NCBI RefSeq assembly: GCF_025999835.1
Contig: NZ_AP025628.1
Location: 1,054,001-1,118,000, forward strand
DNA length: 64,000 nucleotides
Source: Caldinitratiruptor microaerophilus
GTDB taxonomy: Bacteria; Bacillota; Sulfobacillia; Symbiobacteriales; ZC4RG38
Direction of reading: 5' to 3'
The translations under genes and the position numbers were made by a program. The notes beneath the pieces were generated by a model. That model searched no databases. It saw only the letters and a list, made by a program, of their open reading frames with translations, and was not told the DNA's origin. Shown one piece after another: positions 1 through 64,000 of this stretch; position 1 is the first letter of the stretch; each line of letters begins with the position of its first letter.

Positions 1-2
1 TG

Positions 3-479
3 CTGGCGAACTTCGGGCTCGACCCCCGTCTCGGCAAGTACCACCGCTCGTTCTGCCTGGACTGCGACGGTCCCCTCACGGGGCCGCCGCCGCAGGACCG
101 CTGCCCGCGCGATCCCGCGCACCGGCTCGTGCTGGGGGTGCTGGACCGCATCTACCTCCTGGCCGGCCCCCCGGCCGGCGAGGAGTCGGGGCAGTCTGTC
201 GGGTGGCCCCTGCCGGGGCGGCCAAGCGGCCGGCCGCGGCCACCGTACGTCCACCAGGTGCCGCTCCAGTTCGTGCCCGGCCTCGGGCCGCGGGCGCTGG
301 ACCGCCTCCTGGCCGCCTTCGGCTCGGAGATGGCGGTCCTGCACGAGGCCACCCGGGAGCAGCTGGCCGAGGTGGTCGGCCCGGCGCTCGCAGGGCGGAT
401 CGACGACGCCCGCTCCGGGCGGCTTGGCATCGCGCCCGGGGCGGGCGGGGCGTATGGGAAGCTGACTTACCAGTTGTGA
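3..479 (+). CDS. Endonuclease Q-like PHP family protein, C-terminal part (cut by window start)
   Basis: Only the last 158 residues are present; the frame is open from base 3. The segment has a cysteine cluster (FCLDCDG, then DRCP) followed by a helix-hairpin-helix-like stretch (VPGLGPRALDRLLAAFG). This fits the C-terminal zinc-ribbon and HhH part of the YqxK/endonuclease Q family of PHP-domain proteins, which cut DNA at deaminated bases. The Bacillus homologue yqxK also lies just upstream of spoIIM, which supports the call. The last codons (CAG TTG TGA) fall inside a heptamer repeat, so the natural C-terminus may have been replaced by repeat sequence. The PHP domain itself is outside the window, so catalytic residues cannot be checked. 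Confidence 0.7.
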   Translation: MANFGLDPRLGKYHRSFCLDCDGPLTGPPPQDRCPRDPAHRLVLGVLDRIYLLAGPPAGEESGQSVGWPLPGRPSGRPRPPYVHQVPLQFVPGLGPRALDRLLAAFGSEMAVLHEATREQLAEVVGPALAGRIDDARSGRLGIAPGAGGAYGKLTYQL

Positions 480-635
480 GTGGTGAGTTGTGAGTTGTGA
501 GATTGGCCACGCCCGTCAACATTCGCGGACCGCAGCGGACTGCAGCGGACCGCAGCGGCCCGGCCGCGCGCCGGGCGGCTTGCCCCCTCGCCTCACACGG
601 GTGACTCACCACTCACCACTCACAACTCACAACTG
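471..635. repeat. Imperfect inverted repeat built from TKGTGAG heptamers, with a 10-bp tandem repeat in the loop
   Basis: The left arm (474-501) is four heptamers: TTGTGAG, TGGTGAG, TTGTGAG, TTGTGAG. The right arm (605-632) is four heptamers of the complementary type: CTCACCA twice, then CTCACAA twice. The arms are extended by CAG at 471 and CTG at 633. The loop holds about three copies of a CGCAGCGGAC-like decamer (524-560) in otherwise GC-rich DNA. The arms are much richer in A and T than their surroundings. No ORF or transposase is associated with it. It could form a long cruciform or RNA hairpin at the end of the upstream gene, or be a dispersed repeat. Confidence 0.8.
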
Positions 636-675
636 AATGAACGGCATTCGTGGCCGTCCGGGGACATACCCATTC

Positions 676-698
676 CTGGGGGGCTCGGCCCCCCCAGG
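676..698. other. GC hairpin just before the spoIIM start
   Basis: A stem of CCTGGGGGG against CCCCCCAGG with a short CTCGG loop lies immediately 5' of the spoIIM ribosome binding site. It could hide the Shine-Dalgarno sequence or act as a weak terminator. There is no T-tract. Confidence 0.4.
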
Positions 699-709
699 GG
701 GTGGCCCGC

Positions 710-1351
710 GTGCGACGCCTGCAGCGCCTTTCGGAGCTCGTGGCCGAGGACCTGGAGGAACGGGTCGGCCCCGTGCTCCTCGCCCTCGCGCTCTTCGTGG
801 CCGGGGTGATCTTCGGCGCGCTCGCGGTCGGGTCCCTTGGCGAGGCCGACCGGCGGGAGACCATGGCCGCCGTCACCGATCTCTTCCGGGGCCTGGCGAG
901 GGGCGAGCGCCCGCTGCCGCCCCTCGTGGCGCTCGGCGCGGCGGCCCGGGACTACGTCCGCCTCATCCTGTTCTACTGGGGGCTGGGGCTCTCGGTGGTG
1001 GGGAGCGTGGTCGCCCTCGGCGAGACCTTCCTCCGGGGGTTTGCGGCCGGCTTCGCCGCGGGCTTCCTGGGGGCGGAGCTGGGGTGGCGGGGCGTCGCCT
1101 ACTCGGCGGCCGCGCTGCTGCCGCAGGGCCTCCTGACCGTGCCGGGCCTGGCCGCGGCCGCCGGGGGGACGGTGCACTTCGCGCTCCTCCTCGCCGGCGG
1201 GCAGGCGCGGAAGAGCCGCAGCGCGTTCTACGCCGAACTCTCCCGGTACACGCGCTGGATGGGCCTGAGCCTGCTCCTGCTCCTGTGCGCCGCTGCGGTG
1301 GAGGCCTACGCGGCGCCGGTCCTCATGGGGCTGGCCGGACGTATTCCCTGA
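710..1351 (+). CDS. spoIIM: Stage II sporulation protein M (SpoIIM)
   Basis: A 213-residue membrane protein. With SpoIID and SpoIIP, SpoIIM forms the septal peptidoglycan-degrading machine that drives engulfment in the mother cell. About four to five hydrophobic segments are visible (for example around LLALALFVAGVIFGA and LILFYWGLGLSVVG), ending in a C-terminal helix near LLLLLCAAAVEAYAAP. The GTG at 710 was chosen because a GGGGGTGG sequence ends about 5 bases upstream; an upstream GTG at 650 would read through the GC hairpin and is unlikely. Placement between a YqxK-like gene and xerD matches the Bacillus order, although fur is absent and ald lies in between. Length is normal for the family. 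Confidence 0.85.
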   Translation: MRRLQRLSELVAEDLEERVGPVLLALALFVAGVIFGALAVGSLGEADRRETMAAVTDLFRGLARGERPLPPLVALGAAARDYVRLILFYWGLGLSVVGSVVALGETFLRGFAAGFAAGFLGAELGWRGVAYSAAALLPQGLLTVPGLAAAAGGTVHFALLLAGGQARKSRSAFYAELSRYTRWMGLSLLLLLCAAAVEAYAAPVLMGLAGRIP

Positions 1352-1446
1352 GCGGGGCGGGGAGGTGGGGCGGCCAGTCAGTTGCGGCAGGCCGGGAGGA
1401 TCTGGGATAATCGTTCTGGATCACGAACGCCGCAGAAGGGGAGGCA

Positions 1447-2604
1447 ATGGCGCCCGGTCCGGGCGGGCCGGGGTGCCGACGCGCAGTGGACATCGGCGTG
1501 GTCAAGGAGATCAAGCCATACGAGAACCGGGTGGCCGTCACGCCGGCGGGGGTCCGGGCGCTCGTGCGGGCGGGCCACCGCGTCTTCGTCGAGGCCGGAG
1601 CCGGTCAGGGGAGCGGGTTTGCGGACGAGGAGTACGCCGGCGCAGGCGCAGAGGTGCTGCCGCAGGCCCTGGACGTGTTCGCGGCGGCCGAGATGATCGT
1701 CAAGGTCAAGGAGCCGCTGCCTCAGGAATACGGACTTTTCCGGGAGGGCCAGATCCTCTTCACCTACCTCCACCTGGCGCCCGAGCCGGAACTCACCCGG
1801 ATGCTCATGGAGCGCCGGGTCGTGGCGATCGCCTACGAGACGGTGCAGCTGGAGGACCGGAGCCTGCCCCTCCTCACCCCGATGAGCGAGGTCGCAGGCC
1901 GGATGGCCGTGCAGATCGGCGCGCACTTCCTCGAGAAGCACTCCGGCGGGCGGGGCGTCCTCCTCGGGGGCGTACCGGGCGTACCGCCGGGCCGGGTGGT
2001 CATCGTGGGCGGCGGCACGGTCGGCACGAACGCGGCAAAGATGGCCGTGGGGCTGGGGGCGCACGTGACCATCCTGGACATCAACGCCGACCGCCTCCGC
2101 TACCTTGACGACATCTTCGGCGGCCGGGTCGAGACCGTCTACTCCAACGAGGGGAACATCGGCGCGGCGGTCGAGCGAGCCGACCTCGTGATCGGCGCGG
2201 TACTCATCCCCGGCGCCCGCGCGCCGAAGCTCGTGACGGAGGAGATGGTCCGGAGCATGCAGCCCGGCAGCGTCCTGGTCGACGTGGCGATCGACCAGGG
2301 CGGGTCCATCGCCACCATGGACCGGACCACCACCCACGCCGATCCGGTCTTCGAACGGCACGGCGTGCTCCACTACGCGGTCCCGAACATGCCGGGCGCC
2401 GTGCCCCGCACTTCCACGCTGGCCCTGACGGGGGTCACGCTGCCATACGTGCTCAAGATCGCCGGCCGCGGCTGGCGTCAGGCCCTGCGGGAAGACCCCG
2501 CGCTGGCGAGGGGGGCCAACGTGGTCGAGGGCCGCGTGGTCCACGAGGCGGTGGCCCAGGCGCACGGGCTGGCGTACACGCCGCTGGCGGAGGTGCTCGG
2601 CTGA
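1447..2604 (+). CDS. ald: Alanine dehydrogenase
   Basis: Catalyses reversible NAD-dependent oxidative deamination of L-alanine to pyruvate and ammonium. The N-terminal substrate domain has [17 protein letters not shown], with the conserved basic residues, and KVKEPLP. The Rossmann dinucleotide motif is [16 protein letters not shown] near residue 185. Alanine often acts as a spore germinant or carbon source, so its place among sporulation genes is plausible but not proof of a role. The ATG at 1447 follows AAGGGGAGG with tight spacing. A GTG at 1486 would give 372 residues, the usual family length, and is a serious alternative start. A stem-loop terminator follows. Confidence 0.92.
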
Positions 2605-2639
2605 ACCGGGGGAACCGTACCCGGCGCCAGGGGCAAGCG

Positions 2640-2668
2640 GAGGACCCGCCCGGAACGGGCGGGTCCTC
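2640..2668 (+). terminator. Perfect 13-bp stem-loop after ald
   Basis: A 13-bp perfect stem (GAGGACCCGCCCG and its complement) with a GAA loop lies 35 bases after the ald stop. It has no T-tract, so it could be an intrinsic terminator of the GC-rich type or an RNA 3' end stabiliser. Confidence 0.6.
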
Positions 2669-2863
2669 CGCGCGTGTCCTGAGGACGAGCCTGACGGCGT
2701 GCGAGAGCTTCCGGAGGTCCTGTTTTGCATGGCTGTGCCGCGGTCGTCATAAGGTAGACTGGAACCGGCGGCCGAGGCGGGCGAACCGTGGGCGGGGATC
2801 GCCGGGGCAAATTCAGGCAGAACCGGCTGCCGGCGGAAGAGGAGTCTACCATGTTATGTAGAA

Positions 2864-2891
2864 TTGACGGAATGACTTCGTGGCGCATAAC
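2864..2891 (+). promoter_or_regulatory. Candidate sigma-A promoter for xerD
   Basis: TTGACG (2864-2869), a 16-bp spacer and CATAAC (2886-2891) lie about 55 bases before the xerD start, in a locally AT-rich island. The match is partial at the -10. A second weaker pair is TTGCAT at 2725 and CATAAG at 2748. Confidence 0.4.
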
Positions 2892-2945
2892 CCGCCCCGG
2901 CAGGCGAAAACAATACTTCCAGATCCGGCACGAAGGGGATGCTCC

Positions 2946-3833
2946 ATGAAAAAGCTGATCAATGAGTTCATCAATTACTTAAGCGTCGAACGCGGCCTCG
3001 CCATGAACACCCTGGAAAGCTACGGCCGGGATCTGCGCCAGTACTCGCAGTACCTGGAGAGCGACTCGGCGACCCTGGACAGCGCCACGCGGCAGACCAT
3101 CGCCAACTACCTGCTGTACCTGCAGAAGCAGGGGAAGGCCACGGCCACGATCGCCAGACGCCTGGCGGCGCTCAAGGCCTTCTACCAGTTCCTGGTCAGA
3201 CAGAAGTACGTTGAGTCCGACCCCACGGCGAACCTGGAGTCGCCGAAGCTGGAGAAGCGGCTGCCGAAAGTGCTGAGCGTGCGGGAGGTGGAGCTGCTGC
3301 TGCAGCAGCCGAACCCCTCGCAGCCGGCGGGCCTCAGGGACCGGGCGATGCTCGAGCTCCTGTACGCCACCGGGATCCGGGTGTCGGAGCTGGTGGCCCT
3401 CGACCTCCCGGACCTGAACCTGGAGATGGGGTACATACGCTGCCGGGGGCGGGGTTCCAGGGAACGGCTCGTGCCGGTGGGCTCGCTGGCCCAGCGCAGC
3501 CTGAAGGAGTACCTGGAGAGCGGGCGCCCGCGGCTGGTCAAGGACCCGGCGGAGCAGGCGCTTTTCGTGAACCACCACGGCCGGCGGCTCACCCGGCAGG
3601 GGTTCTGGAAGATCGTCAAGCGGTACGCGGACGACGCCCGGATCGAGAAGGAGATCACGCCCCACACCCTGCGGCACTCGTTCGCCACCCACCTGCTGGA
3701 GAACGGGGCCGACCTGCGGTCCGTGCAGGAGATGCTGGGGCACGCGGACATCTCGACCACGCAGATGTACAACCAGCTCGCCCTAAAGGGCCGGATCCGG
3801 GAGGTGTACGCCCGGACCCACCCGAGGGCGTGA
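2946..3833 (+). CDS. xerD: Tyrosine recombinase XerD
   Basis: Site-specific recombinase of 295 residues that with XerC resolves chromosome dimers at dif. The N-terminal SAM-like core-binding domain is residues 1-90. The catalytic domain carries the first Arg in TGIRVSE, HTLRH (His and second Arg), GHADI (His) and the nucleophile Tyr in TTQMYN, ending in the typical RTHPRA. The beta-hairpin lysine, normally in GKGxKER, reads GRGSRER here, so the active-site Lys is Arg. The ATG at 2946 has AAGGGG 7 bases upstream. Position before deoB matches the Bacillus ripX/xerD-drm order. Confidence 0.93.
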   Translation: MKKLINEFINYLSVERGLAMNTLESYGRDLRQYSQYLESDSATLDSATRQTIANYLLYLQKQGKATATIARRLAALKAFYQFLVRQKYVESDPTANLESPKLEKRLPKVLSVREVELLLQQPNPSQPAGLRDRAMLELLYATGIRVSELVALDLPDLNLEMGYIRCRGRGSRERLVPVGSLAQRSLKEYLESGRPRLVKDPAEQALFVNHHGRRLTRQGFWKIVKRYADDARIEKEITPHTLRHSFATHLLENGADLRSVQEMLGHADISTTQMYNQLALKGRIREVYARTHPRA

Positions 3834-3917
3834 GCGGCTGCCGTCCCAGGAGGGGGTCGGGTTCCCGCCGGCCCCCGTTGGCCTTTTGTGACGGGCATCG
3901 TCGCGGAGGTGCTGGGC

Positions 3918-5111
3918 GTGGCACGCGTGGACCGAGTGGTGCTGATCGTGCTCGACAGCGTGGGCATCGGCGCCCTTCCGGACGCCGGGGAGTACGGCGA
4001 CGAGGGCGCCAACACGCTGGGCAACCTGGCCCGCCGCCTGGGCGGCCTGGATCTGCCGAACCTGGGCCGGCTCGGCCTGGGGAACCTGCTGGACCTGCCC
4101 GGCGTGCCGCCGGTCGGCGCCGGGGCCGCGGGGGCCTACGGGCGCATGGCCCTGCGCAGCGTTGGTAAGGACACGATGACCGGGCACTGGGAGCTGGCGG
4201 GCATCGACATCCGGGAACCGTTCCGGACCTATCCCGACGGATTCCCCCCGGAGGTCATCGCCGAGTTCACCCGCCGGGCCGGGGTGGTCGGCGTGCTCGG
4301 GAACAAGGTGGCCTCCGGCACCGAGATCATCGCCGAACTCGGCGAGGAGCACATGCGCACGGGCTGGCCCATCGTGTACACGTCGGCCGACAGCGTGTTC
4401 CAGGTCGCCGCCCACGAGGACGTGATCCCGGTCGAACGCCTGTACGAGATCTGCCGGGCCGCCCGGGAGATCCTCCACGGCGAGCACCGCGTGGGGCGCG
4501 TCATCGCCCGCCCGTTCGTGGGCGTGCCGGGCGCCTTCCGGCGCACCGAGCGGCGCAAGGACTTCGCCATCCCGCCGCCCCCCATGCTCCTCGACTTCCT
4601 GCGCGAGGCGGGCCGAACGGTCTGGGCGGTCGGCAAGATCCACGACATCTACAGCGGACACGGGATCGACCGCAGCCAGAAGACCCGGGACAACGCACAC
4701 GGCCTTCAGACCATCGAAGCCTTCATGGCCGACGGGGCCGCGGACTTCATCTTCGCCAACCTGGTCGACTTCGACATGCTCTACGGCCACCGCCGCGACC
4801 CCGAGGGGTACGCCGCGGCCCTGCGGGAGGTGGACGCCTTCCTGCCCCGGCTGCTGGCGCGCCTCGGGGACCGCTCGGTCCTCGTCCTGACCGCCGACCA
4901 CGGCAACGACCCCACGTTCCGGGGCACGGACCACACGCGGGAGTACGTCCCGCTCCTCGTCACCGGCCGGCCGGTCCGGCCCGGGGTGGACATCGGCACC
5001 CGTCCCACCCTCGCCGACCTGGGGGCCACCGTGGCCGAGCTCCTGGGGGCGCCCTACCGGGGAATCGGCGAGAGCTTCGCCGGCCGGATCCTGCGCCCGG
5101 ACGGCCCGTGA
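3918..5111 (+). CDS. deoB: Phosphopentomutase
   Basis: Interconverts (deoxy)ribose 1-phosphate and 5-phosphate in nucleoside catabolism. It is a 397-residue member of the alkaline phosphatase superfamily. Metal and phosphate residues are recognisable: the Asp of VLDSVGIG, the phosphorylated Thr region [21 protein letters not shown], and the C-terminal TADHGNDPT and [10 protein letters not shown]. The GTG at 3918 was chosen over 3888 because GGAGGTG lies 6 bases upstream. The partner purine nucleoside phosphorylase (pupG), next in Bacillus, is absent here; dacF follows directly. Confidence 0.95.
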
Positions 5112-5226
5112 GCGGGGCCGTCACGGATTGAGACGCTTCCTGCGGCGGGCATCCTATGCACCGGAGATGCCCGGCTCCCGCCGGGGATCGGCGGCGGGCC
5201 TGCCGGACGCTGCGGGAGGCGAAACG

Positions 5227-6447
5227 GTGCACAGGCGCAAAGACGCGGTAGGGCTGTCGGCCCTCGTGCTGCCCCTCGTCCTGGTCGCCGCGTGGCTCGT
5301 GCTCCCGGCGCGGGCGCGCGGGCAGGAGATGGGGCAGGCGCCGACCGGCCCGGCGGGCGCGGCCATGCCCGCTCTCGAGCTCGAAACGCCCTCGGCTGTC
5401 CTCATGGACGTGCGCAGCGGCGCGGTCCTCTTCGCCAAGGGCGCCCACGAGCGGCGGCATCCGGCCAGCGTGACGAAGATCATGACCCTCCTGGTCGCCT
5501 ACGATGCCCTGGCGGAGGGCCGCATCCGCCTCACCGACGAGGTGGTCACGTCGGAGGAGGCGTCCCGCCTGGGGGGCACGACCGCGTTCCTGGAGGCCGG
5601 CGAGCCACAGCCCGTCTCGCAGCTGCTCAGGGCGATCGCGGTCGGCTCCGCCAACGACGCGGCGGTGGCCATCGCCGAACGGGTCGCGGGCTCCCACCAG
5701 GGCTTCGTCGCCCTCATGAACGCCAGGGCGAGGGAGCTCGGGCTCCAGAACACGCACTTCGCCAACGCCACGGGGTTCGACGCACCGGACCACTACACCA
5801 GCGCCTACGACGTCGCGGTCATGTCGCGTCACCTCGTGCAGACGTACCCGGAAGTGCTGAAGCTCACGAAGATCTTCCTGGACTACATGGACCACCCCGA
5901 TGGCCGGCGCACCGAGCTCCTGAACCGGAACCGGCTCGTGCGCTTCTACGACTGGGTCGACGGGCTGAAGACCGGGTGGACGAACCTGTCGGGGTACAGC
6001 ATCGCCGCCACCGGCATGCGGGACGGCACACGGCTCATCGCCGTGCTGCTGGGTTCGCCGTCGGCCAGGGTCCGGCAGGCGGAGGCGCTCAAGCTCCTGG
6101 AGTACGGTTTCGCCAACTACCGGACGGTCGCCCTCGCCGCGGCGGGCACCGAGCTGGGACGGGTCCCGGTCGCCCGCGGGGCCGAGGCCAGCGTGGCGGC
6201 GGTCCCCCGGGAGGACCTGGCCGTCACCCTCCCCCGATCCCAGCGGAAGCGGCCCGAGCTGCGGGTCTCGCTCGTGGAGCGAATCAAGGCCCCGGTCAGC
6301 CGGGGCCAGGTGCTGGGGACGGCCACCGCGGTGCTGGACGGCCAGGAAGTCGCCCGGGTGGAACTCGTCGCCCGTGACCCGGTGCCCCGGATCACGGCCT
6401 GGGAGGCCGTGCGGCGGGCGTTCGGGGCGGTGTTCTTCCTGCGCTGA
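5227..6447 (+). CDS. dacF: D-alanyl-D-alanine carboxypeptidase (DacF-type, penicillin-binding protein)
   Basis: Exported serine DD-carboxypeptidase of 406 residues that trims pentapeptide stems; the Bacillus orthologue acts on forespore and cortex peptidoglycan. A signal peptide is evident (basic start, hydrophobic run LVLPLVLVAAWLVL, ARARGQ cleavage region). The catalytic motifs are SVTK (SxxK), SAN (SxN) and KTG in DGLKTGWTN. A PBP5-like C-terminal domain and a final hydrophobic or amphipathic anchor (AWEAVRRAFGAVFFL) follow. The GTG at 5227 has GGGAGG 7 bases upstream, while more distal starts lack one. It is directly upstream of the spoIIA operon as in Bacillus. Confidence 0.93.
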   Translation: MHRRKDAVGLSALVLPLVLVAAWLVLPARARGQEMGQAPTGPAGAAMPALELETPSAVLMDVRSGAVLFAKGAHERRHPASVTKIMTLLVAYDALAEGRIRLTDEVVTSEEASRLGGTTAFLEAGEPQPVSQLLRAIAVGSANDAAVAIAERVAGSHQGFVALMNARARELGLQNTHFANATGFDAPDHYTSAYDVAVMSRHLVQTYPEVLKLTKIFLDYMDHPDGRRTELLNRNRLVRFYDWVDGLKTGWTNLSGYSIAATGMRDGTRLIAVLLGSPSARVRQAEALKLLEYGFANYRTVALAAAGTELGRVPVARGAEASVAAVPREDLAVTLPRSQRKRPELRVSLVERIKAPVSRGQVLGTATAVLDGQEVARVELVARDPVPRITAWEAVRRAFGAVFFLR

Positions 6448-6612
6448 CGGCCGCCGGGAGCCGGCGTCCGCTCCGCCGGGCCGGCGCGCACCCGGCCGGC
6501 GCCTTCGACTCCGGACCGCCGGCGCTGCCGGCGGTGTTTCGTTTGCGCACGGGGCCGGGTCGGCGCCACGCGAATCCTGTCGAAACGCCACGAACGATTT
6601 CTGGTGATTCTG

Positions 6613-6640
6613 AGAGGAACTGGCTGCCAAGGCGGCGAAT
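6613..6640 (+). promoter_or_regulatory. Sigma-H type promoter of the spoIIA operon
   Basis: The sequence AGAGGAACT (6613-6621), a 12-bp spacer and GGCGAAT (6634-6640) closely fits the Bacillus sigma-H consensus RnAGGAwWW-N11/12-RnnGAAT. The expected start site is about 60 bases before spoIIAA. Sigma-H control of spoIIA at sporulation onset is established in Bacillus, so position and sequence agree. Confidence 0.75.
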
Positions 6641-6710
6641 CCTTCCCCCCGAGACCGGACAAGCCCGGGTTCCCTACCGGGGCGGCCCGGAACGCGGAGG
6701 GAGAACGCGC

Positions 6711-7073
6711 GTGAAGCTGGATCTGGAGGTGCAGGGACCGAACCTCGTCGCGCACGTGTCCGGGGACCTGGACGTGATGACGGCGGAAGCCTTCCGGCGT
6801 CAGGTGGATCTCGCCCTGAGCCGCTACCGTCCGCGCCACCTCTACGTCGACATGGCGGGGGTGACCTTCGTCGACTCCTCCGGGCTGGGGGCGATCCTCG
6901 GCCGGTACAAGCGCGTCCGGCAGATGGGAGGGCGGATGGTGCTGAAGAACCCCCCCGCGGCCATCCAGCCCGTCCTCGAGCTCGCCGGCCTCTTCCGGCT
7001 CATGGAGGTCGTGCAGGAGATGGACCCCGCCCGTTCGGGTGGCGGGTCCACCGCACGGCGGCGGGAGGAATGA
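6711..7073 (+). CDS. spoIIAA: Anti-sigma-F factor antagonist SpoIIAA
   Basis: A STAS-domain protein of 120 residues. Unphosphorylated SpoIIAA displaces sigma-F from SpoIIAB in the forespore; SpoIIAB phosphorylates it on the serine of FVDSSGLG, seen here near residue 57. The GTG at 6711 follows GGAGGGAG by 7 bases, which sets the start. First gene of the three-gene spoIIA operon; its stop overlaps the start of spoIIAB (ATGA), suggesting translational coupling that helps fix partner ratios. Confidence 0.96.
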   Translation: MKLDLEVQGPNLVAHVSGDLDVMTAEAFRRQVDLALSRYRPRHLYVDMAGVTFVDSSGLGAILGRYKRVRQMGGRMVLKNPPAAIQPVLELAGLFRLMEVVQEMDPARSGGGSTARRREE

Positions 7074-7531
7074 GCATGGTGGACGAGAACCGGGTGGTCC
7101 TGGAGCTGCCGAGCCGGCCGGAGAACGTGAGCATCGCTCGCCTCGTGGTTGCCCAGATGGCCGCCCAGCTGCAGTTCACCGTCGCCGAGGTCGAGGAGGT
7201 CAAGGTGGCGGTCTCGGAGGCCGTGACGAATGCCATCGTGCACGGCTACCGGGGTCGCGCGGGGATCGTGCGGGTCGAGGTGTGCGCGCGGCCCGGCGAA
7301 CTCGAGATCGCCGTCTCGGACCAGGGGGTTGGAATCGAGGACATCGACCTGGCCCGGCAGCCCGCCTGGTCCACCGACCCCGAGCGCATGGGGCTCGGCT
7401 TCGTCTTCATGGAGAACTTCATGGACAGCGTCGAGGTGGAATCCCGCCCCGGCCACGGCACCCGCGTGGTGATGCGGAAGCGTGTCGGCTCCGGATACGG
7501 TTCGGCGGCGGCTTCGGGCGGGGCCGTCTGA
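7070..7531 (+). CDS. spoIIAB: Anti-sigma-F factor SpoIIAB (serine kinase)
   Basis: A GHKL-fold kinase and anti-sigma factor of 153 residues that holds sigma-F inactive and phosphorylates SpoIIAA. The N box is EAVTNAIVHGY, the G1 box DQGVGIED and the G2 box RMGLGFVFME, all in the expected order. The start ATG overlaps the spoIIAA stop; an ATG two codons later is also possible. The C-terminus has about 15 extra residues (GSGYGSAAASGG) beyond the conserved fold. Confidence 0.96.
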   Translation: MSMVDENRVVLELPSRPENVSIARLVVAQMAAQLQFTVAEVEEVKVAVSEAVTNAIVHGYRGRAGIVRVEVCARPGELEIAVSDQGVGIEDIDLARQPAWSTDPERMGLGFVFMENFMDSVEVESRPGHGTRVVMRKRVGSGYGSAAASGGAV

Positions 7532-7543
7532 GGGGGCGGGCCG

Positions 7544-8311
7544 GTGGCGCAGTACACCAGTCCGCCGGCGCCCGAGTCCCCGCGCGGTGACGGGGAGATC
7601 CGTGACCTCATCGCCCGCGCGCAGCGGGGGGACAGGGAGGCGAGGAGCCGCCTCGTGGAAGCGAACCTGAAGCTGGTGCGCTCGATCGCCGGCCGGTTCG
7701 CCGCCAGCGGCCGTGACCCCGAGGACCTTTTCCAGCTCGGCTGCATCGGGCTGCTCAAGGCGGTGGACCGGTTCGACCTGCACTACGACGTCCGGTTCTC
7801 GACCTATGCCGTGCCGATGATCCTGGGCGAGATCCGCCGCCACCTGAGAGACGACGGCCCCCTGCGGGTGAGCCGCTCCCTGAAGGCCCTCGCGCAGCAG
7901 GTATACCGGGTCCAGGACGACCTGTCCAAGGAGCTCGGGCGGGAGCCCACCGTGGCCGAGCTTGCGGCCCGCCTCGGGGTGCCGGTCGAGGAGATCGTCG
8001 CCGCGCTGGAGGGCTCGCGGCCGCCGGCCTCCATTCAGGAGCCCATCCACGAAGGGGACGGCGACCCCATCTTTCTCGGCGACCAGCTGACGGAGGGGGA
8101 CGTGGAACCCGCGTGGCTGGACCGCGTGGCGCTGCGCGAGGGGATCAGGCGGCTCCCGGAGCGGGAGCGCGAGGTGCTGCTTTTGCGATACTTCCGCGAC
8201 AAGACCCAGGTGGAGGTGGCGCGGCTTCTCGGCATCAGCCAGGTCCAGGTGTCGCGCCTCGAGCGGCGGGCGCTCGCACAGGTGCGACGGTACCTGACCG
8301 GTGAAGCGTGA
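7544..8311 (+). CDS. sigF: RNA polymerase sigma-F factor, forespore-specific
   Basis: A sigma-70 family factor of 255 residues lacking region 1.1. Region 2 is clear (DLFQLGCIGLLKAVDRFD, then FSTYAVPMILGEIRRHLRD), region 3 spans about 120-190, and region 4 has the helix-turn-helix RLPEREREVLLLRYF with VARLLGISQVQVSRLE. In Bacillus sigma-F directs the first forespore-specific transcription. The GTG start lies 12 bases after spoIIAB with GGGGGCGG as ribosome binding site. In Bacillus the spoVA operon follows; here it does not. Confidence 0.96.
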   Translation: MAQYTSPPAPESPRGDGEIRDLIARAQRGDREARSRLVEANLKLVRSIAGRFAASGRDPEDLFQLGCIGLLKAVDRFDLHYDVRFSTYAVPMILGEIRRHLRDDGPLRVSRSLKALAQQVYRVQDDLSKELGREPTVAELAARLGVPVEEIVAALEGSRPPASIQEPIHEGDGDPIFLGDQLTEGDVEPAWLDRVALREGIRRLPEREREVLLLRYFRDKTQVEVARLLGISQVQVSRLERRALAQVRRYLTGEA

Positions 8312-8473
8312 GCGGCGCATACCGCCGGAGCACGGTTGCACACTAGTAGCACCTGTAGTCCGGGGGGCGGGCGGCTGCTGTACGGCTCGGCCGGCGGCTG
8401 GGCGCTCTGCCGGACTGCAGCCTTAGAGACGAGCCCCGGCCGCCCGGTTCGGCGCCTCCCCGGAGGTGGATCC

Positions 8474-8677
8474 ATGCCGACCCACGTGTACCGCCAGGGC
8501 AAGCCGGTGGGAACGCGCATCGAACCCGGCGCCAGCCGGGTGTGGCCCGGCGAGCCGCTCCTGCAGGGTACCCACGTCGTCCTCGCGGGCGGCGCAGGAG
8601 ACCAGCAGGGGCAGGGCACTCCGGAGGAGGCCGGCAGGCCGGCGGGCTCGCAGCAGAAGGAGGCAGGTAACCCGTGA
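8474..8677 (+). CDS. Small hypothetical protein (67 aa) upstream of dodecin
   Basis: The ATG is preceded by GGAGGTG at a 5-base distance, and the stop overlaps the start of the dodecin gene by 4 bases, so it is probably translated in the same operon. The N-terminal half is compact (around THVYRQGKPVGTRIEPG, then SRVWPGEPLLQGTHV). The C-terminal third is Gly, Gln and Glu rich and probably disordered. I recognise no family. The sequence between sigF and this gene (8312-8473) is GC-rich with no clear promoter. Confidence 0.55.
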   Translation: MPTHVYRQGKPVGTRIEPGASRVWPGEPLLQGTHVVLAGGAGDQQGQGTPEEAGRPAGSQQKEAGNP

Positions 8678-8886
8678 GCACCGTGGTCAAGGTCACCGAG
8701 CTGGTGGGCCAGTCGAAGCAGTCCTGGCAGGACGCCGTGGCGAACGCCGTGAAGGAGGCGGCCAAGACGGTCCGCAACATCACCGGCGTGGAAGTCTACA
8801 ACATGACGGCCGACGTCTCCAACGGCGAGATCGTGGAGTACAAGGCGAACGTGAAGATCGCCTTCGCCGTCGACCCGAACCGGTAG
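8674..8886 (+). CDS. Dodecin family flavin-binding protein
   Basis: A 70-residue protein with the dodecin pattern: VVKVTELVGQS, SWQDAVANAVKEAAKTVRNITGVEVYN, then EIVEYKANVKIAFAV. Dodecins assemble into hollow dodecamers that bind and buffer flavins (riboflavin, FMN), and in some bacteria coenzyme A, protecting against photodamage. The tryptophan of SWQDA corresponds to the residue that stacks on the flavin ring. The GTG start overlaps the stop of the preceding small gene. A T-box-like antiterminator/terminator follows directly. Confidence 0.88.
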   Translation: MSTVVKVTELVGQSKQSWQDAVANAVKEAAKTVRNITGVEVYNMTADVSNGEIVEYKANVKIAFAVDPNR

Positions 8887-8900
8887 GCGGTATGCAGGAG

Positions 8901-8949
8901 GAGAGTGGTACCACGGGAGCGTGGACCCCGCTCGCAGAGCGGGGTTTTC
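8901..8949 (+). terminator. Intrinsic terminator after dodecin with an overlapping T-box-like antiterminator
   Basis: CCCCGCTC (8926-8933), loop GCA and GAGCGGGG (8937-8944) followed by TTTT make a canonical terminator. The same CCCGCTC can instead pair with CGGG (8914-8917) and GAG (8901-8903) around a bulge containing TGGTACC (8906-8912), the layout of a T-box antiterminator. No Stem I or specifier region fits, because dodecin ends at 8886. The terminator is firm; the T-box reading is tentative. Confidence 0.7.
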
Positions 8950-9123
8950 GTGTGTGTCCGGCGCAGGCCGGATCTGTCCGTCCGGGGTGCCCCGTAGCGG
9001 GCTCTGCGGACCGGCGCAGGAGGGAAACGGGGGAAGAACCCGAACTACTGACCGCAGCTGCTGCCCAGAGGCGCTCGTCGGTTCACCCGGGCCAAGACGA
9101 GCCAAGCGCGAGGGTGTGATCGG

Positions 9124-10041
9124 ATGCAGCCGAAAGACCTCCCTGTCTGGCGTTCCCTCCTCTTCGTTCCGGTCAACGTCGACCGCTTCGTCGACAAGGC
9201 GCACACCCGGGGGGCGGATGCGATCCAGCTCGACCTGGAGGACAGCATCCCTCCGGGCGAGAAGGACGCCGCCCGGGCAAGGGTGCAGGAAGCGGCGAAG
9301 AAGGTCGCCCGGGGCGGCGCCGACGTCGTGGTGCGCATCAACAGGCCGTGGCGCCTGGCGCTCAAGGACCTGGAGGCCACGATCTCACCCCTGGTGCAGG
9401 CCGTGGCCCTGCCGAAGGTGGATAGCGGCGACCACGTGCGCATGATCGACGAGGTCGTCTCCGAGCTCGAGCGGGAGCGCGGGATGGAGGTGGGCACCAC
9501 CAAGTTCATCGCCATGGTGGAGACCGCCCCGGCCTTCTTCCGGGCGGCGGAGATCGCCGCGGCGTCCCCCCGGGTCGTGGCCCTCACTCTGGGGGCCGAG
9601 GACTTCGCACTCTCGGTCGGCATGCTGCCCGAGCCGGAAGGCCTGCTGTACCCGCAGATCCACATCGTGATCGCGGCGCGGGCGGCCGGGATCCTCCCGC
9701 TCGGCTTCGTGGGCACCGTGGCGGAGTACCGCGACATGGAGGCGCTGCGCGCCACCATCCGCCGCTCCCGCCGGCTCGGGTTCATGGGGGCCAGCGCCAT
9801 CCACCCCGACCAGGTGCGCGTGCTGAACGAGGAGTTCCGCCCGACCGAGGAGGAAGTGGCGCACGCGCGGCGGGTGATCGCCGCGTACGAGGAGGCGCAG
9901 GCGGCGGGGCGGGGGGCGATCACGGTGGACGGCCAGATGGTCGACATCCCGATCGTCGAGCGGGCCCGGCAGGTCCTGAAGCGCCACGAGGCGATCCTGC
10001 GGCGGGAGGCTCAGGCCCGTGCCGGCGGCGACCCCGTGTGA
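9124..10041 (+). CDS. CitE-like CoA-ester lyase (HpcH/HpaI aldolase superfamily)
   Basis: A 305-residue TIM-barrel protein of the citrate lyase beta-subunit/malyl-CoA lyase family. Visible signatures are RSLLFVPVN, AIQLDLEDSIPPGEK (acidic metal-binding residues), VVRINRPW (Arg contacting the CoA ester), FIAMVETAPAFF, LTLGAEDFALSVG and GASAIHPDQV. Free-standing CitE-like enzymes cleave citramalyl-CoA or malyl-CoA, or act as malyl-CoA thioesterases; the substrate cannot be read from sequence. There are no citrate lyase alpha or gamma subunits nearby, so it is not part of a citrate lyase complex here. Confidence 0.85.
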   Translation: MQPKDLPVWRSLLFVPVNVDRFVDKAHTRGADAIQLDLEDSIPPGEKDAARARVQEAAKKVARGGADVVVRINRPWRLALKDLEATISPLVQAVALPKVDSGDHVRMIDEVVSELERERGMEVGTTKFIAMVETAPAFFRAAEIAAASPRVVALTLGAEDFALSVGMLPEPEGLLYPQIHIVIAARAAGILPLGFVGTVAEYRDMEALRATIRRSRRLGFMGASAIHPDQVRVLNEEFRPTEEEVAHARRVIAAYEEAQAAGRGAITVDGQMVDIPIVERARQVLKRHEAILRREAQARAGGDPV

Positions 10042-10248
10042 TCCCGTCGGATTTCGGCTGCGACATAACACCCGTAGAAGAGCACCCGCAACGCTGGCGG
10101 TCGCGGGTACTGTGCTGCACTTCGTCCCGCGTCGCGGCACCATGTCCCGCGAATCGGAACCCCGGCGGCTCCCGCGGCACCGGCCGGCGCCCCGGCCGGC
10201 CCCGCGGACGAGGCCGCCGTCCGGGCCGGGCCGCCGGGCCGGGCACGT

Positions 10249-10278
10249 TTGACACATGTCCGCCCGCCATGCTAGCGT
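10249..10278 (+). promoter_or_regulatory. Candidate sigma-A promoter of lysA
   Basis: A perfect TTGACA (10249-10254), an 18-bp spacer and TAGCGT (10273-10278) lie about 70 bases before lysA. CATGCTAG at 10268-10275 overlaps the -10. The rest of the 308-base gap from 10042 is GC-rich with short inverted repeats and no convincing gene. Confidence 0.6.
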
Positions 10279-10349
10279 AGAGACTAAAATTTACGGAGTT
10301 ACGCGGGCCGGGCGGCAGGGCCGGCCCCGGCGGAGCGGAGGGCAGTCGG

Positions 10350-11735
10350 GTGCACCTGTACGGTACGCAGACGGTGAACGACAAGGGCCACCTGGTGGTG
10401 GGCGGGTGCGACGCGGTGGAACTCGCCCGCGAGTTCGGCACGCCCCTGTACGTGATGGACGAGGCGTTCATCCGGCAGAACGCCCGCGCCTACGTGCAGG
10501 CGTTCCGGGAGCGCTGGGACCGGTTCGCCGTGGCGTATGCCGCCAAGGCCTTCTTCTGCACGGCGATGGCGGCACTCGCCCACCAGGAGGGTCTCCACCT
10601 CGACGTGGCGTCCGGTGGCGAGATCGCCACCGCGCTCGCCGCGGGCGTGCCGGCGGAGCGGCTGTTCTTCCACGGCAACAACAAGTCGCCGGACGAGCTG
10701 GCGCTGGCCGTCGCCAGCGGGGTCGGGCGCATCGTCGTGGACAACCTGTACGAGCTGTCCCTTCTCCGGGCCGAGGCGGCCCGGCAGGGCGCGCGGCCCC
10801 GCATCTACCTGCGGCTGACGCCCGGCGTCTCCGCGCACACCCACCACTACATCACGACAGGGCAGCTCGACTCGAAGTTCGGCATCCCCATCGAGACCGG
10901 CGACGCCCTGGCGGCCGTCCGGGAGGCGCTGCGAACCCCCGAGGTCGAGCTGGTGGGGCTGCACGCGCACATCGGCTCCCAGATTTTCGACCTGAACAGC
11001 TTCCGGGTGGCGGCCGCCCGGATGATGGCGTTCTGCGCGGCAGTCCGCCGGGAGACGGGCTGGACCTGCTCCGAGCTCGACCTGGGCGGCGGGCTCGGCG
11101 TGCGCTACACGGCGGAGGACGACCCGCGGCCGATCGAGGAACTGGTGGCGGTGCTGACGGAGGCGGTGGCCGAGCAGGCGGCGGCGCTCGACCTGCCGCT
11201 GCCGCGCCTCGTGGTCGAGCCCGGCCGCTCGATCGTCGGCGAGGCCGGGGTGACCCTCTACACGGTCGGGGCGATCAAGGAGATCCCGGGCGTACGCACG
11301 TACCTGGCCGTGGACGGCGGTATGAACGACAACCCCCGCCCGGCGCTGTACCAGGCACGGTACGAGGTCGTGGTGGCCAACCGCATGCGCGCCGAGCGGG
11401 TGCGGCGCGTGACGGTGGCCGGGCGGGCCTGCGAGTCCGGCGACATCCTCGTCCACGACGCCGACGTGGCCGCCGACGTGGAGCCCGGCGACGTGCTGGC
11501 CGTGCTCGTCACCGGGGCATACAATTACAGTATGGCCTCCACCTACAACCGCTTCCCCCGGCCGGCGGTCGTGTTCGTGCAGGACGGCCGGGCCGAGGTC
11601 GTGGTGCGGCGTGAGACCTGGGACGACGTGCGCGCGCACGACGTGCTGCCGCCCCGGCTGCGGCCCGCCGGCGCCGCCGAGGAGGCGGCCGCGACGGGGG
11701 CCGGACCCGACGCCGTGCCGGTCGAAAGGGGATAG
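10350..11735 (+). CDS. lysA: Diaminopimelate decarboxylase
   Basis: PLP enzyme of 461 residues that makes L-lysine from meso-diaminopimelate. The PLP lysine is in VAYAAKAFF; the His of GLHAHIGSQI, the glycine-rich phosphate loop LDLGGGLGVRY, VVEPGRSIVG and the C-terminal CESGDIL and YNYSMAS motifs are all present. In Bacillus lysA follows the spoVA operon after sigF; here it keeps that relative position although spoVA is gone. The Ala/Gly-rich tail after about residue 440 is an extension. GGAGGG precedes the GTG start. Confidence 0.95.
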   Translation: MHLYGTQTVNDKGHLVVGGCDAVELAREFGTPLYVMDEAFIRQNARAYVQAFRERWDRFAVAYAAKAFFCTAMAALAHQEGLHLDVASGGEIATALAAGVPAERLFFHGNNKSPDELALAVASGVGRIVVDNLYELSLLRAEAARQGARPRIYLRLTPGVSAHTHHYITTGQLDSKFGIPIETGDALAAVREALRTPEVELVGLHAHIGSQIFDLNSFRVAAARMMAFCAAVRRETGWTCSELDLGGGLGVRYTAEDDPRPIEELVAVLTEAVAEQAAALDLPLPRLVVEPGRSIVGEAGVTLYTVGAIKEIPGVRTYLAVDGGMNDNPRPALYQARYEVVVANRMRAERVRRVTVAGRACESGDILVHDADVAADVEPGDVLAVLVTGAYNYSMASTYNRFPRPAVVFVQDGRAEVVVRRETWDDVRAHDVLPPRLRPAGAAEEAAATGAGPDAVPVERG

Positions 11736-11742
11736 ACGGCCG

Positions 11743-12138
11743 GTGGGGGAGAAGCTTTCGACCCACTGGACCCGGCAGGGCCCGGGCCCGATCGCCACGA
11801 AGGGCTACCGGTCCTGGGTGGAGGAGCAGATCGAGGAGGCCCGGGCCCGGGGCGACTTCGACAACCTGCCGGGCAAGGGGCAGCCCCTGGACCTGAGCCG
11901 CGACCCGTTCGCCGAGCGGGACTGGCTGGTGCACCACGTCCTCCGGAATGCCCGCGTCCTGCCCGAGTGGATCGAACTGGACCGCGAGATCCGCGAGGGG
12001 ATCCGCTGGCTGAAGGCCCACCCGGGCCACCCCGAGCGGGCGGCCAGGGTGCGGGAGCTGAACCGCCGGATCGACCGGTTCAACCTGCTCGTGCCTTCGG
12101 TGTCGCTGCAGAAGCCCCGGCTCCCCGAGGGATTCTGA
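11743..12138 (+). CDS. DUF1992 (DnaJ homologue C28-like) protein
   Basis: A 131-residue protein with the diagnostic ARARGDFDNLPGKGQPL segment, then the DWLVHHVLRNARVLPEWIEL helix typical of DUF1992. The family is also found in eukaryotic DNAJC28 but lacks the J domain here; its molecular role is unknown. It is 7 bases after lysA and 4 bases before the nucleotidyltransferase fusion, so probably co-transcribed with both. The GTG start fits the conserved N-terminus. Confidence 0.8.
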   Translation: MGEKLSTHWTRQGPGPIATKGYRSWVEEQIEEARARGDFDNLPGKGQPLDLSRDPFAERDWLVHHVLRNARVLPEWIELDREIREGIRWLKAHPGHPERAARVRELNRRIDRFNLLVPSVSLQKPRLPEGF

Positions 12139-12142
12139 CCGC

Positions 12143-14830
12143 ATGCAGCTCATCGTCCCCCACGCCAGCACCGACCTGGACGCCCTGGGCTCGGCGGCCG
12201 GTCTGCGGGTCCTGTACCCCGGGGCGACCATCGTGCTGCCCGGCCTGGTCCTCCCGGGGGCGGCGGCGTTCGCCTCGCTGCACCGGTACCACCTGCCGAC
12301 CAGGACCCCCCGGGACGTGGACCTCGACCGGGTCGAGCTCCTGGTGGTCGCCGACACCGCCGACCCGGGGCGCCTCGGCGCGCTGTCGGCGGTGGCGCGA
12401 CGCCCCGGGGTCCGGGTCCACCTGTACGACCATCACCCCCGGGAGCCGGGGGACCTCCAGGCCGAGGTCGAGGTGACCGAGCCGGTCGGCGCCACGGCCA
12501 CGCTGGTCGCCGAGCTCCTGGAGGAGTCGGGGGCGCCCTTCAGCCCGCAGGTGGCCACGGCGCTGCTCCTCGGCATCTACGCGGACACCAGCTTCCTGAC
12601 CCTCCCGTCCACGACGCCCCGCGACGCCCGGGCCGTCGCCTTCCTCCTCGAGCGCGGCGCCAGCCCGGCCCTGGCCGAACGCTTCGTGAGCCCTGACCTG
12701 ACCCCGCCGCAGCAGGAGCTTCTTTCCCAGCTCCTGCGGACCGAGCGCCTCCACACCGTCCGGGGGGTCAAGATCCGGATCGCCCCGGGCGAGACCCGGA
12801 ACTACGTGGGAGGGCTCGCCCTCGTCGTGCACCGGCTGCTGGACCTGCGCCCGGCGGCCGCGACGTTCGTGGCCGTGCGCATGGGCGACCGCGTCCACGT
12901 GGTGGGACGGAGCGAGGTGCCCTGGGTGGATGTGCGCTCGGTGCTCGCCACCTTCGGCGGGGGAGGGCACCCCGGGGCCGCCTCGGCGGTGGTGCGAAGT
13001 ACCGACGTCGGTGGGGTCGTGGCGGCCCTCCTCGAGCGGCTGGAGGCCACGGTCGGCCCCCCGCTCACCGCCCGCGACCTGATGAAGAGCCCGGTGCGGG
13101 CGATCTCGCCGGACCGGACGGTCGCCGAGGCGGAGCGGCTCATGCTGCGGTACGGCTACTCCGGCCTGGTCGTCACCGAGGGGGAGCGCGTCGTGGGGGT
13201 CGTGTCGCGGGCCGACGCCGAGCGGGCCCGGCGCCACGGCCTGGCCCACGCCCCGGTGAAGGGGGTCATGGCCCGCCAGCCGATCGTGGTCGGCCCCGAC
13301 ACGCCGCTGGACGAGATGCAGGCCGTCATGATCGAGCGCGGGGTGGGGCGGTTGCCGGTGGTCGAGGGGGGCCGCCTGGTGGGCATCGTCACCCGGAGCG
13401 ACCTCCTGGGCGAGCTCTACGGCAGCGCCGCTCCGCACTGGCACCGGCGGCTTCACGGCTCGCCCGGCGAGGGGGCGGCGGAGGCGACGGCCCGCATCCG
13501 GGAGCGTGCGGCAGGGCTGCCGCCGGCCGCCCTCCGGATCCTCCTGGCCGCGGGCCGGATCGCCCGGGACACGGCCCAGCCCGCCTACGCGGTCGGCGGG
13601 TTCGTCCGGGATCTCCTCCTGGGCCGGCCGAACATGGACATCGACATCGCGGTCGAAGGCGACGGCATCGCCTTCGCGGAGCAGCTCGCCCGGGCGCTCG
13701 GCGGTCAGGTGCACCCCGTGCCCCGCTTCGGCACCGCCCATGTCCATCTCCCGGACGGGGTCCGGGTCGACGTGGCCACCGCCCGGCGCGAGTTCTACGA
13801 GTACGCCGCCGCCCTGCCCCGGGTTGAGGACGCTGACCTGCGGGAGGACCTCTACCGGCGGGACTTCACCATCAACGCGCTGGCGGTCCGCCTCACCCCC
13901 GAGGGCCCCGGCGAAGTCGTCGACTTCTTCGGGGGGTACGCCGACCTGCGGGCCGGCCTCATCCGGGTGCTCCACTCCCTCAGCTTCGTCGAGGACCCGA
14001 CCCGGGTGCTCCGGGCGATCCGCTTCGCGTGCCGCTACGGCATGCGCCTGGAGGACGAGACCGCCCGGCTCGCCGGGGAGGCGGTCCGCAGCGACCTGCT
14101 GCTGCGGGTGAGCGCCGAGCGGCTCCGGAACGAGCTGATCCTCATCCTGGGGGAGCCGGCCGCCGGTGCCTGCCTGGCCGCCCTGGCCGACCTCGGCGCC
14201 CTGGAGCAGGTCCTGCCCGGCGTGCGCTGGGGCGAACCGGTGCGGGCGGCGCTGGCCGGGGCGGAGCGCCTCCTTTCCGGGGACGGCGCCGCGGATGAGC
14301 CCCTGCCGGCCGCCATCCGGCAGCTCGCCGGCGCGGTCGAGCCCTGGCTCCTGCGGGCGGCCTGCCTGGCGCCGGGCCTGGCGGCCGGCGGACCTTCCGC
14401 CGGCCTCCCGGAGCGCCTCAGGCTCCGGCGGCGTCCCCGGACGGTGCTCGCGCACGTGCTCGGCCACTGGCGGGAAGCGCTCGGCATCCTGAACACCCCG
14501 GGGCTTCTGCCGTCCCGGGTCGTCGAGGTTTTGGAGGGCTGGCCCGCCGAGGGACTGGCGCTGCTCTGGATCCTCGGCCGGGGGTCGCCGGTGGCGGGGT
14601 ACGTCCTCCGCTTCCTGGAATCGTGGCGGCACGTGCGGGCCCGGGTGAGCGCCCGCGACCTGCAGCAGGCCGGGATCCCGGAGGGACCCGCGTACCGCCA
14701 CGCGCTGGCCGCGGCGCGCCGGGCGCGCCTCGATGGCCGTGCAGCGACCCGGGAAGAGGAACTGGCCGCCGCCATCGCCGCCGCCCGGGCATGGGCGGCG
14801 CAGCGGGAGGGGGAAGCGCATGCCGGGTGA
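12143..14830 (+). CDS. DHH phosphoesterase - CBS pair - tRNA nucleotidyltransferase fusion
   Basis: An 895-residue multidomain protein. Residues 1-300 are a DHH/DHHA1 phosphoesterase module (HASTDLDALGSA, the DHH motif in LYDHHPRE, and GGGGHPGAAS). Residues about 310-430 are two CBS domains, which usually bind adenine nucleotides. Residues about 470-720 are a class II poly(A) polymerase/tRNA nucleotidyltransferase head and neck (YAVGGFVRDLLLG, catalytic DIDIAV, RRDFTINALA, DPTRVLRAIRFACRYGM), followed by an RNA-binding tail. Proteins with this build add CCA or A to tRNA 3' ends. The role of the DHH part is unknown; it may degrade oligonucleotides. Its stop overlaps the M50 gene. Confidence 0.88.
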   Translation: MQLIVPHASTDLDALGSAAGLRVLYPGATIVLPGLVLPGAAAFASLHRYHLPTRTPRDVDLDRVELLVVADTADPGRLGALSAVARRPGVRVHLYDHHPREPGDLQAEVEVTEPVGATATLVAELLEESGAPFSPQVATALLLGIYADTSFLTLPSTTPRDARAVAFLLERGASPALAERFVSPDLTPPQQELLSQLLRTERLHTVRGVKIRIAPGETRNYVGGLALVVHRLLDLRPAAATFVAVRMGDRVHVVGRSEVPWVDVRSVLATFGGGGHPGAASAVVRSTDVGGVVAALLERLEATVGPPLTARDLMKSPVRAISPDRTVAEAERLMLRYGYSGLVVTEGERVVGVVSRADAERARRHGLAHAPVKGVMARQPIVVGPDTPLDEMQAVMIERGVGRLPVVEGGRLVGIVTRSDLLGELYGSAAPHWHRRLHGSPGEGAAEATARIRERAAGLPPAALRILLAAGRIARDTAQPAYAVGGFVRDLLLGRPNMDIDIAVEGDGIAFAEQLARALGGQVHPVPRFGTAHVHLPDGVRVDVATARREFYEYAAALPRVEDADLREDLYRRDFTINALAVRLTPEGPGEVVDFFGGYADLRAGLIRVLHSLSFVEDPTRVLRAIRFACRYGMRLEDETARLAGEAVRSDLLLRVSAERLRNELILILGEPAAGACLAALADLGALEQVLPGVRWGEPVRAALAGAERLLSGDGAADEPLPAAIRQLAGAVEPWLLRAACLAPGLAAGGPSAGLPERLRLRRRPRTVLAHVLGHWREALGILNTPGLLPSRVVEVLEGWPAEGLALLWILGRGSPVAGYVLRFLESWRHVRARVSARDLQQAGIPEGPAYRHALAAARRARLDGRAATREEELAAAIAAARAWAAQREGEAHAG

Positions 14831-15485
14831 CGACTTCCTGACGCGGCTGCTCCTGGCCGCGCCGGGGATCCTGATCGCGCTGGTCTTCCACGAGTACGCG
14901 CACGCCCGGGTGGCGTACGCCTTCGGCGACCCGACCCCGCGCCTCCAGGGCCGGCTCACCCTGGACCCCCGGGCGCACCTGGACTGGCTGGGCGTGATCG
15001 TGCTCCTCATGAGCAACTTCCGGTTCGGGTGGGCCCGGCCCGTGCAGGTCAACGTCTACAAGCTCCGGCCGCGGGTGGCCGGCGAACTCGCCGTGTCGCT
15101 GGCGGGGATCGCGATGAACGTCCTGCTGGCGATCCTGTTCGTCGTCGCCGCGGGCCTGAGCCGGCCGCTGGTTCAGGGGCCGCTCGGCTTCAACGTGGTC
15201 CGGATGTTCGGGCTCGCGGCGGAGATCAACCTCTGGCTGGCGATCTTCAACTTCCTCCCCGTCCCGCCCCTGGACGGCTGGCGGTTCTTCCGCCGCCTGA
15301 TCCCCGGCTTCGCCGGCAGCCGCCTCGCCGACTGGCTCGATCAGTTCGGCATGTTCGCCCTCATGCTGCTCATCGTCTTCCCCTCCGGTCAGGTCATCCT
15401 GCGCCTGCTGCTGCAGCCCTTCCGGTGGCTCCTCGTCGGCACCGTGGAGGGCGTGTCCGGGTTCCTCCTGGGACTCCTGTCGTGA
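14820..15485 (+). CDS. Site-2 protease-like M50 membrane metalloprotease
   Basis: A 221-residue membrane protein with the zinc motif HEYAH (HExxH) in the first transmembrane segment and the second ligand motif PVPPLDG near residue 150, in a four to six helix fold. It belongs to the short rhomboid-like S2P branch without PDZ or CBS domains. Substrates are unknown. GGGAGGGGG precedes the ATG, which lies inside the end of the preceding gene (11-base overlap), and its stop overlaps the scpA start; a tight M50-scpA-scpB order is common in Firmicutes. Confidence 0.88.
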   Translation: MPGDDFLTRLLLAAPGILIALVFHEYAHARVAYAFGDPTPRLQGRLTLDPRAHLDWLGVIVLLMSNFRFGWARPVQVNVYKLRPRVAGELAVSLAGIAMNVLLAILFVVAAGLSRPLVQGPLGFNVVRMFGLAAEINLWLAIFNFLPVPPLDGWRFFRRLIPGFAGSRLADWLDQFGMFALMLLIVFPSGQVILRLLLQPFRWLLVGTVEGVSGFLLGLLS

Positions 15486-16251
15486 ACGGGATCGCCCCCG
15501 GGGCCGGCCGGGACCTGACCGTCCGGCTGGAGAACTTCGAAGGCCCCCTCGACCTGCTGCTGTACCTCATCCGGAAGGAAGAGGTCAGCATCCACGACAT
15601 CCCGATCGCACGCATCGCCGAGCAGTACCTGGCCTACATCGCCGACCTGTCGGACGTGGAGATCGACCGGGCCGCGGACTTCCTCGTGATGGCCGCCACC
15701 CTCCTCGACATCAAGGCCCGCATGCTGCTGCCGCGACCGCCCCGCCCCGAGGGCGAGGCCGGGGCGGAGGACGGGGAGGACGAGGACCCCCGGGCGGAGC
15801 TGGCCCGCCAGCTCGAGGCCTACCAGCGGTTCAAGGAGCTGGCCGCCGAGCTTCGCCGCCGCGAGGAGGCGGCGGGCCGGTCCTACCCCCGCGGCTGGTA
15901 CCCCGAGGCGCCGCGCGGCCCCGCGCCCCTCGTCGGTGTGAGCCTCGCGGACCTGGTGGCTGCCTTCCGGGCGCTCCTGGAGGAGCGCGGCGCGTGGCGT
16001 GAGGTTCCCCGCGAGACGGTCACTCTCCGGGACAAGCTGCGCGAGATCCTCCAGCGGCTCGGCCGGTCTCCCGCCGGGGTGCCGTTCCGCAGCCTCTTCC
16101 GTCCCGGCGCCGGGCGGCTGGAGATCCTCGTCACGTTCCTGGCCCTGCTCGAACTCGTGCGCCAGCAGCGGGCCAGGGCCGTGCAGGAGCGACCCTTCGC
16201 CGAGATCCTGATCCTGCCCGCGCCGCAAGGCCAGGGAGGGATTGACGGGGC

Positions 16252-16255
<4 letters not shown>
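15482..16255 (+). CDS. scpA: Segregation and condensation protein A
   Basis: Kleisin of 257 residues that bridges SMC heads with ScpB. The N-terminal motif FEGPLDLLLYLIRKEEVSIHDIPI and the following AADFLVMAATLLDIKARMLLP are diagnostic; the middle is an acidic linker; the C-terminal winged helix (FLALLELVRQQRARAVQERPFAEI) binds SMC. The GTG start overlaps the M50 stop by 4 bases. Confidence 0.95.
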
Positions 16256-16788
<533 letters not shown>

Positions 16789-16939
16789 CGGCCGCCAGGG
16801 TGGGGGGAGGGCCGACGTGGTTCGGCCGGAGGCGGTGGGCGGCCAGCCATTCGGCGGCCGGTGGGTGCCAATATCCTACATTTCTGGCGCTATGCCCCTC
16901 CAAGGGGCAAACCGTGACGGTCGAGCCAAGCCGTTGACT

Positions 16940-17075
16940 CGCATTCTCTGCCCCACCGTGGGCCCGCCGGCGGGCGAAGCGGCCTGCGGGTTGACAGAAG
17001 CCCCGGTTCCGGTAACCATCCTGCCCCTGCAGGGGCGCTTCCCCGGGGGTCGGGGGCGGTGGGGCAAAGAATGCG
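16940..17075. repeat. 19-bp inverted repeat in the scpB-DUF2953 intergenic region
   Basis: CGCATTCTYTGCCCCACCG occurs at 16940-16958 and, inverted, at 17057-17075 with one mismatch. Smaller hairpins nest in and near it: GCCCCTCCAAGGGGC near 16892, GCCCGCCGGCGGGC near 16963 and GCCCCTGCAGGGGC near 17023. The whole gap 16789-17283 has no convincing gene. TTGACA at 16991 with a poor -10 about 17 bases on could be a promoter for the next operon. Confidence 0.7.
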
Positions 17076-17283
17076 CCATGACGAAAACGCTTGCCAGTCA
17101 CCGATTGCCTCACGCCTCACCAGGCGAAACCGCGTCACATGGTGCGGAACGACGGCGCGCTCCACGATGCGGGCGGCAGGGGAGGCAGGGCGCAAACCTG
17201 CGCGCACGCCGTGCAGCGGACACGGGGACCCGGTCCCCCGCCGGGGCATGCTAGGCGTGAAGGCCGCCGCGGAGGTTCGAAGA

Positions 17284-18006
17284 GTGCAGAACGCGTACGT
17301 CCTGTTCCTGGCGGCGCTCGTGGCGATCCCCGGCTGCGCGACCCTGGTGGCGCCCGTCCGCATCGCCGTGACGGCGCGCCTCGACGGGGCGCGCGGCCGG
17401 GCCCTCCTGGAGGTCCGCTGGCTGGCCCTGACCGTCCGCCGCGCGCTCCGGTTCGACCTCCCGCGCGAACCGAGCCGCCTCTTCCTGCGCTGGGCGCTCG
17501 CCGCCCGAGGCGGGCGTCCGGTGCTGGACCGCTCCCGCCTCGGGCTGGCCCGCAGCCTGACCGAAAGCCTGCTCCGGCTGGCGCGGGCGATGGCCCCCGC
17601 CTCGGGCTACCTGCGGCGCCGGGTGCGGGTGGAGCGGCTCGACATCGAGGCCCGGATCGGTGCGGGGGACGCGATGGAGACCGCCCTGGCGTACGGCACC
17701 GCCTGGGCCGCGATCGGCCAGGTCCTGGCGGCCGCGGCCGCCGCGGTGCACCTCCCGGCCGATCGGGTGCGGGTGAGCCTGATCCCGGAATTCGAACGCG
17801 AAGGCCTGTGGGGGGCGGTGCACGTCGGGACGCGCGTGCGGGCCCTCGATCTCGTCGGTACGGCCTGGGCCCTACTGCGGGCCGGCGGGCTCTCCGCGGC
17901 CCGGCAGGCGCTCCTCCGGGCGCGGGCCGCGCTCCGGGGGCTCCGGGGCGGCAGTGCGCCGCGCGGGGCGCTCCGCATAGCCCCCCGCCCGCGCCGCGCA
18001 GGTTAG
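17284..18006 (+). CDS. ytfI: DUF2953 protein (YtfI-like)
   Basis: A 240-residue protein with an N-terminal hydrophobic anchor (LFLAALVAIPGCATLVAP) and a basic, Arg-rich body. The segment VRVERLDIEARIGAGDAMETALAYGTAWAAI is typical of DUF2953, which accompanies ytfJ in most spore formers. Function is unknown. The GTG at 17284 has GGAGG 9 bases upstream; an ATG at 17248 would add 12 residues. It is followed after 34 bases by ytfJ, as in Bacillus. Confidence 0.75.
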   Translation: MQNAYVLFLAALVAIPGCATLVAPVRIAVTARLDGARGRALLEVRWLALTVRRALRFDLPREPSRLFLRWALAARGGRPVLDRSRLGLARSLTESLLRLARAMAPASGYLRRRVRVERLDIEARIGAGDAMETALAYGTAWAAIGQVLAAAAAAVHLPADRVRVSLIPEFEREGLWGAVHVGTRVRALDLVGTAWALLRAGGLSAARQALLRARAALRGLRGGSAPRGALRIAPRPRRAG

Positions 18007-18040
18007 TGGGAGCCGGGACCGGCCCAAGGAGGAACCCAAC

Positions 18041-18733
18041 GTGGCCGAGCATCCGATCCAGGGCCTCATGCGGACCGCCCTGGAGAGCCTGAAGGAAATG
18101 GTCGACGTCAACACGGTGGTGGGGGACCCGGTCCGGACCCCCGACGGACAGACTGTCATCCCGGTGAGCCGGGTGACGTTCGGCTTCGCGGCCGGAGGTA
18201 CGGAGTTCGGCCGCGGGGGGCAGCGGTACGGGCGGGACGAGACCGCCGGGGAGTACGAGGGCGGCTACGGCGGGTCGTCGGACGGCTTCCCGTTCGGCGG
18301 CGGCAGCGGCGCTGGCGTGTCAGTGCAGCCGGTGGGGTTCCTGGTCGTCGGCCGGCAGGGGATCCGGATGCTGACGGTCAGCGGCGGGAAGGCGATGGAC
18401 CGGCTGCTGGACGTCGCCCCCCAGATCCTCGAACGGCTGACGGGCACGAGGGAGCGCCGCCGGGTCCGGGACGGGGAGCACCCTGCCGACGAGCTGGCCG
18501 GGAAGGTGGTCGAGGCAGCGCTGACCCGGGGGCAGGAGAAGGCCGGGGTCGACGGCAGCGAGGATGCGGACGGAGGGGCCGGGGAGCTGGAAGACCTGCC
18601 CCGTGCGCGGGCGGGCCGTACGGCGGCGGACGGCAAGCGTGAGGGCCGGGAGGCGGGCAAGGCGGACCGGGTCGTCCGCCGGGTGATGCGCACCCTCGAC
18701 GACGCCGGCCGGGGCGGGAGGCGCCGGCCGTAG
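18041..18733 (+). CDS. ytfJ: Sporulation protein GerW/YtfJ
   Basis: 230 residues. The conserved N-terminal part contains MVDVNTVVGDPV, VIPVSRVTFGFAAGG, then a Gly-rich stretch and GVSVQPVGFLVV, the hallmark of YtfJ, a forespore-expressed protein needed for normal germination. Family members usually end soon after this; here about 80 extra charged residues (Arg, Asp, Glu, Ala) follow. AAGGAGG lies upstream of the GTG. The stop is only 2 bases before ku, implying co-transcription with the NHEJ genes. Confidence 0.88.
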   Translation: MAEHPIQGLMRTALESLKEMVDVNTVVGDPVRTPDGQTVIPVSRVTFGFAAGGTEFGRGGQRYGRDETAGEYEGGYGGSSDGFPFGGGSGAGVSVQPVGFLVVGRQGIRMLTVSGGKAMDRLLDVAPQILERLTGTRERRRVRDGEHPADELAGKVVEAALTRGQEKAGVDGSEDADGGAGELEDLPRARAGRTAADGKREGREAGKADRVVRRVMRTLDDAGRGGRRRP

Positions 18734-18735
18734 CC

Positions 18736-19575
18736 ATGCGGAGCCTGTGGCGGGGCACGATCAGCTTCGGCCTGGTGACCATCCCGGTGAAGCTCTACGC
18801 GGCCACCGAGGACCGGGACGTGCACTTCCGCCTGCTGCACCGGGAGTGCAAGACGCCCATCCGGTACCGCCGCTGGTGCCCTCGCTGCGAGCGCGAGGTG
18901 GAGGCCGGGGACCTCGTCCGGGGGTACGAGCACGAGCCGGACCGGTTCGTGGTGATCGAGGAGGAGGACCTCGAAAGCCTGCCCGTCGCCGCCGCCCGCA
19001 CCGTGGAGATCCTTGACTTTGTACGGCTCGAGGACATCGACCCGATCTACTTCCTCCGGACCTACTTCGTGGAACCCGGCGACGGCGGGGCGAAGGCATA
19101 CGCCCTCCTGCGCCGCGCCCTGCAGGCAACGGGCCGCATCGGCCTGGCAAGGGTGGCGCTGCGGGGCCGGTCGTCCCTGGCCGCGGTGCGGGTGTACCGC
19201 CAGGATTGCCTCTGCCTCGAGACCATGCGCTTCCCGGACGAGATTCGCTCCCACGCCGGGCTCCAGATCCCGGCCGACGAGGGGTACCGCGATCAGGAAC
19301 TCGAGATGGCCCGGCTCCTGATCTCGACCCTGTCCACGGAGTTCGTGCCGGAGCGGCTGCGCGACGAGTACCGGGAGGCGCTGCTCGAGCGGATCCGGGA
19401 GAAGGTGGCCGGGGACCAGGTGTACCGGGTGGAGGCGCCGGAGCCCACGGCGCGGGTGGCCGACCTGATGGAGGCCCTCCGGCAGAGCGTGCGCCTGGCC
19501 GAGGCGGCGCGCGGCCCGGCGAGCGGGGTGCCCGCGGCGGACGGGGCCGGACCCCGCCCGGCGCCGCCGCACTGA
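18736..19575 (+). CDS. ku: Ku protein, non-homologous end joining
   Basis: A 279-residue bacterial Ku homodimer subunit that binds DNA ends and recruits LigD. It begins with the typical MRSLWRGTISFGLVTIPVKLY and has the CxxC-like YRRWCPRCEREV zinc-finger-derived segment, EEDLESLP, DIDPIYFLRTYF and the bridge and C-terminal helices (ELEMARLLISTL). The tail is Ala/Pro-rich. It follows ytfJ by 2 bases and precedes a LigD ligase gene by 6. Confidence 0.95.
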   Translation: MRSLWRGTISFGLVTIPVKLYAATEDRDVHFRLLHRECKTPIRYRRWCPRCEREVEAGDLVRGYEHEPDRFVVIEEEDLESLPVAAARTVEILDFVRLEDIDPIYFLRTYFVEPGDGGAKAYALLRRALQATGRIGLARVALRGRSSLAAVRVYRQDCLCLETMRFPDEIRSHAGLQIPADEGYRDQELEMARLLISTLSTEFVPERLRDEYREALLERIREKVAGDQVYRVEAPEPTARVADLMEALRQSVRLAEAARGPASGVPAADGAGPRPAPPH

Positions 19576-19581
19576 CCCGCC

Positions 19582-20526
19582 GTGGAGGTCCCCTTCGTGC
19601 CCATGGAGCCGGTTCCGGCCGACCGCGCGGAGGACGACCCGGCGTGGAGCGGCGAGGTCAAGTGGGACGGCGTCCGCTGCATCGCCCTCGTCCAGGGGGG
19701 CCGGGTGCGCCTCTGGAGCCGGCGGCTCCGGGAGCGCACGCCCCGCTTCCCGGAGATACAGGCGCTGGCCGGCCAGCTGCCGCCGGGGCGGTACGTTCTC
19801 GACGGCGAGCTGGTCGTCCTCCGGGACGGGCGCCCCAGCTTCCCGGGGATCCTCGAGCGGGACCTGGCCCAGGGCGCGGCGGCGGCCCGCGCGGCGGCCC
19901 GGGACCCCGCCGTGTACATGGTGTTCGATCTCCTGGAGGCGGCCGGTCGCGAGGTGGCCGGCTGGCCGCTCGAGCGCCGGCAGGCCCTCCTGCGGGAGTC
20001 GCTGCGCCCCGGGGGCCCGGCGGTGGCGGTCGAGGGCTTCCCCGGCGCCGGGGCCCGGCTCCTGGCGGCAGTGATGGAGCAGCAGCTCGAGGGGGTGGTG
20101 CTGAAGCGCCTCGACTCGCCCTACCGGCCGGGCGACCGGTCCGAGCTGTGGCGCAAGGTGAAGCGCCGGCTGCGCCTCCTCTGCGCCGTCGGGGGATACA
20201 CGGTGACCGGCGGCAGGGCCGGCGCCCTGCTCCTCGGCGCCTACGATCGGGACGGCCGGCTGCGCTACCTCGGGCGTGCGGGCTCGGGGCTGTCCGAACG
20301 TGACCTGGAGGCGGCGCGGGAGCTGGAGCCGGGGCCGTGCCCGTTCGACCCCGTCCCCGACCTCCGGGGCGAGCGCTTCTCCCGCCCGCCCGACCGGGTG
20401 GTCTGGGTGCGGCCCCGGGTGACCGTGTGGGTCGAGTTCGCCGAGTGGACGGAGGGGCTGCGGCTGCGGAGCCCGGTGGTGAAGGGCCTGTCCCCCGAGC
20501 CGCCGGAAGCCGCCCGCCTGCCGTGA
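19582..20526 (+). CDS. ligD: ATP-dependent DNA ligase (LigD ligase domain as separate protein)
   Basis: 314 residues. The adenylated lysine is in EVKWDGVR (KxDG), followed by the nucleotidyltransferase motifs RYVLDGELVVL, YMVFDLLEA, EGVVLKRLDSPY and WRKVKRR, and an OB-fold C-terminal half. It seals double-strand breaks with Ku. There is no fused polymerase or phosphoesterase domain; the polymerase is encoded by the next gene, whose start overlaps this stop by 4 bases. Confidence 0.92.
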   Translation: MEVPFVPMEPVPADRAEDDPAWSGEVKWDGVRCIALVQGGRVRLWSRRLRERTPRFPEIQALAGQLPPGRYVLDGELVVLRDGRPSFPGILERDLAQGAAAARAAARDPAVYMVFDLLEAAGREVAGWPLERRQALLRESLRPGGPAVAVEGFPGAGARLLAAVMEQQLEGVVLKRLDSPYRPGDRSELWRKVKRRLRLLCAVGGYTVTGGRAGALLLGAYDRDGRLRYLGRAGSGLSERDLEAARELEPGPCPFDPVPDLRGERFSRPPDRVVWVRPRVTVWVEFAEWTEGLRLRSPVVKGLSPEPPEAARLP

Positions 20527-21563
20527 CCCGATCCGGGGGAGGAATGGGGTTGCCTGCCGGAGGACAGCCCACGGTGGTACGGGTGGCCGGACGCGAGGTC
20601 CGAGTGACAAACCCGGACAAGCGGCTCTGGCCCGTGGACGGGCTCACCAAGTGGGACCTCGTCGACTACTACGTGCGGGTGAGCCCCTTCCTGCTGCCGC
20701 ACCTCCGGGGCCGGCCCCTGGTGCTCACCCGCTACCCGGACGGGATCGACGGGGAGTGGTTCTACAGCAAGAACGCGCCCGAGGGCGCGCCGGAGTGGCT
20801 GCGGACGTGGACCTACCACCACGAGTCGGGGCCGAACCACTACATCGTGGCCGAGGAGGCCGCGGCGCTCGCCTACGTGGCCAACCTGGCGGCCATCGAG
20901 TTGCACCCGTGGCTCAGCTCGTGCGACACGCCCGAGGAGCCCGACTTCGCCGTGGTCGACCTCGACCCCGCCGAAGGCGCCACCTGGGAGGACGTCCGGC
21001 AGGTGGCGCTGCTCGTCCGGGAGATCCTCCGCGCCGTGGGGGTGGAGGGCTTTCCGAAGCTGTCCGGCGCCACCGGCCTCCACGTCTACTGCCCGTGCGC
21101 GCCCGGCCACTCCTTCCGGGACACCGCCGAGTTCGTGCGGGCGATCGGCCGGCTCCTCCTCCGGATCGACCCGGAGCGGGTGACCCTGGAACGGGTGGTC
21201 GCCCGGCGGGCGGGGAAGGTGTACGTGGACTACCTGCAGAACCGCCTCGGCCAGACCATCACGGCCGTCTACGGCCTGCGGCCCCGCCCGGGGGCGCCCG
21301 TGTCGATCCCCGTGACCTGGGACGAGCTTCGCACCGGCGACGTGCCCGAGGTGAACCTGCGAACCGTGTGGGAGCGGCTGCGGCGGGTGGGCGACCTCTT
21401 CGCTCCCGTCCTCGACCGGCGGCAGGATCTCCGCCCCGCCACCGCGGCCTTGCAGGCGGAAGCCGGTACCCAGCGCCCCGCGCCAGCGCATGAGCCAGGA
21501 TCTGGAGAGGCAAGCAACTGGCAACATCTGAGTGAGGACGTCCCACCGTTGGGAGCGATATAA
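20523..21563 (+). CDS. NHEJ DNA polymerase (LigD polymerase/primase domain as separate protein)
   Basis: An archaeo-eukaryotic primase fold protein of 346 residues like the LigD POL domain. Signatures are VTNPDKRLWP, TKWDLVDYY, FYSKNAPEGAPEW, the metal-binding DLDP of VVDLDPAE, SGATGLHVY and YVDYLQNRLGQTI. It fills gaps or adds nucleotides at break ends. The GTG at 20523 overlaps the ligase stop; an ATG at 20544 or TTG at 20549, behind GGGGGAGG, may be the true start because the first residues are not conserved. Confidence 0.92.
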   Translation: MTRSGGGMGLPAGGQPTVVRVAGREVRVTNPDKRLWPVDGLTKWDLVDYYVRVSPFLLPHLRGRPLVLTRYPDGIDGEWFYSKNAPEGAPEWLRTWTYHHESGPNHYIVAEEAAALAYVANLAAIELHPWLSSCDTPEEPDFAVVDLDPAEGATWEDVRQVALLVREILRAVGVEGFPKLSGATGLHVYCPCAPGHSFRDTAEFVRAIGRLLLRIDPERVTLERVVARRAGKVYVDYLQNRLGQTITAVYGLRPRPGAPVSIPVTWDELRTGDVPEVNLRTVWERLRRVGDLFAPVLDRRQDLRPATAALQAEAGTQRPAPAHEPGSGEASNWQHLSEDVPPLGAI

Positions 21564-21564
21564 T
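21559..21564 (+). promoter_or_regulatory. TATAAT -10 element before the GH18 gene
   Basis: A perfect TATAAT stands at the very end of the polymerase gene, about 65 bases before the GH18 start. The -35 region (about 21536, GGACGT) is poor. Confidence 0.4.
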
Positions 21565-21630
21565 CATCCGTGCGCGTGAAGCGGCGGCAAGCCCGCGGGG
21601 CGCCGCCGCCCGGCGCACTGGAGGATGGGC

Positions 21631-23028
21631 ATGCCCCCGAAACGCTTCACGGTGGGACGGAGCGTCGTGGTGGCCACGTTCCTGGCCACCCTCTTGCTCG
21701 CCGCGGCGTCCGTGGGGGCCGGCCCGGTCGGACGCCCCGCGGAGCCCGCGGCGGCGCCGGCCCGGGTCCCCGCTGCCGGTCCCGGCGACCCGCAACCCGG
21801 CTCTCCGGCGCCGCCGGCAGCGGCGGGTGCACACCTCGAGCCGGTGCTGCAGGAGCACGGCCTCCTCCGACAGGCCCGCCGCTCCCGGCCCGGCGCCCCG
21901 GCCGTCGCGTCCGCCACGGTCGGGCCTCCGACGGCCGAATCCCCGCCACCGGAGCCCTCCGGCATCCCGCCGCGTGCGGCCGCCCCGTCGCCTGCGCCCG
22001 CCCCGCTCTCCCCGGCTCCGGCCCCGCCGGCGCCCGGCCGCGAGGACCCGGCCCCGTCCCTGCCCCGTGACCGCCTGCTCGTGCTCGGGTACTACACCGA
22101 GGACTGGGACGGTGACACCCGGTCGCTGGAGAGCCTGCGGCGGGCAGGCACCCGGGTCGACCTCGTGGCCAGTTTCCAGTTCCGGGTGACCGCCGGGGGC
22201 GAGCTCGCCGGGCGGGCATACCCACGCCTCACGGACCGGGCGCGGCGGAGCCGGACCCCCGTGCTGGCCCTGTTCCACAACTACGCCGGCAGCGGCTTCG
22301 ACCGCGGGATCGCCCGGTCGATCCTGGCGACGGCGGAGGCGCGCGAGCGCTCGGCGCGCGCCGTGGCCTGGACGGTGCGCGAAGGCGGCTTCGCCGGCGT
22401 CAACATCGACCTGGAGAACATCCCGCCCTCGCTGCGGGGCGCGTTCACGGACTACGTCCGGCGCATCGCCGCCCACCTGCGGCCGGACGGCTACCTGGTC
22501 ACCATCTCCGCCCCCGCGAAGCTCGGCGACGAGCGCCAGAACGGCTGGACGGGCGCCTTCGACTACCGCGCCCTGGCGCCGCTGGTGGACCTCTTCGTCG
22601 TCATGGCCTACGACCAGCACCTCCCCGGAGGCCCGGCCGGCCCGATCGCCGCGCCGGACTGGGTGGAGGCCGTGATCCGGTACGCGCGCTCGCAGATCCC
22701 GGCGGAGAAGATCCTGCTCGGGGTGCCCCAGTACGCCTACGACTGGATCGAGGGCACCACGCAGGGCCGCGGCCTGAGCGTCCCCGGGGCCCACGGCCTC
22801 GCGGAGAAGAGCGGCGCCCCCGTCCTGTGGGACGAGGGCGCCGGCAGCGGCCTGTTCCGCTACACGGATCCCGAGGGTCGCCGGCGGGTCGTGTACGTCG
22901 AGGACCGCCGCGGGCTCGAGCAGAAGCTGGTCCTGGCCCGGAAGTACGGCTTGCGGGGGGTCGCCATCTGGCGCCTGGGCCTGGAGGACCCGGGCATCTG
23001 GCCCCTCATCGACGGCTACCGGCGGTGA
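21631..23028 (+). CDS. Secreted glycoside hydrolase family 18 protein (spore/cell-wall type)
   Basis: 465 residues: an N-terminal signal or anchor segment (VVVATFLATLLLAAASV), about 120 residues of Ala/Pro-rich linker, then a GH18 domain from LLVLGYYTEDWDGD. The catalytic region GVNIDLENI has the DxE end of the DxxDxDxE motif, and FVVMAYDQH and KILLGVPQYAYDW match the spore cortex hydrolase branch (YaaH/YdhD-like). LysM repeats usual in that branch are absent. The ATG at 21631 has GGAGG 6 bases upstream. Its 3' end overlaps the convergent deacetylase gene by 23 bases. Confidence 0.85.
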   Translation: MPPKRFTVGRSVVVATFLATLLLAAASVGAGPVGRPAEPAAAPARVPAAGPGDPQPGSPAPPAAAGAHLEPVLQEHGLLRQARRSRPGAPAVASATVGPPTAESPPPEPSGIPPRAAAPSPAPAPLSPAPAPPAPGREDPAPSLPRDRLLVLGYYTEDWDGDTRSLESLRRAGTRVDLVASFQFRVTAGGELAGRAYPRLTDRARRSRTPVLALFHNYAGSGFDRGIARSILATAEARERSARAVAWTVREGGFAGVNIDLENIPPSLRGAFTDYVRRIAAHLRPDGYLVTISAPAKLGDERQNGWTGAFDYRALAPLVDLFVVMAYDQHLPGGPAGPIAAPDWVEAVIRYARSQIPAEKILLGVPQYAYDWIEGTTQGRGLSVPGAHGLAEKSGAPVLWDEGAGSGLFRYTDPEGRRRVVYVEDRRGLEQKLVLARKYGLRGVAIWRLGLEDPGIWPLIDGYRR

Positions 23029-24115
23029 CGCTCTCCCCCGGCTCACCCGACGCCGGCGGGTTGGCCCCCGGACCCGTCTCCGGGAGGATCTCCGCCAGGG
23101 TCACCGTGCGCAGGCCTTTCTCCCGCAGGGCGTCGAGGGCGGCGGGCAGCGCCCGGCGGGTCGGGTCGGTGGGGTGAAGGAGGATGATGTCGCCCGCCCG
23201 CGCCTTGCCCACCTCGCGCAGCACGTCCTGGGAGCGCACTCCCGGCATCCAGTCCCGCGTGTCGAGGCTCCACATCACGGTGGTGTAGCCGAGTGCCCGG
23301 GCCAGGCGGACCATCTCCCGGTTCCACTCGCCCCGGTGGGGCTGGTAGAAGCGCGGCGCGCGGCCGGTGATCTCGCGGATGATGCGGTCGGCCCGTTCGA
23401 TGTCCGCCCGCAGTTGCCCTGTCCGGTACATCTCGAGGGGCGAGCGGCGGTCGTCGTAGCCGTGGTTCCCGATCTCGTGCCCGCCCGCGGCGATGGTGCG
23501 GAGGAGGTTCTGGTTCTTCTCTGCCCACCGGCCGGTGACCAGGAAGGTGGCCCGGGCCCCTGCCCGCTTGAGGGCGGTCAGCATCTCGGGGAGGTGCTCG
23601 GTTCCCCAGGCCACGTTGATGACGAGAGCGACGGCCTGCCGGGCCGGATCGCCCGAGTGCACCGGCAGGTCCGGTTGCACGCGGCTGGCGCCGGCCGGGC
23701 GCACAGGCGTCCAGGCCGGCAGCACGGCCTCTCCCCTGGGGGCGGTCATGACGCGCAGTACCGTGGCCTCCACGTCCACCTGGAAGCCCGGCGCCGGCGC
23801 GGCGGTGGCCGGCGCCGCCCGGTCCGGGCCGGAGGCGGGCCCGAGCGAGGAGGCCGACCCGGTCTCCAGGCTTCGGGCCAGCTCCTGCACCACGGCCCGC
23901 ACCTCGTCTTCCGTGAGCCCCGCCATGGACCGCCCGAGGAGTGTCACGCCCGGGCGCACGCGGGGCTCGCCCAGCAGCGGGAGGCGCCGGCCGAGGGGGT
24001 ACAGCAGCACGCCCAGGATGGCCAGGAGGACCGCCGCCAGGGACCAGCGGTTGATGCGGATCACGCGAAAGCTTGCCCGCGCCTCACGCTCCACCGAGGC
24101 TTCCCCCTTCACCAC
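23006..24115 (-). CDS. YlxY-like polysaccharide deacetylase family protein, probably non-catalytic
   Basis: 369 residues with an N-terminal membrane anchor (LAAVLLAILGVLLYPLG) and a C-terminal NodB fold (from about residue 165). In catalytic members the first motif is TFDDGP; here it is VINVAWGTEHLP, as in the YlxY sporulation branch. The second motif, usually HxxxH, reads HEIGNHGYDDRR and lacks the last His. The region RFYQPHRGEWN and HPTDPTRRAL keep the fold. It may bind rather than deacetylate glycans. The start could also be at a downstream GTG near 24097. Confidence 0.82.
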   Translation of the reverse strand: MVKGEASVEREARASFRVIRINRWSLAAVLLAILGVLLYPLGRRLPLLGEPRVRPGVTLLGRSMAGLTEDEVRAVVQELARSLETGSASSLGPASGPDRAAPATAAPAPGFQVDVEATVLRVMTAPRGEAVLPAWTPVRPAGASRVQPDLPVHSGDPARQAVALVINVAWGTEHLPEMLTALKRAGARATFLVTGRWAEKNQNLLRTIAAGGHEIGNHGYDDRRSPLEMYRTGQLRADIERADRIIREITGRAPRFYQPHRGEWNREMVRLARALGYTTVMWSLDTRDWMPGVRSQDVLREVGKARAGDIILLHPTDPTRRALPAALDALREKGLRTVTLAEILPETGPGANPPASGEPGESVTAGSRR

Positions 24116-24276
24116 TCCACATATGGGGAAGCGACGCCGGATAGAACCGGGCGCGCCGCGGGCGGTTGTGCGGCGTGTGGCCGGGGTCCGCTTCTACCGG
24201 TTCCTCGCGCCCCATAGCCATAGGCCGGGGGCGCCCGACCTGCCGGAGAGGGCGGCCCCCCGCCGGGGGGAAGCGC

Positions 24277-24870
24277 ATGCTGGGCGGCGTCTGGCTCGTC
24301 CTGATCGTCACGGCGGTGGCGGTCGCCGGGGCCACCGGCCGGGTGGAGCAGGTCACGCAGGCGGCCATGGAGTCCGCCCGGGCGGCGGTGGAGACGGCCC
24401 TGAACCTGGCCGGGGTGATGGCGCTCTGGCTGGGCCTGAGCCGCATCGCTCAGGAGTCCGGCCTCATGCAGGCGCTGGCGCGCCTCCTGGCGCCGGTGAC
24501 GCGCCGGCTCTTCCCCTCGGTGCCGCCGGACCACCCTGCCCTGGGCGCGGTGGCCATGAACCTGAGCGCCAACCTCCTGGGCCTCGGGAACGCCGCCACG
24601 CCCATGGGGCTCAAGGCGATGCAGGAACTGCAGAAACTCAACCGGGGCGACCCCGAGGAGGCCACCCCGGCCATGTGCACGTTCCTGGTCCTCAACACCT
24701 CGTCCGTCACCCTGATCCCGGGAACCCTGATCGCCCTGCGGGCCGCCCAGGGAAGCCGGTCGCCGGCCGACATCGTGGTGCCCACTCTCGTGGCGACCGC
24801 CGTGTCGGCGGCGGTGGGGATCGCCGTGGACGCGATGCTGCGCCGGCGGTGGGCGCGCCGGGGGGGATGA
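24277..24870 (+). CDS. spmA: Spore maturation protein A
   Basis: A 197-residue nucleoside-recognition (gate) domain membrane protein; SpmA and SpmB are needed for spore core dehydration in Bacillus. Conserved stretches are MALWLGLSRIAQESGL, MNLSANLLGLGNAATPMGLKAM and LVLNTSSVTLIPGTLIALR. The ATG at 24277 behind GGGGGAAG gives the family's usual N-terminus; the frame is open upstream but not conserved. spmB follows 4 bases later. Confidence 0.92.
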   Translation: MLGGVWLVLIVTAVAVAGATGRVEQVTQAAMESARAAVETALNLAGVMALWLGLSRIAQESGLMQALARLLAPVTRRLFPSVPPDHPALGAVAMNLSANLLGLGNAATPMGLKAMQELQKLNRGDPEEATPAMCTFLVLNTSSVTLIPGTLIALRAAQGSRSPADIVVPTLVATAVSAAVGIAVDAMLRRRWARRGG

Positions 24871-24874
24871 GAGG

Positions 24875-25414
24875 GTGCACGCGCTCGACGCCGTCGCCAC
24901 CTGGGCCATCCCCGCGCTCCTCGCCGGCATCCCGCTGTGGGGCTACCTGCGCGGGGTGGCTGTCTACGAGGCGTTTCTCGCCGGCGCGGAGGAAGGCCTG
25001 CGTGTCACGGTTCAGATCCTGCCCTACATGCTGGGCATACTGGTGGCGCTGGGGGTGTTCCGTGCCTCCGGCGCGCTGGACCTCGTGGCGCAGGTGGCGC
25101 TGCCGCTCACGGGCCGGCTCGGCTTTCCCCCGGAGGTGCTGCCGCTCATGCTCATCCGCCCGCTGTCCGGCAGCGGTTCCCTGGCGGCGGTGGCGGACCT
25201 CCTGCGTGCACACGGGCCCGACTCGTTCGTCGGCCGGCTGGCCTCGGTGATGCAGGGCTCCACCGACACCACCTTCTACGTCCTCAGCGTCTACTTCGGC
25301 TCGGTGGGGGTCAAGAAGCCGCGTTACGCCCTGTGGTCGGGCCTGTGCGGCGACGCCGCCGGCTTCGTCGCCGCCCTCTGGGCGTGCCGCTGGTTTTACG
25401 GCGGACCGCCATGA
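24875..25414 (+). CDS. spmB: Spore maturation protein B
   Basis: 179 residues, partner of SpmA with the same gate-type fold. Conserved motifs: IPLWGYLRGVAVYEAFLAGAEEG, LPLMLIRPLSGSGSLA, MQGSTDTTFYVLSVYFGSVGVKK. The spmA-spmB-rluB order matches Bacillus, with ridA and one minus-strand gene inserted here. Confidence 0.93.
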   Translation: MHALDAVATWAIPALLAGIPLWGYLRGVAVYEAFLAGAEEGLRVTVQILPYMLGILVALGVFRASGALDLVAQVALPLTGRLGFPPEVLPLMLIRPLSGSGSLAAVADLLRAHGPDSFVGRLASVMQGSTDTTFYVLSVYFGSVGVKKPRYALWSGLCGDAAGFVAALWACRWFYGGPP

Positions 25415-25480
25415 AGGAAGGAAAAGGTCGGCGGACCGACGAAAGCCTGTGGGCCGGTACATGCCAAGGAGTGTGAGGCT

Positions 25481-25957
25481 GTGAGTTACGAGGCCAGGCT
25501 GAAGGAACTCGGCATCACGCTTCCGGAGGTCCCCCGGCCCGTGGCGGCCTACGTTCCCGCCGTGCGGACCGGGAACCTGGTGTTCACGTCGGGCCAGATC
25601 CCCATGGTGGAGGGTACCCTCCGCTACAAGGGTAAGGTCGGCAAGGACGTCAGCCCGGAGGAGGCCTACCAGGCGGCGCGGCTCTGCGCGCTCGGCGCGC
25701 TGGCGGCGATCCGGGCGCAGGTCGGCTCCCTGGACCGGATCGAACAGATCGTCAAGGTCACGGTGTTCGTGAGCAGCGACCCGTCGTTCACGGGACAGCC
25801 CGAGGTGGCGAACGGCGCGTCCGAACTGTTCCTGCAGATCTTCGGTGACGCCGGCCGGCACGCGCGCTCGGCGGTCGGGTGCCCCGTGCTGCCCCGGGAT
25901 GCCGCCGTCGAGGTCGAGGTCCTCGCGCGGGTCGCCGACGGGGCCGGCCCCGGGTAG
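25481..25957 (+). CDS. RidA family protein (enamine/imine deaminase-like)
   Basis: 158 residues of the YjgF/YER057c/UK114 fold with LVFTSGQIP, LGALAAIRAQVGSLDRIEQIVKVTVFV and a C-terminal GCPVLPRDAAVEVEVLA. Canonical RidA hydrolyses reactive enamines using an Arg near the end; here that region reads AVGCPVLPRD, so the catalytic Arg appears replaced and the protein probably belongs to a divergent RidA subfamily. The GTG start follows a GGAGTG-type site. Confidence 0.85.
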   Translation: MSYEARLKELGITLPEVPRPVAAYVPAVRTGNLVFTSGQIPMVEGTLRYKGKVGKDVSPEEAYQAARLCALGALAAIRAQVGSLDRIEQIVKVTVFVSSDPSFTGQPEVANGASELFLQIFGDAGRHARSAVGCPVLPRDAAVEVEVLARVADGAGPG

Positions 25958-25966
25958 CGCGGCGCC

Positions 25967-26428
25967 TCAGGCGGCCGGCAGGAGCCGGCCCAGCCCGATG
26001 CGGTACCGGCCCGGCAGCATCTCCTCCGCGACGAGCCGGGGATCGTCCAGCGTCGCCGACACCGGCTCGGCCAGGTCGGTCCGGAGCACCAGGTGCACGC
26101 CGTCCACGAGCGCGGGCAGGTCTCGGAACACGTTGGTCCTGAGCCCCAGGACCACCTGACTGCCGGCCGGAAGGGGGACCGGTACGGGAAGGCAGGGGCG
26201 GGCCTGGTTCGGGCCGAGGCCGGCGGCCTCGGCGTCGATCTGGCAGATGTAGGTGCGACCCGTGCCCGCCAGTCGCCGCCCCGCCTGGATCACGACGGGC
26301 AGGTGATACTCGTCGCGGCCCAGGGAGCGGCGGAGGACGCCGGCGGGCAGCATGAGCCAGGTCTCGAAGAAGGAGCCGAGGCCGAGCCGGGTGGGGGAGC
26401 GGGCCACGAGTTCGACGCCCAGGCGCAC
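25967..26428 (-). CDS. Hypothetical protein, 153 aa
   Basis: A minus-strand reading frame filling the gap between ridA and rluB, ending 10 bases from the ridA stop. Composition is ordinary (for example FFETWLMLPAGVLRRSLGRDEYHLPVVI, shown by parts), not the Arg/Pro/Gly-rich pattern of shadow frames in this DNA, which supports it being real. No family, signal peptide or transmembrane segment recognised. The ribosome binding site is weak (GGTGAC). Confidence 0.5.
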   Translation of the reverse strand: MRLGVELVARSPTRLGLGSFFETWLMLPAGVLRRSLGRDEYHLPVVIQAGRRLAGTGRTYICQIDAEAAGLGPNQARPCLPVPVPLPAGSQVVLGLRTNVFRDLPALVDGVHLVLRTDLAEPVSATLDDPRLVAEEMLPGRYRIGLGRLLPAA

Positions 26429-26499
26429 GGAGCCGTCACCTACCTGCGCGCGGCTGCCCTATCGTATTCCCGGGCTCGGAGCGGGGTGAGGTGCTGGCC

Positions 26500-27576
26500 A
26501 TGGCAAGGCGGGACAAGCCCACGTCACGGCCGGAGTCGGGCAGGAAAAAGGTTCCCGGCCGGGAGGACACCGCCCGGCGGCGGCCGGCCCCGGGCCGGCG
26601 CCGCGCCGCGGAGACCGGCCTGGTGACCGGGGAGCCGGAACGCCTGCAGAAGATCCTGGCCCGCGCCGGCGTGGCCTCCCGGCGGCACAGCGAGGAGCTC
26701 ATCCTGGCCGGCCGCGTCCGCGTCAACGGAGAGGTGGTCACCCGGCTCGGCACCCGGGCGGTGGCCGGGGTGGACCGGATCGAGGTCGACGGCCGGCCCA
26801 TCGGCGAGCGGGAGCCGCTGGCCTACGTGGTCCTGAACAAGCCGAAGGGCTACGTGACCACGCTTCACGACCCCGAGGGGCGCCCCACGGTGGTGGATCT
26901 CATCGAGGGCGCCCCGGTGCGGCTGTACCCGGTCGGCCGTCTCGACTACGACACGGAGGGGCTCTTGCTGCTCACCAACGACGGCGAGCTGGCCCACGCG
27001 CTGGCCCACCCGTCCTCCGAGGTCAGCAAGACGTACGTGGCCCGGGTCCGGGGGGTCCCGACGGCCGCCAAGCTCCGGACCCTCGAGCAGGGCGTGAGGC
27101 TCGAAGACGGCATCACCGCCCCGGCCCGCGTGCGGCTCCTGGCGGTGCGCACCGACCGGCGAAACCCCCGGAACCAGGTGGCAACGGTGGAGCTCACCAT
27201 CCACGAGGGCCGCAACCGCCAGGTTCGCCGCATGCTGGCGGCGGTGGGGCACGAGGTCATCCAGCTGACCCGGACCCGGGTTGGCCCCCTTCGGCTGGCC
27301 GGCCTGGCCCCGGGGGAATTCCGCTACCTGACGCTGCGCGACATCAAGAGCCTGCGGCACGCCGCCGGGCTCCCGGCCGACCCGCCCGGCCCGCTGGCCC
27401 CGGTGCCGGCCGGGCCGGAGCGCGGCGCAGCCGGCGTGCCCGAGCCGTCGCCGGCCCCATCGCCCCGGCGCCCGCCGTCCCGGCGGCCCGGGGCCCGCCA
27501 GGGGCCGGCCGGGGCCGCGGGGAAGCCGCCCCGGAAGGAGATGCGGCGCTCCGCAACGAAATCTTCGCGAGCCTGA
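26500..27576 (+). CDS. rluB: Ribosomal large subunit pseudouridine synthase B
   Basis: 358 residues. An S4 RNA-binding domain (LQKILARAGVASRRHSEEL) precedes the RsuA-type catalytic domain with the nucleophile Asp in GRLDYDTEGLLLLTNDG and HEGRNRQVRRML. It makes a pseudouridine in helix 89-93 of 23S rRNA (position 2605 in E. coli). About 40 basic residues precede the S4 domain and about 75 Pro/Arg-rich residues follow the catalytic domain; both tails are extensions. The ATG at 26500 has GGTGAGG 8 bases upstream. In Bacillus it also follows spmB. Confidence 0.92.
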   Translation: MARRDKPTSRPESGRKKVPGREDTARRRPAPGRRRAAETGLVTGEPERLQKILARAGVASRRHSEELILAGRVRVNGEVVTRLGTRAVAGVDRIEVDGRPIGEREPLAYVVLNKPKGYVTTLHDPEGRPTVVDLIEGAPVRLYPVGRLDYDTEGLLLLTNDGELAHALAHPSSEVSKTYVARVRGVPTAAKLRTLEQGVRLEDGITAPARVRLLAVRTDRRNPRNQVATVELTIHEGRNRQVRRMLAAVGHEVIQLTRTRVGPLRLAGLAPGEFRYLTLRDIKSLRHAAGLPADPPGPLAPVPAGPERGAAGVPEPSPAPSPRRPPSRRPGARQGPAGAAGKPPRKEMRRSATKSSRA

Positions 27577-27675
27577 GTGGGCCGGCCGTTCGCGGGACCA
27601 GCCGGCGTTCCGCCGGGGGCCGGCCGGCTCGCGCGAATACACCAGGGCTCAAGGGGCCAAAGGGGGACAAGCGGC

Positions 27676-28776
<1,101 letters not shown>

Positions 28777-28811
28777 GCGGCGCGTGCTGCTCCAGGGGGG
28801 AGGTGGGGGGA

Positions 28812-29621
28812 GTGGCGATCTCGGAAACGCCCTCCTTCCCGGCGCGAGACCCGCGGTGGTGGCGCATGGAGGAGCTCCTCCTCGAGATGCGGACCATCTG
28901 GTTCGGCGCGGTGCCACGCCCGTTCCACTCGGGCACCCTCCTGGTGGAGCCCGAGGGGGAGCTCGTCGGGCTCGTCGACGGGACGCCCGAGGAGGCCGAC
29001 GCCCTGGTGGCGGAGGCCCGACGGCGCCAGGCGTACGTGGTCGTCACCCCGTTCACCCAGCCCCATGACCTGTCCAGTCGCCTGCGCGCCGCCGGATACC
29101 GGCTGGTGCAGCGACAGGGGACCTACATCTACGAGCCCGGCGACCAGCCGGCCCCCCTCCGGCCCGCCCGGCGCGGCCTCATCCGGCTCCTGCGCCGGCC
29201 GCTGCCGATCCGGATCGAGGTCGTCGGCGAGGACCGGCTGCCGCTCTGGAACCGGATCTGTTACACTGCGTTCGGGCCCCGCGGCCAGACCGAGGAGGAG
29301 TCGCTCCGGGAGAAGGAGCGGGCCTTCGCCAACATGGGCCCGGCCGGCACCTGGTACCTGGCGTACGCGGGCGACGAGCCCGCCGCCACCGCCATCCTCT
29401 ACCAGGGCCGTGAGGCCTCGGAGCTCCTCGCCGTCGGCACCGTGCCCCGGTTCCGGGGCCGCGGGCTGGCCACGGCGCTGGTGCGGCGGGCCATCGCCGA
29501 TTTCTCCCGTCGCGGGCAGGGGTTCCTGTTCCTCGACACGCGGCCCGGCAGCGGGCCGGAGCGGCTCTATGCCAAGCTCGGGTTCCGGCCGGCCTACGTT
29601 CGCTCGATCTATGGCCTGTGA
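28812..29621 (+). CDS. GNAT-family N-acetyltransferase
   Basis: 269 residues. The acetyl-CoA-binding motif is in the last third: LLAVGTVPRFRGRGLATALVRRAI (motif A), and a C-terminal RLYAKLGFRPAYVRSIYGL. The N-terminal half (to about 130) is a degenerate second GNAT-like lobe. The substrate cannot be inferred. The GTG at 28812 has GGAGGTG 6 bases upstream. Confidence 0.8.
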   Translation: MAISETPSFPARDPRWWRMEELLLEMRTIWFGAVPRPFHSGTLLVEPEGELVGLVDGTPEEADALVAEARRRQAYVVVTPFTQPHDLSSRLRAAGYRLVQRQGTYIYEPGDQPAPLRPARRGLIRLLRRPLPIRIEVVGEDRLPLWNRICYTAFGPRGQTEEESLREKERAFANMGPAGTWYLAYAGDEPAATAILYQGREASELLAVGTVPRFRGRGLATALVRRAIADFSRRGQGFLFLDTRPGSGPERLYAKLGFRPAYVRSIYGL

Positions 29622-29639
29622 TCCGGAGGGATCCCGTAG

Positions 29640-29996
29640 TTGACGACCGTGACCATGACCGCCTTGTTGAAACACAAGCTCTTCGGCGACTACTCCCGGG
29701 GGCTACGGCCGCTTCAGTACCGGCAGAACGAGTGGAAGGAACTCACCCGTGGGAAGGAGCGGGCGGCGCGCCTCATCGCGAAGTCCATCCTGGGCGTTCC
29801 CAGCGCCCACCACGGTGACCAGGACCACCCGATGTGGTGCTTTTCCTTCGAGGACGGCGGGCTCCTGACCGTGTTCATCCACCGCGGCAACAACCAGGTA
29901 CAGCTTTCCGCCCGGGGGGAGGCCGAGTCCGCCGGCCTGCGGGAGGCGGTGGACTTCCTGCTGGCCGAGTTCGGGGCGCGCCTGCGCCAGCTCTGA
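29640..29996 (+). CDS. Hypothetical protein, 118 aa
   Basis: A small soluble protein with a basic N-terminal half (LRPLQYRQNEWKELTRGKERAARL in parts) and a compact C-terminal half (MWCFSFEDGGLLTVFIHRGNNQVQL). GGAGGG stands about 10 bases before the TTG at 29640; an ATG at 29655 is the alternative start. It lies between the GNAT and DedA genes with short spacing. No family recognised. Confidence 0.65.
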   Translation: MTTVTMTALLKHKLFGDYSRGLRPLQYRQNEWKELTRGKERAARLIAKSILGVPSAHHGDQDHPMWCFSFEDGGLLTVFIHRGNNQVQLSARGEAESAGLREAVDFLLAEFGARLRQL

Positions 29997-30008
29997 AGGA
30001 GGACCTCC

Positions 30009-30614
30009 GTGGACCCCGGGGAGCTCATTCGCAGGTTCGGGCTCTTGGTCCCGTTTCTGAACGCGCTGCTGGAGAACAGCGGGATCCCCGTCCCCTCCGA
30101 GGCCACGTGGCTCCTGACCGGGTACCTCGCGGGGCGGGGACACCTGGGCTTTCTGGGGGCACTGGGAGCGGGCCTCGCCGGCGCGCTCGCCGGCGCCACC
30201 CTCAGCTACCGCATCGGGGCTGCGGTCGGCACCGGGTGGCTGCTCGGGGCCGGCCGGCGGTTCGGCGTCCGGCCGGAGCACGTCCGCCTGGCGGAGGCGT
30301 GGCTCTCGCGCCACGGCACCTGGGCGGTGTTGCTGGGACGATTCGTGCCCCTCGTTCGCGCACTCGTGGGCTACCCGGCAGGGATGGCCGGGATGCCCTT
30401 CGGCCGCTACCTGATCCTCAGCCTGGTCGGGTACGGGGCCTGGGCGGCGGCATCCCTCACGGCCGGCTACCTCCTCGGTGAGAACTGGCAACTGGTGCTC
30501 GCCTACCTCGAGGAGTTGCTCCTCGTGGGCGGGCTGCTGGCGGTGCTCTACGCCGCGGTTTGGGCCTGGCGGCGGGGGGCACGCCGCGGTGCCCGGGCGC
30601 CGGGCGCGGACTGA
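30009..30614 (+). CDS. DedA family membrane protein
   Basis: 201 residues with the DedA/VTT pattern: a re-entrant N-terminal segment (LENSGIPVPSEATWLLTGYLAG), GRFVPLVRALVGYPAGMAGMPFGRYL with the conserved Arg, and GYGAWAAASLTAGYLLGENW. Members are flippase-like proteins implicated in undecaprenyl phosphate or phospholipid recycling. AAGGAGGA precedes the GTG. Confidence 0.9.
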   Translation: MDPGELIRRFGLLVPFLNALLENSGIPVPSEATWLLTGYLAGRGHLGFLGALGAGLAGALAGATLSYRIGAAVGTGWLLGAGRRFGVRPEHVRLAEAWLSRHGTWAVLLGRFVPLVRALVGYPAGMAGMPFGRYLILSLVGYGAWAAASLTAGYLLGENWQLVLAYLEELLLVGGLLAVLYAAVWAWRRGARRGARAPGAD

Positions 30615-30638
30615 CCGCCGGGAAGCCCCGGCCGGGCC

Positions 30639-31022
30639 TCAGCAGCGTCCGCCCAGCCTCCGGATGATGTCCAGGGCTTCTTCGAGCCGCTCCTCCGGCA
30701 CCACCGCGGTGAGGAGGACGCCATGGCCCCCGGCCACGAGGGGGCCGGCCATGCCGCTCACCTCGGGCATCGCCGCCACGAGCGGTCGGACGTCGTCGCC
30801 GGGCAGCTTGCCCGTCTCGTCCTGCCACACGACCCCCTGTGTGGGGGTCTCCCCCGTGCGGAGGCGGGCCCGGTCGGGCTCGGGGTCGTAACCCCCGGCT
30901 CCGATCCGGTCCACCTGGACCGTCCGGAACCCGGCCCCGAGGAGGGCTTCCCGGGCGGCGACGGCCCGGGGATACTGGCCAAAGGTGGCCAGGATGCTGC
31001 GCTCACCGGGGTCTAGCCTCAC
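30639..31022 (-). CDS. Hypothetical protein, 127 aa
   Basis: Minus-strand gene converging on dedA. It begins MRLDPGERSILATFGQYPRAV and has an alternating alpha-beta look (ARAALLGAGFRTVQVDRIGAGGYDP-like start, LLTAVVPEERLEEALDIIRRLGG end) resembling ferredoxin-like or general-stress 17M-type folds, but I cannot assign it. Normal amino acid composition argues against a shadow frame. Divergent from the next gene. Confidence 0.6.
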   Translation of the reverse strand: MRLDPGERSILATFGQYPRAVAAREALLGAGFRTVQVDRIGAGGYDPEPDRARLRTGETPTQGVVWQDETGKLPGDDVRPLVAAMPEVSGMAGPLVAGGHGVLLTAVVPEERLEEALDIIRRLGGRC

Positions 31023-31067
31023 GATTCATCCCCCTCGCAGCAGTATGCACCGGGAGGCGGGGCGCCG

Positions 31068-31829
31068 TTGCACTGGTGGGACGAAGCCGAGCACCGCGCG
31101 CTCCGCCAGCGCGGGCAGGCGACGCTGGCGCTCGGCATCTGGCGCCGGCTGCGGGAGGCCGGCTTCGACGCGCACCTGAGCCTCCTTCCGGCTCACGGCC
31201 TCGCACGGCTGTACCTGGCCGCCTGCGATCTCGTGCAGGTGACCGAATCCCTCCTGGTTGCGCCGGCCGGAGAGCTGTCCCTGCACCTGTACGAACTGGC
31301 GGACTGGTGCCGGGCGGCGTGGGCCGCCGTCGACTGGAGCGAGCGGCCGTTTCTCGTCCTCCTGGACAGCCTGCGCCTCGACCCCGACGACTGGCCTCCC
31401 GCCGCCGCGGCGGGTGCCGGGGCGGTGACGCCGGCGCCGCCCCCGGAGGAGGCTCCCAAGCTGGAGGGGCGTTACGAGCGCCGCCACCTCCTGTACGAGC
31501 GCCTGGACCTCCGGATGGAGGCGGAGGGGCTCCCCGCCGAGGTGCGCCGGCCCCTGGCCCGCGACCTCGCCACCGTCTACGAGGAGTTCCTCGTGACCCT
31601 GTGGCAGGTGCACGACCTGCTGTCGGCGGGAGAGAGGGCGCGCCGCCGGGCGTGGGAGCGCCTGCTCGTGGACGTGAACGCTACCTTCCACTTCCACGTG
31701 GGGCCGCGCTACCTGCGGCCGGGGCCGCCGGACCCGGGGGCGCCGGGGGGATTCCCTCTCCCCGGCTGGGTCGCGCTGGCGCTCTCGGGCGGTATGGCGG
31801 GCCCAGCGCCCGTGGGAGGCGAATCTTGA
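31068..31829 (+). CDS. Hypothetical helical protein, 253 aa
   Basis: Begins MHWWDEAEHRALRQRGQ at a TTG preceded by GGGAGGCGGGG. It is mainly alpha-helical with many Leu, Arg and Trp, a Pro/Ala linker near residue 115, and a second helical part (RRHLLYERLDLRMEAEGLPAEV in parts). No family, signal peptide or membrane segment is recognised. In Bacillus recA occupies the position before rny; this gene is unrelated to it. Confidence 0.6.
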   Translation: MHWWDEAEHRALRQRGQATLALGIWRRLREAGFDAHLSLLPAHGLARLYLAACDLVQVTESLLVAPAGELSLHLYELADWCRAAWAAVDWSERPFLVLLDSLRLDPDDWPPAAAAGAGAVTPAPPPEEAPKLEGRYERRHLLYERLDLRMEAEGLPAEVRRPLARDLATVYEEFLVTLWQVHDLLSAGERARRRAWERLLVDVNATFHFHVGPRYLRPGPPDPGAPGGFPLPGWVALALSGGMAGPAPVGGES

Positions 31830-31855
31830 CACAAGAGAACTGCGGGCGGTATGCT
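31826..31855 (+). promoter_or_regulatory. Sigma-A promoter upstream of the rny leader
   Basis: A perfect TTGACA (31826-31831), an 18-bp spacer and TATGCT (31850-31855) end at the 3' edge of the preceding gene. Transcription would start near 31862, about 380 bases before rny. Confidence 0.65.
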
Positions 31856-31861
31856 AACGCG

Positions 31862-32200
31862 TAGATTCGCGTCGGCATGTGATCCCCCATCAGGTTCTGC
31901 ATAGATCGGCAGCAGGGTCTGTAGCGTGGCCCCGTTGCCGCCCTATCGGGCGACGGAACATATCCGGGTGCACACTGCACCCGCTGTGGCCGGAAACACG
32001 GTCCGGACTTCCGGAACTACGCCCGGCGGAGGGTTGCACGACCGGAACGAATTTTGTTTATGGCGGTTGCGGCGAAGCCGCGTCCGGCGGGAGCCCCCGG
32101 GGGGCGTCCCGCGACATAAGCAAAATGACCCAGGTCGGCCGCGCGATGGGAACGATCCATGCCGAACCGGATCGCACAGGTTCGGCTTCTTCTTTTTCTC
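31862..32200 (+). ncRNA. Candidate structured leader or small RNA before rny
   Basis: Between a sigma-A promoter and an intrinsic terminator lies about 340 bases without a convincing gene. Visible hairpins are CGCCC/GGGCG around 31940, GGGTGCA/TGCACCC (31966-31982), and a three-way-junction-like block at 32051-32126. In that block ATTTTGTTTATG pairs with CATAAGCAAAAT and encloses GCGGC-GAA-GCCGC and a nested GCGGGA/TCCCGC stem. It matches no RNA class I know (not tmRNA, 6S, SRP or RNase P by their conserved cores). Confidence 0.5.
32161..32199 (+). terminator. Intrinsic terminator upstream of rny
   Basis: GCCGAACC (32161-32168), a 10-base loop, GGTTCGGC (32179-32186) and a T-rich tail TTCTTCTTTTTC form a canonical terminator only 44 bases before the rny start, so it may act as an attenuator for rny. 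Confidence 0.8.
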
Positions 32201-32242
32201 TGCTCATAGGCTCACACGGGCAGAGACCCTGGACCGGAGGGG

Positions 32243-33793
32243 GTGAAGAGCACGACGGCAGGTATCACGATCGGGATCGCAGCGGTGGCGCTCGTTGCCG
32301 GGGCCGCCGCCGGCTACCTGTTCCGCAAGGTGCAGGCCGAGCGCGGGGTGGCGGCCGCCGAGGCCCGGGCGCGCGAGATCCTCGAGGAGGCCCAGCGGCA
32401 GGCGGAAGCGCACCGCAAGGAGGCAGTGCTGGAGGCGAAGGAAGAGGTTCACCGCCAGCGCCAGGAGTTCGAGCGCGAGCTCCGGGAGCGCCGGGCGGAG
32501 ATCCAGCGCCTGGAGCGCCGCCTCGTGCAGAAGGAGGAGCACCTGGACCGCAAGGTCGAGAGCCTCGAGCGCAAGGAGGAGCAGCTCGCACGCCGGGAGC
32601 GGGAGCTCCAGCGGCAGCAGGAAGTGCTCCAGGACCTCGAACAGCAGAAGCGGGCGGAACTGGAGCGGATCTCCGGGCTCAGCCAGGAGGAGGCGCAGCG
32701 GCTCTTCCTCGCGCAGGTCGAACAGGAGGCCCGCCAGGATGCGGCCCGGCTGGTCCGGGAGATCGAGCAGCAGGCCCGCGAGGAGGCGGAACGCCGGGCG
32801 CGGGACATCCTGTCCACCGCCATCCAGCGGATCGCCGCCGACCACACGTCGGAGACCACCATCACGGTGGTGCAGCTGCCCAACGACGAGATGAAGGGCC
32901 GGATCATCGGCCGCGAGGGCCGGAACATCCGGACCCTGGAAACCCTGACGGGCATCGACCTCATCATCGACGATACGCCGGAGGCCGTTGTCGTCTCCGG
33001 CTTCGACCCGATCCGCCGCGAGGTGGCCCGGGTGGCTCTCCAGAAGCTCATCGCCGACGGCCGGATCCACCCGGCCCGCATCGAGGAGATGGTGGAGAAG
33101 GCGCAGCGGGAGATCGAGCAGCGGATCCGGGAAGAGGGCGAAGCGGCGTGCTTCGAGACCGGCGTGCACGGCCTGCACCCCGAGCTGGTGAAGCTCCTGG
33201 GCCGGCTCCGGTTCCGCTATTCGTATGGCCAGAACGTCCTGAAGCACTCGATCGAGGTGGCCCACCTGGCAGGCATCATGGCGTCCGAGCTGGGCGTGAA
33301 CGCCGAGGTCGCTCGCCGGGCCGGGCTCTTGCACGACATCGGCAAGGCGGTCGACCACGAGATGGAGGGCTCCCACGTGCAGATCGGGGTGCACCTCCTG
33401 CGCAAGTACAGGGAGCACCCTGACGTGATCCACGCCATGGAGACCCACCACGGGGACGTGGAGCCCCGCTCCGTGGAGGCGGTCCTGGTCACGGCGGCGG
33501 ACGCCGTGTCGGCGTCGCGCCCCGGGGCGCGCCGGGAGACCCTCGAGAGCTACATCAAGCGGCTGGAGAAGCTGGAGGCCATCGCGGACTCCTTCGAAGG
33601 GGTCGAGAAGGCGTACGCCATCCAGGCCGGGCGCGAGGTCCGGATCATGGTCAAGCCGGATCGGGTGGACGACTTCGGCGCGATCAAGCTGTCCAAGGAG
33701 ATCGCGCAGCGCATCGAGAACGAGCTCGAGTACCCGGGCCAGATCAAGGTCACGGTCATCCGGGAGAGCCGCGCGGTGGAGTACGCGCGCTGA
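32243..33793 (+). CDS. rny: Ribonuclease Y
   Basis: Membrane-anchored endoribonuclease of 516 residues that initiates mRNA decay. An N-terminal transmembrane segment ([16 protein letters not shown]) is followed by about 150 residues of charged coiled coil (repeated [17 protein letters not shown] type), a KH domain ([15 protein letters not shown]), and an HD domain with [10 protein letters not shown] and HVQIGVHLL. The GTG start has GGAGG very close (2 bases), which may lower translation. ymdB and spoVS follow as in Bacillus. An intrinsic terminator lies in the leader. Confidence 0.96.
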
Positions 33794-33819
33794 GCCGGGC
33801 GCTCGGCCGCCGGCAGGGC

Positions 33820-33858
33820 AGGGGCCGCCCCCGTGCGGGGTGCGGCCCCTCTGCGTTT
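33820..33858 (+). terminator. Stem-loop after rny
   Basis: AGGGGCCGC (33820-33828) pairs with GCGGCCCCT (33842-33850) around a 13-base loop, followed by CTGCGTTT. The rest of the gap to ymdB (33859-34055) holds a TATAAT at 34029-34034 without a good -35. Confidence 0.65.
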
Positions 33859-34028
33859 CCGACGCGACAGGTGCGATAAACGCGGTCACGCGCGGCGGGA
33901 AGGCGGCATAGAAAACACCCGGGGACTGCCGGCGCGAACCCGGGGGCGGGTCGCTGCGTAATTCGTCGTGAAGGCGTTGTGGGGTCCGGCACGGGAGGTG
34001 GGAGCCGCCCCACCGGCTGGCACTCTGC

Positions 34029-34034
34029 TATAAT
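34029..34034 (+). promoter_or_regulatory. TATAAT -10 element before ymdB
   Basis: A perfect -10 hexamer lies 21 bases before the ymdB start. No recognisable -35 sits 16-18 bases upstream (the region is CGCCCC). Confidence 0.4.
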
Positions 34035-34055
34035 CCTGCCGGTGGGGGTAAGAGC

Positions 34056-34862
34056 TTGAACATCCTCTTCTTCGGCGACGTCGTCGGCAAGGCTGGCCGG
34101 CAGTTCCTGGCCCGCCGTCTCGGGCCCCTGCGGCGGGAGCACGGGGCGGACCTGGTCGTGGTGAACGGGGAGAACGCCGCCGCCGGGGCCGGCATCACCC
34201 CGGCCGTCACCCAGGAGCTCCTGCGCCTGGGGGTGGATGTCGTGACGCTGGGCAACCACGCCTGGGACCGTCGTGACATCCAGACGTACATCGACTCGGA
34301 GCCCCGGCTCCTGAGGCCGCTCAACCTGCCTGCGGGTACGCCCGGCTTCGGCTCGGCGGTGGTGAACACGGCCGCCGGCAGGGCAGCGGTCGTCTGCCTG
34401 CACGGACGGGTCTTCTTCCCGTTCCACCCGGACGATCCGTTCCGTGTGGTCCAGTCGGAGGTGGAACGCCTCCGCGAGATCACCCCCGTGATCGTGGTGG
34501 ACTTCCACGGCGAGGCCACGTCCGAGAAGGCGGCCCTCGGGTACTTCCTGGACGGCAAGGTGAGCGCGGTCGTCGGAACCCACACGCACGTGCAGACGGC
34601 AGATGAGCGCATCCTCCCCGGGGGTACCGCGTACATCACCGACGTGGGCATGTGCGGGCCCCAGCACTCGGTCATCGGCATGGACGTGGAGCAGGCGCTG
34701 CAGCGGTTCCTGACCCAGTTGCCGGTCCGCCTGGAGGTGGCCAGGGGCCCGGCGGTGCTGTCGGCGGTGGTGATCACGGTCGACCCGGGGACGGGGAAGG
34801 CCTTGGGCATCCGGCGCATCCTGGAGCACGAGCAGCCGGACGACCCTGACAATTCGGATTGA
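34056..34862 (+). CDS. ymdB: YmdB-type metallophosphoesterase
   Basis: 268 residues of the calcineurin-like superfamily. Metal ligands: the Asp of FFGDVVG, Glu and Asn of VVNGENAAAG, Asn and His of TLGNHAWD, His of VVDFHGEATSEK, and the His pair of GTHTHVQTADE. In Bacillus YmdB cleaves 2',3'-cyclic nucleotides and affects biofilm and late adaptive gene expression. The TTG start gives the typical MNILFFGDVVG. It lies between rny and spoVS, the usual order. Confidence 0.95.
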   Translation: MNILFFGDVVGKAGRQFLARRLGPLRREHGADLVVVNGENAAAGAGITPAVTQELLRLGVDVVTLGNHAWDRRDIQTYIDSEPRLLRPLNLPAGTPGFGSAVVNTAAGRAAVVCLHGRVFFPFHPDDPFRVVQSEVERLREITPVIVVDFHGEATSEKAALGYFLDGKVSAVVGTHTHVQTADERILPGGTAYITDVGMCGPQHSVIGMDVEQALQRFLTQLPVRLEVARGPAVLSAVVITVDPGTGKALGIRRILEHEQPDDPDNSD

Positions 34863-34924
34863 AGTCAGCCGGTGCGGACCAGAGCTTCATCCGGCAGAGG
34901 GAAGGAATGGGGGAGGATCCTGCC

Positions 34925-35185
34925 GTGGACGTGCTAAAGGTGTCTGCCAAGTCCAGCCCGAACGCGGTCGCGGGCGCCCTGGCCGGTTGCATCCGGGAGA
35001 AGGGGTGCGCGGAGCTGCAGGCCATCGGTGCCGGGGCCCTCAACCAGGCAGTCAAGGCGGTGGCCATCGCCCGGGGGTTCGTGGCCCCCAGTGGGATGGA
35101 CCTCATTTGTATCCCGGCCTTCACGGACCTGAAGATCGACGGTGAGGAACGCACCGCCATCAAGCTCATCGTCCAGCCCCGCTAG
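34925..35185 (+). CDS. spoVS: Stage V sporulation protein S
   Basis: An 86-residue Alba-like protein, the exact family length, starting VDVLKVSAKSSPNAVAGALAG and ending IKLIVQPR. SpoVS is among the most conserved spore-former proteins; it affects spore coat assembly and engulfment timing. GGGAGGAT lies 6 bases before the GTG at 34925; the upstream in-frame extension is not conserved. Confidence 0.96.
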   Translation: MDVLKVSAKSSPNAVAGALAGCIREKGCAELQAIGAGALNQAVKAVAIARGFVAPSGMDLICIPAFTDLKIDGEERTAIKLIVQPR

Positions 35186-35196
35186 GGAACGCGGAC

Positions 35197-35228
35197 GCGC
35201 CGCCGCCCGGTTTGCCGGGCGGCGGCGC
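35197..35228 (+). terminator. Perfect 14-bp stem-loop after spoVS
   Basis: GCGCCGCCGCCCGG pairs perfectly with its complement around a TTTG loop 12 bases after the spoVS stop. No T-tract follows. Confidence 0.65.
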
Positions 35229-35323
35229 TCCATGTGCGCCCAGAACCGCTCCCGGCGCCGCCTGGGCGGAGGAACGCGCCGGGCGCGCGTGGAAGTCCAA
35301 GCGCCGGGGAGGCTGGAGACGCC

Positions 35324-36871
35324 ATGACCGAAGTGCAGGTCGTGACCGGGAACATCACCGACATCGACTGCGACGTCCTGATCGTCAACCTCTTCGAGGG
35401 CGTGACCCGCCCCGGCGGGGCCACGGGGGCGGTCGACGCCGCGCTCGGCGGCCTCATCTCGGACGCCATCCGGGCCGGGGACCTCACCGGGCGCTGGGGT
35501 GAGACGGCCATCCTGTACACTGGGGGCCGGATCCGAGCCCGGAAGGTGCTCGTGGCCGGCCTGGGCCAGGCGGCGCGGTTCGGGTACCGGGAGGTCTTCC
35601 GCGTGGCGGCCCTGGCGGCGCGGGCCGCCCGGGCGTCGGGCGCCACCCGGATCGCCTCCATCGCTCACGGGGCGGGGATCGGCGGGCTGGACCCCGCCCG
35701 GGCCGCCCAGTTCACCGTCGACGGGACGCTGCACGGCCTCTACCGGTTCGCGGGGTACCGCACGGAGCCACAGCCCGAGCGCCCCCAGGTGGAGGCGTTC
35801 CTCCTGGTCGAGCGGGACCCGGAGAGGGCCCGGGCGATGGCCGAAGGGGCGCGGACCGGCCGGCTGCTGGCCGAGGCGGCGGCCTGGGCCCGGGACCTCG
35901 GCAACCGGCCAGGGAACCGCCTCACGGCGGCGATGCTGGCGGACGAGGCGGTCGCCATGGCGCGCGACACGGGGCTCGAGGCGGAGGTGCTGGGCCCCGA
36001 GGAGGCGGAGCGGCTCGGCATGGGCCTCCTCCTCGCCGTGAACCGGGGCTCCGCGGAACCGGCGCGGGTGATCGTGCTCCGGCACCGCGGCGGCCGGAAC
36101 TCCGGCCGGGCGGCTTCCGGGCAGCAGGCCGGCGGCGGGTGGCCGCTGGCGCTCGTGGGCAAGGGGCTCACCTTCGACACCGGCGGGATCTCCATCAAGC
36201 CGTCCGAGAACATGTGGGACATGAAGTTCGACATGTGCGGCGGCGCGGCGGTGCTCGGGGCCATGCGGGCGATCGCGCAGCTCGCCGTGCCCCTGGACGT
36301 GCTGGCGGTCGTGCCGGCCACCGACAACATGCCCGACGGCGCGAGCTACAAGCCGGGCGACGTGATCCGGGGCCTGTCCGGCAAGACCGTCGAGATCCGC
36401 AGCACGGACGCCGAGGGCCGGCTGATCCTCGCCGACGGCCTGGCCTACGCCGTCCGGGAAGGGGCACGGCGCCTGGTGACGATCTCCACCCTCACGGGCG
36501 GCGTGGCGGTGGCGCTCGGCAGCGTCCGCTTCGGCCTCCTGGCCAACGACGACCGCTGGTACGAGGAGGTCGCGGCGGCTGCCGAGGAGGCCGGGGAACG
36601 GGGCTGGCGCCTTCCGTCCGACGAGGACTACCGGGAACTCCTGCGGTCGCCGGTCGCGGACATGACCAACGGGGGGCGGCGGGAGGCCTCCACGATCCAG
36701 GGCGGGGTCTTCCTCTTCCAGCACGTCGGCGGGGTGCCGACCGTCCACATGGACATCGCGGCCACCGCGTGGTTGAGGGACAAGACGGCCGAGGCGGACG
36801 AGGGCGCCACGGCCGTCGGGCTGCGGACCCTGGTGGCGACGGCCCGGCGGCTCGCCGCCGCGGGCGGCTGA
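35324..36871 (+). CDS. Leucyl aminopeptidase (M17)
   Basis: 515 residues of the PepA family; a two-metal aminopeptidase that trims N-terminal residues from peptides. The metal and active-site segment is VGKGLTFDTGGISIKPSENMWDMKFDM, given here by its parts GKGLTFDTGG and MKFDMCGGAA, and the family signature appears as STDAEGRLILADGL (usually NTDAEGR). The N-terminal macro-like domain spans about 1-170. ATG at 35324 chosen because the family starts there. Flanked on both sides by strong stem-loops, so probably monocistronic. Confidence 0.93.
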   Translation: MTEVQVVTGNITDIDCDVLIVNLFEGVTRPGGATGAVDAALGGLISDAIRAGDLTGRWGETAILYTGGRIRARKVLVAGLGQAARFGYREVFRVAALAARAARASGATRIASIAHGAGIGGLDPARAAQFTVDGTLHGLYRFAGYRTEPQPERPQVEAFLLVERDPERARAMAEGARTGRLLAEAAAWARDLGNRPGNRLTAAMLADEAVAMARDTGLEAEVLGPEEAERLGMGLLLAVNRGSAEPARVIVLRHRGGRNSGRAASGQQAGGGWPLALVGKGLTFDTGGISIKPSENMWDMKFDMCGGAAVLGAMRAIAQLAVPLDVLAVVPATDNMPDGASYKPGDVIRGLSGKTVEIRSTDAEGRLILADGLAYAVREGARRLVTISTLTGGVAVALGSVRFGLLANDDRWYEEVAAAAEEAGERGWRLPSDEDYRELLRSPVADMTNGGRREASTIQGGVFLFQHVGGVPTVHMDIAATAWLRDKTAEADEGATAVGLRTLVATARRLAAAGG

Positions 36872-36890
36872 GGCTCCGCGAGGCAGAGAG

Positions 36891-36926
36891 AGGGCGGGCG
36901 GCCGGAAGTCGATCCGGCCGCCCGCC
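36891..36926 (+). terminator. Perfect 14-bp stem-loop after the aminopeptidase
   Basis: GGGCGGGCGGCCGG and its complement (36913-36926) around an 8-base loop, 20 bases after the stop; no T-tract. It also lies just 3' of the convergent small gene and could serve both strands. Confidence 0.65.
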
Positions 36927-36962
36927 CGTGCCGCCACCGCGTGCCCGCCTGCACGCCCCGGA

Positions 36963-37175
36963 TCACACCCTCGGTCCCACGCGGGTCCGCCGCGCCGGCG
37001 GCCAGGGGCCGTCGGCAAGGCGCAGCCCGGGCGGTGGCTCCGGCTTGTGGGTCCACCCCAGGAGCGGGTCGTCAGGGTACGCCGGCTCCTCGTCGAGGTC
37101 CGGTGGCACGTGCCTCAGGCTGAGCGATGGTGTGACGGCCCTGTGCGGGGGCCGCTCCGCCCGGTTCGGGGTCAC
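36963..37175 (-). CDS. Small hypothetical protein, 70 aa
   Basis: On the minus strand a GTG at 37175 has GGGGAGGTGG 6 bases upstream, one of the best ribosome binding sites in the window, and TACAAT (37248-37243) lies about 70 bases further up as a possible -10. The product begins VTPNRAERPPHRAV and has a mid part PDLDEEPAYPDDPLLGWTHK, acidic with aromatics, and a basic tail. No family is recognised; the bare size would make gene finders miss it. Confidence 0.55.
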   Translation of the reverse strand: MTPNRAERPPHRAVTPSLSLRHVPPDLDEEPAYPDDPLLGWTHKPEPPPGLRLADGPWPPARRTRVGPRV

Positions 37176-37365
37176 GGTTGCCACCTCCCCTGCACAAGCG
37201 AGTCGGGGCACGCCAGGGGCGGCGCGTCCGGGTCGCAGTCCTATTGTACCACGCACGGGAATGAACAGGGCGGCCGTACGGCCGCCCGAATGGGAGGGGA
37301 GGGGCAGAAGGACCTGGTCCGCGCCCTGTTGCTTTACTGTTCCTGGATCGGTGGTCCTTCCGTCC

Positions 37366-37393
37366 TTGAGGATAGCGCAGGGCCTGGTATACT
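37366..37393 (+). promoter_or_regulatory. Sigma-A promoter of the LysR-type gene
   Basis: TTGAGG (37366-37371), a 16-bp spacer and TATACT (37388-37393) end 39 bases before the start. LysR regulators usually repress themselves from this region, but no clear T-N11-A palindrome was picked out. Confidence 0.6.
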
Positions 37394-37432
37394 TCAAATG
37401 AATGGGTGGAATCCAGCGGATAACCCAAGGGA

Positions 37433-38398
37433 ATGATGGCCACCATGCTGCTGCAGCACCTGATCACGTTCTCCCGGGTCGTCGAGACGGGCAGCTTCAC
37501 CCGCGCCGCGCAGGCCCTCAACCTGAGCCAGCCGAGCGTCACGAAGCACGTGAGCAGCCTCGAGGCCTTCCTCGGCATCCAGCTCCTGGACCGGGACGGC
37601 AAGCGGATACACCTCACGCCCGCGGGGGAGGCGGTCTACGCTTACGCCAAGCGCATCCACCAGGCGGTGCTGGACTGCCAGGCCACGGTGCAGGCCATGA
37701 AGAGCCCCGACGTGGGCCTGGTGACCGTGGGCTCGGTGCACACGATCGGCCTCTACACCCTCCCGGACCTTCTGGCCGACTTCGCCCGGGCGTATCCCCA
37801 CGTCCGCCTCATGGTGAAGACGGCGCCGATGGCCCAGACCCTGGACCTGCTCCTCCGCCATGAGATCGACATCGGCCTGGTGACGGCGCCGGTGAGCCAC
37901 GAGCGCGTGGAGTGCGTCCCGCTTTACGAGGATCCCGTGCTCGTGGTCACCTCGCCCGAGCCCCGCTTCCCGCTGCCCCACCCGGTGGTCATGGAAGACC
38001 TCGGCCGCCTGCCGGTGATCGGCTACCAGCGCGGCAGCCGGTACCGGAGCTTCGTGGACTCTGCCCTGGAGGGGCTCGGGATCCACCCCCAGGTGCTGAT
38101 GGAGTTCGACAGCCACGAGGCGGCCAAGGCCATGGCCGCGCTGGGGCTGGGAATCGCCCTCGTCCCGGCCTCCGCCGCCCGCCGCGACCTGGAGGAGGGG
38201 AAGCTGGTGGAGGTCCGGGTCCAGGGCCTGCCCCGCATCGCCCGGACCACCTGCATGATCCTGCGCCGGGACGGGCGGCTGTCACCGGCCGCCGCCAACC
38301 TCGCCCAGTTCATCCGGGAGCGCTTCCACGGCCACGGGCAGGCGGCCGTCCGGCCGGCCCCGGCAGAGCCGGCCAGAACCCGCGGCGCTGCAGGTTGA
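37433..38398 (+). CDS. LysR-family transcriptional regulator
   Basis: 321 residues. The N-terminal winged helix-turn-helix is clear (FSRVVETGSFTRAAQALNLSQPSVTKHVSSLE in parts: GSFTRAAQALNLSQPSVT, then LLDRDGKRIHLTPAGEAVY), followed by a periplasmic-binding-like effector domain (VGSVHTIGLYTLPDLLADF; IDIGLVTAPV). The effector is unknown. The start may be the ATG at 37445 rather than 37433. Next to it are a pterin dehydratase and an amino acid permease, candidate targets by proximity only. Confidence 0.9.
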   Translation: MMATMLLQHLITFSRVVETGSFTRAAQALNLSQPSVTKHVSSLEAFLGIQLLDRDGKRIHLTPAGEAVYAYAKRIHQAVLDCQATVQAMKSPDVGLVTVGSVHTIGLYTLPDLLADFARAYPHVRLMVKTAPMAQTLDLLLRHEIDIGLVTAPVSHERVECVPLYEDPVLVVTSPEPRFPLPHPVVMEDLGRLPVIGYQRGSRYRSFVDSALEGLGIHPQVLMEFDSHEAAKAMAALGLGIALVPASAARRDLEEGKLVEVRVQGLPRIARTTCMILRRDGRLSPAAANLAQFIRERFHGHGQAAVRPAPAEPARTRGAAG

Positions 38399-38438
38399 GC
38401 GGGCACCCGGGACACCACTCCGAGGGGAGGCATGTGCG

Positions 38439-38723
38439 GTGCGCCTGAGCGAGGCGGAGGTCCGTGAGCGCCTGAAGGGGCTTCCGGGCTGGACGTATAC
38501 GGGCGGCCGGATCGAGAAGCGCTACCCGTTCCGCGCCTTCACCGACGGGCTGGCGTTCGTGAACCGGGTGGCGGCCATCGCCGAGGCTCTGGACCACCAC
38601 CCGGACGTGCTCCTGCAGTACGGGTCCGTGACGCTCATGTGCACGACTCACAGCGAGAAGGGAGTGACGGAGAAGGACTTCGAACTGGCGGCCCGCTGCG
38701 AGCTCGCCCTCGCGGAGGAGTAG
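38439..38723 (+). CDS. 4a-hydroxytetrahydrobiopterin dehydratase (PCD/DCoH)
   Basis: 94 residues with the PCD signature: GWTYTGGRIEKRYPFRAF, AIAEALDHHPDVLLQYGSVTLMCTTHSEKGVTEKDFELA in parts (the HHPD and THSEKGVT motifs carry the catalytic histidines). It recycles the pterin cofactor of aromatic amino acid hydroxylases; in bacteria lacking such hydroxylases it may act with molybdopterin. No hydroxylase gene is nearby. The GTG start follows GAGGGGAGG. Confidence 0.92.
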   Translation: MRLSEAEVRERLKGLPGWTYTGGRIEKRYPFRAFTDGLAFVNRVAAIAEALDHHPDVLLQYGSVTLMCTTHSEKGVTEKDFELAARCELALAEE

Positions 38724-38774
38724 GGCGGCCGGTATCTCCGCCTGAGGCGCCCACCGGCCCGAAGGCACGGCGCG

Positions 38775-38810
38775 GAACCCACCGGGGCGGACGTTCGCCC
38801 CGGTGGGTTC
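38775..38810 (+). terminator. Perfect 15-bp stem-loop after the pterin dehydratase
   Basis: GAACCCACCGGGGCG pairs with its complement (38796-38810) around GACGTT, with no T-tract. It separates the dehydratase from the permease gene. Confidence 0.65.
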
Positions 38811-38869
38811 GCGTCGCGCGAGACTGGCGGATACCGCCCGGTGATACTAGTCCGCGGAGGGGAGAACGG

Positions 38870-40447
38870 GTGGGACTTCTCCGGGAACTGTTCCGCACCC
38901 GCAACCCGGAACCGGCGCCGGCCGAAGGTGCGGGCCTCCGCCGGGTGCTCGGGTGGGTCGACCTGAGCGTCCTGGGCATCGGGGCCGTGATCGGCACGGG
39001 CATCTTCGTCCTGACCGGCGTCGGCGCGGCGCGGTACGCCGGCCCCGGGGTCACGCTCTCCTTCCTCCTGGCCGGGCTGGTCGCCGGACTCGCCGCGCTC
39101 GTCTACGCCGAACTGGCTGCCATGGTGCCGGTCTCCGGGAGCGCGTACACCTTCGCGTACGCCGCCCTGGGCGAGATCGTGGCGTGGGTGATCGGCTGGA
39201 ACATGATCCTGGAGTACGCGGTCGCCGGGGGGGCCGTGGCGATCGGCTGGGGGTCCTACCTGGTCGACCTCCTCCGGGCCGCCGGGGTCACCCTGCGGCC
39301 GGCGCTCACGGAGCCGCCGCCCGCAGGGCTCGTGAACCTCCCGGCGATGCTGGTGAGCGTGGCGGTCACGGCCCTGGTCGCGCTGGGGACCCGGGAGAGT
39401 GCCCGGGCGAACCGCGTCATGGTCGGCCTCAAGCTCGCCGTCGTCCTGCTCTTCCTGGCGGTGGGGATTCGCTTCGTCGACCCGGCGAACTGGCGGCCGC
39501 TGCTGCCGTTCGGCTGGGCAGGCGTGGCGCGGGGGGCGGCGATCATCTTCTTCGCCTACGTCGGCTTCGACGCCGTGGCCACGGCCGCCGAGGAGGTCCG
39601 AAGCCCCGAGCGCGACGTGCCCCGCGGCATCCTGGGGGCGCTCGTGGTGGCGACCTCGCTGTATCTCGCCGTTTCGCTCGTCCTCACGGGCATGGTGCCC
39701 TACCCCCGGCTCGACACCGCTTCGCCGGTCGCGATGGCCCTGCTGGCCCACGGCCAGCGCCTGGCCGCCGGCGTGGTGTCCGCAGGGGCGGAGGTCGGGC
39801 TCCTGAGCGTGCTGATCGCGGTCACCTTCGCCCAGTCCCGCATCTTCTTCAGCATGAGCCGGGACGGGCTGCTCCCCCCGATCTTCTCCCGGGTGCACCC
39901 CCGCACCGGTACCCCCCTGGCGGGCACGCTCCTGACCGGAGCCGTGGCCGTGGTGATCGGGGGCTTCCTCCCGATCTCCGTGGTCGCCGAGCTGGCGAAC
40001 ATCGGAACGCTTTCCGCCTTCGTCGCGGTGGGGCTGGGCGTGTGGGTCCTGCGCCGGACCCGCCCGGAGGCCCGCCGCCCCTTCCGGACCCCGGGGATGC
40101 CCTGGACCGCGCTCGGGGTGGTCGTCTCCAGCCTGTACCTCATGTCCCGGCTGCCGGTGCTGACCTGGACCCGGTTCGGGGTCTGGCTGGCGATCGGCCT
40201 GGCCGTCTACTTCGCCTACGGCCGGCGGCATAGCCTCCTGGCCCGGCCGGCCCGCGCCCCGCGGGAGCCGCGTGCGCCGGCTGCCCCGGCCGAGCCCGTG
40301 CAGGGCGATGGGGTACCGGCGTGGACGCCCCCGGTACCCCCGGCAGCGCCCGGCCCTGCCCCCGAGCCTGCCCGCGCGTCCTGGGCTCCGCCGGCGGACG
40401 CGGCCGGCCCGGGCGGTGCGCCAACCGGGCACCCGCCCGGGCCGTGA
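38870..40447 (+). CDS. Amino acid permease, cationic amino acid transporter-like (APC)
   Basis: 525 residues with about 12 transmembrane segments. The APC signature is GIGAVIGTGIFVLTG in TM1; TM6 contains IIFFAYVGFDAVATAAEE followed by VRSPERDVPRGILG, typical of the CAT subfamily (YfnA-like). The last 70 residues are a Pro/Ala-rich cytoplasmic tail. The GTG at 38870 has GGAGGGGAG upstream. Substrate not readable from sequence. Confidence 0.9.
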   Translation: MGLLRELFRTRNPEPAPAEGAGLRRVLGWVDLSVLGIGAVIGTGIFVLTGVGAARYAGPGVTLSFLLAGLVAGLAALVYAELAAMVPVSGSAYTFAYAALGEIVAWVIGWNMILEYAVAGGAVAIGWGSYLVDLLRAAGVTLRPALTEPPPAGLVNLPAMLVSVAVTALVALGTRESARANRVMVGLKLAVVLLFLAVGIRFVDPANWRPLLPFGWAGVARGAAIIFFAYVGFDAVATAAEEVRSPERDVPRGILGALVVATSLYLAVSLVLTGMVPYPRLDTASPVAMALLAHGQRLAAGVVSAGAEVGLLSVLIAVTFAQSRIFFSMSRDGLLPPIFSRVHPRTGTPLAGTLLTGAVAVVIGGFLPISVVAELANIGTLSAFVAVGLGVWVLRRTRPEARRPFRTPGMPWTALGVVVSSLYLMSRLPVLTWTRFGVWLAIGLAVYFAYGRRHSLLARPARAPREPRAPAAPAEPVQGDGVPAWTPPVPPAAPGPAPEPARASWAPPADAAGPGGAPTGHPPGP

Positions 40448-40459
40448 CGGGCAGCGGGA

Positions 40460-41428
40460 TCAGCCCGTGTGCGTGCGGGCGGGATCCTCGGCGCCGCTGG
40501 CCGCCGTCTGCTCGTGCGCCGGCGCGGGAATGAGGACCGACGCGAGGACCGACACGACCAGCACCGTGAAGATGACCCCGAGGGACGCCAGGATGGGGAT
40601 CTTGTAGAAGCCGGCGATGAGCATCTTCACGCCCACGAAGGCCAGGATCACGGAAAGGCCGTACTTCAGGAACCGGAAGAGGTCCATGATGCCGGCCAGC
40701 AGGAAGAACAGCGACCGGAGGCCGAGGATGGCGAAGATGTTGGAGGTGTAGACGATCAGCGGGTCATGCGATACGGCGAATACCGCCGGGATCGAGTCGA
40801 CCGCGAACACGACGTCGGTGGTCTCGACCAGGATGAGGACCAGGAGGAGAGGGGTCGCCAGGAGGCGGCCGGCGCGGCGGACCAGGAAGAACTCACCCTC
40901 GTACCCCTCGGTCAGGGGCAGGACGCGGCGGGCCCAGCGGAACACGGGGTTGGCCTCCGGTTCCAGCTTCTCGTCCCTGGCCAGGGCCATCTTGGCGCCG
41001 GTGTACACCAGGAAGGCGCCGAACACGTACGGAATCCAGTGGAACGCCTCGAAGAGAGCGGCGCCGGCGGCGACGAAGATGCCGCGGATGACCACCGCGC
41101 CCAGGATGCCCCAGAAGAGCACCCGGTGCTGATACTCCGGCGCCACCTGGAAATACGAGAAGATCATGATGAATACGAAGAGGTTATCCACGCTCAAGGA
41201 ATACTCGATGAGATAACCCGCCAGGAACTCCAGGGCCCGCTCGGGACCTTCCCAGAAGTAGACGAACACGTTGAAGGCCAGGGCCAGGGCGACCCAGACC
41301 AGCACCCACAGCCCCGCCTCCCGTGTGGACGGCCGGTGCGCCTTCCGGTTCAGGACCCCGAGGTCCACCGCCAGCGCCGTCACGATCATGATCGTGAACG
41401 GGACCCAAAGCCACAGCTCATGGGACAT
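40460..41428 (-). CDS. TerC/Alx family membrane protein (metal exporter type)
   Basis: 322 residues, about nine transmembrane helices. Conserved acidic transmembrane motifs: EYSLSVDNLFVFIMIF and ILVETTDVVFAVDSIPAVFAV. TerC/Alx/YkoY proteins export manganese, in some bacteria to load exported metalloenzymes. GGGAGGGTGGGG precedes the ATG at 41428; the frame is open upstream but covers the riboswitch. A yybP-ykoY type manganese riboswitch with terminator lies in its leader, consistent with Mn homeostasis. Confidence 0.93.
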   Translation of the reverse strand: MSHELWLWVPFTIMIVTALAVDLGVLNRKAHRPSTREAGLWVLVWVALALAFNVFVYFWEGPERALEFLAGYLIEYSLSVDNLFVFIMIFSYFQVAPEYQHRVLFWGILGAVVIRGIFVAAGAALFEAFHWIPYVFGAFLVYTGAKMALARDEKLEPEANPVFRWARRVLPLTEGYEGEFFLVRRAGRLLATPLLLVLILVETTDVVFAVDSIPAVFAVSHDPLIVYTSNIFAILGLRSLFFLLAGIMDLFRFLKYGLSVILAFVGVKMLIAGFYKIPILASLGVIFTVLVVSVLASVLIPAPAHEQTAASGAEDPARTHTG

Positions 41429-41459
41429 CGGCACCCCACCCTCCCGCGGTTCCCAAGAA

Positions 41460-41600
41460 ATAAAACCTGCACGCCACCGGCGTGCAGGTCTTGCGTCCCG
41501 TGATCCCTGCCTGGGCAGGCGGGCGGACAGACCGGGCTGTTCGTGCCGTACTGACGGCCTGCCGTACCGGCCTCGGGGCCGGCCGCTACTCCCCTGCAAT
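41460..41600 (-). promoter_or_regulatory. yybP-ykoY (manganese) riboswitch in the terC leader
   Basis: Read on the minus strand, the leader has GGGGAGTAGC (41594-41585), then GC-rich helices, GTCAGTACGGC (about 41555), and GCAAGACC (about 41494) entering the terminator. GGGGAGUAGC and a 3' CAAGACC are core elements of the yybP-ykoY family, whose members bind Mn2+ and often precede terC-like genes. Metal binding would free an upstream half of the terminator and switch terC on. Confidence 0.75.
41462..41490 (-). terminator. Riboswitch expression-platform terminator before terC
   Basis: On the minus strand, ACCTGCACGCC (41489-41479), a GGT loop, GGCGTGCAGGT and TTTATTTC. It is a textbook intrinsic terminator about 35 bases before the terC start. 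Confidence 0.85.
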
Positions 41601-41644
41601 TCCCAGCGTAGGACAAACCCAAGACCTACGGTAACACAAGCATC

Positions 41645-41701
41645 GCTACCGGTAAAGGGTCGGAGCTGCCACTGCTGCCTTCCCGGTAGCCCTGTTTACC
41701 G
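41645..41701. other. Structured intergenic segment with alternative pairings, terC-EamA gap
   Basis: GCTACCGG (41645-41652) can pair with CCGGTAGC (41683-41690), while the overlapping GGTAAAGGG (41651-41659) can pair with CCC-TG-TTTACC (41690-41700). Strand of action is unknown: it precedes the riboswitch on the minus strand and the EamA gene on the plus strand. No gene is seen in 41601-41872. Confidence 0.45.
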
Positions 41702-41798
41702 CCACCATATTCGGGCGGGCGGCGAGGATATACCGACCTTCGAGGGGAAACCGGGGGTGCCGGCGCGACCCACCGCCGGCAAATGCCTGCGGCCGGTG

Positions 41799-41827
41799 TT
41801 GTTCACTCGCAGGAAGTTTCGTACACT
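41799..41827 (+). promoter_or_regulatory. Sigma-A promoter of the EamA transporter gene
   Basis: TTGTTC (41799-41804), a 17-bp spacer and TACACT (41822-41827), 46 bases before the start codon. Confidence 0.6.
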
Positions 41828-41872
41828 GCAAGATGTGCGGCGAGTGAGGGATGTCCGAGCGGAGATGGTGCC

Positions 41873-42871
41873 GTGTCCTTCCTGGCCCGGTGGCTCACGG
41901 ACCTCGTCATGGTCCTGGTGGTCCTGATCTGGGCGCTGAACAACGTCCTCATGAAGGGGGCGCTGGCGGGGTGGGTCACCCCCGGTGCCTTCAACGCGGT
42001 GCGCTTCTCGCTCGGCGCGACCCTCCTGGGCGCCCTGGTGCTGGGCGTGGAAGGGAGCCTGCAGGTGCCCAGGCCGCTCCTACCCCGGGTGGCGCTTCTC
42101 GGCATCATCGGCAACGGGCTCAACCAGTTGTTCTTCATCAACGGCCTGGCGCGCAGCACGGCCAGCAACGCCGGCGCCTGGCTGGGCCTGGCGCCGGTGC
42201 TCGTCGCGCTCATCGGCGCCGCCGTCGGGCTGGAGCGGGTCAGCCTGCGCATGGTGCTGGGCGCCGCGATCTCTGCCGCGGGCATCGTGACCGTGCTCAG
42301 CGCCCAGGCCGGAGGCCTTTCCCTGACGGCGGGCGACCTCCTGCTGGCCGGCGCGGTCACGACGTGGTCCATCTATACCGTCGCGGCGCTGCCCCTCGTC
42401 CGCGTGGTGAGCCCCCTGCGGGTGACCGCGGTGGCGATGATCTTCGCGGCCGCCGGCCTGGTCGCGGTCAACTTCCCGGCGCTCCTGGCCCAGGACTTCC
42501 GTGCGGTCCCGATGGGGTCGTGGCTGGCGCTCCTGTACGCGGCGGCCGTCTCGAACGGCGCGGGGTACGCCCTTTACGTGTGGTCGGTGCGCCGCATCGG
42601 CGCCGCCCGCGCTGCCCTCTTCAACAATCTCGGCCCCGTGTTCACGGCGGCCGGCGCCCGCCTGATCCTGGGGGAACGGTGGGGGCTGCAGCAGTGGGCC
42701 GGGGTGGCGCTCGTGATCGGCGGCGTCGTCGTGGCCCGGTGGGACGACCTGCGGCAGGCCCTGCTGCCCGCCCGTAAGAGCGAGCAGGAAGCGCCCGGCC
42801 CGGCGCACCAGGATCTTCCCGCCCTGCCCGAGCGGCGGCCGGTTCGCCAGCGGGGAGCCGGCATGATATAA
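41873..42871 (+). CDS. EamA/DMT-family transporter
   Basis: 332 residues with ten predicted transmembrane segments in two EamA repeats (VLIWALNNVLMKGAL in the first, AAVSNGAGYALYVWSVRRIGAARAALFNNLGPVFT in parts in the second). This superfamily exports metabolites or amino acids; the substrate is unknown. The GTG at 41873 follows GGAG; a GTG at 41868 is out of register with the conserved N-terminus. A polar tail of about 40 residues follows the last helix and contains the next promoter. Confidence 0.88.
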   Translation: MSFLARWLTDLVMVLVVLIWALNNVLMKGALAGWVTPGAFNAVRFSLGATLLGALVLGVEGSLQVPRPLLPRVALLGIIGNGLNQLFFINGLARSTASNAGAWLGLAPVLVALIGAAVGLERVSLRMVLGAAISAAGIVTVLSAQAGGLSLTAGDLLLAGAVTTWSIYTVAALPLVRVVSPLRVTAVAMIFAAAGLVAVNFPALLAQDFRAVPMGSWLALLYAAAVSNGAGYALYVWSVRRIGAARAALFNNLGPVFTAAGARLILGERWGLQQWAGVALVIGGVVVARWDDLRQALLPARKSEQEAPGPAHQDLPALPERRPVRQRGAGMI

Positions 42872-42872
42872 T
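42867..42872 (+). promoter_or_regulatory. TATAAT -10 element before miaB
   Basis: A perfect TATAAT overlaps the end of the EamA gene. TTCGCC at 42843 with an 18-bp spacer is a weak -35. It would start the miaB-ymcA transcript. Confidence 0.45.
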
Positions 42873-42937
42873 TCGCTTGACATCTCGGAGGCGGGCTGAG
42901 TAGCCCGTCTATCGGTTTGCCCGGAGGGCGGTGCCGG

Positions 42938-44404
42938 ATGGACCGCGAGATCGATCTCGCCCTGACCCCGCCCGGTGAGTCGGACCGGGCAGGCGGGGCT
43001 CGTCTTGCCGGCGCGCTGAACCTCGACCCGGACACGGCCCGGCGCCTGCACGCGCGGCTGGATCCGAAGGTTTACATCGAGACGTTCGGCTGCCAGATGA
43101 ACGAGCACGATACGGAGATCATGTACGGCATCCTCGGCCGCATGGGCTACGCGCAGGCGTCCGGGCCCGAGGAGGCCGACGTGCTCCTGTTCAACACCTG
43201 CGCCATCCGGGAGAGCGCCGTGGAGCACGCCCTGGGGCGCATCGGCCAGCTCAAGCCCCTGAAGTACAAGAACCCGGACCTCGTCGTCGGGGTGTGCGGG
43301 TGCCTGCCACAGGTGGAGGGCCAGACGGAGCGCCTCCTGCGCATGTTCCCGCACCTGGACCTCATCTTCGGCACCCACAACATCCACCAGCTGCCGGAGC
43401 TCATCGAGCGAGCGCGGCACGAACGCGAGACCGTGGTGGACGTGTGGGAGTCGATGGGGCCGGACGGAATCCCCGAACGCCTCCCCGTCCAGCGGGCGGG
43501 CACCCTGAAGGCGTGGGTGACCATCATCTACGGCTGCAACAAGCGCTGCAGCTACTGCATCGTCCCGCGCACCCGGGGCCGCGAGCGCAGCCGGCTCCCG
43601 GAGGACATCGTCGCCGAGGTCCAGGAGCTCGGCCGGCAGGGCTACAAGGAGATCACCCTGCTCGGCCAGAACGTGAACGCGTACGGCAAGGACCTGGGAT
43701 ACACGGACTTCGGCGACCTGCTCACTCTCCTCGACCAGTCGAGCCCGGGCATCGAGCGGATCCGGTTCACGACGAACCACCCCAAGGACTTCACCCCGAA
43801 GATGGTGGAGGCCATCGCCCGGGCCCCCAAGGTGTGCGAGTGGCTGCACCTGCCCGTGCAGAGCGGGTCCGACGCGGTGCTGCGGCGCATGCGGCGCAGC
43901 TACAACCGGCGCCAGTACCTGGACCTCGTCCGCCGGATCCGCGAGTGGATGCCCGATGCGGTGATCACCACGGACATCATTGTGGGGTTCCCCGGCGAGA
44001 CCGAGGACGACTTCCGCCAGACCCTGTCCCTGGTCGAGGAAGTGGGTTACGACGCCGCCTTCATGTTCATGTTCTCGCCCCGCGCGGGCACGGAGGCGGC
44101 CACGCTGCCCGACCAGCTGCCGCAGGAGGTCAAGAAGGAGCGCCTGCAGCGGCTCATCGAGCTGCAGAACCGCGTCAGCCTGGCCAAGAACCAGGCCATG
44201 GTGGGCCGCGTGGAGGAGATCCTGGTCGAGGGGCTCGACAAGGGCAAGGCGGACCGGGTGTACGGCCGCACCCGCGGGAACAAGCTGGTGACGGCCCCCG
44301 GCAGCGCCGACCTCATCGGCCGCCTGGTGCCGGTCCGGATCACGGAGGCGCACATCTGGACGCTCGAGGGCTCGGTCGTCGAGGCTGCCGTGGCGACCGG
44401 CTGA
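42938..44404 (+). CDS. miaB: tRNA-2-methylthio-N6-dimethylallyladenosine synthase MiaB
   Basis: 488 residues. N-terminal UPF0004 domain with three cluster cysteines (ETFGCQMN, NTCAIRE, GVCGCLPQ), radical SAM domain with CNKRCSYC (CxxxCxxC), and C-terminal TRAM domain (ILVEGLDKGKADRVYGRTRGN in parts). It adds the methylthio group to i6A37 in tRNA, downstream of MiaA, which is encoded 7.5 kb further on. The ATG at 42938 has GGAGGGCGG upstream; about 40 residues precede the first domain. Confidence 0.96.
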   Translation: MDREIDLALTPPGESDRAGGARLAGALNLDPDTARRLHARLDPKVYIETFGCQMNEHDTEIMYGILGRMGYAQASGPEEADVLLFNTCAIRESAVEHALGRIGQLKPLKYKNPDLVVGVCGCLPQVEGQTERLLRMFPHLDLIFGTHNIHQLPELIERARHERETVVDVWESMGPDGIPERLPVQRAGTLKAWVTIIYGCNKRCSYCIVPRTRGRERSRLPEDIVAEVQELGRQGYKEITLLGQNVNAYGKDLGYTDFGDLLTLLDQSSPGIERIRFTTNHPKDFTPKMVEAIARAPKVCEWLHLPVQSGSDAVLRRMRRSYNRRQYLDLVRRIREWMPDAVITTDIIVGFPGETEDDFRQTLSLVEEVGYDAAFMFMFSPRAGTEAATLPDQLPQEVKKERLQRLIELQNRVSLAKNQAMVGRVEEILVEGLDKGKADRVYGRTRGNKLVTAPGSADLIGRLVPVRITEAHIWTLEGSVVEAAVATG

Positions 44405-44425
44405 CGGAAGGGGAGAGCAGCCCGC

Positions 44426-44821
44426 ATGGCCCGGTCGGACGTCTGGCTCCTGACCAGGCAGCTGGCGGATGCGCTCGCCCGCACGCCCGAGGTGGAGCGT
44501 TTTCGCACCACCGAGGAAGCCCTCCTCGCCGACCCGGAAGCGGTCCGCCTGGTGCGGCGCCATGGCGAGCTGAGGCGCAGGGTGGCCTCCGCCGGGCTCC
44601 TCGCGCCGGCCGAGCGGGCCAGGGTCGTGCGGGAGTTCCTGGCCGTCGAAGCGCAGTACCGCAACCACCCCTTGATCGTGGCGCACCAGGAGGCGAGGGC
44701 GGAGCTCGACCGCCTGGTGGCGCGAATCAGCGACATCCTGAACTTCGCGGTGACCGGCCGGCTCCGTCCCGGCGGTGGGGCGGGCTGTCCGGGAGGGTGC
44801 GGTCGCCTGGGTTCGCCGTAG
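44426..44821 (+). CDS. ymcA: YlbF/YmcA family regulator
   Basis: 131 residues, helical, with the family pattern ALARTPEVERFRTTEEALLADPEAVRLV in parts and EFLAVEAQYRNHPLIVAHQEAR. In Bacillus YmcA, YlbF and YaaT form the Y-complex, which carries Fe-S clusters and affects RNase Y activity and Spo0A phosphorylation. The C-terminal GAGCPGGCGRLG has two cysteines that could join a cluster. Position after miaB is as in Bacillus, and rny is in the same window. A strong terminator overlaps its stop. Confidence 0.88.
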   Translation: MARSDVWLLTRQLADALARTPEVERFRTTEEALLADPEAVRLVRRHGELRRRVASAGLLAPAERARVVREFLAVEAQYRNHPLIVAHQEARAELDRLVARISDILNFAVTGRLRPGGGAGCPGGCGRLGSP

Positions 44822-44844
44822 CGGGGCCGGTCGCCGGCCCCGCT
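44820..44844 (+). terminator. Stem-loop after ymcA
   Basis: AGCGGGGCCGG and its complement around TCG form a perfect 11-bp stem directly at the ymcA stop. The following gap (44845-45283) has short hairpins, an AT-richer stretch around 45160-45230 and no convincing gene. Confidence 0.7.
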
Positions 44845-45203
44845 TCGCGGTGTGCGGGTACCGCCAGCCCTGGGGTGGACGTGCTGCAGCGCCGAACGCG
44901 CGCACGTACCGTACCCCGGCCGCCGGGGCGGGTCAACACCGGAGGCACCAATCGCGATTTCTGCGGATCTCCCCGCCGCGGGTGTCTGCAAAATCTGCAG
45001 AAGCCCGCCCCGCAGTTGACGGAATGTCGGACTTCGGGTCACCACGCTCGGCCGCCCAAGCGTTGAAGTCTCCACGGGGGCCACGGAGTACTGCAGTTCT
45101 TGCAACCTCTCCGCGCCGTACCCTCTGCTGATAGGGGGCCGGACGTACGCTTGGGCATCCTTCCGCTAACCAGCGGATACCAGACCAGGTAACGACTATA
45201 CAA

Positions 45204-45233
45204 TTGAGTTCAACGCCAATCGTTCGTTAGGAT
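45204..45233 (+). promoter_or_regulatory. Candidate promoter of the DUF457 gene
   Basis: TTGAGT (45204-45209), an 18-bp spacer and TAGGAT (45228-45233) about 50 bases before the start. TATACA at 45198 is a further -10-like hexamer. Confidence 0.45.
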
Positions 45234-45283
45234 GAGCGTAGACCTACCTTCGGGTTTCAGAACGGCGGAACGGAAGGGACCGC

Positions 45284-46216
45284 ATGGACACCCTCTCCCA
45301 CACGCTCTTCGGACTTTCGCTGACCGCGCTGCGCCGGCCGGGGACCGGTCCGGACGAGGCCGTCACGGTCCGGGCCGTGCGCTGGACCTCCGTCCTCGGG
45401 GCCAACCTCCCGGACATCGACGTGGTGCTGCTTCCCGGCAACCCGGTGAACCAGATCGTCTACCACCGGGGGATCACCCACTCCGTGCCCGCAGCGGTCG
45501 TCTTCGCCGGGTTGCTCACGGTGTTCGCCCGGTGGCGGTGGCCCCGCGCCCGCTCGCGCACCGTGTTCGGCTGGAGCCTCGTCTCCGTCCTGGTCGGCCA
45601 CCTCTTCGCCGACCTGATCACGAGTTTCGGGACCCGCATCCTGTTGCCGTGGGACAACACGTTCTACGCGCTGGACTGGATCGCGCTCACGGAACCCCTC
45701 ATCGTCCTGCCACTCCTCCTGGGCGCCCTCGTCGCCTGGCGGCGCCCGGCCGCGGCACGGCGCTGGCTCGGCGCCGGGCTGGCCGCGGCCATGCTCTTCA
45801 TCGGGTACCGGGGCGTCACGCACGAGGTGCTCCTGCGCCGGGTGGTCCGCACCTACGCGGCGAGCGGGCCGGTGCTCTCCGCCAGCATGCAGCCGGCGTA
45901 CTGGCGTCTGACCCGCTACGAGTACGTCGTGGAGACCCCCGAGGCGTTCCGGCTGGGCGCGGTGCACCCGTTCGGGACACCGTCGGAGTATGCCGTGTAC
46001 TACAAGCCCCTGAGGAGTGACCCCGTCGTCCGGGCGGCGGAGTCCGATCCGGCGCTCGGGCCGATCCTCCGCTTCGCAAGGCACCCGCTGCTGACGTACA
46101 CGCCGGGCCCCGACGGATACCTTGTCAACATCACCGACTTCCGGGGCGGGTTCGCCTTCCGGTTCCGCCTGCACCTCGTCCCCCCGGCCGTGGCGGCGAC
46201 GGCCCCGGGCGGCTAG
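45284..46216 (+). CDS. YdjM/DUF457 membrane-bound metal-dependent hydrolase
   Basis: 310 residues. The N-terminal motif MDTLSHTLFGLSL (conserved His), LGANLPDIDVVL (Asp pair), YHRGITHSVPA (His-Arg-x3-His) and HLFADLITSFGTRILLPW mark the family, which has four to five transmembrane helices. Its Bacillus relative YfhP is of uncertain role; the E. coli relative YdjM is LexA-regulated. Here it stands between ymcA and mutY in the place of cotE. No good SOS box is seen upstream. Confidence 0.85.
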   Translation: MDTLSHTLFGLSLTALRRPGTGPDEAVTVRAVRWTSVLGANLPDIDVVLLPGNPVNQIVYHRGITHSVPAAVVFAGLLTVFARWRWPRARSRTVFGWSLVSVLVGHLFADLITSFGTRILLPWDNTFYALDWIALTEPLIVLPLLLGALVAWRRPAAARRWLGAGLAAAMLFIGYRGVTHEVLLRRVVRTYAASGPVLSASMQPAYWRLTRYEYVVETPEAFRLGAVHPFGTPSEYAVYYKPLRSDPVVRAAESDPALGPILRFARHPLLTYTPGPDGYLVNITDFRGGFAFRFRLHLVPPAVAATAPGG

Positions 46217-46256
46217 CCCTTTCGCCGGCTGCGGCCCGCTCCGTGCCAGCCTGCGG

Positions 46257-46262
46257 TATAAT
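46257..46262 (+). promoter_or_regulatory. TATAAT -10 element before mutY
   Basis: A perfect -10 hexamer 31 bases before the mutY start with no good -35; likely start of the mutY-mutS transcript. Confidence 0.45.
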
Positions 46263-46292
46263 TGGGGCGACGCTGGCACGGGAGGACGAGCA

Positions 46293-47402
46293 TTGGCGGA
46301 CACCCTGGATCGCGCACTGCTCGAGTGGTACGACTCCCGGCGCCGGGACCTGCCCTGGCGGCGACAGCGGGACCCGTACCGGATCTGGGTCTCCGAGGTC
46401 ATGCTCCAGCAGACCCGGGTGGAGACGGCCATCCCTTACTACCTGCGGTGGCTCGAGCGCTTCCCGGACCTCCTGAGCCTGGCCCGGGCGCCCGAGGAAG
46501 AGGTCCTGGCGCTGTGGTCCGGGCTCGGGTACTACTCCCGGGCCCGTAACCTGCACGCGGCGGTCCGCGAGGTCGCCTCCCGGTACGGCGGGGAGGTGCC
46601 GAGGGATCCCGACGCCTTCGCGGCGCTGCCGGGGGTGGGCGAGTACACCGCCGGCGCGGTTCTCTCCATCGCCTACGGGCTGCGCCTGCCCGCCGTCGAC
46701 GGCAACGCCCTCCGCGTGCTGGTGCGGCTGGGCGCCCTCGAGGGCGACATCACCCGCACCGCCGTCCGGCGGGAGGCGGTCCGGCTTGCCGCGCGCCTCG
46801 TCCCGGAGGACCGCCCCGGGGACTTCAACCAGGCCCTCATGGAACTCGGCGGCTCGGTCTGCGTCCCCCGCCGGCCGCGGTGCGGCGACTGCCCGATCAC
46901 AGCCTGGTGCGAGGCCAGGCGGCGGGGCCTGGAGGGCGTCCTGCCGCGGCGCACCCGCCGCCCCGCCGCGCCGGCGGTGCCCCTGGCGGCGGCCCTGATC
47001 CGGGACGGTTCGGGCCGGGTCGGCCTCGCGCGCCGGCCCGCCGTGGGCCTGCTGGCCGGCATGTGGGGCCTGCCGGCGTTCGAGGTGGGGGCCGAGACCC
47101 CCGCCGGGGCGGTCGCTGCCGCTCTCGAGCGTCACCTGGAGGAGGCACACGGGCTGCGGGTGCGGGTGGGGCCGCCGGTTGCCCGCGCCCGCCATGTGTT
47201 CAGCCACCGGACGTGGGAGATGACGGCGTTCGCCGGCGACCTGCTGGAGGCACCGCCGGAAGGACCGGGCTGGCGCTGGCTCACGCCCGGGGAGCTGGAG
47301 GGCTTCCCGCTGCCCCGCGCGTTCTCCCGGCTGGTGGAGGCGGCCGGACTGGTCCCTGCGGCGCCGGCCGGGCGCCCCGAGCGGAGGAGGTCCACCCGAT
47401 GA
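46293..47402 (+). CDS. mutY: A/G-specific adenine glycosylase
   Basis: 369 residues. The helix-hairpin-helix glycosylase domain has the catalytic Glu in VMLQQTRVET, LPGVGEYTAGAVLSIAYG, and the catalytic Asp in PAVDGNALRV. The 4Fe-4S loop is CVPRRPRCGDCPITAWC (Cx7Cx2Cx5C by count). The C-terminal NUDIX-like domain (from about 215) reads 8-oxoG. It removes A opposite 8-oxoG. GGGAGGACGAG precedes the TTG. Its stop overlaps the mutS start, so base excision and mismatch repair are translationally linked. Confidence 0.95.
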   Translation: MADTLDRALLEWYDSRRRDLPWRRQRDPYRIWVSEVMLQQTRVETAIPYYLRWLERFPDLLSLARAPEEEVLALWSGLGYYSRARNLHAAVREVASRYGGEVPRDPDAFAALPGVGEYTAGAVLSIAYGLRLPAVDGNALRVLVRLGALEGDITRTAVRREAVRLAARLVPEDRPGDFNQALMELGGSVCVPRRPRCGDCPITAWCEARRRGLEGVLPRRTRRPAAPAVPLAAALIRDGSGRVGLARRPAVGLLAGMWGLPAFEVGAETPAGAVAAALERHLEEAHGLRVRVGPPVARARHVFSHRTWEMTAFAGDLLEAPPEGPGWRWLTPGELEGFPLPRAFSRLVEAAGLVPAAPAGRPERRRSTR

Positions 47403-50038
47403 GCCTTCCCGGCCAGGACGCCGGGCTCACGCCCATGTTCGCCCAGTACCGCGAGTTCAAGCAGCAGTACCCGGACGCGCTGCTCCTCTTCCGCCTGGGC
47501 GACTTCTACGAGCTCTTCTTCGAGGACGCCGAGGTGGCCGCGCGCGAACTCGACCTGGTGCTGACCGGCCGGGACGGGGGCAAGGCCCTGGGCCGCGTCC
47601 CGATGTGCGGGGTTCCCTACCACTCGGCCGACGCGTACATCGCCCGCCTCATCGAGCGGGGGCACAAGGTCGCCATCTGCGAGCAGATGGAGGACCCCCG
47701 CCAGGCGAAGGGGCTCGTCCGGCGCGAGGTCATCCGGGTGGTGACCCCGGGCACCCTGGTGGAGCCGCGGAGTCTCGAGGAGAAGGAGAGCCACTTCCTG
47801 GCGGCCGTCTGCCAGGGCCGGACGGGCTTCGGCCTGGCCTACGCCGATCTGTCCACCGGCGAGTTCGCCGCCTGCGAGCTCTCGGGCGCCCACGGGCTGC
47901 GCCAGCTGGTGGAGGAGCTGGGCCGGATCGAGCCGCGCGAGGTGCTGCTCGAACCCGGTCTGGAGCGGGCGCCGGGCATCACCGCGCCCCTGGAGCGCAT
48001 GGGGGCGGCCCTCACCCCGTACGGCTCGGGGGCCTTCCGCCACGAGGCGGCGTACCGGCTCCTGTGCCGGCACTTCGGCACCCACTCGCTGCGCGGCTTC
48101 GGCGCCGAGGACAAGGAGCTGGCCGTGCGGGCCGCCGGCGCGGTGCTCCAGTACCTCGAGGAGACCCAGAAGACCACCCTCGGCCACATCACCGCGCTGA
48201 ACGTGTACTACCCGGGGTCCTACCTGGTGCTCGACCCCGCGACGCGGCGCAACCTCGAGCTGACCCGGGCGCTCCGGGACGGGGGTCGCCGGGGGACGCT
48301 CCTGGAGGTGCTCGACCGCACCGTCACGGCCATGGGCGGGCGCCTTCTCCGGGCCTGGCTCGAGCAGCCCCTCCTCGACCTGGCCGCCATCCGCGCCCGT
48401 CACGAGGCGGTGGGCGAGCTCGTCCAGGCCCCGCTCCTGCGCGGCGAGCTGCGCTCCCTCCTCGGCGACATGCGGGACGTGGAGCGGCTGGCGGGCCGGG
48501 TGGCCTACGGGAGCGCCGGGCCCAGGGACCTCGTCGCCCTCGGGCGCTCCCTGGCCGTCCTGCCCTCCCTGCGGGTGCTCCTGGAGGAGGCCGGCTCCCC
48601 CCGGCTGGTGGAGCTGCGGGAGCGGCTCGACCTCCTGGACGACGTCCGCGACCTCCTGGGGCGGGCCATCGCCGACGACCCCCCCGTCTCGCCCACGGAG
48701 GGCGGGGTGATCCGGGACGGGTTCGACGAGGAGGTCGACCGGCTCCGCGCCGCCGCCCGGGACGGCAAGTCGTGGATCGCCGCCCTCGAGGCCCGGGAGC
48801 GGGAGCGGACGGGCATCAAGTCGCTGAAGGTCGGCTACAACAAGGTCTTCGGGTACTACATCGAGGTGACGCGCGCCAACCTGGCCGCCGTCCCGGACGA
48901 CTACCAGCGCCGGCAGACCCTCGCCGGCGCCGAGCGCTTCGTCACCCCGGACCTCAAGGCGATGGAGGAGCAGGTGCTCGGGGCGGAGGAGCGGCTGGCC
49001 GCACGGGAGTACGAGCTCTTCGCCGAGGTCCGCCGGCAGGTGGCGGCGCAGGTGGGCCGGATCCAGGCCTCCGCCCGGGCGGTGGCGGAGATCGACGTGC
49101 TGGCCGCCCTGGCCGAGGTGGCGGCGGTGTACGGCTACACCCGCCCGGTCGTCGACCACGGCGAGGTCATCGAGATCCAGGGCGGCCGCCACCCCGTCCT
49201 AGAGCGCGTGCTGCCCGAGGGCCGCTTCGTGCCCAACGACTGCCTGCTGGACACGGGGGAGAACCGCCTTCTCCTCATCACCGGCCCGAACATGGGCGGC
49301 AAGTCCACCTACATGCGCCAGGTCGCCCTCATCACCCTCATGGCCCAGATGGGCTCGTTCGTGCCCGCGCAGGCGGCGCGCATCGGGCTCGTCGACCGCA
49401 TCTTCACCCGGGTCGGCGCCTCGGACGACCTGGCGACCGGGCAGTCCACCTTCATGGTCGAGATGTCCGAGGTGGCGGCCATCCTCCACGCGGCCACGCG
49501 GCGGTCCCTGATCGTCCTCGACGAGATCGGCCGCGGAACCGCGACCTTCGACGGGCTGTCGATCGCCTGGGCAGTGGCGGAGTACGTCGCCGACCCCACC
49601 CGGATCGGCGCCCGCACCCTCTTCGCCACCCACTACCACGAGCTGTGCGAGCTCGAGGGGCTCCTGCCGGGGGTGAAGAACTACTCGGTCGCCGTCCGGG
49701 AGAAGGGGGACGAGATCACCTTCCTCTACCAGATCGTCCGGGGCGGGGCCGACCGCAGCTACGGGATCCAGGTGGCCCGCCTTGCCGGCCTGCCCCGGGC
49801 GGTGGTCGACCGGGCCCGGGAGATCCTCGCCACCCTCGAGCAGCAGGAGGGGCAGCGCCGCGCCCGCCGAGAGGCGGCCGCCGCCCGGGCGCGGCAGCCC
49901 GTCCAGCTCAGCTTCTTCGAGTCCCGGCCGCACCCGGTGGTGGAGGAGCTCCTCGCCCTGAACGTGATGGCCCTCACGCCCCTGGAGGCGCTGAATCTCT
50001 TGCACAGCCTGCAGGAGAAGGCGAAGGAGGGGCGCTAG
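47399..50038 (+). CDS. mutS: DNA mismatch repair protein MutS
   Basis: 879 residues. Mismatch-recognition motif FYELF in LFRLGDFYELFFEDA, connector, lever and clamp domains, then the ABC-type ATPase with Walker A ITGPNMGGKSTYMRQ, LVDRIFTRVGASDDLATGQSTFM in parts, Walker B LIVLDEIGRGTATFDG and the FATHYHEL signature. A typical MutS1. The ATG overlaps the mutY stop (ATGA) and has GGAGGAGG upstream. mutL follows after 75 bases with its own possible promoter. Confidence 0.97.
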   Translation: MSLPGQDAGLTPMFAQYREFKQQYPDALLLFRLGDFYELFFEDAEVAARELDLVLTGRDGGKALGRVPMCGVPYHSADAYIARLIERGHKVAICEQMEDPRQAKGLVRREVIRVVTPGTLVEPRSLEEKESHFLAAVCQGRTGFGLAYADLSTGEFAACELSGAHGLRQLVEELGRIEPREVLLEPGLERAPGITAPLERMGAALTPYGSGAFRHEAAYRLLCRHFGTHSLRGFGAEDKELAVRAAGAVLQYLEETQKTTLGHITALNVYYPGSYLVLDPATRRNLELTRALRDGGRRGTLLEVLDRTVTAMGGRLLRAWLEQPLLDLAAIRARHEAVGELVQAPLLRGELRSLLGDMRDVERLAGRVAYGSAGPRDLVALGRSLAVLPSLRVLLEEAGSPRLVELRERLDLLDDVRDLLGRAIADDPPVSPTEGGVIRDGFDEEVDRLRAAARDGKSWIAALEARERERTGIKSLKVGYNKVFGYYIEVTRANLAAVPDDYQRRQTLAGAERFVTPDLKAMEEQVLGAEERLAAREYELFAEVRRQVAAQVGRIQASARAVAEIDVLAALAEVAAVYGYTRPVVDHGEVIEIQGGRHPVLERVLPEGRFVPNDCLLDTGENRLLLITGPNMGGKSTYMRQVALITLMAQMGSFVPAQAARIGLVDRIFTRVGASDDLATGQSTFMVEMSEVAAILHAATRRSLIVLDEIGRGTATFDGLSIAWAVAEYVADPTRIGARTLFATHYHELCELEGLLPGVKNYSVAVREKGDEITFLYQIVRGGADRSYGIQVARLAGLPRAVVDRAREILATLEQQEGQRRARREAAAARARQPVQLSFFESRPHPVVEELLALNVMALTPLEALNLLHSLQEKAKEGR

Positions 50039-50047
50039 GCGCCCGCT

Positions 50048-50077
50048 TTGCGCCGGCCCGCGCCGGTCGGCTACAAT
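50048..50077 (+). promoter_or_regulatory. Candidate promoter of mutL
   Basis: TTGCGC (50048-50053), an 18-bp spacer and TACAAT (50072-50077) lie in the mutS-mutL gap, 36 bases before mutL. Confidence 0.5.
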
Positions 50078-50113
50078 CTGGAAGGGAAGACGTATCCTCC
50101 GGGAGGCGTGGCG

Positions 50114-51967
50114 GTGGGGCTCATCCGGGTCCTGGACGAGCGGACGGCCAACCAGATCGCCGCCGGCGAGGTGGTGGAGCGCCCGGCGTCCGTCGTGAAG
50201 GAACTGGTCGAGAACAGCCTGGACGCCGGAGCCCGGCGCATCACCGTCGAGGTCGCCGGCGGCGGCCGCGAGCTCATCCAGGTCGTGGACGACGGCTGCG
50301 GCATGGGGCCCGACGACGCCCGCCTCGCCCTGGAGCGGCACGCGACGTCGAAGATCGCCTCGGCGGAGGACCTCCGGCGCATCCGGACCCTGGGCTTCCG
50401 CGGCGAGGCGCTCCCCTCCATCGCCTCCGTGTCGCGGCTGGTCCTGCGCACGCGGCCCCGGGACCGGCTGGAGGGCACCTGCGTCCGGGTGGAGGGCGGC
50501 GGCCCGCCGGAGGTGGAGGCGTGCGGCTGCCCGCCCGGCACCGCCGTGGAGGTCCGCGACCTGTTCTACAACACGCCGGCCCGCCTCAAGTTCCTGAAGA
50601 CCGACGCCACCGAACTGGGCCGCATCACCGAAGTGGTCGGGCGCCTGGCCCTGGCCAGCCCCGGGGTGGTCTTCCGCCTCCGTGCCGGCCCGGCCGAGCT
50701 GCTCACGACGCCGGGAACGGGGGACCTCCTGGCGACCGTCCACGCCGTGCTGGGCCGCGAGGTGGCCAGGGCGCTGGTGCCGGTCGAGTGGGAGGGCGGA
50801 GGCGTCCGGGTATGGGGCTACGCGGGGTTGCCGCAGCTCGTGCGCGCCGGACGGGCCCACCAGCTCTTCTTCGTCAACGGCCGCTCCGTCACCGACCGGG
50901 TCCTGCGCTTCGCCTTCGAGGAGGCCTACCGGAACGCCATCCCGGAGGGCCGCCACCCCGTGGCCGTCCTCTTCGTGGCGGTGGACCCGGAGGAGGTCGA
51001 CGTGAACGTGCACCCCGCCAAGGCGGAGGTGCGCTTCCGCAACGAGCGGGCCGTGCGCGCCGCGGTGTACCAGGCGGTGCGGGAGGCCCTGGCCGCCCAC
51101 GCCGGCCTGGCGCCGCGCGGGTTCGGCTCCGGGTACGGGCCGGCCCCCGGCCCTGCCCCGCCCCCGGGCGCGCCGTCCGCAGCGCCGCTCCAGCGGGCTT
51201 TCCCGGCCTTCCCGTCCGCGGTGCGGGAGGTGGCAGCGGGCGCGGCGCGGCCTGCGCCGCCCGCGGCGGCCGCCAGCGCCGACGGCGGCCCCGGCCCGGA
51301 CCTCCTGTCCCGGGAGGAGGCGGAGCGCGCCGCCCTCGGCTACCCCGCGCCCGGCCAGGAGCCGCGCACCCCGGCGGACCTGATCCGGAGCCTGCGGCCG
51401 CTGGGGCAGGTCCACCGGACGTACATCGCCTGCGACGGCCCCGAGGGCCTGTACCTGGTGGACCAGCACGCGGCCCACGAGCGGGTGTACTTCGAGCGCG
51501 TGCTCCGCGAGCTCGAGTCCCGGCCGGTGGCGGTGCAGCTCCTCCTGTTCCCCGCCACACTGGAGCTGACGCCGGCCCGCTGGGCCCTCTGGACCTCGGT
51601 GGCCGACATCCTGCGCGATGCCGGCATCCACGCCGAGCCCTTCGGCCGCCAGACCCTGCGGATCACGGCGATTCCGGACGGCGTGCCGGAGGCCCACGCG
51701 GTGCGCCTCGTCGCCGATCTCCTCGACCGCCTGGCGGAGGAAGACCTGCCCTCCGCCACCGTCGAACGGCGCCGGCGGGCCGTGGCCGCCCTGGCCGCCT
51801 GCCGGGCGGCGATCAAGGCGAACGACCCGCTCGCCCCCGCCGAGCAGCAGGCCCTCCTCGACGCGCTGGCCGCCTGCGAGCATCCCGGCGAGTGCCCCCA
51901 CGGGCGCCCCACGCTGATCCTGGTCAGCCGGGCCGAACTGGAACGCCGGTTCGGCCGCCGCGGATGA
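50114..51967 (+). CDS. mutL: DNA mismatch repair protein MutL, endonuclease type
   Basis: 617 residues. GHKL ATPase domain: KELVENSLDAGA (N box), DDGCGM, and RTLGFRGEALPSIASV. A Pro/Ala linker (about 340-440) precedes the dimerisation domain, which has the endonuclease motif DQHAAHERVYFER (DQHAx2Ex4E), so strand nicking is intrinsic as expected without MutH. The GTG at 50114 has GGGAGG 7 bases upstream. The stop overlaps the miaA ATG. Confidence 0.96.
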   Translation: MGLIRVLDERTANQIAAGEVVERPASVVKELVENSLDAGARRITVEVAGGGRELIQVVDDGCGMGPDDARLALERHATSKIASAEDLRRIRTLGFRGEALPSIASVSRLVLRTRPRDRLEGTCVRVEGGGPPEVEACGCPPGTAVEVRDLFYNTPARLKFLKTDATELGRITEVVGRLALASPGVVFRLRAGPAELLTTPGTGDLLATVHAVLGREVARALVPVEWEGGGVRVWGYAGLPQLVRAGRAHQLFFVNGRSVTDRVLRFAFEEAYRNAIPEGRHPVAVLFVAVDPEEVDVNVHPAKAEVRFRNERAVRAAVYQAVREALAAHAGLAPRGFGSGYGPAPGPAPPPGAPSAAPLQRAFPAFPSAVREVAAGAARPAPPAAAASADGGPGPDLLSREEAERAALGYPAPGQEPRTPADLIRSLRPLGQVHRTYIACDGPEGLYLVDQHAAHERVYFERVLRELESRPVAVQLLLFPATLELTPARWALWTSVADILRDAGIHAEPFGRQTLRITAIPDGVPEAHAVRLVADLLDRLAEEDLPSATVERRRRAVAALAACRAAIKANDPLAPAEQQALLDALAACEHPGECPHGRPTLILVSRAELERRFGRRG

Positions 51968-52911
51968 GGCCCGGACCCCTCCTGGCCATCGTGGGCCCCA
52001 CGGCGGTCGGGAAGACGGCGGTGGCGATCGAGGTGGCGCTGCGGCTCCGGGGCGAGGTCATCAGCGCCGACTCGATGCAGGTCTACCGGGGGCTCGACAT
52101 CGGCACCGCCAAGCCCACCCCGGAGGAACGGCGCGGGGTGCCGCACCACCTCATCGACATCTGCGACCCCGGGGAGAACTTCAGCGTCTTCCAGTTCCGG
52201 CTGCTCGCCGACGCGCTCATCGAGGACATCCAGGCCCGGGGCCGGCTGCCGATCCTGGTGGGCGGCACAGGCTTCTACGTGCGCGCGGTTTTGCGGGAGT
52301 ACGGCTTCCCGGAGCTCGACCCCGACCCGGCGATCCGGCGGCGGCTCGAGGAGGTCGCGCGCGCCCACGGGCCCCTCGCCCTGCACGAGCGGCTGCGGGC
52401 CGTGGACCCGGCGGCTGCCGAGCGCATCCACCCGCACAACGTCAAGCGGGTCATCCGTGCCCTGGAGGTCTACGAACAGACGGGACAGCCGATCTCGTCC
52501 CTGCACCGGGCGACCTGGGCGCCGCGCTACGACGCCCTCGTCGTGGGGCTCACGCTCGAGCGGTCGGAGCTGTACCGGCGGATCGAGGCACGCACCGACG
52601 CCCAGCTCGCCGCCGGCTGGCTGGAGGAGGTGGTGCGTCTGGTGAACGCGGGCGTGCCGGCGACCACCGGCCCTCTCACGGGGCTCGGCTACCGCCACCT
52701 GGTCGGGTACCTGCGCGGGCTCGTGACCTGGGAGGAGGCGGTGGCCAGCATCAAGCGCGACACGCGGCGCTACGCCAAGCGCCAGTTCACCTGGCTGCGC
52801 CGCGAGGAGGGGGTCACCTGGCTCGACATGGCCGCGGGGGTGGAGGCGGTGGCGGCGGAAATCGTCCGGCTGGTGACAGGGAAATGGCCGGGGCGCGTGG
52901 AAAAGGCGTAG
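51964..52911 (+). CDS. miaA: tRNA dimethylallyltransferase MiaA
   Basis: 315 residues. P-loop GPTAVGKT, catalytic/tRNA segment ISADSMQVYRGLDIGTAKPT, GGTGFYVRAVL, and YAKRQFTWLRRE. It prenylates A37 of tRNAs reading UNN codons, providing the substrate for MiaB. Starts within the mutL stop (ATGA). hfq follows after 36 bases. Confidence 0.96.
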   Translation: MRPGPLLAIVGPTAVGKTAVAIEVALRLRGEVISADSMQVYRGLDIGTAKPTPEERRGVPHHLIDICDPGENFSVFQFRLLADALIEDIQARGRLPILVGGTGFYVRAVLREYGFPELDPDPAIRRRLEEVARAHGPLALHERLRAVDPAAAERIHPHNVKRVIRALEVYEQTGQPISSLHRATWAPRYDALVVGLTLERSELYRRIEARTDAQLAAGWLEEVVRLVNAGVPATTGPLTGLGYRHLVGYLRGLVTWEEAVASIKRDTRRYAKRQFTWLRREEGVTWLDMAAGVEAVAAEIVRLVTGKWPGRVEKA

Positions 52912-52947
52912 GAAACCTGGAACACAGTACACCACACGGGGGGCGGG

Positions 52948-53289
52948 TTGCGCTTGCCCAAGATCGTGATCAACCAGCAGGACACGTTCCTGAACCTGGT
53001 CCGCAAGGAAGCGGTACCGGTGACCGTCTACCTTGTCAACGGCTTCCAGCTCCGGGGCATCGTCCGCGGGTTCGACCAGTTCACGGTCGTGCTCGAGAAC
53101 GAGGGCCGGCAAATGCTCGTGTACAAGCACGCGCTGTCGACCATCGCGCCGAGCCGGCCCATCAACCTCCACGCCGCCCAGCAGCAGTACCTCCAGCAGT
53201 TGCAGCAGGCCCAGCAGGCCGGGCACGCCCAGCAGGGGGCCCAGGGGCCGCACCCCGCCTCGCCGCCGGCGCCGCGCCGGGAGGCGTGA
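52948..53289 (+). CDS. hfq: RNA chaperone Hfq with extended C-terminal tail
   Basis: 113 residues, against about 73-80 for most Gram-positive Hfq. The Sm core has [25 protein letters not shown] in parts (Sm1) and [11 protein letters not shown] (Sm2, normally YKHA). After residue 78 comes a Gln/Ala-rich tail ([15 protein letters not shown]) and a Pro-rich end, similar in kind to disordered tails of proteobacterial Hfq. TTG start with GGGGGGCGGG upstream. miaA-hfq order is widely conserved. Confidence 0.95.
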
Positions 53290-53319
53290 CCGGGCTCGCC
53301 CCCCGGGGACGGACATTCA

Positions 53320-53352
53320 GGGCCGGCAGCCCTCGCTGCCGGCCCCTTTCCC
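53320..53352 (+). terminator. Intrinsic terminator after hfq
   Basis: GGGCCGGCAG (53320-53329) and CTGCCGGCCC (53336-53345) followed by CTTTCCCTGT. It lies between convergent hfq and the aldo/keto reductase gene. Confidence 0.75.
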
Positions 53353-53391
53353 TGTCTCCGGCGCCCGACCCCGTGGCCCCCGTCCGGGGCT

Positions 53392-54348
53392 TCACGCCAG
53401 CGCCGCCTCGATGTCCTGCAGGTCCTCCGCCGACAGGGTGACCCCGATCGCGCGCACATTCTCGTCGAGCTGCTCCGGCCGGGTGGCGCCGATGAGGGCG
53501 CTGGCCACCTCGGGGAGCCGCAGCACCCACGCCAGCGCCAGCTGGGCCAGGGTGAGGCCGAGGCGGGCGGCGATGGGGCGCAGGCGCTCCACCCGGGCCA
53601 GGTTCGCCTCGGTGAGGAAGCGCTGCATGAACTGGTTCACGCGTTCGTCCGCGGCCCGGGTCCCCTCGGGCACCCCCTGGCCGGGGCGGTACTTGCCGGT
53701 CAGGACCCCCTGGGCGAGGGGCGAGAAGACCACGAGGCCGATCCCCTCCTCCCGGCACACGGGCAGGACCTCGGGTTCGATCTTCCGGTCGAGCATGTTG
53801 TAGATCGGCTGGTTGACGGCGATGGGGTTGAGGCCGAGCTGGCGGGTGATGCGGGCGCCGCGGGCGATCTGCACCGCCGGCCACTCGCTGATCCCGGCGT
53901 AGAGGACCTTGCCCTGGCGGATCAGGTCGTCAATGGCCCGGAGGGTCTCCTCCAGGGGCGTCTCGGGGTCGTAACGGTGGCAGTAGAAGATGTCGACGTA
54001 GTCGGTGCCCAGCCGCTTCAGGCTCCGGTTCACGCTCTCCACGATGTGCTTGCGCGAGAGCCCCCGGTCGTTGGGCCCCTCGCCGACCGGCCAGAACGCC
54101 TTGGTGGTGAGGACGTAGGTGTGGCGCGGCACGCCCCTGAGCGCCTCCGCCAGGAACTCCTCGGCCGCCCCGGGCCGGTGGCCGTAGATGTCGGCGCAGT
54201 CGAAGTGGTTGATGCCCAGTTCGAGTGCCCGCCGCACGGTCGCGAGCGCCTGCTCGCGCTCCGTGGCGGTCCCGAACGTGAGCCAGCTCCCCAGGCTGAT
54301 CTCGCTGACCTTGAGGCCCGTGTTCCCCACCTTGCGGTACTTCATCAT
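53392..54348 (-). CDS. Aldo/keto reductase
   Basis: 318 residues, TIM barrel NADPH oxidoreductase of the YajO/Kv-beta-like group. Catalytic tetrad: Asp of FDCADIYGH, Tyr of the same segment, Lys of TTKAFWP, and His of FYCHRYDPETP. Cofactor motifs FSPLAQGVLTGKYRPG and SALIGATRPEQLDENV are clear. The ATG at 54348 gives the usual MKYRKVGNTGLKVSE start; the frame remains open upstream across spoVK on the other strand, which is a GC artefact. Divergent from spoVK; the 190-base gap shows no clear promoter. Confidence 0.93.
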   Translation of the reverse strand: MMKYRKVGNTGLKVSEISLGSWLTFGTATEREQALATVRRALELGINHFDCADIYGHRPGAAEEFLAEALRGVPRHTYVLTTKAFWPVGEGPNDRGLSRKHIVESVNRSLKRLGTDYVDIFYCHRYDPETPLEETLRAIDDLIRQGKVLYAGISEWPAVQIARGARITRQLGLNPIAVNQPIYNMLDRKIEPEVLPVCREEGIGLVVFSPLAQGVLTGKYRPGQGVPEGTRAADERVNQFMQRFLTEANLARVERLRPIAARLGLTLAQLALAWVLRLPEVASALIGATRPEQLDENVRAIGVTLSAEDLQDIEAALA

Positions 54349-54538
54349 GCCCCTTGTCCCCCCGGACGCGGCGCCACGCCGCCCGGGCGTCACCTCCCGG
54401 TCAAAAGTTCGGTACGCGATGTGCCCGGAACATAGACTTCCTCGGCGGCGGCAGTCCATCCTGCACCGGGGGAACCGTCCGGCGCGCCGGGCAGGCTTCG
54501 GGGCGCCCCGGCGTAGAGATGGGTAGGCAGGCACGCGA

Positions 54539-55594
54539 GTGACAGGGGAGGGCGAGCGGTTGGGGCAGCAGCGAGGGAGGGCGGCCCGTCCCGAGTGGAG
54601 CGCGTGGGTCGAGGAAGGGAGCCGCAGCCCCCTGGAGGTGCTCCGGGAGTGGAGCCGTGCGGGCGGCGCGGAGCCCGTCCCCGCCCGTGGGCGGCCCGGG
54701 CCGCGCCCGGCCGTGGCCCCGCCGCCCGAGAGCCCCCGGGGCGCCGCCCCTGCCGCCGCGGCGGACCGGCCTGCCGAGGCGGAGGCGGTCCTGGCCGAGC
54801 TCGACCGGCTGGTGGGCCTCGGCCCCGTGAAGCGGACGGTGCGGGAGATCGCCGCGTACGCCGCGATCCAGGCCCTGCGCCGGCAGGCGGGCCTCGCCGC
54901 CGACCCGATGACCCTCCACATGGCCTTCACGGGCCACCCGGGGACGGGCAAGACCACCGTGGCCCGCCTCCTCGGCCGGCTCTTCGCGGCGCTGGGGCTC
55001 CTCAGCCGGGGGCATCTCGTCGAGGTGGAGCGGGCCCACCTGGTGGGTGAGTACATCGGGCACACGGCCGTCAAGACCCGGGAGGCCGTCCGCAGGGCGC
55101 TGGGCGGGGTGCTCTTCGTCGACGAGGCGTACTCCCTTGCCCGTGGCGGCGAGAAAGATTTCGGCCGGGAGGCGCTCGACGCGCTGGTGAAGGCCATGGA
55201 GGACCACCGAGACGACCTCGCCGTGGTGCTGGCGGGCTACCCGCTCGAGATGGAGTGGCTCCTCGCCCAGAATCCCGGGCTCCGCTCCCGGGTCGCCATC
55301 CACCTGCACTTCCCGGACTACTCGCCTCCGGAACTGGTCCAGATCGCCGACCGGATGCTGGCCGAGCGCCAGTACGTCCTTGCCCCGGCGGCGCTGGTGC
55401 GGCTGAGGGAGGTCATCCTGCTCGAGCCGCACCGGTTCCGGGCGCAGGCAGGCAACGCGCGCGCCGTGCGCAACCTGCTCGAGCGGGCGATCCGGGCCCA
55501 GGCGCTTCGGCTCGCCGGCCGCGGCCCGCACACGCGGGAGGAGCTCATGACCCTGACCCGGCAGGATCTCGACGCGGCGCTCCGGCATCCGTGA
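54539..55594 (+). CDS. spoVK: Stage V sporulation protein K (AAA ATPase)
   Basis: 351 residues. About 85 N-terminal residues are low-complexity Pro/Ala/Arg. The CbbX/SpoVK AAA domain follows: LVGLGPVKRTVREIAAYA, Walker A GHPGTGKTTVAR, Walker B GGVLFVDEAYSL, sensor VVLAGY, Arg finger region NPGLRSR. SpoVK is needed for late spore maturation in Bacillus. The GTG at 54539 is followed by a TTG at 54560 with GGGAGG upstream, either may be used. Order before hflX and ynbB is as in Bacillus. Confidence 0.92.
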   Translation: MTGEGERLGQQRGRAARPEWSAWVEEGSRSPLEVLREWSRAGGAEPVPARGRPGPRPAVAPPPESPRGAAPAAAADRPAEAEAVLAELDRLVGLGPVKRTVREIAAYAAIQALRRQAGLAADPMTLHMAFTGHPGTGKTTVARLLGRLFAALGLLSRGHLVEVERAHLVGEYIGHTAVKTREAVRRALGGVLFVDEAYSLARGGEKDFGREALDALVKAMEDHRDDLAVVLAGYPLEMEWLLAQNPGLRSRVAIHLHFPDYSPPELVQIADRMLAERQYVLAPAALVRLREVILLEPHRFRAQAGNARAVRNLLERAIRAQALRLAGRGPHTREELMTLTRQDLDAALRHP

Positions 55595-55618
55595 GGCCCA
55601 GGCGGGGGGGAGCGGGCG

Positions 55619-56194
55619 GTGGACCTCGTCCTGGTGGGACAGCCCGGGTCGGGCAAGACCCTCCTGTGGGAGCGCCTGGGCCGGCTGGCCGGAGCAGGGA
55701 CCGGGGGCGCTACGCCCGGCGCGCCGCCGGAGGTGCGGGCCTGGAGTGCCACCCGGGGACACGGCCCGTGGCGGCGCCGGGTCTGCCTCGTGGACACGCC
55801 GGGGCTCACGGACCGGGTGCACCCGGACCCCGCACGGCGCCGGGCCCAGGCCCTGGCCCTCGAGCGGATTGCGGCGGCCGCCGGCCTCCTCCACGTCGTC
55901 GACGCCAGCCGGGCGGGACAGCAGGGGGAAGAGGCTCTCGCCGGCGTCGACCAGGCCCTGTCGCTCCTGGGCGCCCGGCGCGGGGGATACGCCGTGGTGG
56001 CGACGAAGATGGACCTGCCCTGGGCCGCCACCGGGCTCGTCCTGGTGCGCAGGTGCCTCCAGCCGGGGATCCTCGTGCCCGTCTCCGCCCTGACCGGGCA
56101 GGGGCTCGGCCTCCTCCGGCGGCTCCTGTGGCGTGGCCCCTGGCAGGCGGTTCCCGGGGCAGCCCGCGGTCACCGGACGAGTCTGAAAGCTTGA
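55619..56194 (+). CDS. Small P-loop GTPase-like protein
   Basis: 191 residues. Walker A GQPGSGKT at the start, DTPGLTD (G3), and TKMDL (G4, in place of NKxD) indicate a small TRAFAC GTPase resembling the G domain of FeoB or Era, without further domains. Between spoVK and hflX. The hflX promoter starts at its last codons. Function unknown. Confidence 0.75.
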   Translation: MDLVLVGQPGSGKTLLWERLGRLAGAGTGGATPGAPPEVRAWSATRGHGPWRRRVCLVDTPGLTDRVHPDPARRRAQALALERIAAAAGLLHVVDASRAGQQGEEALAGVDQALSLLGARRGGYAVVATKMDLPWAATGLVLVRRCLQPGILVPVSALTGQGLGLLRRLLWRGPWQAVPGAARGHRTSLKA

Positions 56195-56219
56195 CGCCCG
56201 GAAGCGGCGGTCATACGAT
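56191..56219 (+). promoter_or_regulatory. Sigma-A promoter of hflX
   Basis: TTGACG (56191-56196), a 17-bp spacer and TACGAT (56214-56219), 31 bases before the hflX start. Confidence 0.65.
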
Positions 56220-56249
56220 AACGTTGCTGCACGACCGGAGGCGAGCCCC

Positions 56250-57605
56250 GTGGCCGACACATCCCCTCAGCGCGCCCTTCTCGTGGCCGTGGAAGCCGGC
56301 GGCGCGCCCCGTCGCGCCCGGCCGGAGGCGGACGAGCCGTCCCCGGAGGAGTCCCTGGCGGAGCTCCGGCTCCTGGCCGAGACCGCCGGGGCGCAGGTCG
56401 TGGGGACCGTGATCCAGAGCCGGCGCGAGTGGAGCCCCGCCACCCTGATCGGCGAGGGCAAGGCCCGGGAGATCGAGCGGCTGCGCCAGGAGCAGGGCTT
56501 CGACCTCGTCATCTTCGACGAGGAGCTGAGCCCGTCCCAGCAGCGGAACCTGGAGGCCATCATCAATTGCGGGATCCTGGACCGCACCGCCCTCATCCTG
56601 GACATCTTCGCCCGCCGGGCCCGGACCCGCGAGGCCCGGGTGCAGGTGGAGCTGGCGCAGCTGCAGTACCGCCTGCCGCGCCTGACCGGACGGGGCGTGG
56701 ACCTGAGCCGCCTGGGGGGCGGCATCGGGACCCGGGGCCCGGGCGAGACGCGCCTGGAGATCGACCGCCGGCGCATCCGGGAGCGGATCGCCCACCTCCG
56801 CCGGGAACTGCAGGAGGTCGCGGCCCACCGGGAGCGCCAGCGCGCCGGCCGGGAAGAGAACCGCGTCCCGCTCGTCACGCTGGCCGGGTACACGAACGCG
56901 GGCAAGTCCACCCTGCACCGGCGGCTGGCGGGCAGCGACGCCTACGTGGAGGACCGCCTGTTCGCCACACTGGACACCATGGTGCGCCGCGTCGAGCCGC
57001 CCGACGGCGAGCCGCTGCTCCTGGCGGACACGGTGGGCTTCATCCGCAAGCTGCCGCACACCCTGGTGGCAGCCTTCCGGTCCACGCTGGAGGAGGTGGT
57101 CCGGGCCGACCTCATCCTCCACGTGGTCGACGTGAGCCACCCGGCCCGGGACCGGCAGATGGACGCGGTCCAGGCAGTGCTCGACGAGATCGGCGCGGGC
57201 GACCGGCCCCGGCTGGTGGTGCTGAACAAGCTCGACCGGCTCCGGGACATGCTGGGAGAGGACGGCGCGCGGGCCGAGGTGGAGCGGCTGCGGCACCGCT
57301 TCCCCGGGGCAGTGGCCGTGTCGGCCGTCACGGGCGAGGGGTTCCCGGAGCTGTCCCGGGCGATCCAGGACGCGCTCGGGCGCCGGCGCGCGGTGGTCGA
57401 GGCGCTGGTCCCGTATCCGATGGCCCACCTGGCCGCCTTCATCCACCAGCGGGGCCGGGTGCTGGCCGAGGAGTACCGGGCAGGCGGGGTCTTCATCCGG
57501 GCGGAGATGGAAACGTCGCTGGCGGACCGGGTGCGCGCCGCCCTGGGCCCCCCTGGGACGGCGCGGAACGGCCAGGGGGCGCCCGCCGAGCGGTCCGGGA
57601 GGTGA
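56250..57605 (+). CDS. hflX: GTPase HflX
   Basis: 451 residues. Glycine-rich N-terminal HflX domain (LIGEGKAREIERL, DEELSPSQQRNLE, RTALILDIFARRARTREARVQVELAQLQYRLPRL in parts), coiled coil, GTRGPGETRLE, and GTPase motifs GYTNAGKST (G1), ATLD (G2), DTVGFI (G3) and NKLD (G4). It binds and splits stalled 70S ribosomes. The stop overlaps the ynbB start by 4 bases. Confidence 0.95.
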   Translation: MADTSPQRALLVAVEAGGAPRRARPEADEPSPEESLAELRLLAETAGAQVVGTVIQSRREWSPATLIGEGKAREIERLRQEQGFDLVIFDEELSPSQQRNLEAIINCGILDRTALILDIFARRARTREARVQVELAQLQYRLPRLTGRGVDLSRLGGGIGTRGPGETRLEIDRRRIRERIAHLRRELQEVAAHRERQRAGREENRVPLVTLAGYTNAGKSTLHRRLAGSDAYVEDRLFATLDTMVRRVEPPDGEPLLLADTVGFIRKLPHTLVAAFRSTLEEVVRADLILHVVDVSHPARDRQMDAVQAVLDEIGAGDRPRLVVLNKLDRLRDMLGEDGARAEVERLRHRFPGAVAVSAVTGEGFPELSRAIQDALGRRRAVVEALVPYPMAHLAAFIHQRGRVLAEEYRAGGVFIRAEMETSLADRVRAALGPPGTARNGQGAPAERSGR

Positions 57606-58933
57606 ACGCGGAGCTGTACGACGCCGACGTCCTGGCAGAACTGGTGCCCGACCTGCCCGGACCCGTCCTCGCCGCCGCCCGGGCCGCCCTGGCCGAAGCG
57701 GAACCCTGGTGGCGGCGGGTCGCGTCCGTCGTCCTGCAGAACCAGGCCCGCGTCCTGGCAGCCTTCCAGGCGGCCGGCGTGGCCGAGCACCACCTCGCGC
57801 CCAGCACCGGCTACGGGATCGGGGACCCCGGCAGGGCGAAGGTGGAGGAGGTCTTCGCCCGGGTCTTCGGCGCCGAAGCGGCCCTGGTGCGCCCGCAGAT
57901 CGTCTCGGGCACCCATGCCATCACGCTGGGGCTGTTCGCGGTCCTCCGGCCGGGAGACGAGATGATCGCCGCTGCCGGCACTCCGTACGACACGCTGCTC
58001 CCCGTTCTGCGCGGCGCGCCGGGCTCCCTCGCCGAGTGGGGCGTCTCCTACCGCGAGGTGCCGCTTGCCCCGGACGGCCGGCCGGACCTGGAGGCGCTGC
58101 GGCGGGCGATCGGGCCCCGGACCCGGGCCGTCTTCATCCAGCGCTCCCGCGGCTATGCCCTGCGGCCGTCGCTCACGGTGGCCGAGATCGGCCGGATCGT
58201 GGAGACCGTGCGCGGGGTCCGCGAAGACATCGTCTGCGTGGTCGACAACTGCTACGGCGAGTTCTGCGAGACGGCCGAGCCCACCGCCGCCGGCGCCGAC
58301 CTCGTCTGCGGCAGCCTCATCAAGAACCCGGGCGGCGGGCTGGCGCCGACCGGCGGGTACGTGGTCGGGCGCGCGGAGCTCGTGGAGGCGGCCGCGGCCC
58401 GGCTCACCGCGCCGGGCATCGGCGCGGAGGTGGGGGCGAGCCTCGGCACCACCCGGCTGATCCTGCAGGGGCTCTTCCTCGCCCCGCACGTGGTGGGCGA
58501 AGCCCTCGCGGGCGCACACTTCGCGGCGGCCTTCTTCGCGCGCCTGGGGCTGAACGTGCGGCCCCGGGTTGACGAGCCCCGGACGGACCTCATCCAGGCT
58601 GTCGAACTCGGCTCCGCCGAGGCCCTCGTGGCCTTCTGCGAGGCCGTGCAGGCGGCCTCTCCGGTCGACTCGGGCGCCCGTCCCCGGCCCGAGGCCATGC
58701 CCGGATACGACGACCCCGTGGTGATGGCCGCCGGCACCTTCGTCCAGGGGGCGTCCATCGAGCTCAGCGCCGACGGCCCGCTCCGGCCGCCGTACGCCGC
58801 GTACTTCCAGGGCGGGCTCACGCGGGAGCACGTCGTCGTGGCGGCCCTGCAGGCGGCGGCGGCGCTCTGGCGGCGCGGGCTGATCCCGGCCGCCGGGGGG
58901 CATGCCGGAGGCGGGCCGGGAGCCAGGCTGTAA
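57602..58933 (+). CDS. ynbB: YnbB-like PLP enzyme (methionine gamma-lyase/aluminium resistance family)
   Basis: 443 residues of PLP fold type I. The cofactor lysine is in CGSLIKNPGGG; HLAPSTGYGIGDPGR, QIVSGTHAI and VVDNCYGEFCE are family signatures. Annotated as aluminium resistance protein or putative C-S lyase; true substrate is not established. Lies between hflX and glnA as in Bacillus, but glnR, normally between ynbB and glnA, is missing. Confidence 0.92.
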   Translation: MNAELYDADVLAELVPDLPGPVLAAARAALAEAEPWWRRVASVVLQNQARVLAAFQAAGVAEHHLAPSTGYGIGDPGRAKVEEVFARVFGAEAALVRPQIVSGTHAITLGLFAVLRPGDEMIAAAGTPYDTLLPVLRGAPGSLAEWGVSYREVPLAPDGRPDLEALRRAIGPRTRAVFIQRSRGYALRPSLTVAEIGRIVETVRGVREDIVCVVDNCYGEFCETAEPTAAGADLVCGSLIKNPGGGLAPTGGYVVGRAELVEAAAARLTAPGIGAEVGASLGTTRLILQGLFLAPHVVGEALAGAHFAAAFFARLGLNVRPRVDEPRTDLIQAVELGSAEALVAFCEAVQAASPVDSGARPRPEAMPGYDDPVVMAAGTFVQGASIELSADGPLRPPYAAYFQGGLTREHVVVAALQAAAALWRRGLIPAAGGHAGGGPGARL

Positions 58934-59087
58934 ACGAACCTGACAAGCAGAGCAGGAGAAGTCCGCTTGGCAGCGAATCCGATACCGCTGTGGGTCTCGG
59001 ACGGCTCCCGGGTGGCCGGTCGCCACGCGCCGTCCCGCGATCGGACTGGCTGAGTGCCCGACGAAACCGCTCAGGAGGGGTCGTGCA

Positions 59088-60428
59088 GTGCCGGAGCGTC
59101 CTCGCACCAAGGACGAGGTCATGGCGAAGGTCAAGGAGCTGGGGGTCCGCTTCATCCGCCTGCAGCTCACGGACATCCTGGGGATCACCAAGAACGTCGA
59201 CATCCCGGTGAGCCAGCTGGGCAAGGCGCTGGACGGGCAGATCATGTTCGACGGCTCGTCGATCGAGGGGTTCGTCCGGATCGAGGAGTCGGACATGCTG
59301 CTGCGGCCCGACCCGTCGACCTTCGTCGTCTACCCCTGGCTGGAGAGCGGCGCCACGGCGACGGCCCGGCTCATCTGCGACGTGTACAACCCCGATGGCA
59401 CCCCCTTCGAGGGCGATCCGCGCAACTGCCTCCGGCGCCAGGTCGAGGCAGCGAAGGCCATGGGGTTCACGTTCAACGTCGGCCCCGAGCCCGAGTTCTA
59501 CCTGTTCGAGCGCGACGCGGAGGGCAAGCCGACGACCCGCCCGACGGACAAGGCGAGCTACTTCGACCTGGCTCCCCTCGATCAGGGCGAGGAAACCCGG
59601 CGCGACATCGTCGTGGCCCTGGAGAAGATGGGCTTCGAGATCGAGGCGTCGCACCACGAGGTCGGGCCGGGCCAGCACGAGATCGACTTCAAGTACGCCG
59701 ACGCGATCACGACGGCGGACAACATCGCGACCTTCCGGTTCGTGGTGCGGACGATCGCCATCCAGCACGGCCTGCACGCCAGCTTCATGCCCAAGCCCGT
59801 GTACGGCATCCCCGGCAACGGCATGCACCTGCACATGTCCCTGTTCCGGGGGAACGAGAACGCCTTCTACGATCCGTCGACCCCCAACCAGCTGAGCGAC
59901 GTGGCCATGCACTTCCTGGCCGGGCTTCTCCACCACGCCCCCGCCGTCACCGCGATCTGTAACCCGCTCGTGAACTCGTACAAGCGGCTGGTGCCGGGCT
60001 ACGAGGCGCCCGTGCACATCGCCTGGTCCGAGCAGAACCGCAGCCCCCTCGTCCGCATCCCCGCCCGGCGCGGCCTCTCCACCCGGCTCGAGTTCCGGAG
60101 CCCGGACCCGTCCTGCAACCCCTACCTCGCCCTGGCCGTGACCCTGGCCGCCGGGCTCGACGGGATCCGCAAGCAGATGGAGCCACCCGCGCCGGTGCAC
60201 CGCAACATCTACCGGATGACCGACGAGGAGCGCCGCGAGCTCGGCATCCGTCCCCTGCCCGGCAGCCTGGGTCAGGCCCTGGACGCGCTCCGGGAGGACG
60301 AGGTCATCCAGGAGGCCCTCGGCCCGCACATCTACGCGCACTTCCTCGAGGCGAAGGAGGTCGAGTGGGAGATCTACCGGAGCCAGGTGCACCAGTGGGA
60401 GCTGGACCAGTACCTCGGGGTGTTCTGA
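59088..60428 (+). CDS. glnA: Glutamine synthetase, type I-alpha
   Basis: 446 residues. Motifs: [44 protein letters not shown] in parts, [18 protein letters not shown] in parts, and NRSPLVRIP. Length and lack of the adenylylation-site loop place it in the I-alpha group, controlled by feedback rather than adenylylation. The 154-base leader (58934-59087) has a CTGAG/CTCAG hairpin (59050-59074) touching the ribosome binding site AGGAGGGG, but no TGTNA-N7-TNACA GlnR operator was seen. Confidence 0.96.
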
Positions 60429-60497
60429 GGGCCCCTGCCTCCCGGCCCCGGGGGCGCCGAGGCGGGAGGATGGCCACGCGCCGTCTGACCCGGTATC

Positions 60498-60526
60498 GAC
60501 GGGACCGGACCCTCGCGCTAGAATAG
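60498..60526 (+). promoter_or_regulatory. Sigma-A-like promoter of the coiled-coil gene
   Basis: TCGACG (60498-60503), a 17-bp spacer and TAGAAT (60521-60526), 47 bases before the start. Confidence 0.5.
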
Positions 60527-60572
60527 GACTACTAGACGTACTTGGCGCCGGTACATCCGGGGGGCGATCGCC

Positions 60573-60968
60573 ATGCCGGACCTGGACTTCTTCGACCCCA
60601 TCGCCTACTTCGAGCAGCGAACCCGGGAACTCGAGGAAGCGTGGACGACCAAGAAGGCGCGGCTCGAGCTCCTGCAGGCCAACCTGGACCGCCTCGAGCG
60701 GACCCTGGAACTCCTTGGCGAGCTTTCCGAGGAACACCAGCGGGCGCTCCAGGTCGAGGTCGCGGCGCTGGTCGAAGCACGGGAGAACACCCGGCGGACG
60801 ATCGAGAACCTCGAGGTCGAGATGCAGCAGCTGCAGGCCAAGCTCACCGCACTGCGTGCGGCCCAGGCGCTCCTGGGCCCCGGCAGGAACGAGCCCGCAC
60901 CGCCTGCGGCTGCCGATTCGGCGGAGCCGGGGGCCCGCCGGACCCGGAACGCCGGGCGCGGGCGCTGA
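60573..60968 (+). CDS. Coiled-coil hypothetical protein, 131 aa
   Basis: Residues 10-105 are a near-continuous heptad coiled coil rich in Leu, Glu and Arg (for example QANLDRLERTLELLGELSEE). It ends in a Pro/Ala/Arg tail. The first residues (MPDLDFFDPIAYF) are hydrophobic-aromatic. No family recognised. Own promoter and terminator flank it, so it is monocistronic. Confidence 0.7.
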   Translation: MPDLDFFDPIAYFEQRTRELEEAWTTKKARLELLQANLDRLERTLELLGELSEEHQRALQVEVAALVEARENTRRTIENLEVEMQQLQAKLTALRAAQALLGPGRNEPAPPAAADSAEPGARRTRNAGRGR

Positions 60969-61001
60969 GCCGGGAACTGCCCGATCCTGAAGAACGACCA
61001 G

Positions 61002-61025
61002 GGGCCAGCCGGAGACGGCTGGCCC
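61002..61025. terminator. Stem-loop between the coiled-coil gene and lexA
   Basis: GGGCCAGCC (61002-61010) and GGCTGGCCC (61017-61025) around GGAGAC, followed by TTCGGG. Between convergent genes, so it may serve both directions. Confidence 0.7.
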
Positions 61026-61047
61026 TTCGGGTTCTCGCGCCCGGAAC

Positions 61048-61680
61048 TCAGTCGAAGCGGCGGACGAGCCCGACCACCTTGCCGAGGATCGTGCACTCCC
61101 GGACGCGTATCGGTTCCAGGTTCGGGTTCTCCGGTTGCAGCCGGATGTGATCCACCTCGCGGAAGAAGCGCTTGACGGTGGCCTCCGGTTCGCCGGGCCC
61201 GGGCACCAGGGCCACCACGATATCGCCGTTCTGGGCGGCAAAGGTGCGGCGCACCAGCACGTAGTCGCCGTCCAGGATGCCCGCGCCGATCATCGAGTCG
61301 CCCTGCACGCTCAGGAAGAAGACGTTGTACTCTTCGTCCGGCCGCAGGAAGTCGGACGGCACCGGGAAGTAGTCCTCGATGTTCTCCGCCGCCAGGATCG
61401 GCTGTCCGGCCGTCACCCGGCCGACCACGGGCACGTTGACGACCCGCTTCACCGCCTTTGGCTCGTCATCCAGAACCTCGATCGCCCGGGGTTTGGTGGG
61501 GTCCCGGCGCAGATACCCCTTCTCCTCGAGCCGGGCCAGGTGGCCGTGCACCGTGGAGCTCGAGCTGAGGCCGATGGCCTCCCCGATCTCCCGGACCGAG
61601 GGCGGGTAGCCCTTGCGGCGGATCTGGTCCTTGATGAACTGGAGAACCTGGCGCTGCCGTTCGGTGAGGCGCTCCGGCAT
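61048..61680 (-). CDS. lexA: LexA repressor
   Basis: 210 residues. N-terminal winged helix ([40 protein letters not shown] in parts). The self-cleavage Ala-Gly is in VTAGQPIL; the catalytic Ser is in [11 protein letters not shown] and the Lys in ATVKRFFRE. RecA-stimulated cleavage induces the SOS genes. The ATG at 61680 gives the usual start. An SOS box overlaps the -35 of its promoter, showing autoregulation. Confidence 0.96.
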
Positions 61681-61834
61681 GTGGTGCCGCCCGGCCCGCC
61701 GCGGGGCTACGTCCCCGGCGACCAACCCGGGGCTCTGCGGGTCCGGACCGTTCACTCCTTTCCGTGCGGCTCGGTCCCTCACGGTACGGGGCCCGCGGCC
61801 TCTCCGGCCGGGGCTGGATCGCATTCTGGCACCA

Positions 61835-61863
61835 ATTGTACCACAGGCTGGCTCGTCTGCAAA
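61835..61863 (-). promoter_or_regulatory. lexA promoter
   Basis: On the minus strand TTTGCA (61863-61858), a 17-bp spacer and TACAAT (61840-61835). The LexA box at 61859-61873 covers the -35. The leader before the lexA ATG is about 150 bases. Confidence 0.7.
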
Positions 61864-61873
61864 CAGGTGTTCG
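61859..61873. promoter_or_regulatory. LexA (SOS) box 1, at the lexA promoter
   Basis: Reads CGAACACCTGTTTGC on the minus strand, one half-site change from the Bacillus consensus CGAACRNRYGTTYC. Overlaps the lexA -35. Confidence 0.8.
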
Positions 61874-61890
61874 AAATCGGGCGCGGGCAC

Positions 61891-61919
61891 TTGCATCGAA
61901 CGCCAGTTCGTGCTAGCAT
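61891..61919 (+). promoter_or_regulatory. Promoter of the YneA-like gene
   Basis: TTGCAT (61891-61896), a 17-bp spacer and TAGCAT (61914-61919). The spacer contains LexA box 2 and the start region LexA box 3. Confidence 0.65.
61897..61910. promoter_or_regulatory. LexA (SOS) box 2, between -35 and -10
   Basis: CGAACGCCAGTTCG is a perfect CGAAC-N4-GTTCG palindrome within the spacer of the YneA-like promoter. Confidence 0.75.
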
Positions 61920-61924
61920 GATAG

Positions 61925-61939
61925 CGAACACCTGTTTCG
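61925..61939. promoter_or_regulatory. LexA (SOS) box 3, at the start region
   Basis: CGAACACCTGTTTCG closely fits the Gram-positive SOS consensus and lies just downstream of the -10. Confidence 0.8.
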
Positions 61940-62002
61940 GCGCACATGCATTCGCCCTGGGGCTACCTCACGGCCGGGAAGGCAAAGGCGGGTGGAGTCG
62001 GA

Positions 62003-62320
62003 GTGCGGCGCTCGCGTTCGAACCGGGAACGCCGGCGGCTATTGCGGCGCCTGGGAGTGGTGGCCGCCGCTGCCCTGATGCTGTGGGCCCTGGTGCCGCG
62101 AATCGTGGAGGCCATCGCCGGCGGGGCGCCGCGGCCCCGCATGGAAACCGTGGTCGTCTCGCCGGGAGACACCCTGTGGGGGATCGCGGTCCGCCTGTCC
62201 GGTGGTGAACGGGACGTTCGTGACGTGGTCTGGGACATCATGGAGGCCAATCACCTGCCGGACCCGCGCATCGAACCGGGGCAGGTCTTGCTCGTACCGG
62301 TTCCGAGCGGCGACCGGTAG
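62003..62320 (+). CDS. yneA: YneA-like cell division suppressor with LysM domain
   Basis: 105 residues, the same size as Bacillus YneA. A basic N-terminus (RRSRSNRERRRLLRR), one transmembrane segment (LGVVAAAALMLWALV), then a LysM domain (VSPGDTLWGIAVRL to IEPGQVLLVPV). YneA is made during the SOS response and delays septation. Divergent from lexA with two SOS boxes in its promoter, the Bacillus arrangement. The GTG at 62003 has GGTGGAG 5 bases upstream; an upstream ATG at 61946 is less likely. Confidence 0.85.
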   Translation: MRRSRSNRERRRLLRRLGVVAAAALMLWALVPRIVEAIAGGAPRPRMETVVVSPGDTLWGIAVRLSGGERDVRDVVWDIMEANHLPDPRIEPGQVLLVPVPSGDR

Positions 62321-62349
62321 GCTGCGCTGACCGTCCAGGGGGGAGCGCA

Positions 62350-62691
62350 ATGCAGGCCGCTCTGGCAATCCGGCAGGATGCGGCGGGGCCGGGCGTCGCC
62401 CCGCTGCCGCCGGCGCTCGCCGGGGAGATCGACGAGATGCGGTCTCGCTTCGGGGAAGCCCTGATGCTGGCCCGCAAGGGCGACTACAGCCGGGGCGACG
62501 ACCTCCGGGCCCTCGCCCGGGCGATCGGACGGCTGCTGGCCCGCGAAGCGCGGCGGCCCCCCGCCGAGCGCGGCCTGCCCATGCGCGAGCTGTCGATCGC
62601 GGTCGCCCGCCGCTTCCCGGAACTCTCGGATTGGGCGCTCGACAGCGCCCTGCGAGCCCGTCTGACCCGTTCCGGCACCCCGCGGGCCTGA
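62350..62691 (+). CDS. Hypothetical protein, 113 aa
   Basis: Helical protein, 29 bases after the YneA-like gene with GGGGGGAG before its ATG, so probably in the same SOS transcript. Parts: IDEMRSRFGEALMLARKGDYS and LPMRELSIAVARRFPELSDWALDSALRARL. No membrane segment and no family recognised; not similar to YneB resolvase, which follows yneA in Bacillus. Confidence 0.65.
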   Translation: MQAALAIRQDAAGPGVAPLPPALAGEIDEMRSRFGEALMLARKGDYSRGDDLRALARAIGRLLAREARRPPAERGLPMRELSIAVARRFPELSDWALDSALRARLTRSGTPRA

Positions 62692-62768
62692 AGCACCGTC
62701 GCCCGTCCGTCACGGGCGGCTTCTCGCGCCATCCGGCCCGCGCCCGAGAGAATTGGTGTCTCGCCGCA

Positions 62769-62797
62769 TTGACACCGGGGCGCCGCAGACATACCAT
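62769..62797 (+). promoter_or_regulatory. Sigma-A promoter of the thioredoxin-like gene
   Basis: A perfect TTGACA (62769-62774), a 17-bp spacer and TACCAT (62792-62797). CATGCTAG at 62795-62802 overlaps it. A second candidate -10, TATGAT at 62845, lies nearer the gene with a poor -35. Confidence 0.6.
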
Positions 62798-62885
62798 GCT
62801 AGTGACTTTTCGTAACGATAATCTTGTGCGTGGGCCGGGTGTGCTATGATAATCCCGACGTCCCGGGCCGGGAGGTGAACCCCCG

Positions 62886-63557
62886 TTGGCGGCGGCCGAC
62901 ACAGCCGGCATCGTCTGCCCGGAGTGCGCCACGGTCCTGTGGCGCGGCGGGCGTTTCTGCCATCACTGCGGCTGGGACAGCAAGAACGCCGCCGCCGGGG
63001 CTGCCGCCGCCCACGGAAACCCGGCCTACGGCCGGCCGGCGTGGAAACGCCGGACCATGGCGGCCATCACCTTCGTGACGCTGGGCCTCGTCCTGGCTCT
63101 CCTGCTGCGGCCCGGCGGGGGATCCCGGCGGACGGTGATCCCGGGCGCGCCGGCGCCGGACTTCGCGCTGACCGCTCTGGACGGCTCCACGGTCCGCCTC
63201 TCGGACCTCCGGGGCAAGGCGGTGCTCCTGAACTTCTGGGCGAGCTGGTGCCCCCCTTGCCGGGAGGAGATGCCCTACCTGCAGGAGGCGCAGGAGCGCT
63301 TCGGGCCGGAAGGGCTGGTGGTCCTGGCGGTCAACCTGGACGAGAGCCCGGTGGCCATCCGGTCGTTCCTGGAGCGGTACGGCATCCGCCTCCCCGTGCT
63401 CCTGGACAGGGATCTACACGTGACGGAGCAATACGGGATCATTCCCCTGCCCACGAGCTTCTTCATCGATCGCCAGGGTGTCGTTCGCAGCAAGGTAGAA
63501 GGCGCCATGGACCGGAACCGGGTCTTCTCGGAAGTCCGGCGCGTCCTGGCGCCGTAG
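62886..63557 (+). CDS. ResA/TlpA-like thiol-disulfide oxidoreductase with N-terminal zinc ribbon
   Basis: 223 residues. Residues 10-30 form a zinc-ribbon-like CPEC and CHHC pair, followed by one transmembrane helix (AAITFVTLGLVLALLL) and an extracytoplasmic TlpA-like thioredoxin domain with the active site WCPPC and cis-Pro loop PLPTSFFID. ResA-like proteins reduce apocytochrome c cysteines before haem attachment. The TTG has GGGAGGTGA upstream. ccdA, its electron donor, follows by 23 bases. The cytoplasmic zinc ribbon is unusual for this family. Confidence 0.9.
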   Translation: MAAADTAGIVCPECATVLWRGGRFCHHCGWDSKNAAAGAAAAHGNPAYGRPAWKRRTMAAITFVTLGLVLALLLRPGGGSRRTVIPGAPAPDFALTALDGSTVRLSDLRGKAVLLNFWASWCPPCREEMPYLQEAQERFGPEGLVVLAVNLDESPVAIRSFLERYGIRLPVLLDRDLHVTEQYGIIPLPTSFFIDRQGVVRSKVEGAMDRNRVFSEVRRVLAP

Positions 63558-63580
63558 GCGGACCGGTTGGAGGGGTGCGG

Positions 63581-64000
63581 TTGGAGACCGCGGCGCCAAG
63601 CATACTCTTCGCCTTCGGAGCCGGTGTGCTGTCTTTCCTCTCGCCCTGTGTGGTCCCGGTCTACCCTTCCTACATCTCGTACCTCACCGGGATGTCCCTC
63701 GGCGAGATCGAGGCGGGGGGGTCCAAGGCCCGAGCCCAGGTGATGCAGCACGCCATTTTCTTCATGCTCGGCTTCTCCGTGATCTGGGTCGCACTCGGCC
63801 TGGTCACCTCGGCCCTCTCCAGCCTGTTCTACTCGGGCCGCGGCGTGCTCCGGCTGGTCGGCGGGGTCATCATGGTCGCGATGGGGCTCGCCCTCCTCGG
63901 CGTTCTCCGGATCCCGCTCCTGCAGCGCGAGGCGCGGCTGCAACTCGCGCGGAAGCCGGCAGGCTACATGGGTTCCTTCGTGGTGGGCCTGGCTTTCGCG
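63581..64000 (+). CDS. ccdA: Cytochrome c biogenesis protein CcdA, N-terminal part (cut by window end)
   Basis: 140 residues are present and the frame is open to the window edge. TTG start with GGAGGGGTG upstream, then FAFGAGVLSFLSPCVVPVYPSY in parts: the LSPCVVPVYP motif carries the first redox cysteine. Further transmembrane segments are HAIFFMLGFSVIWVALGL and GGVIMVAMGLALLGVL. CcdA passes electrons from cytoplasmic thioredoxin to ResA-type proteins. The second active cysteine should lie beyond the window. Confidence 0.92.
   Translation, partial: METAAPSILFAFGAGVLSFLSPCVVPVYPSYISYLTGMSLGEIEAGGSKARAQVMQHAIFFMLGFSVIWVALGLVTSALSSLFYSGRGVLRLVGGVIMVAMGLALLGVLRIPLLQREARLQLARKPAGYMGSFVVGLAFA

Follow-up and report, generated by a model that had tools for sequence, protein, structure and literature searches.

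A structured leader with antiterminator and terminator elements precedes the RNase Y gene of Caldinitratiruptor microaerophilus, and similar leaders precede rny across much of Bacillota

Results

The rny locus and its promoter

The window analysed here is a 64,000-nt stretch of the C. microaerophilus genome (contig NZ_AP025628.1, positions 1,054,001 to 1,118,000); coordinates below are positions within it, and all of the features described lie on the forward strand. The gene for RNase Y, rny, occupies 32243-33793 (TIGR03319, E 4e-236) and is followed by a gene matching the profile of the TIGR00282-family phosphoesterases, and then by what we take, from its sequence, to be a spoVS-like gene. 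Directly upstream of the rny promoter sits a gene for a 253-aa protein (31068-31829), whose stop codon overlaps the -35 box; homologues occupy the same position elsewhere in the order (L005, L006, L008 and L009), and a search of the protein against NCBIfam profiles gave no match.

The promoter itself is of the sigma-A type (31826-31855), with a -35 box TTGACA at 31826-31831, an 18-nt spacer and a -10 box TATGCT at 31850-31855. It is the single sigma-70-type site between 31000 and 33000, where shuffled sequences give an expectation of 0.0, and the same arrangement is found 5' of rny in relatives. Transcription is predicted to start near 31862, and a transcript running through the last base of the U-tract (32198) would give a leader RNA of about 337 nt (31862-32198), for which relatives carry positional homologues. 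The minimum free energy of 31862-32290 is -203.7 kcal/mol (z -3.6), with none of 100 shuffles equally stable. At its 3' end lies an intrinsic terminator (32161-32198), comprising an 8-bp stem, GCCGAACC (32161-32168) with GGTTCGGC (32179-32186), and the tract TTCTTCTTTTTC (32187-32198); 44 bases separate its end from the annotated rny GTG at 32243. A previous sequence-only reading of this DNA had described a consensus sigma-A promoter, a structured leader of about 340 bases and a strong terminator 44 bases before the rny start, and our analysis agrees with it on all three.

As in an attenuator, promoter, leader and intrinsic terminator all lie before the first rny codon. Scanning the window revealed no second promoter between the terminator and rny, so that transcription of rny from the promoter at 31826-31855 depends on read-through.

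Comparison with known RNA classes

The sequence-only reading had recognised no known class in this leader and had proposed an Rfam scan. Run at the gathering threshold, Rfam 15 returned 0 matches in the window and 40 other rny loci (41 loci), and at a relaxed threshold the window region gave chance matches only, such that the earlier impression holds. A search for tRNA and tmRNA was likewise negative. The rny leader has a leader, terminator and antiterminator in common with T-box and other Rfam leaders, but is unmatched by any Rfam model. We also considered, and rejected, a ribosome-coupled (peptide-leader) attenuator: the window and 11 of the 12 relatives scanned showed no credible leader open reading frame with a Shine-Dalgarno sequence.

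Similar leaders precede rny across much of Bacillota

A DNA-level homology search of 100 relatives found no relatives of the leader; its single match, L002, falls inside a fabH-like gene and was rejected as a chance hit. We therefore gathered rny loci by protein and compared their upstream DNA by position. A promoter with at least 11 of the 12 consensus bases is present in 66% of 164 rny upstream regions (0% when shuffled), and a terminator in 71% of 143 leaders, the Lachnospiraceae type being excluded (7% when shuffled); leader length ranges from about 100 to 530 nt. Within a non-redundant set of 111 rny leaders, the terminator-stem sequence CCGAGU occurs in 30, against 4.6 expected, and the motif AUAGAU in 26, again against 4.6 expected, nearly always at +31 to +50 from the predicted start. 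In the window this motif lies at about +40 (31901-31906). The remaining interior of the leader is hypervariable in both sequence and length, by hundreds of bases, and has no large conserved pocket. Similar leaders precede RNase Y genes across much of Bacillota. Candidates for a second conserved motif, inside the long-range helix described below (GACAACC, for example), were found in a handful of leaders, are not general, and were set aside.

The layout of promoter plus AUAGAU occurs once in the 3.6-Mb genome of the window, at rny. A class-wide pattern search gave roughly 50 matches, 21 of which lie directly upstream of rny by comparison of coordinates, and no second recurrent gene was seen behind the layout amongst these matches, although this is a limited test. 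Set against the riboswitch pattern of a core 5' of related genes, the leader has one short core motif, recurrent at rny only.

A different type of leader precedes rny at 24 loci of the Lachnospiraceae type (L087, L094 and L111, for example). These leaders are short, have no terminator and follow the pattern UUGUA...UACAAUGAAAACUAAAUAAGGAGGUGCUCCUG, with variable hairpins within UUGUA/UACAA, a boxA-like GAAAACUAAAUA and a Shine-Dalgarno sequence that sits in a small hairpin; they too gave no match in Rfam. Separately, bases 1-400 of L007 contain a repeated AT-rich segment (GGCCACGGATTTCACTGATT...) that adjoins rny on that contig, and appears to be an intergenic repeat.

A long-range helix links the 5' end to the terminator

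Across leaders, the strand immediately 5' of AUAGAU pairs with the strand immediately 5' of the terminator, forming a helix (P1) that is absent from the sequence-only reading. In the window, its pairs are 31872-31879/32158-32165, 31881-31884/32154-32157 and 31886-31891/32145-32150. The inner part of the helix, drawn from the minimum free energy fold, brings together a 5' strand at 31881-31891 (GAUC, 31881-31884; CCCAUC, 31886-31891) and a 3' strand at 32145-32157 (GAUGGG, 32145-32150; GAUC, 32154-32157). The outer part, also from folding, joins the 5' antiterminator strand GAUUCGCGUCGGCAUG (31864-31879) to its partner CAUGCCGAACCGGAUC (32158-32173), which overlaps the 5' arm of the terminator. 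Unconstrained folding produces P1 in most of the leaders examined.

Both P1 strands pair better with each other than with partners swapped between species (mean -18.4 versus -13.7 kcal/mol, z -8.3, 0/20,000 permutations, n=36). As this set had been partly picked by eye, and was anchored on the motif, we repeated the test on later-fetched leaders using fixed blocks and no motif, with a similar outcome (z -7.2, 0/20,000 permutations, n=14). The sequence-only reading had named a lack of covariation as counting against a regulatory RNA; the co-variation of P1 is strong, and holds in the independent set.

This co-variation would be unexpected if the hairpin were a mere terminator or insulator for transcription arriving from the upstream gene, with P1 incidental. 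That a same-strand gene ends at 31829 lends this explanation something, but the terminator is preceded by a consensus promoter and followed by none; the explanation is already disfavoured, and we regard it as very improbable indeed.

Antiterminator and terminator compete for the same strand

In the window, outer P1 takes GCCGA of the terminator 5' arm and, when the 3' arm of the terminator is blocked, extends to 31864-31869/32168-32173, so covering the whole 5' arm. Capture of this arm is also seen in both other members of the window's family and, with other sequences, in a sister family (L006-L009) and in L010. The same pairing is made with different letters, UCGGCAUG:CAUGCCGA in the window versus GAUUCGUGUCC:GGGGACCGAGUC in its family, whilst the version in the sister family is GGUCCG:CGGACC. 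When 5' ends were tested against their own terminator 5' arms, all 5,000 of 5,000 permutations were weaker (swap z -7.7, n=68); against shuffles, z is -2.9 for the window and -4.4 for its family, as compared to a mean z of 0.07 for a control region from about +44. A later set gave a weaker result (swap z -3.2, 6/20,000, n=18).

Saying this, exclusivity is not universal, because in many other lineages P1 ends beside the terminator without overlapping it. Mutual exclusivity of antiterminator and terminator is therefore claimed for the window and its order, where the co-varying, exclusive antiterminator is strong; it is weaker in other lineages, and for the wider group the claim is of P1 plus a terminator. 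Counting against our preferred explanation, P1 formation in the window would still leave room beside it for a weaker hairpin, CCGGAUC/GGUUCGG. A distinct arrangement is found in L177, L179, L183 and L202, where a 5'-proximal GAAAC has GUUUC partners available next to the motif, within the P1 3' strand and inside the terminator loop GAGUUUCUAC, making a three-way competition possible.

The two states are finely balanced. For the window, the antiterminator fold has an energy of -167.5 kcal/mol versus -164.8 kcal/mol for the terminator fold, and in all 8 leaders folded the states differ by about 1 to 8 kcal/mol, the antiterminator being favoured in five, and the terminator slightly in L006, L007 and L010. 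Near-equality of this kind is what might be seen in a fixed-level attenuator, in which a constant fraction of polymerases passes, or where the terminated leader is itself the product, as an independent small RNA; every part of the leader would work without any signal. However, a 5'-end antiterminator maintained across hypervariable interiors exceeds the needs of a constant, and conservation of the interior is below that expected of a trans-acting RNA, leading us to consider either version improbable.

An AT-rich block fills part of the helix

Folding places a two-hairpin block at 32050-32126, closed by an AT-rich stem, UUUUGUUUAUG/CAUAAGCAAAA, with arms TTTTGTTTATG (32052-32062) and CATAAGCAAAA (32115-32125). 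The unusually AT-rich closing arms noted in the sequence-only reading (at 32051-32126) are genuine in this sense: UUUUG/CAAAA is invariant in 7/7 sequences of the order, the adjacent position switching between C-G and U-G. Its outer pairs carry little covariation, because they never vary. The inner hairpins are unrelated in sequence across the order and, as they do not align, MAFFT/RNAalifold recovered the closing stem with a covariation term of almost nil. The block belongs to the local filling of P1, outside the conserved core.

The rny start codon

The Shine-Dalgarno sequence of rny is extended (GGAGGGGGTGA, 32236-32246) and unusually strong, with relatives carrying GGAGGTGA. The annotated GTG at 32243 falls within it, and the next in-frame candidate at the usual spacing is an ACG at 32252. 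We surveyed 160 distinct rny loci, each with at least 7 of the 8 bases of GGAGGTGA. A canonical start (ATG, GTG or TTG) is in frame at a spacing of 6-11 in 75; another 73 have ATT (41), ATA (19) or ATC (13) instead, mostly at a spacing of 8-9; CTG or ACG takes the position in 8, and neither kind is found in 4. For the 81 non-canonical loci, reading upstream in frame meets a stop before any canonical codon in 31, and in 30 the sole canonical codon sits inside the Shine-Dalgarno sequence; in a few, an ATG follows one codon later. Apparent non-canonical starts are a feature of about half of the 160 loci, among them the window (32236-32254; ACG at 32252, unless the GTG within the Shine-Dalgarno sequence is used), L006-L009 and L173-L202.

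Judged from the codons, this pattern suggests that initiation of rny at AUU, AUA or AUC may be IF3-sensitive and throttled. In S. aureus, extended Shine-Dalgarno motifs drive AUU/AUA starts at roughly 10% of AUG expression (PMC13009471), and if such initiation holds for rny, translation as well as transcription would throttle its output.

Discussion

The conserved promoter and terminator, the helix P1, the exclusive pairing and the balance of energies are all products of computation, and from these we infer that the leader terminates and reads through in cells. We propose that it is a cis-acting attenuator that sets the level of rny mRNA, the signal most likely being RNase Y activity, through cleavage or binding; on balance, this is the reading towards which we lean. 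RNA polymerase would start near 31862 and synthesise some 300 nt of leader. Should the first ~20 nt still be present and free as the 3' part appears, they would pair with 32158-32173 (P1), capturing the terminator 5' arm and permitting read-through into rny; if they were unavailable, GCCGAACC would instead pair with GGUUCGGC, and transcription would stop at about 32198. Because the pairing is made by the first ~20 nt, such a switch would report on whether the nascent 5' end is intact or available, and since the antiterminator strand lies at the very 5' terminus, it would stay on only if that terminus survives, free, for the several seconds that synthesis of the leader takes. This location suggests sensing of nuclease activity, with RNase Y the most likely source (negative autoregulation), where cleavage in or near AUAGAU, just inside P1, or binding there, would set the switch. 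The sequence-only reading had proposed an autoregulated leader with controlled read-through; its layout stands, with an architecture that recurs phylum-wide and an exclusive antiterminator/terminator pair, whilst the autoregulation keeps the conditional strength given here.

More tentatively, and with doubts of our own, we speculate that the leader might be an RNA-integrity sensor, in which excess RNase Y (or RNase J), by cutting or trimming the leader as it is made, would cause transcription to end prematurely and so silence its own gene. Two points count against cleavage: RNase Y is a membrane-bound enzyme, and at ~40 nt/s the synthesis of about 300 nt would leave only seconds in which to cut. 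Cleavage of the nascent leader by RNase Y is compatible with its anatomy and with autoregulation in B. subtilis, but would be kinetically demanding. In S. aureus, RNase Y favours cleavage 3' of a G in AU-rich RNA (PMC4608709); AUAGAU, at +31 to +50, is a conserved AU-rich motif containing a G. Accessibility of this motif is modest: in nascent folds it is slightly more unpaired than its surroundings (0.55 versus 0.46), and in the window the figure is 0.36.

The same attenuator could answer to another signal, with a metabolite, an ion, another RNA-binding protein or RNA polymerase binding the P1/AUAGAU core and stabilising or destabilising the antiterminator, in the manner of a riboswitch or ribosomal-protein leader. 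The order of parts, a conserved core beside a closing helix and then a terminator, is riboswitch-like, and rny mRNA co-purifies with RNA polymerase ~64-fold in B. subtilis (PMC11077062). Against this, ligand riboswitches usually serve several genes, whereas the layout recurs at rny only, within the limits of the class-wide test, and the variable interior offers no large pocket; we judge another signal a lesser, though real, possibility, and continue to favour RNase Y activity.

Attenuators and RNase autoregulation are already known kinds of control. In E. coli, a bound stem-loop in rne speeds mRNA decay, and in the rplJL attenuator of B. subtilis the gene product is the regulator, just as RNase Y is the presumed regulator of its own leader. 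The rne 5' UTR is likewise a structured feedback leader of a main decay-initiating endonuclease, RNase E (cf. PMC10303841), but its sequence is unrelated to that of the rny leader and it does not involve transcription attenuation. Competition between antiterminator and terminator is common to the rny and rplJL leaders (cf. PMC4538822); the gene and RNA differ, and in rny the antiterminator strand comes from the very start of the transcript and the interior is hypervariable. Closest is B. subtilis rny itself, which shares the gene, a sigma-A promoter and a long 5' UTR: RNase Y autoregulates, with cuts in its own 5' UTR concentrated in the first 50 nt, although it is the first ~100 nt of the open reading frame, not the leader, that accounts for most of the autoregulation (Korobeinikova et al. 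2023, PMC10303841). The route there is mRNA decay, in which RNase Y cuts both the UTR and the beginning of the reading frame (its first ~100 nt) and RNase J1 follows, and that UTR is 164 nt with neither terminator nor antiterminator described (PMC10303841), as against about 337 nt, with both, in the window. In three Clostridia, the rny promoter and 5' UTR length are conserved (PMC9045289). No terminator/antiterminator leader of rny is described in the open-access literature that we searched; published control of rny concerns one species and is decay-based, from which an attenuator route differs.

RNase Y initiates RNA decay in many Gram-positive bacteria, including much of Bacillota, and whatever sets its level therefore sets global RNA lifetime. 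A phylum-wide attenuator at rny, with a defined switch and no Rfam entry, opens dosage control of the decay machinery to direct testing, and may be an instance of transcription being governed by the activity of a nuclease on the nascent transcript. If the integrity sensor proves true, it would be an attenuator with nuclease activity as its input, conserved across much of Bacillota.
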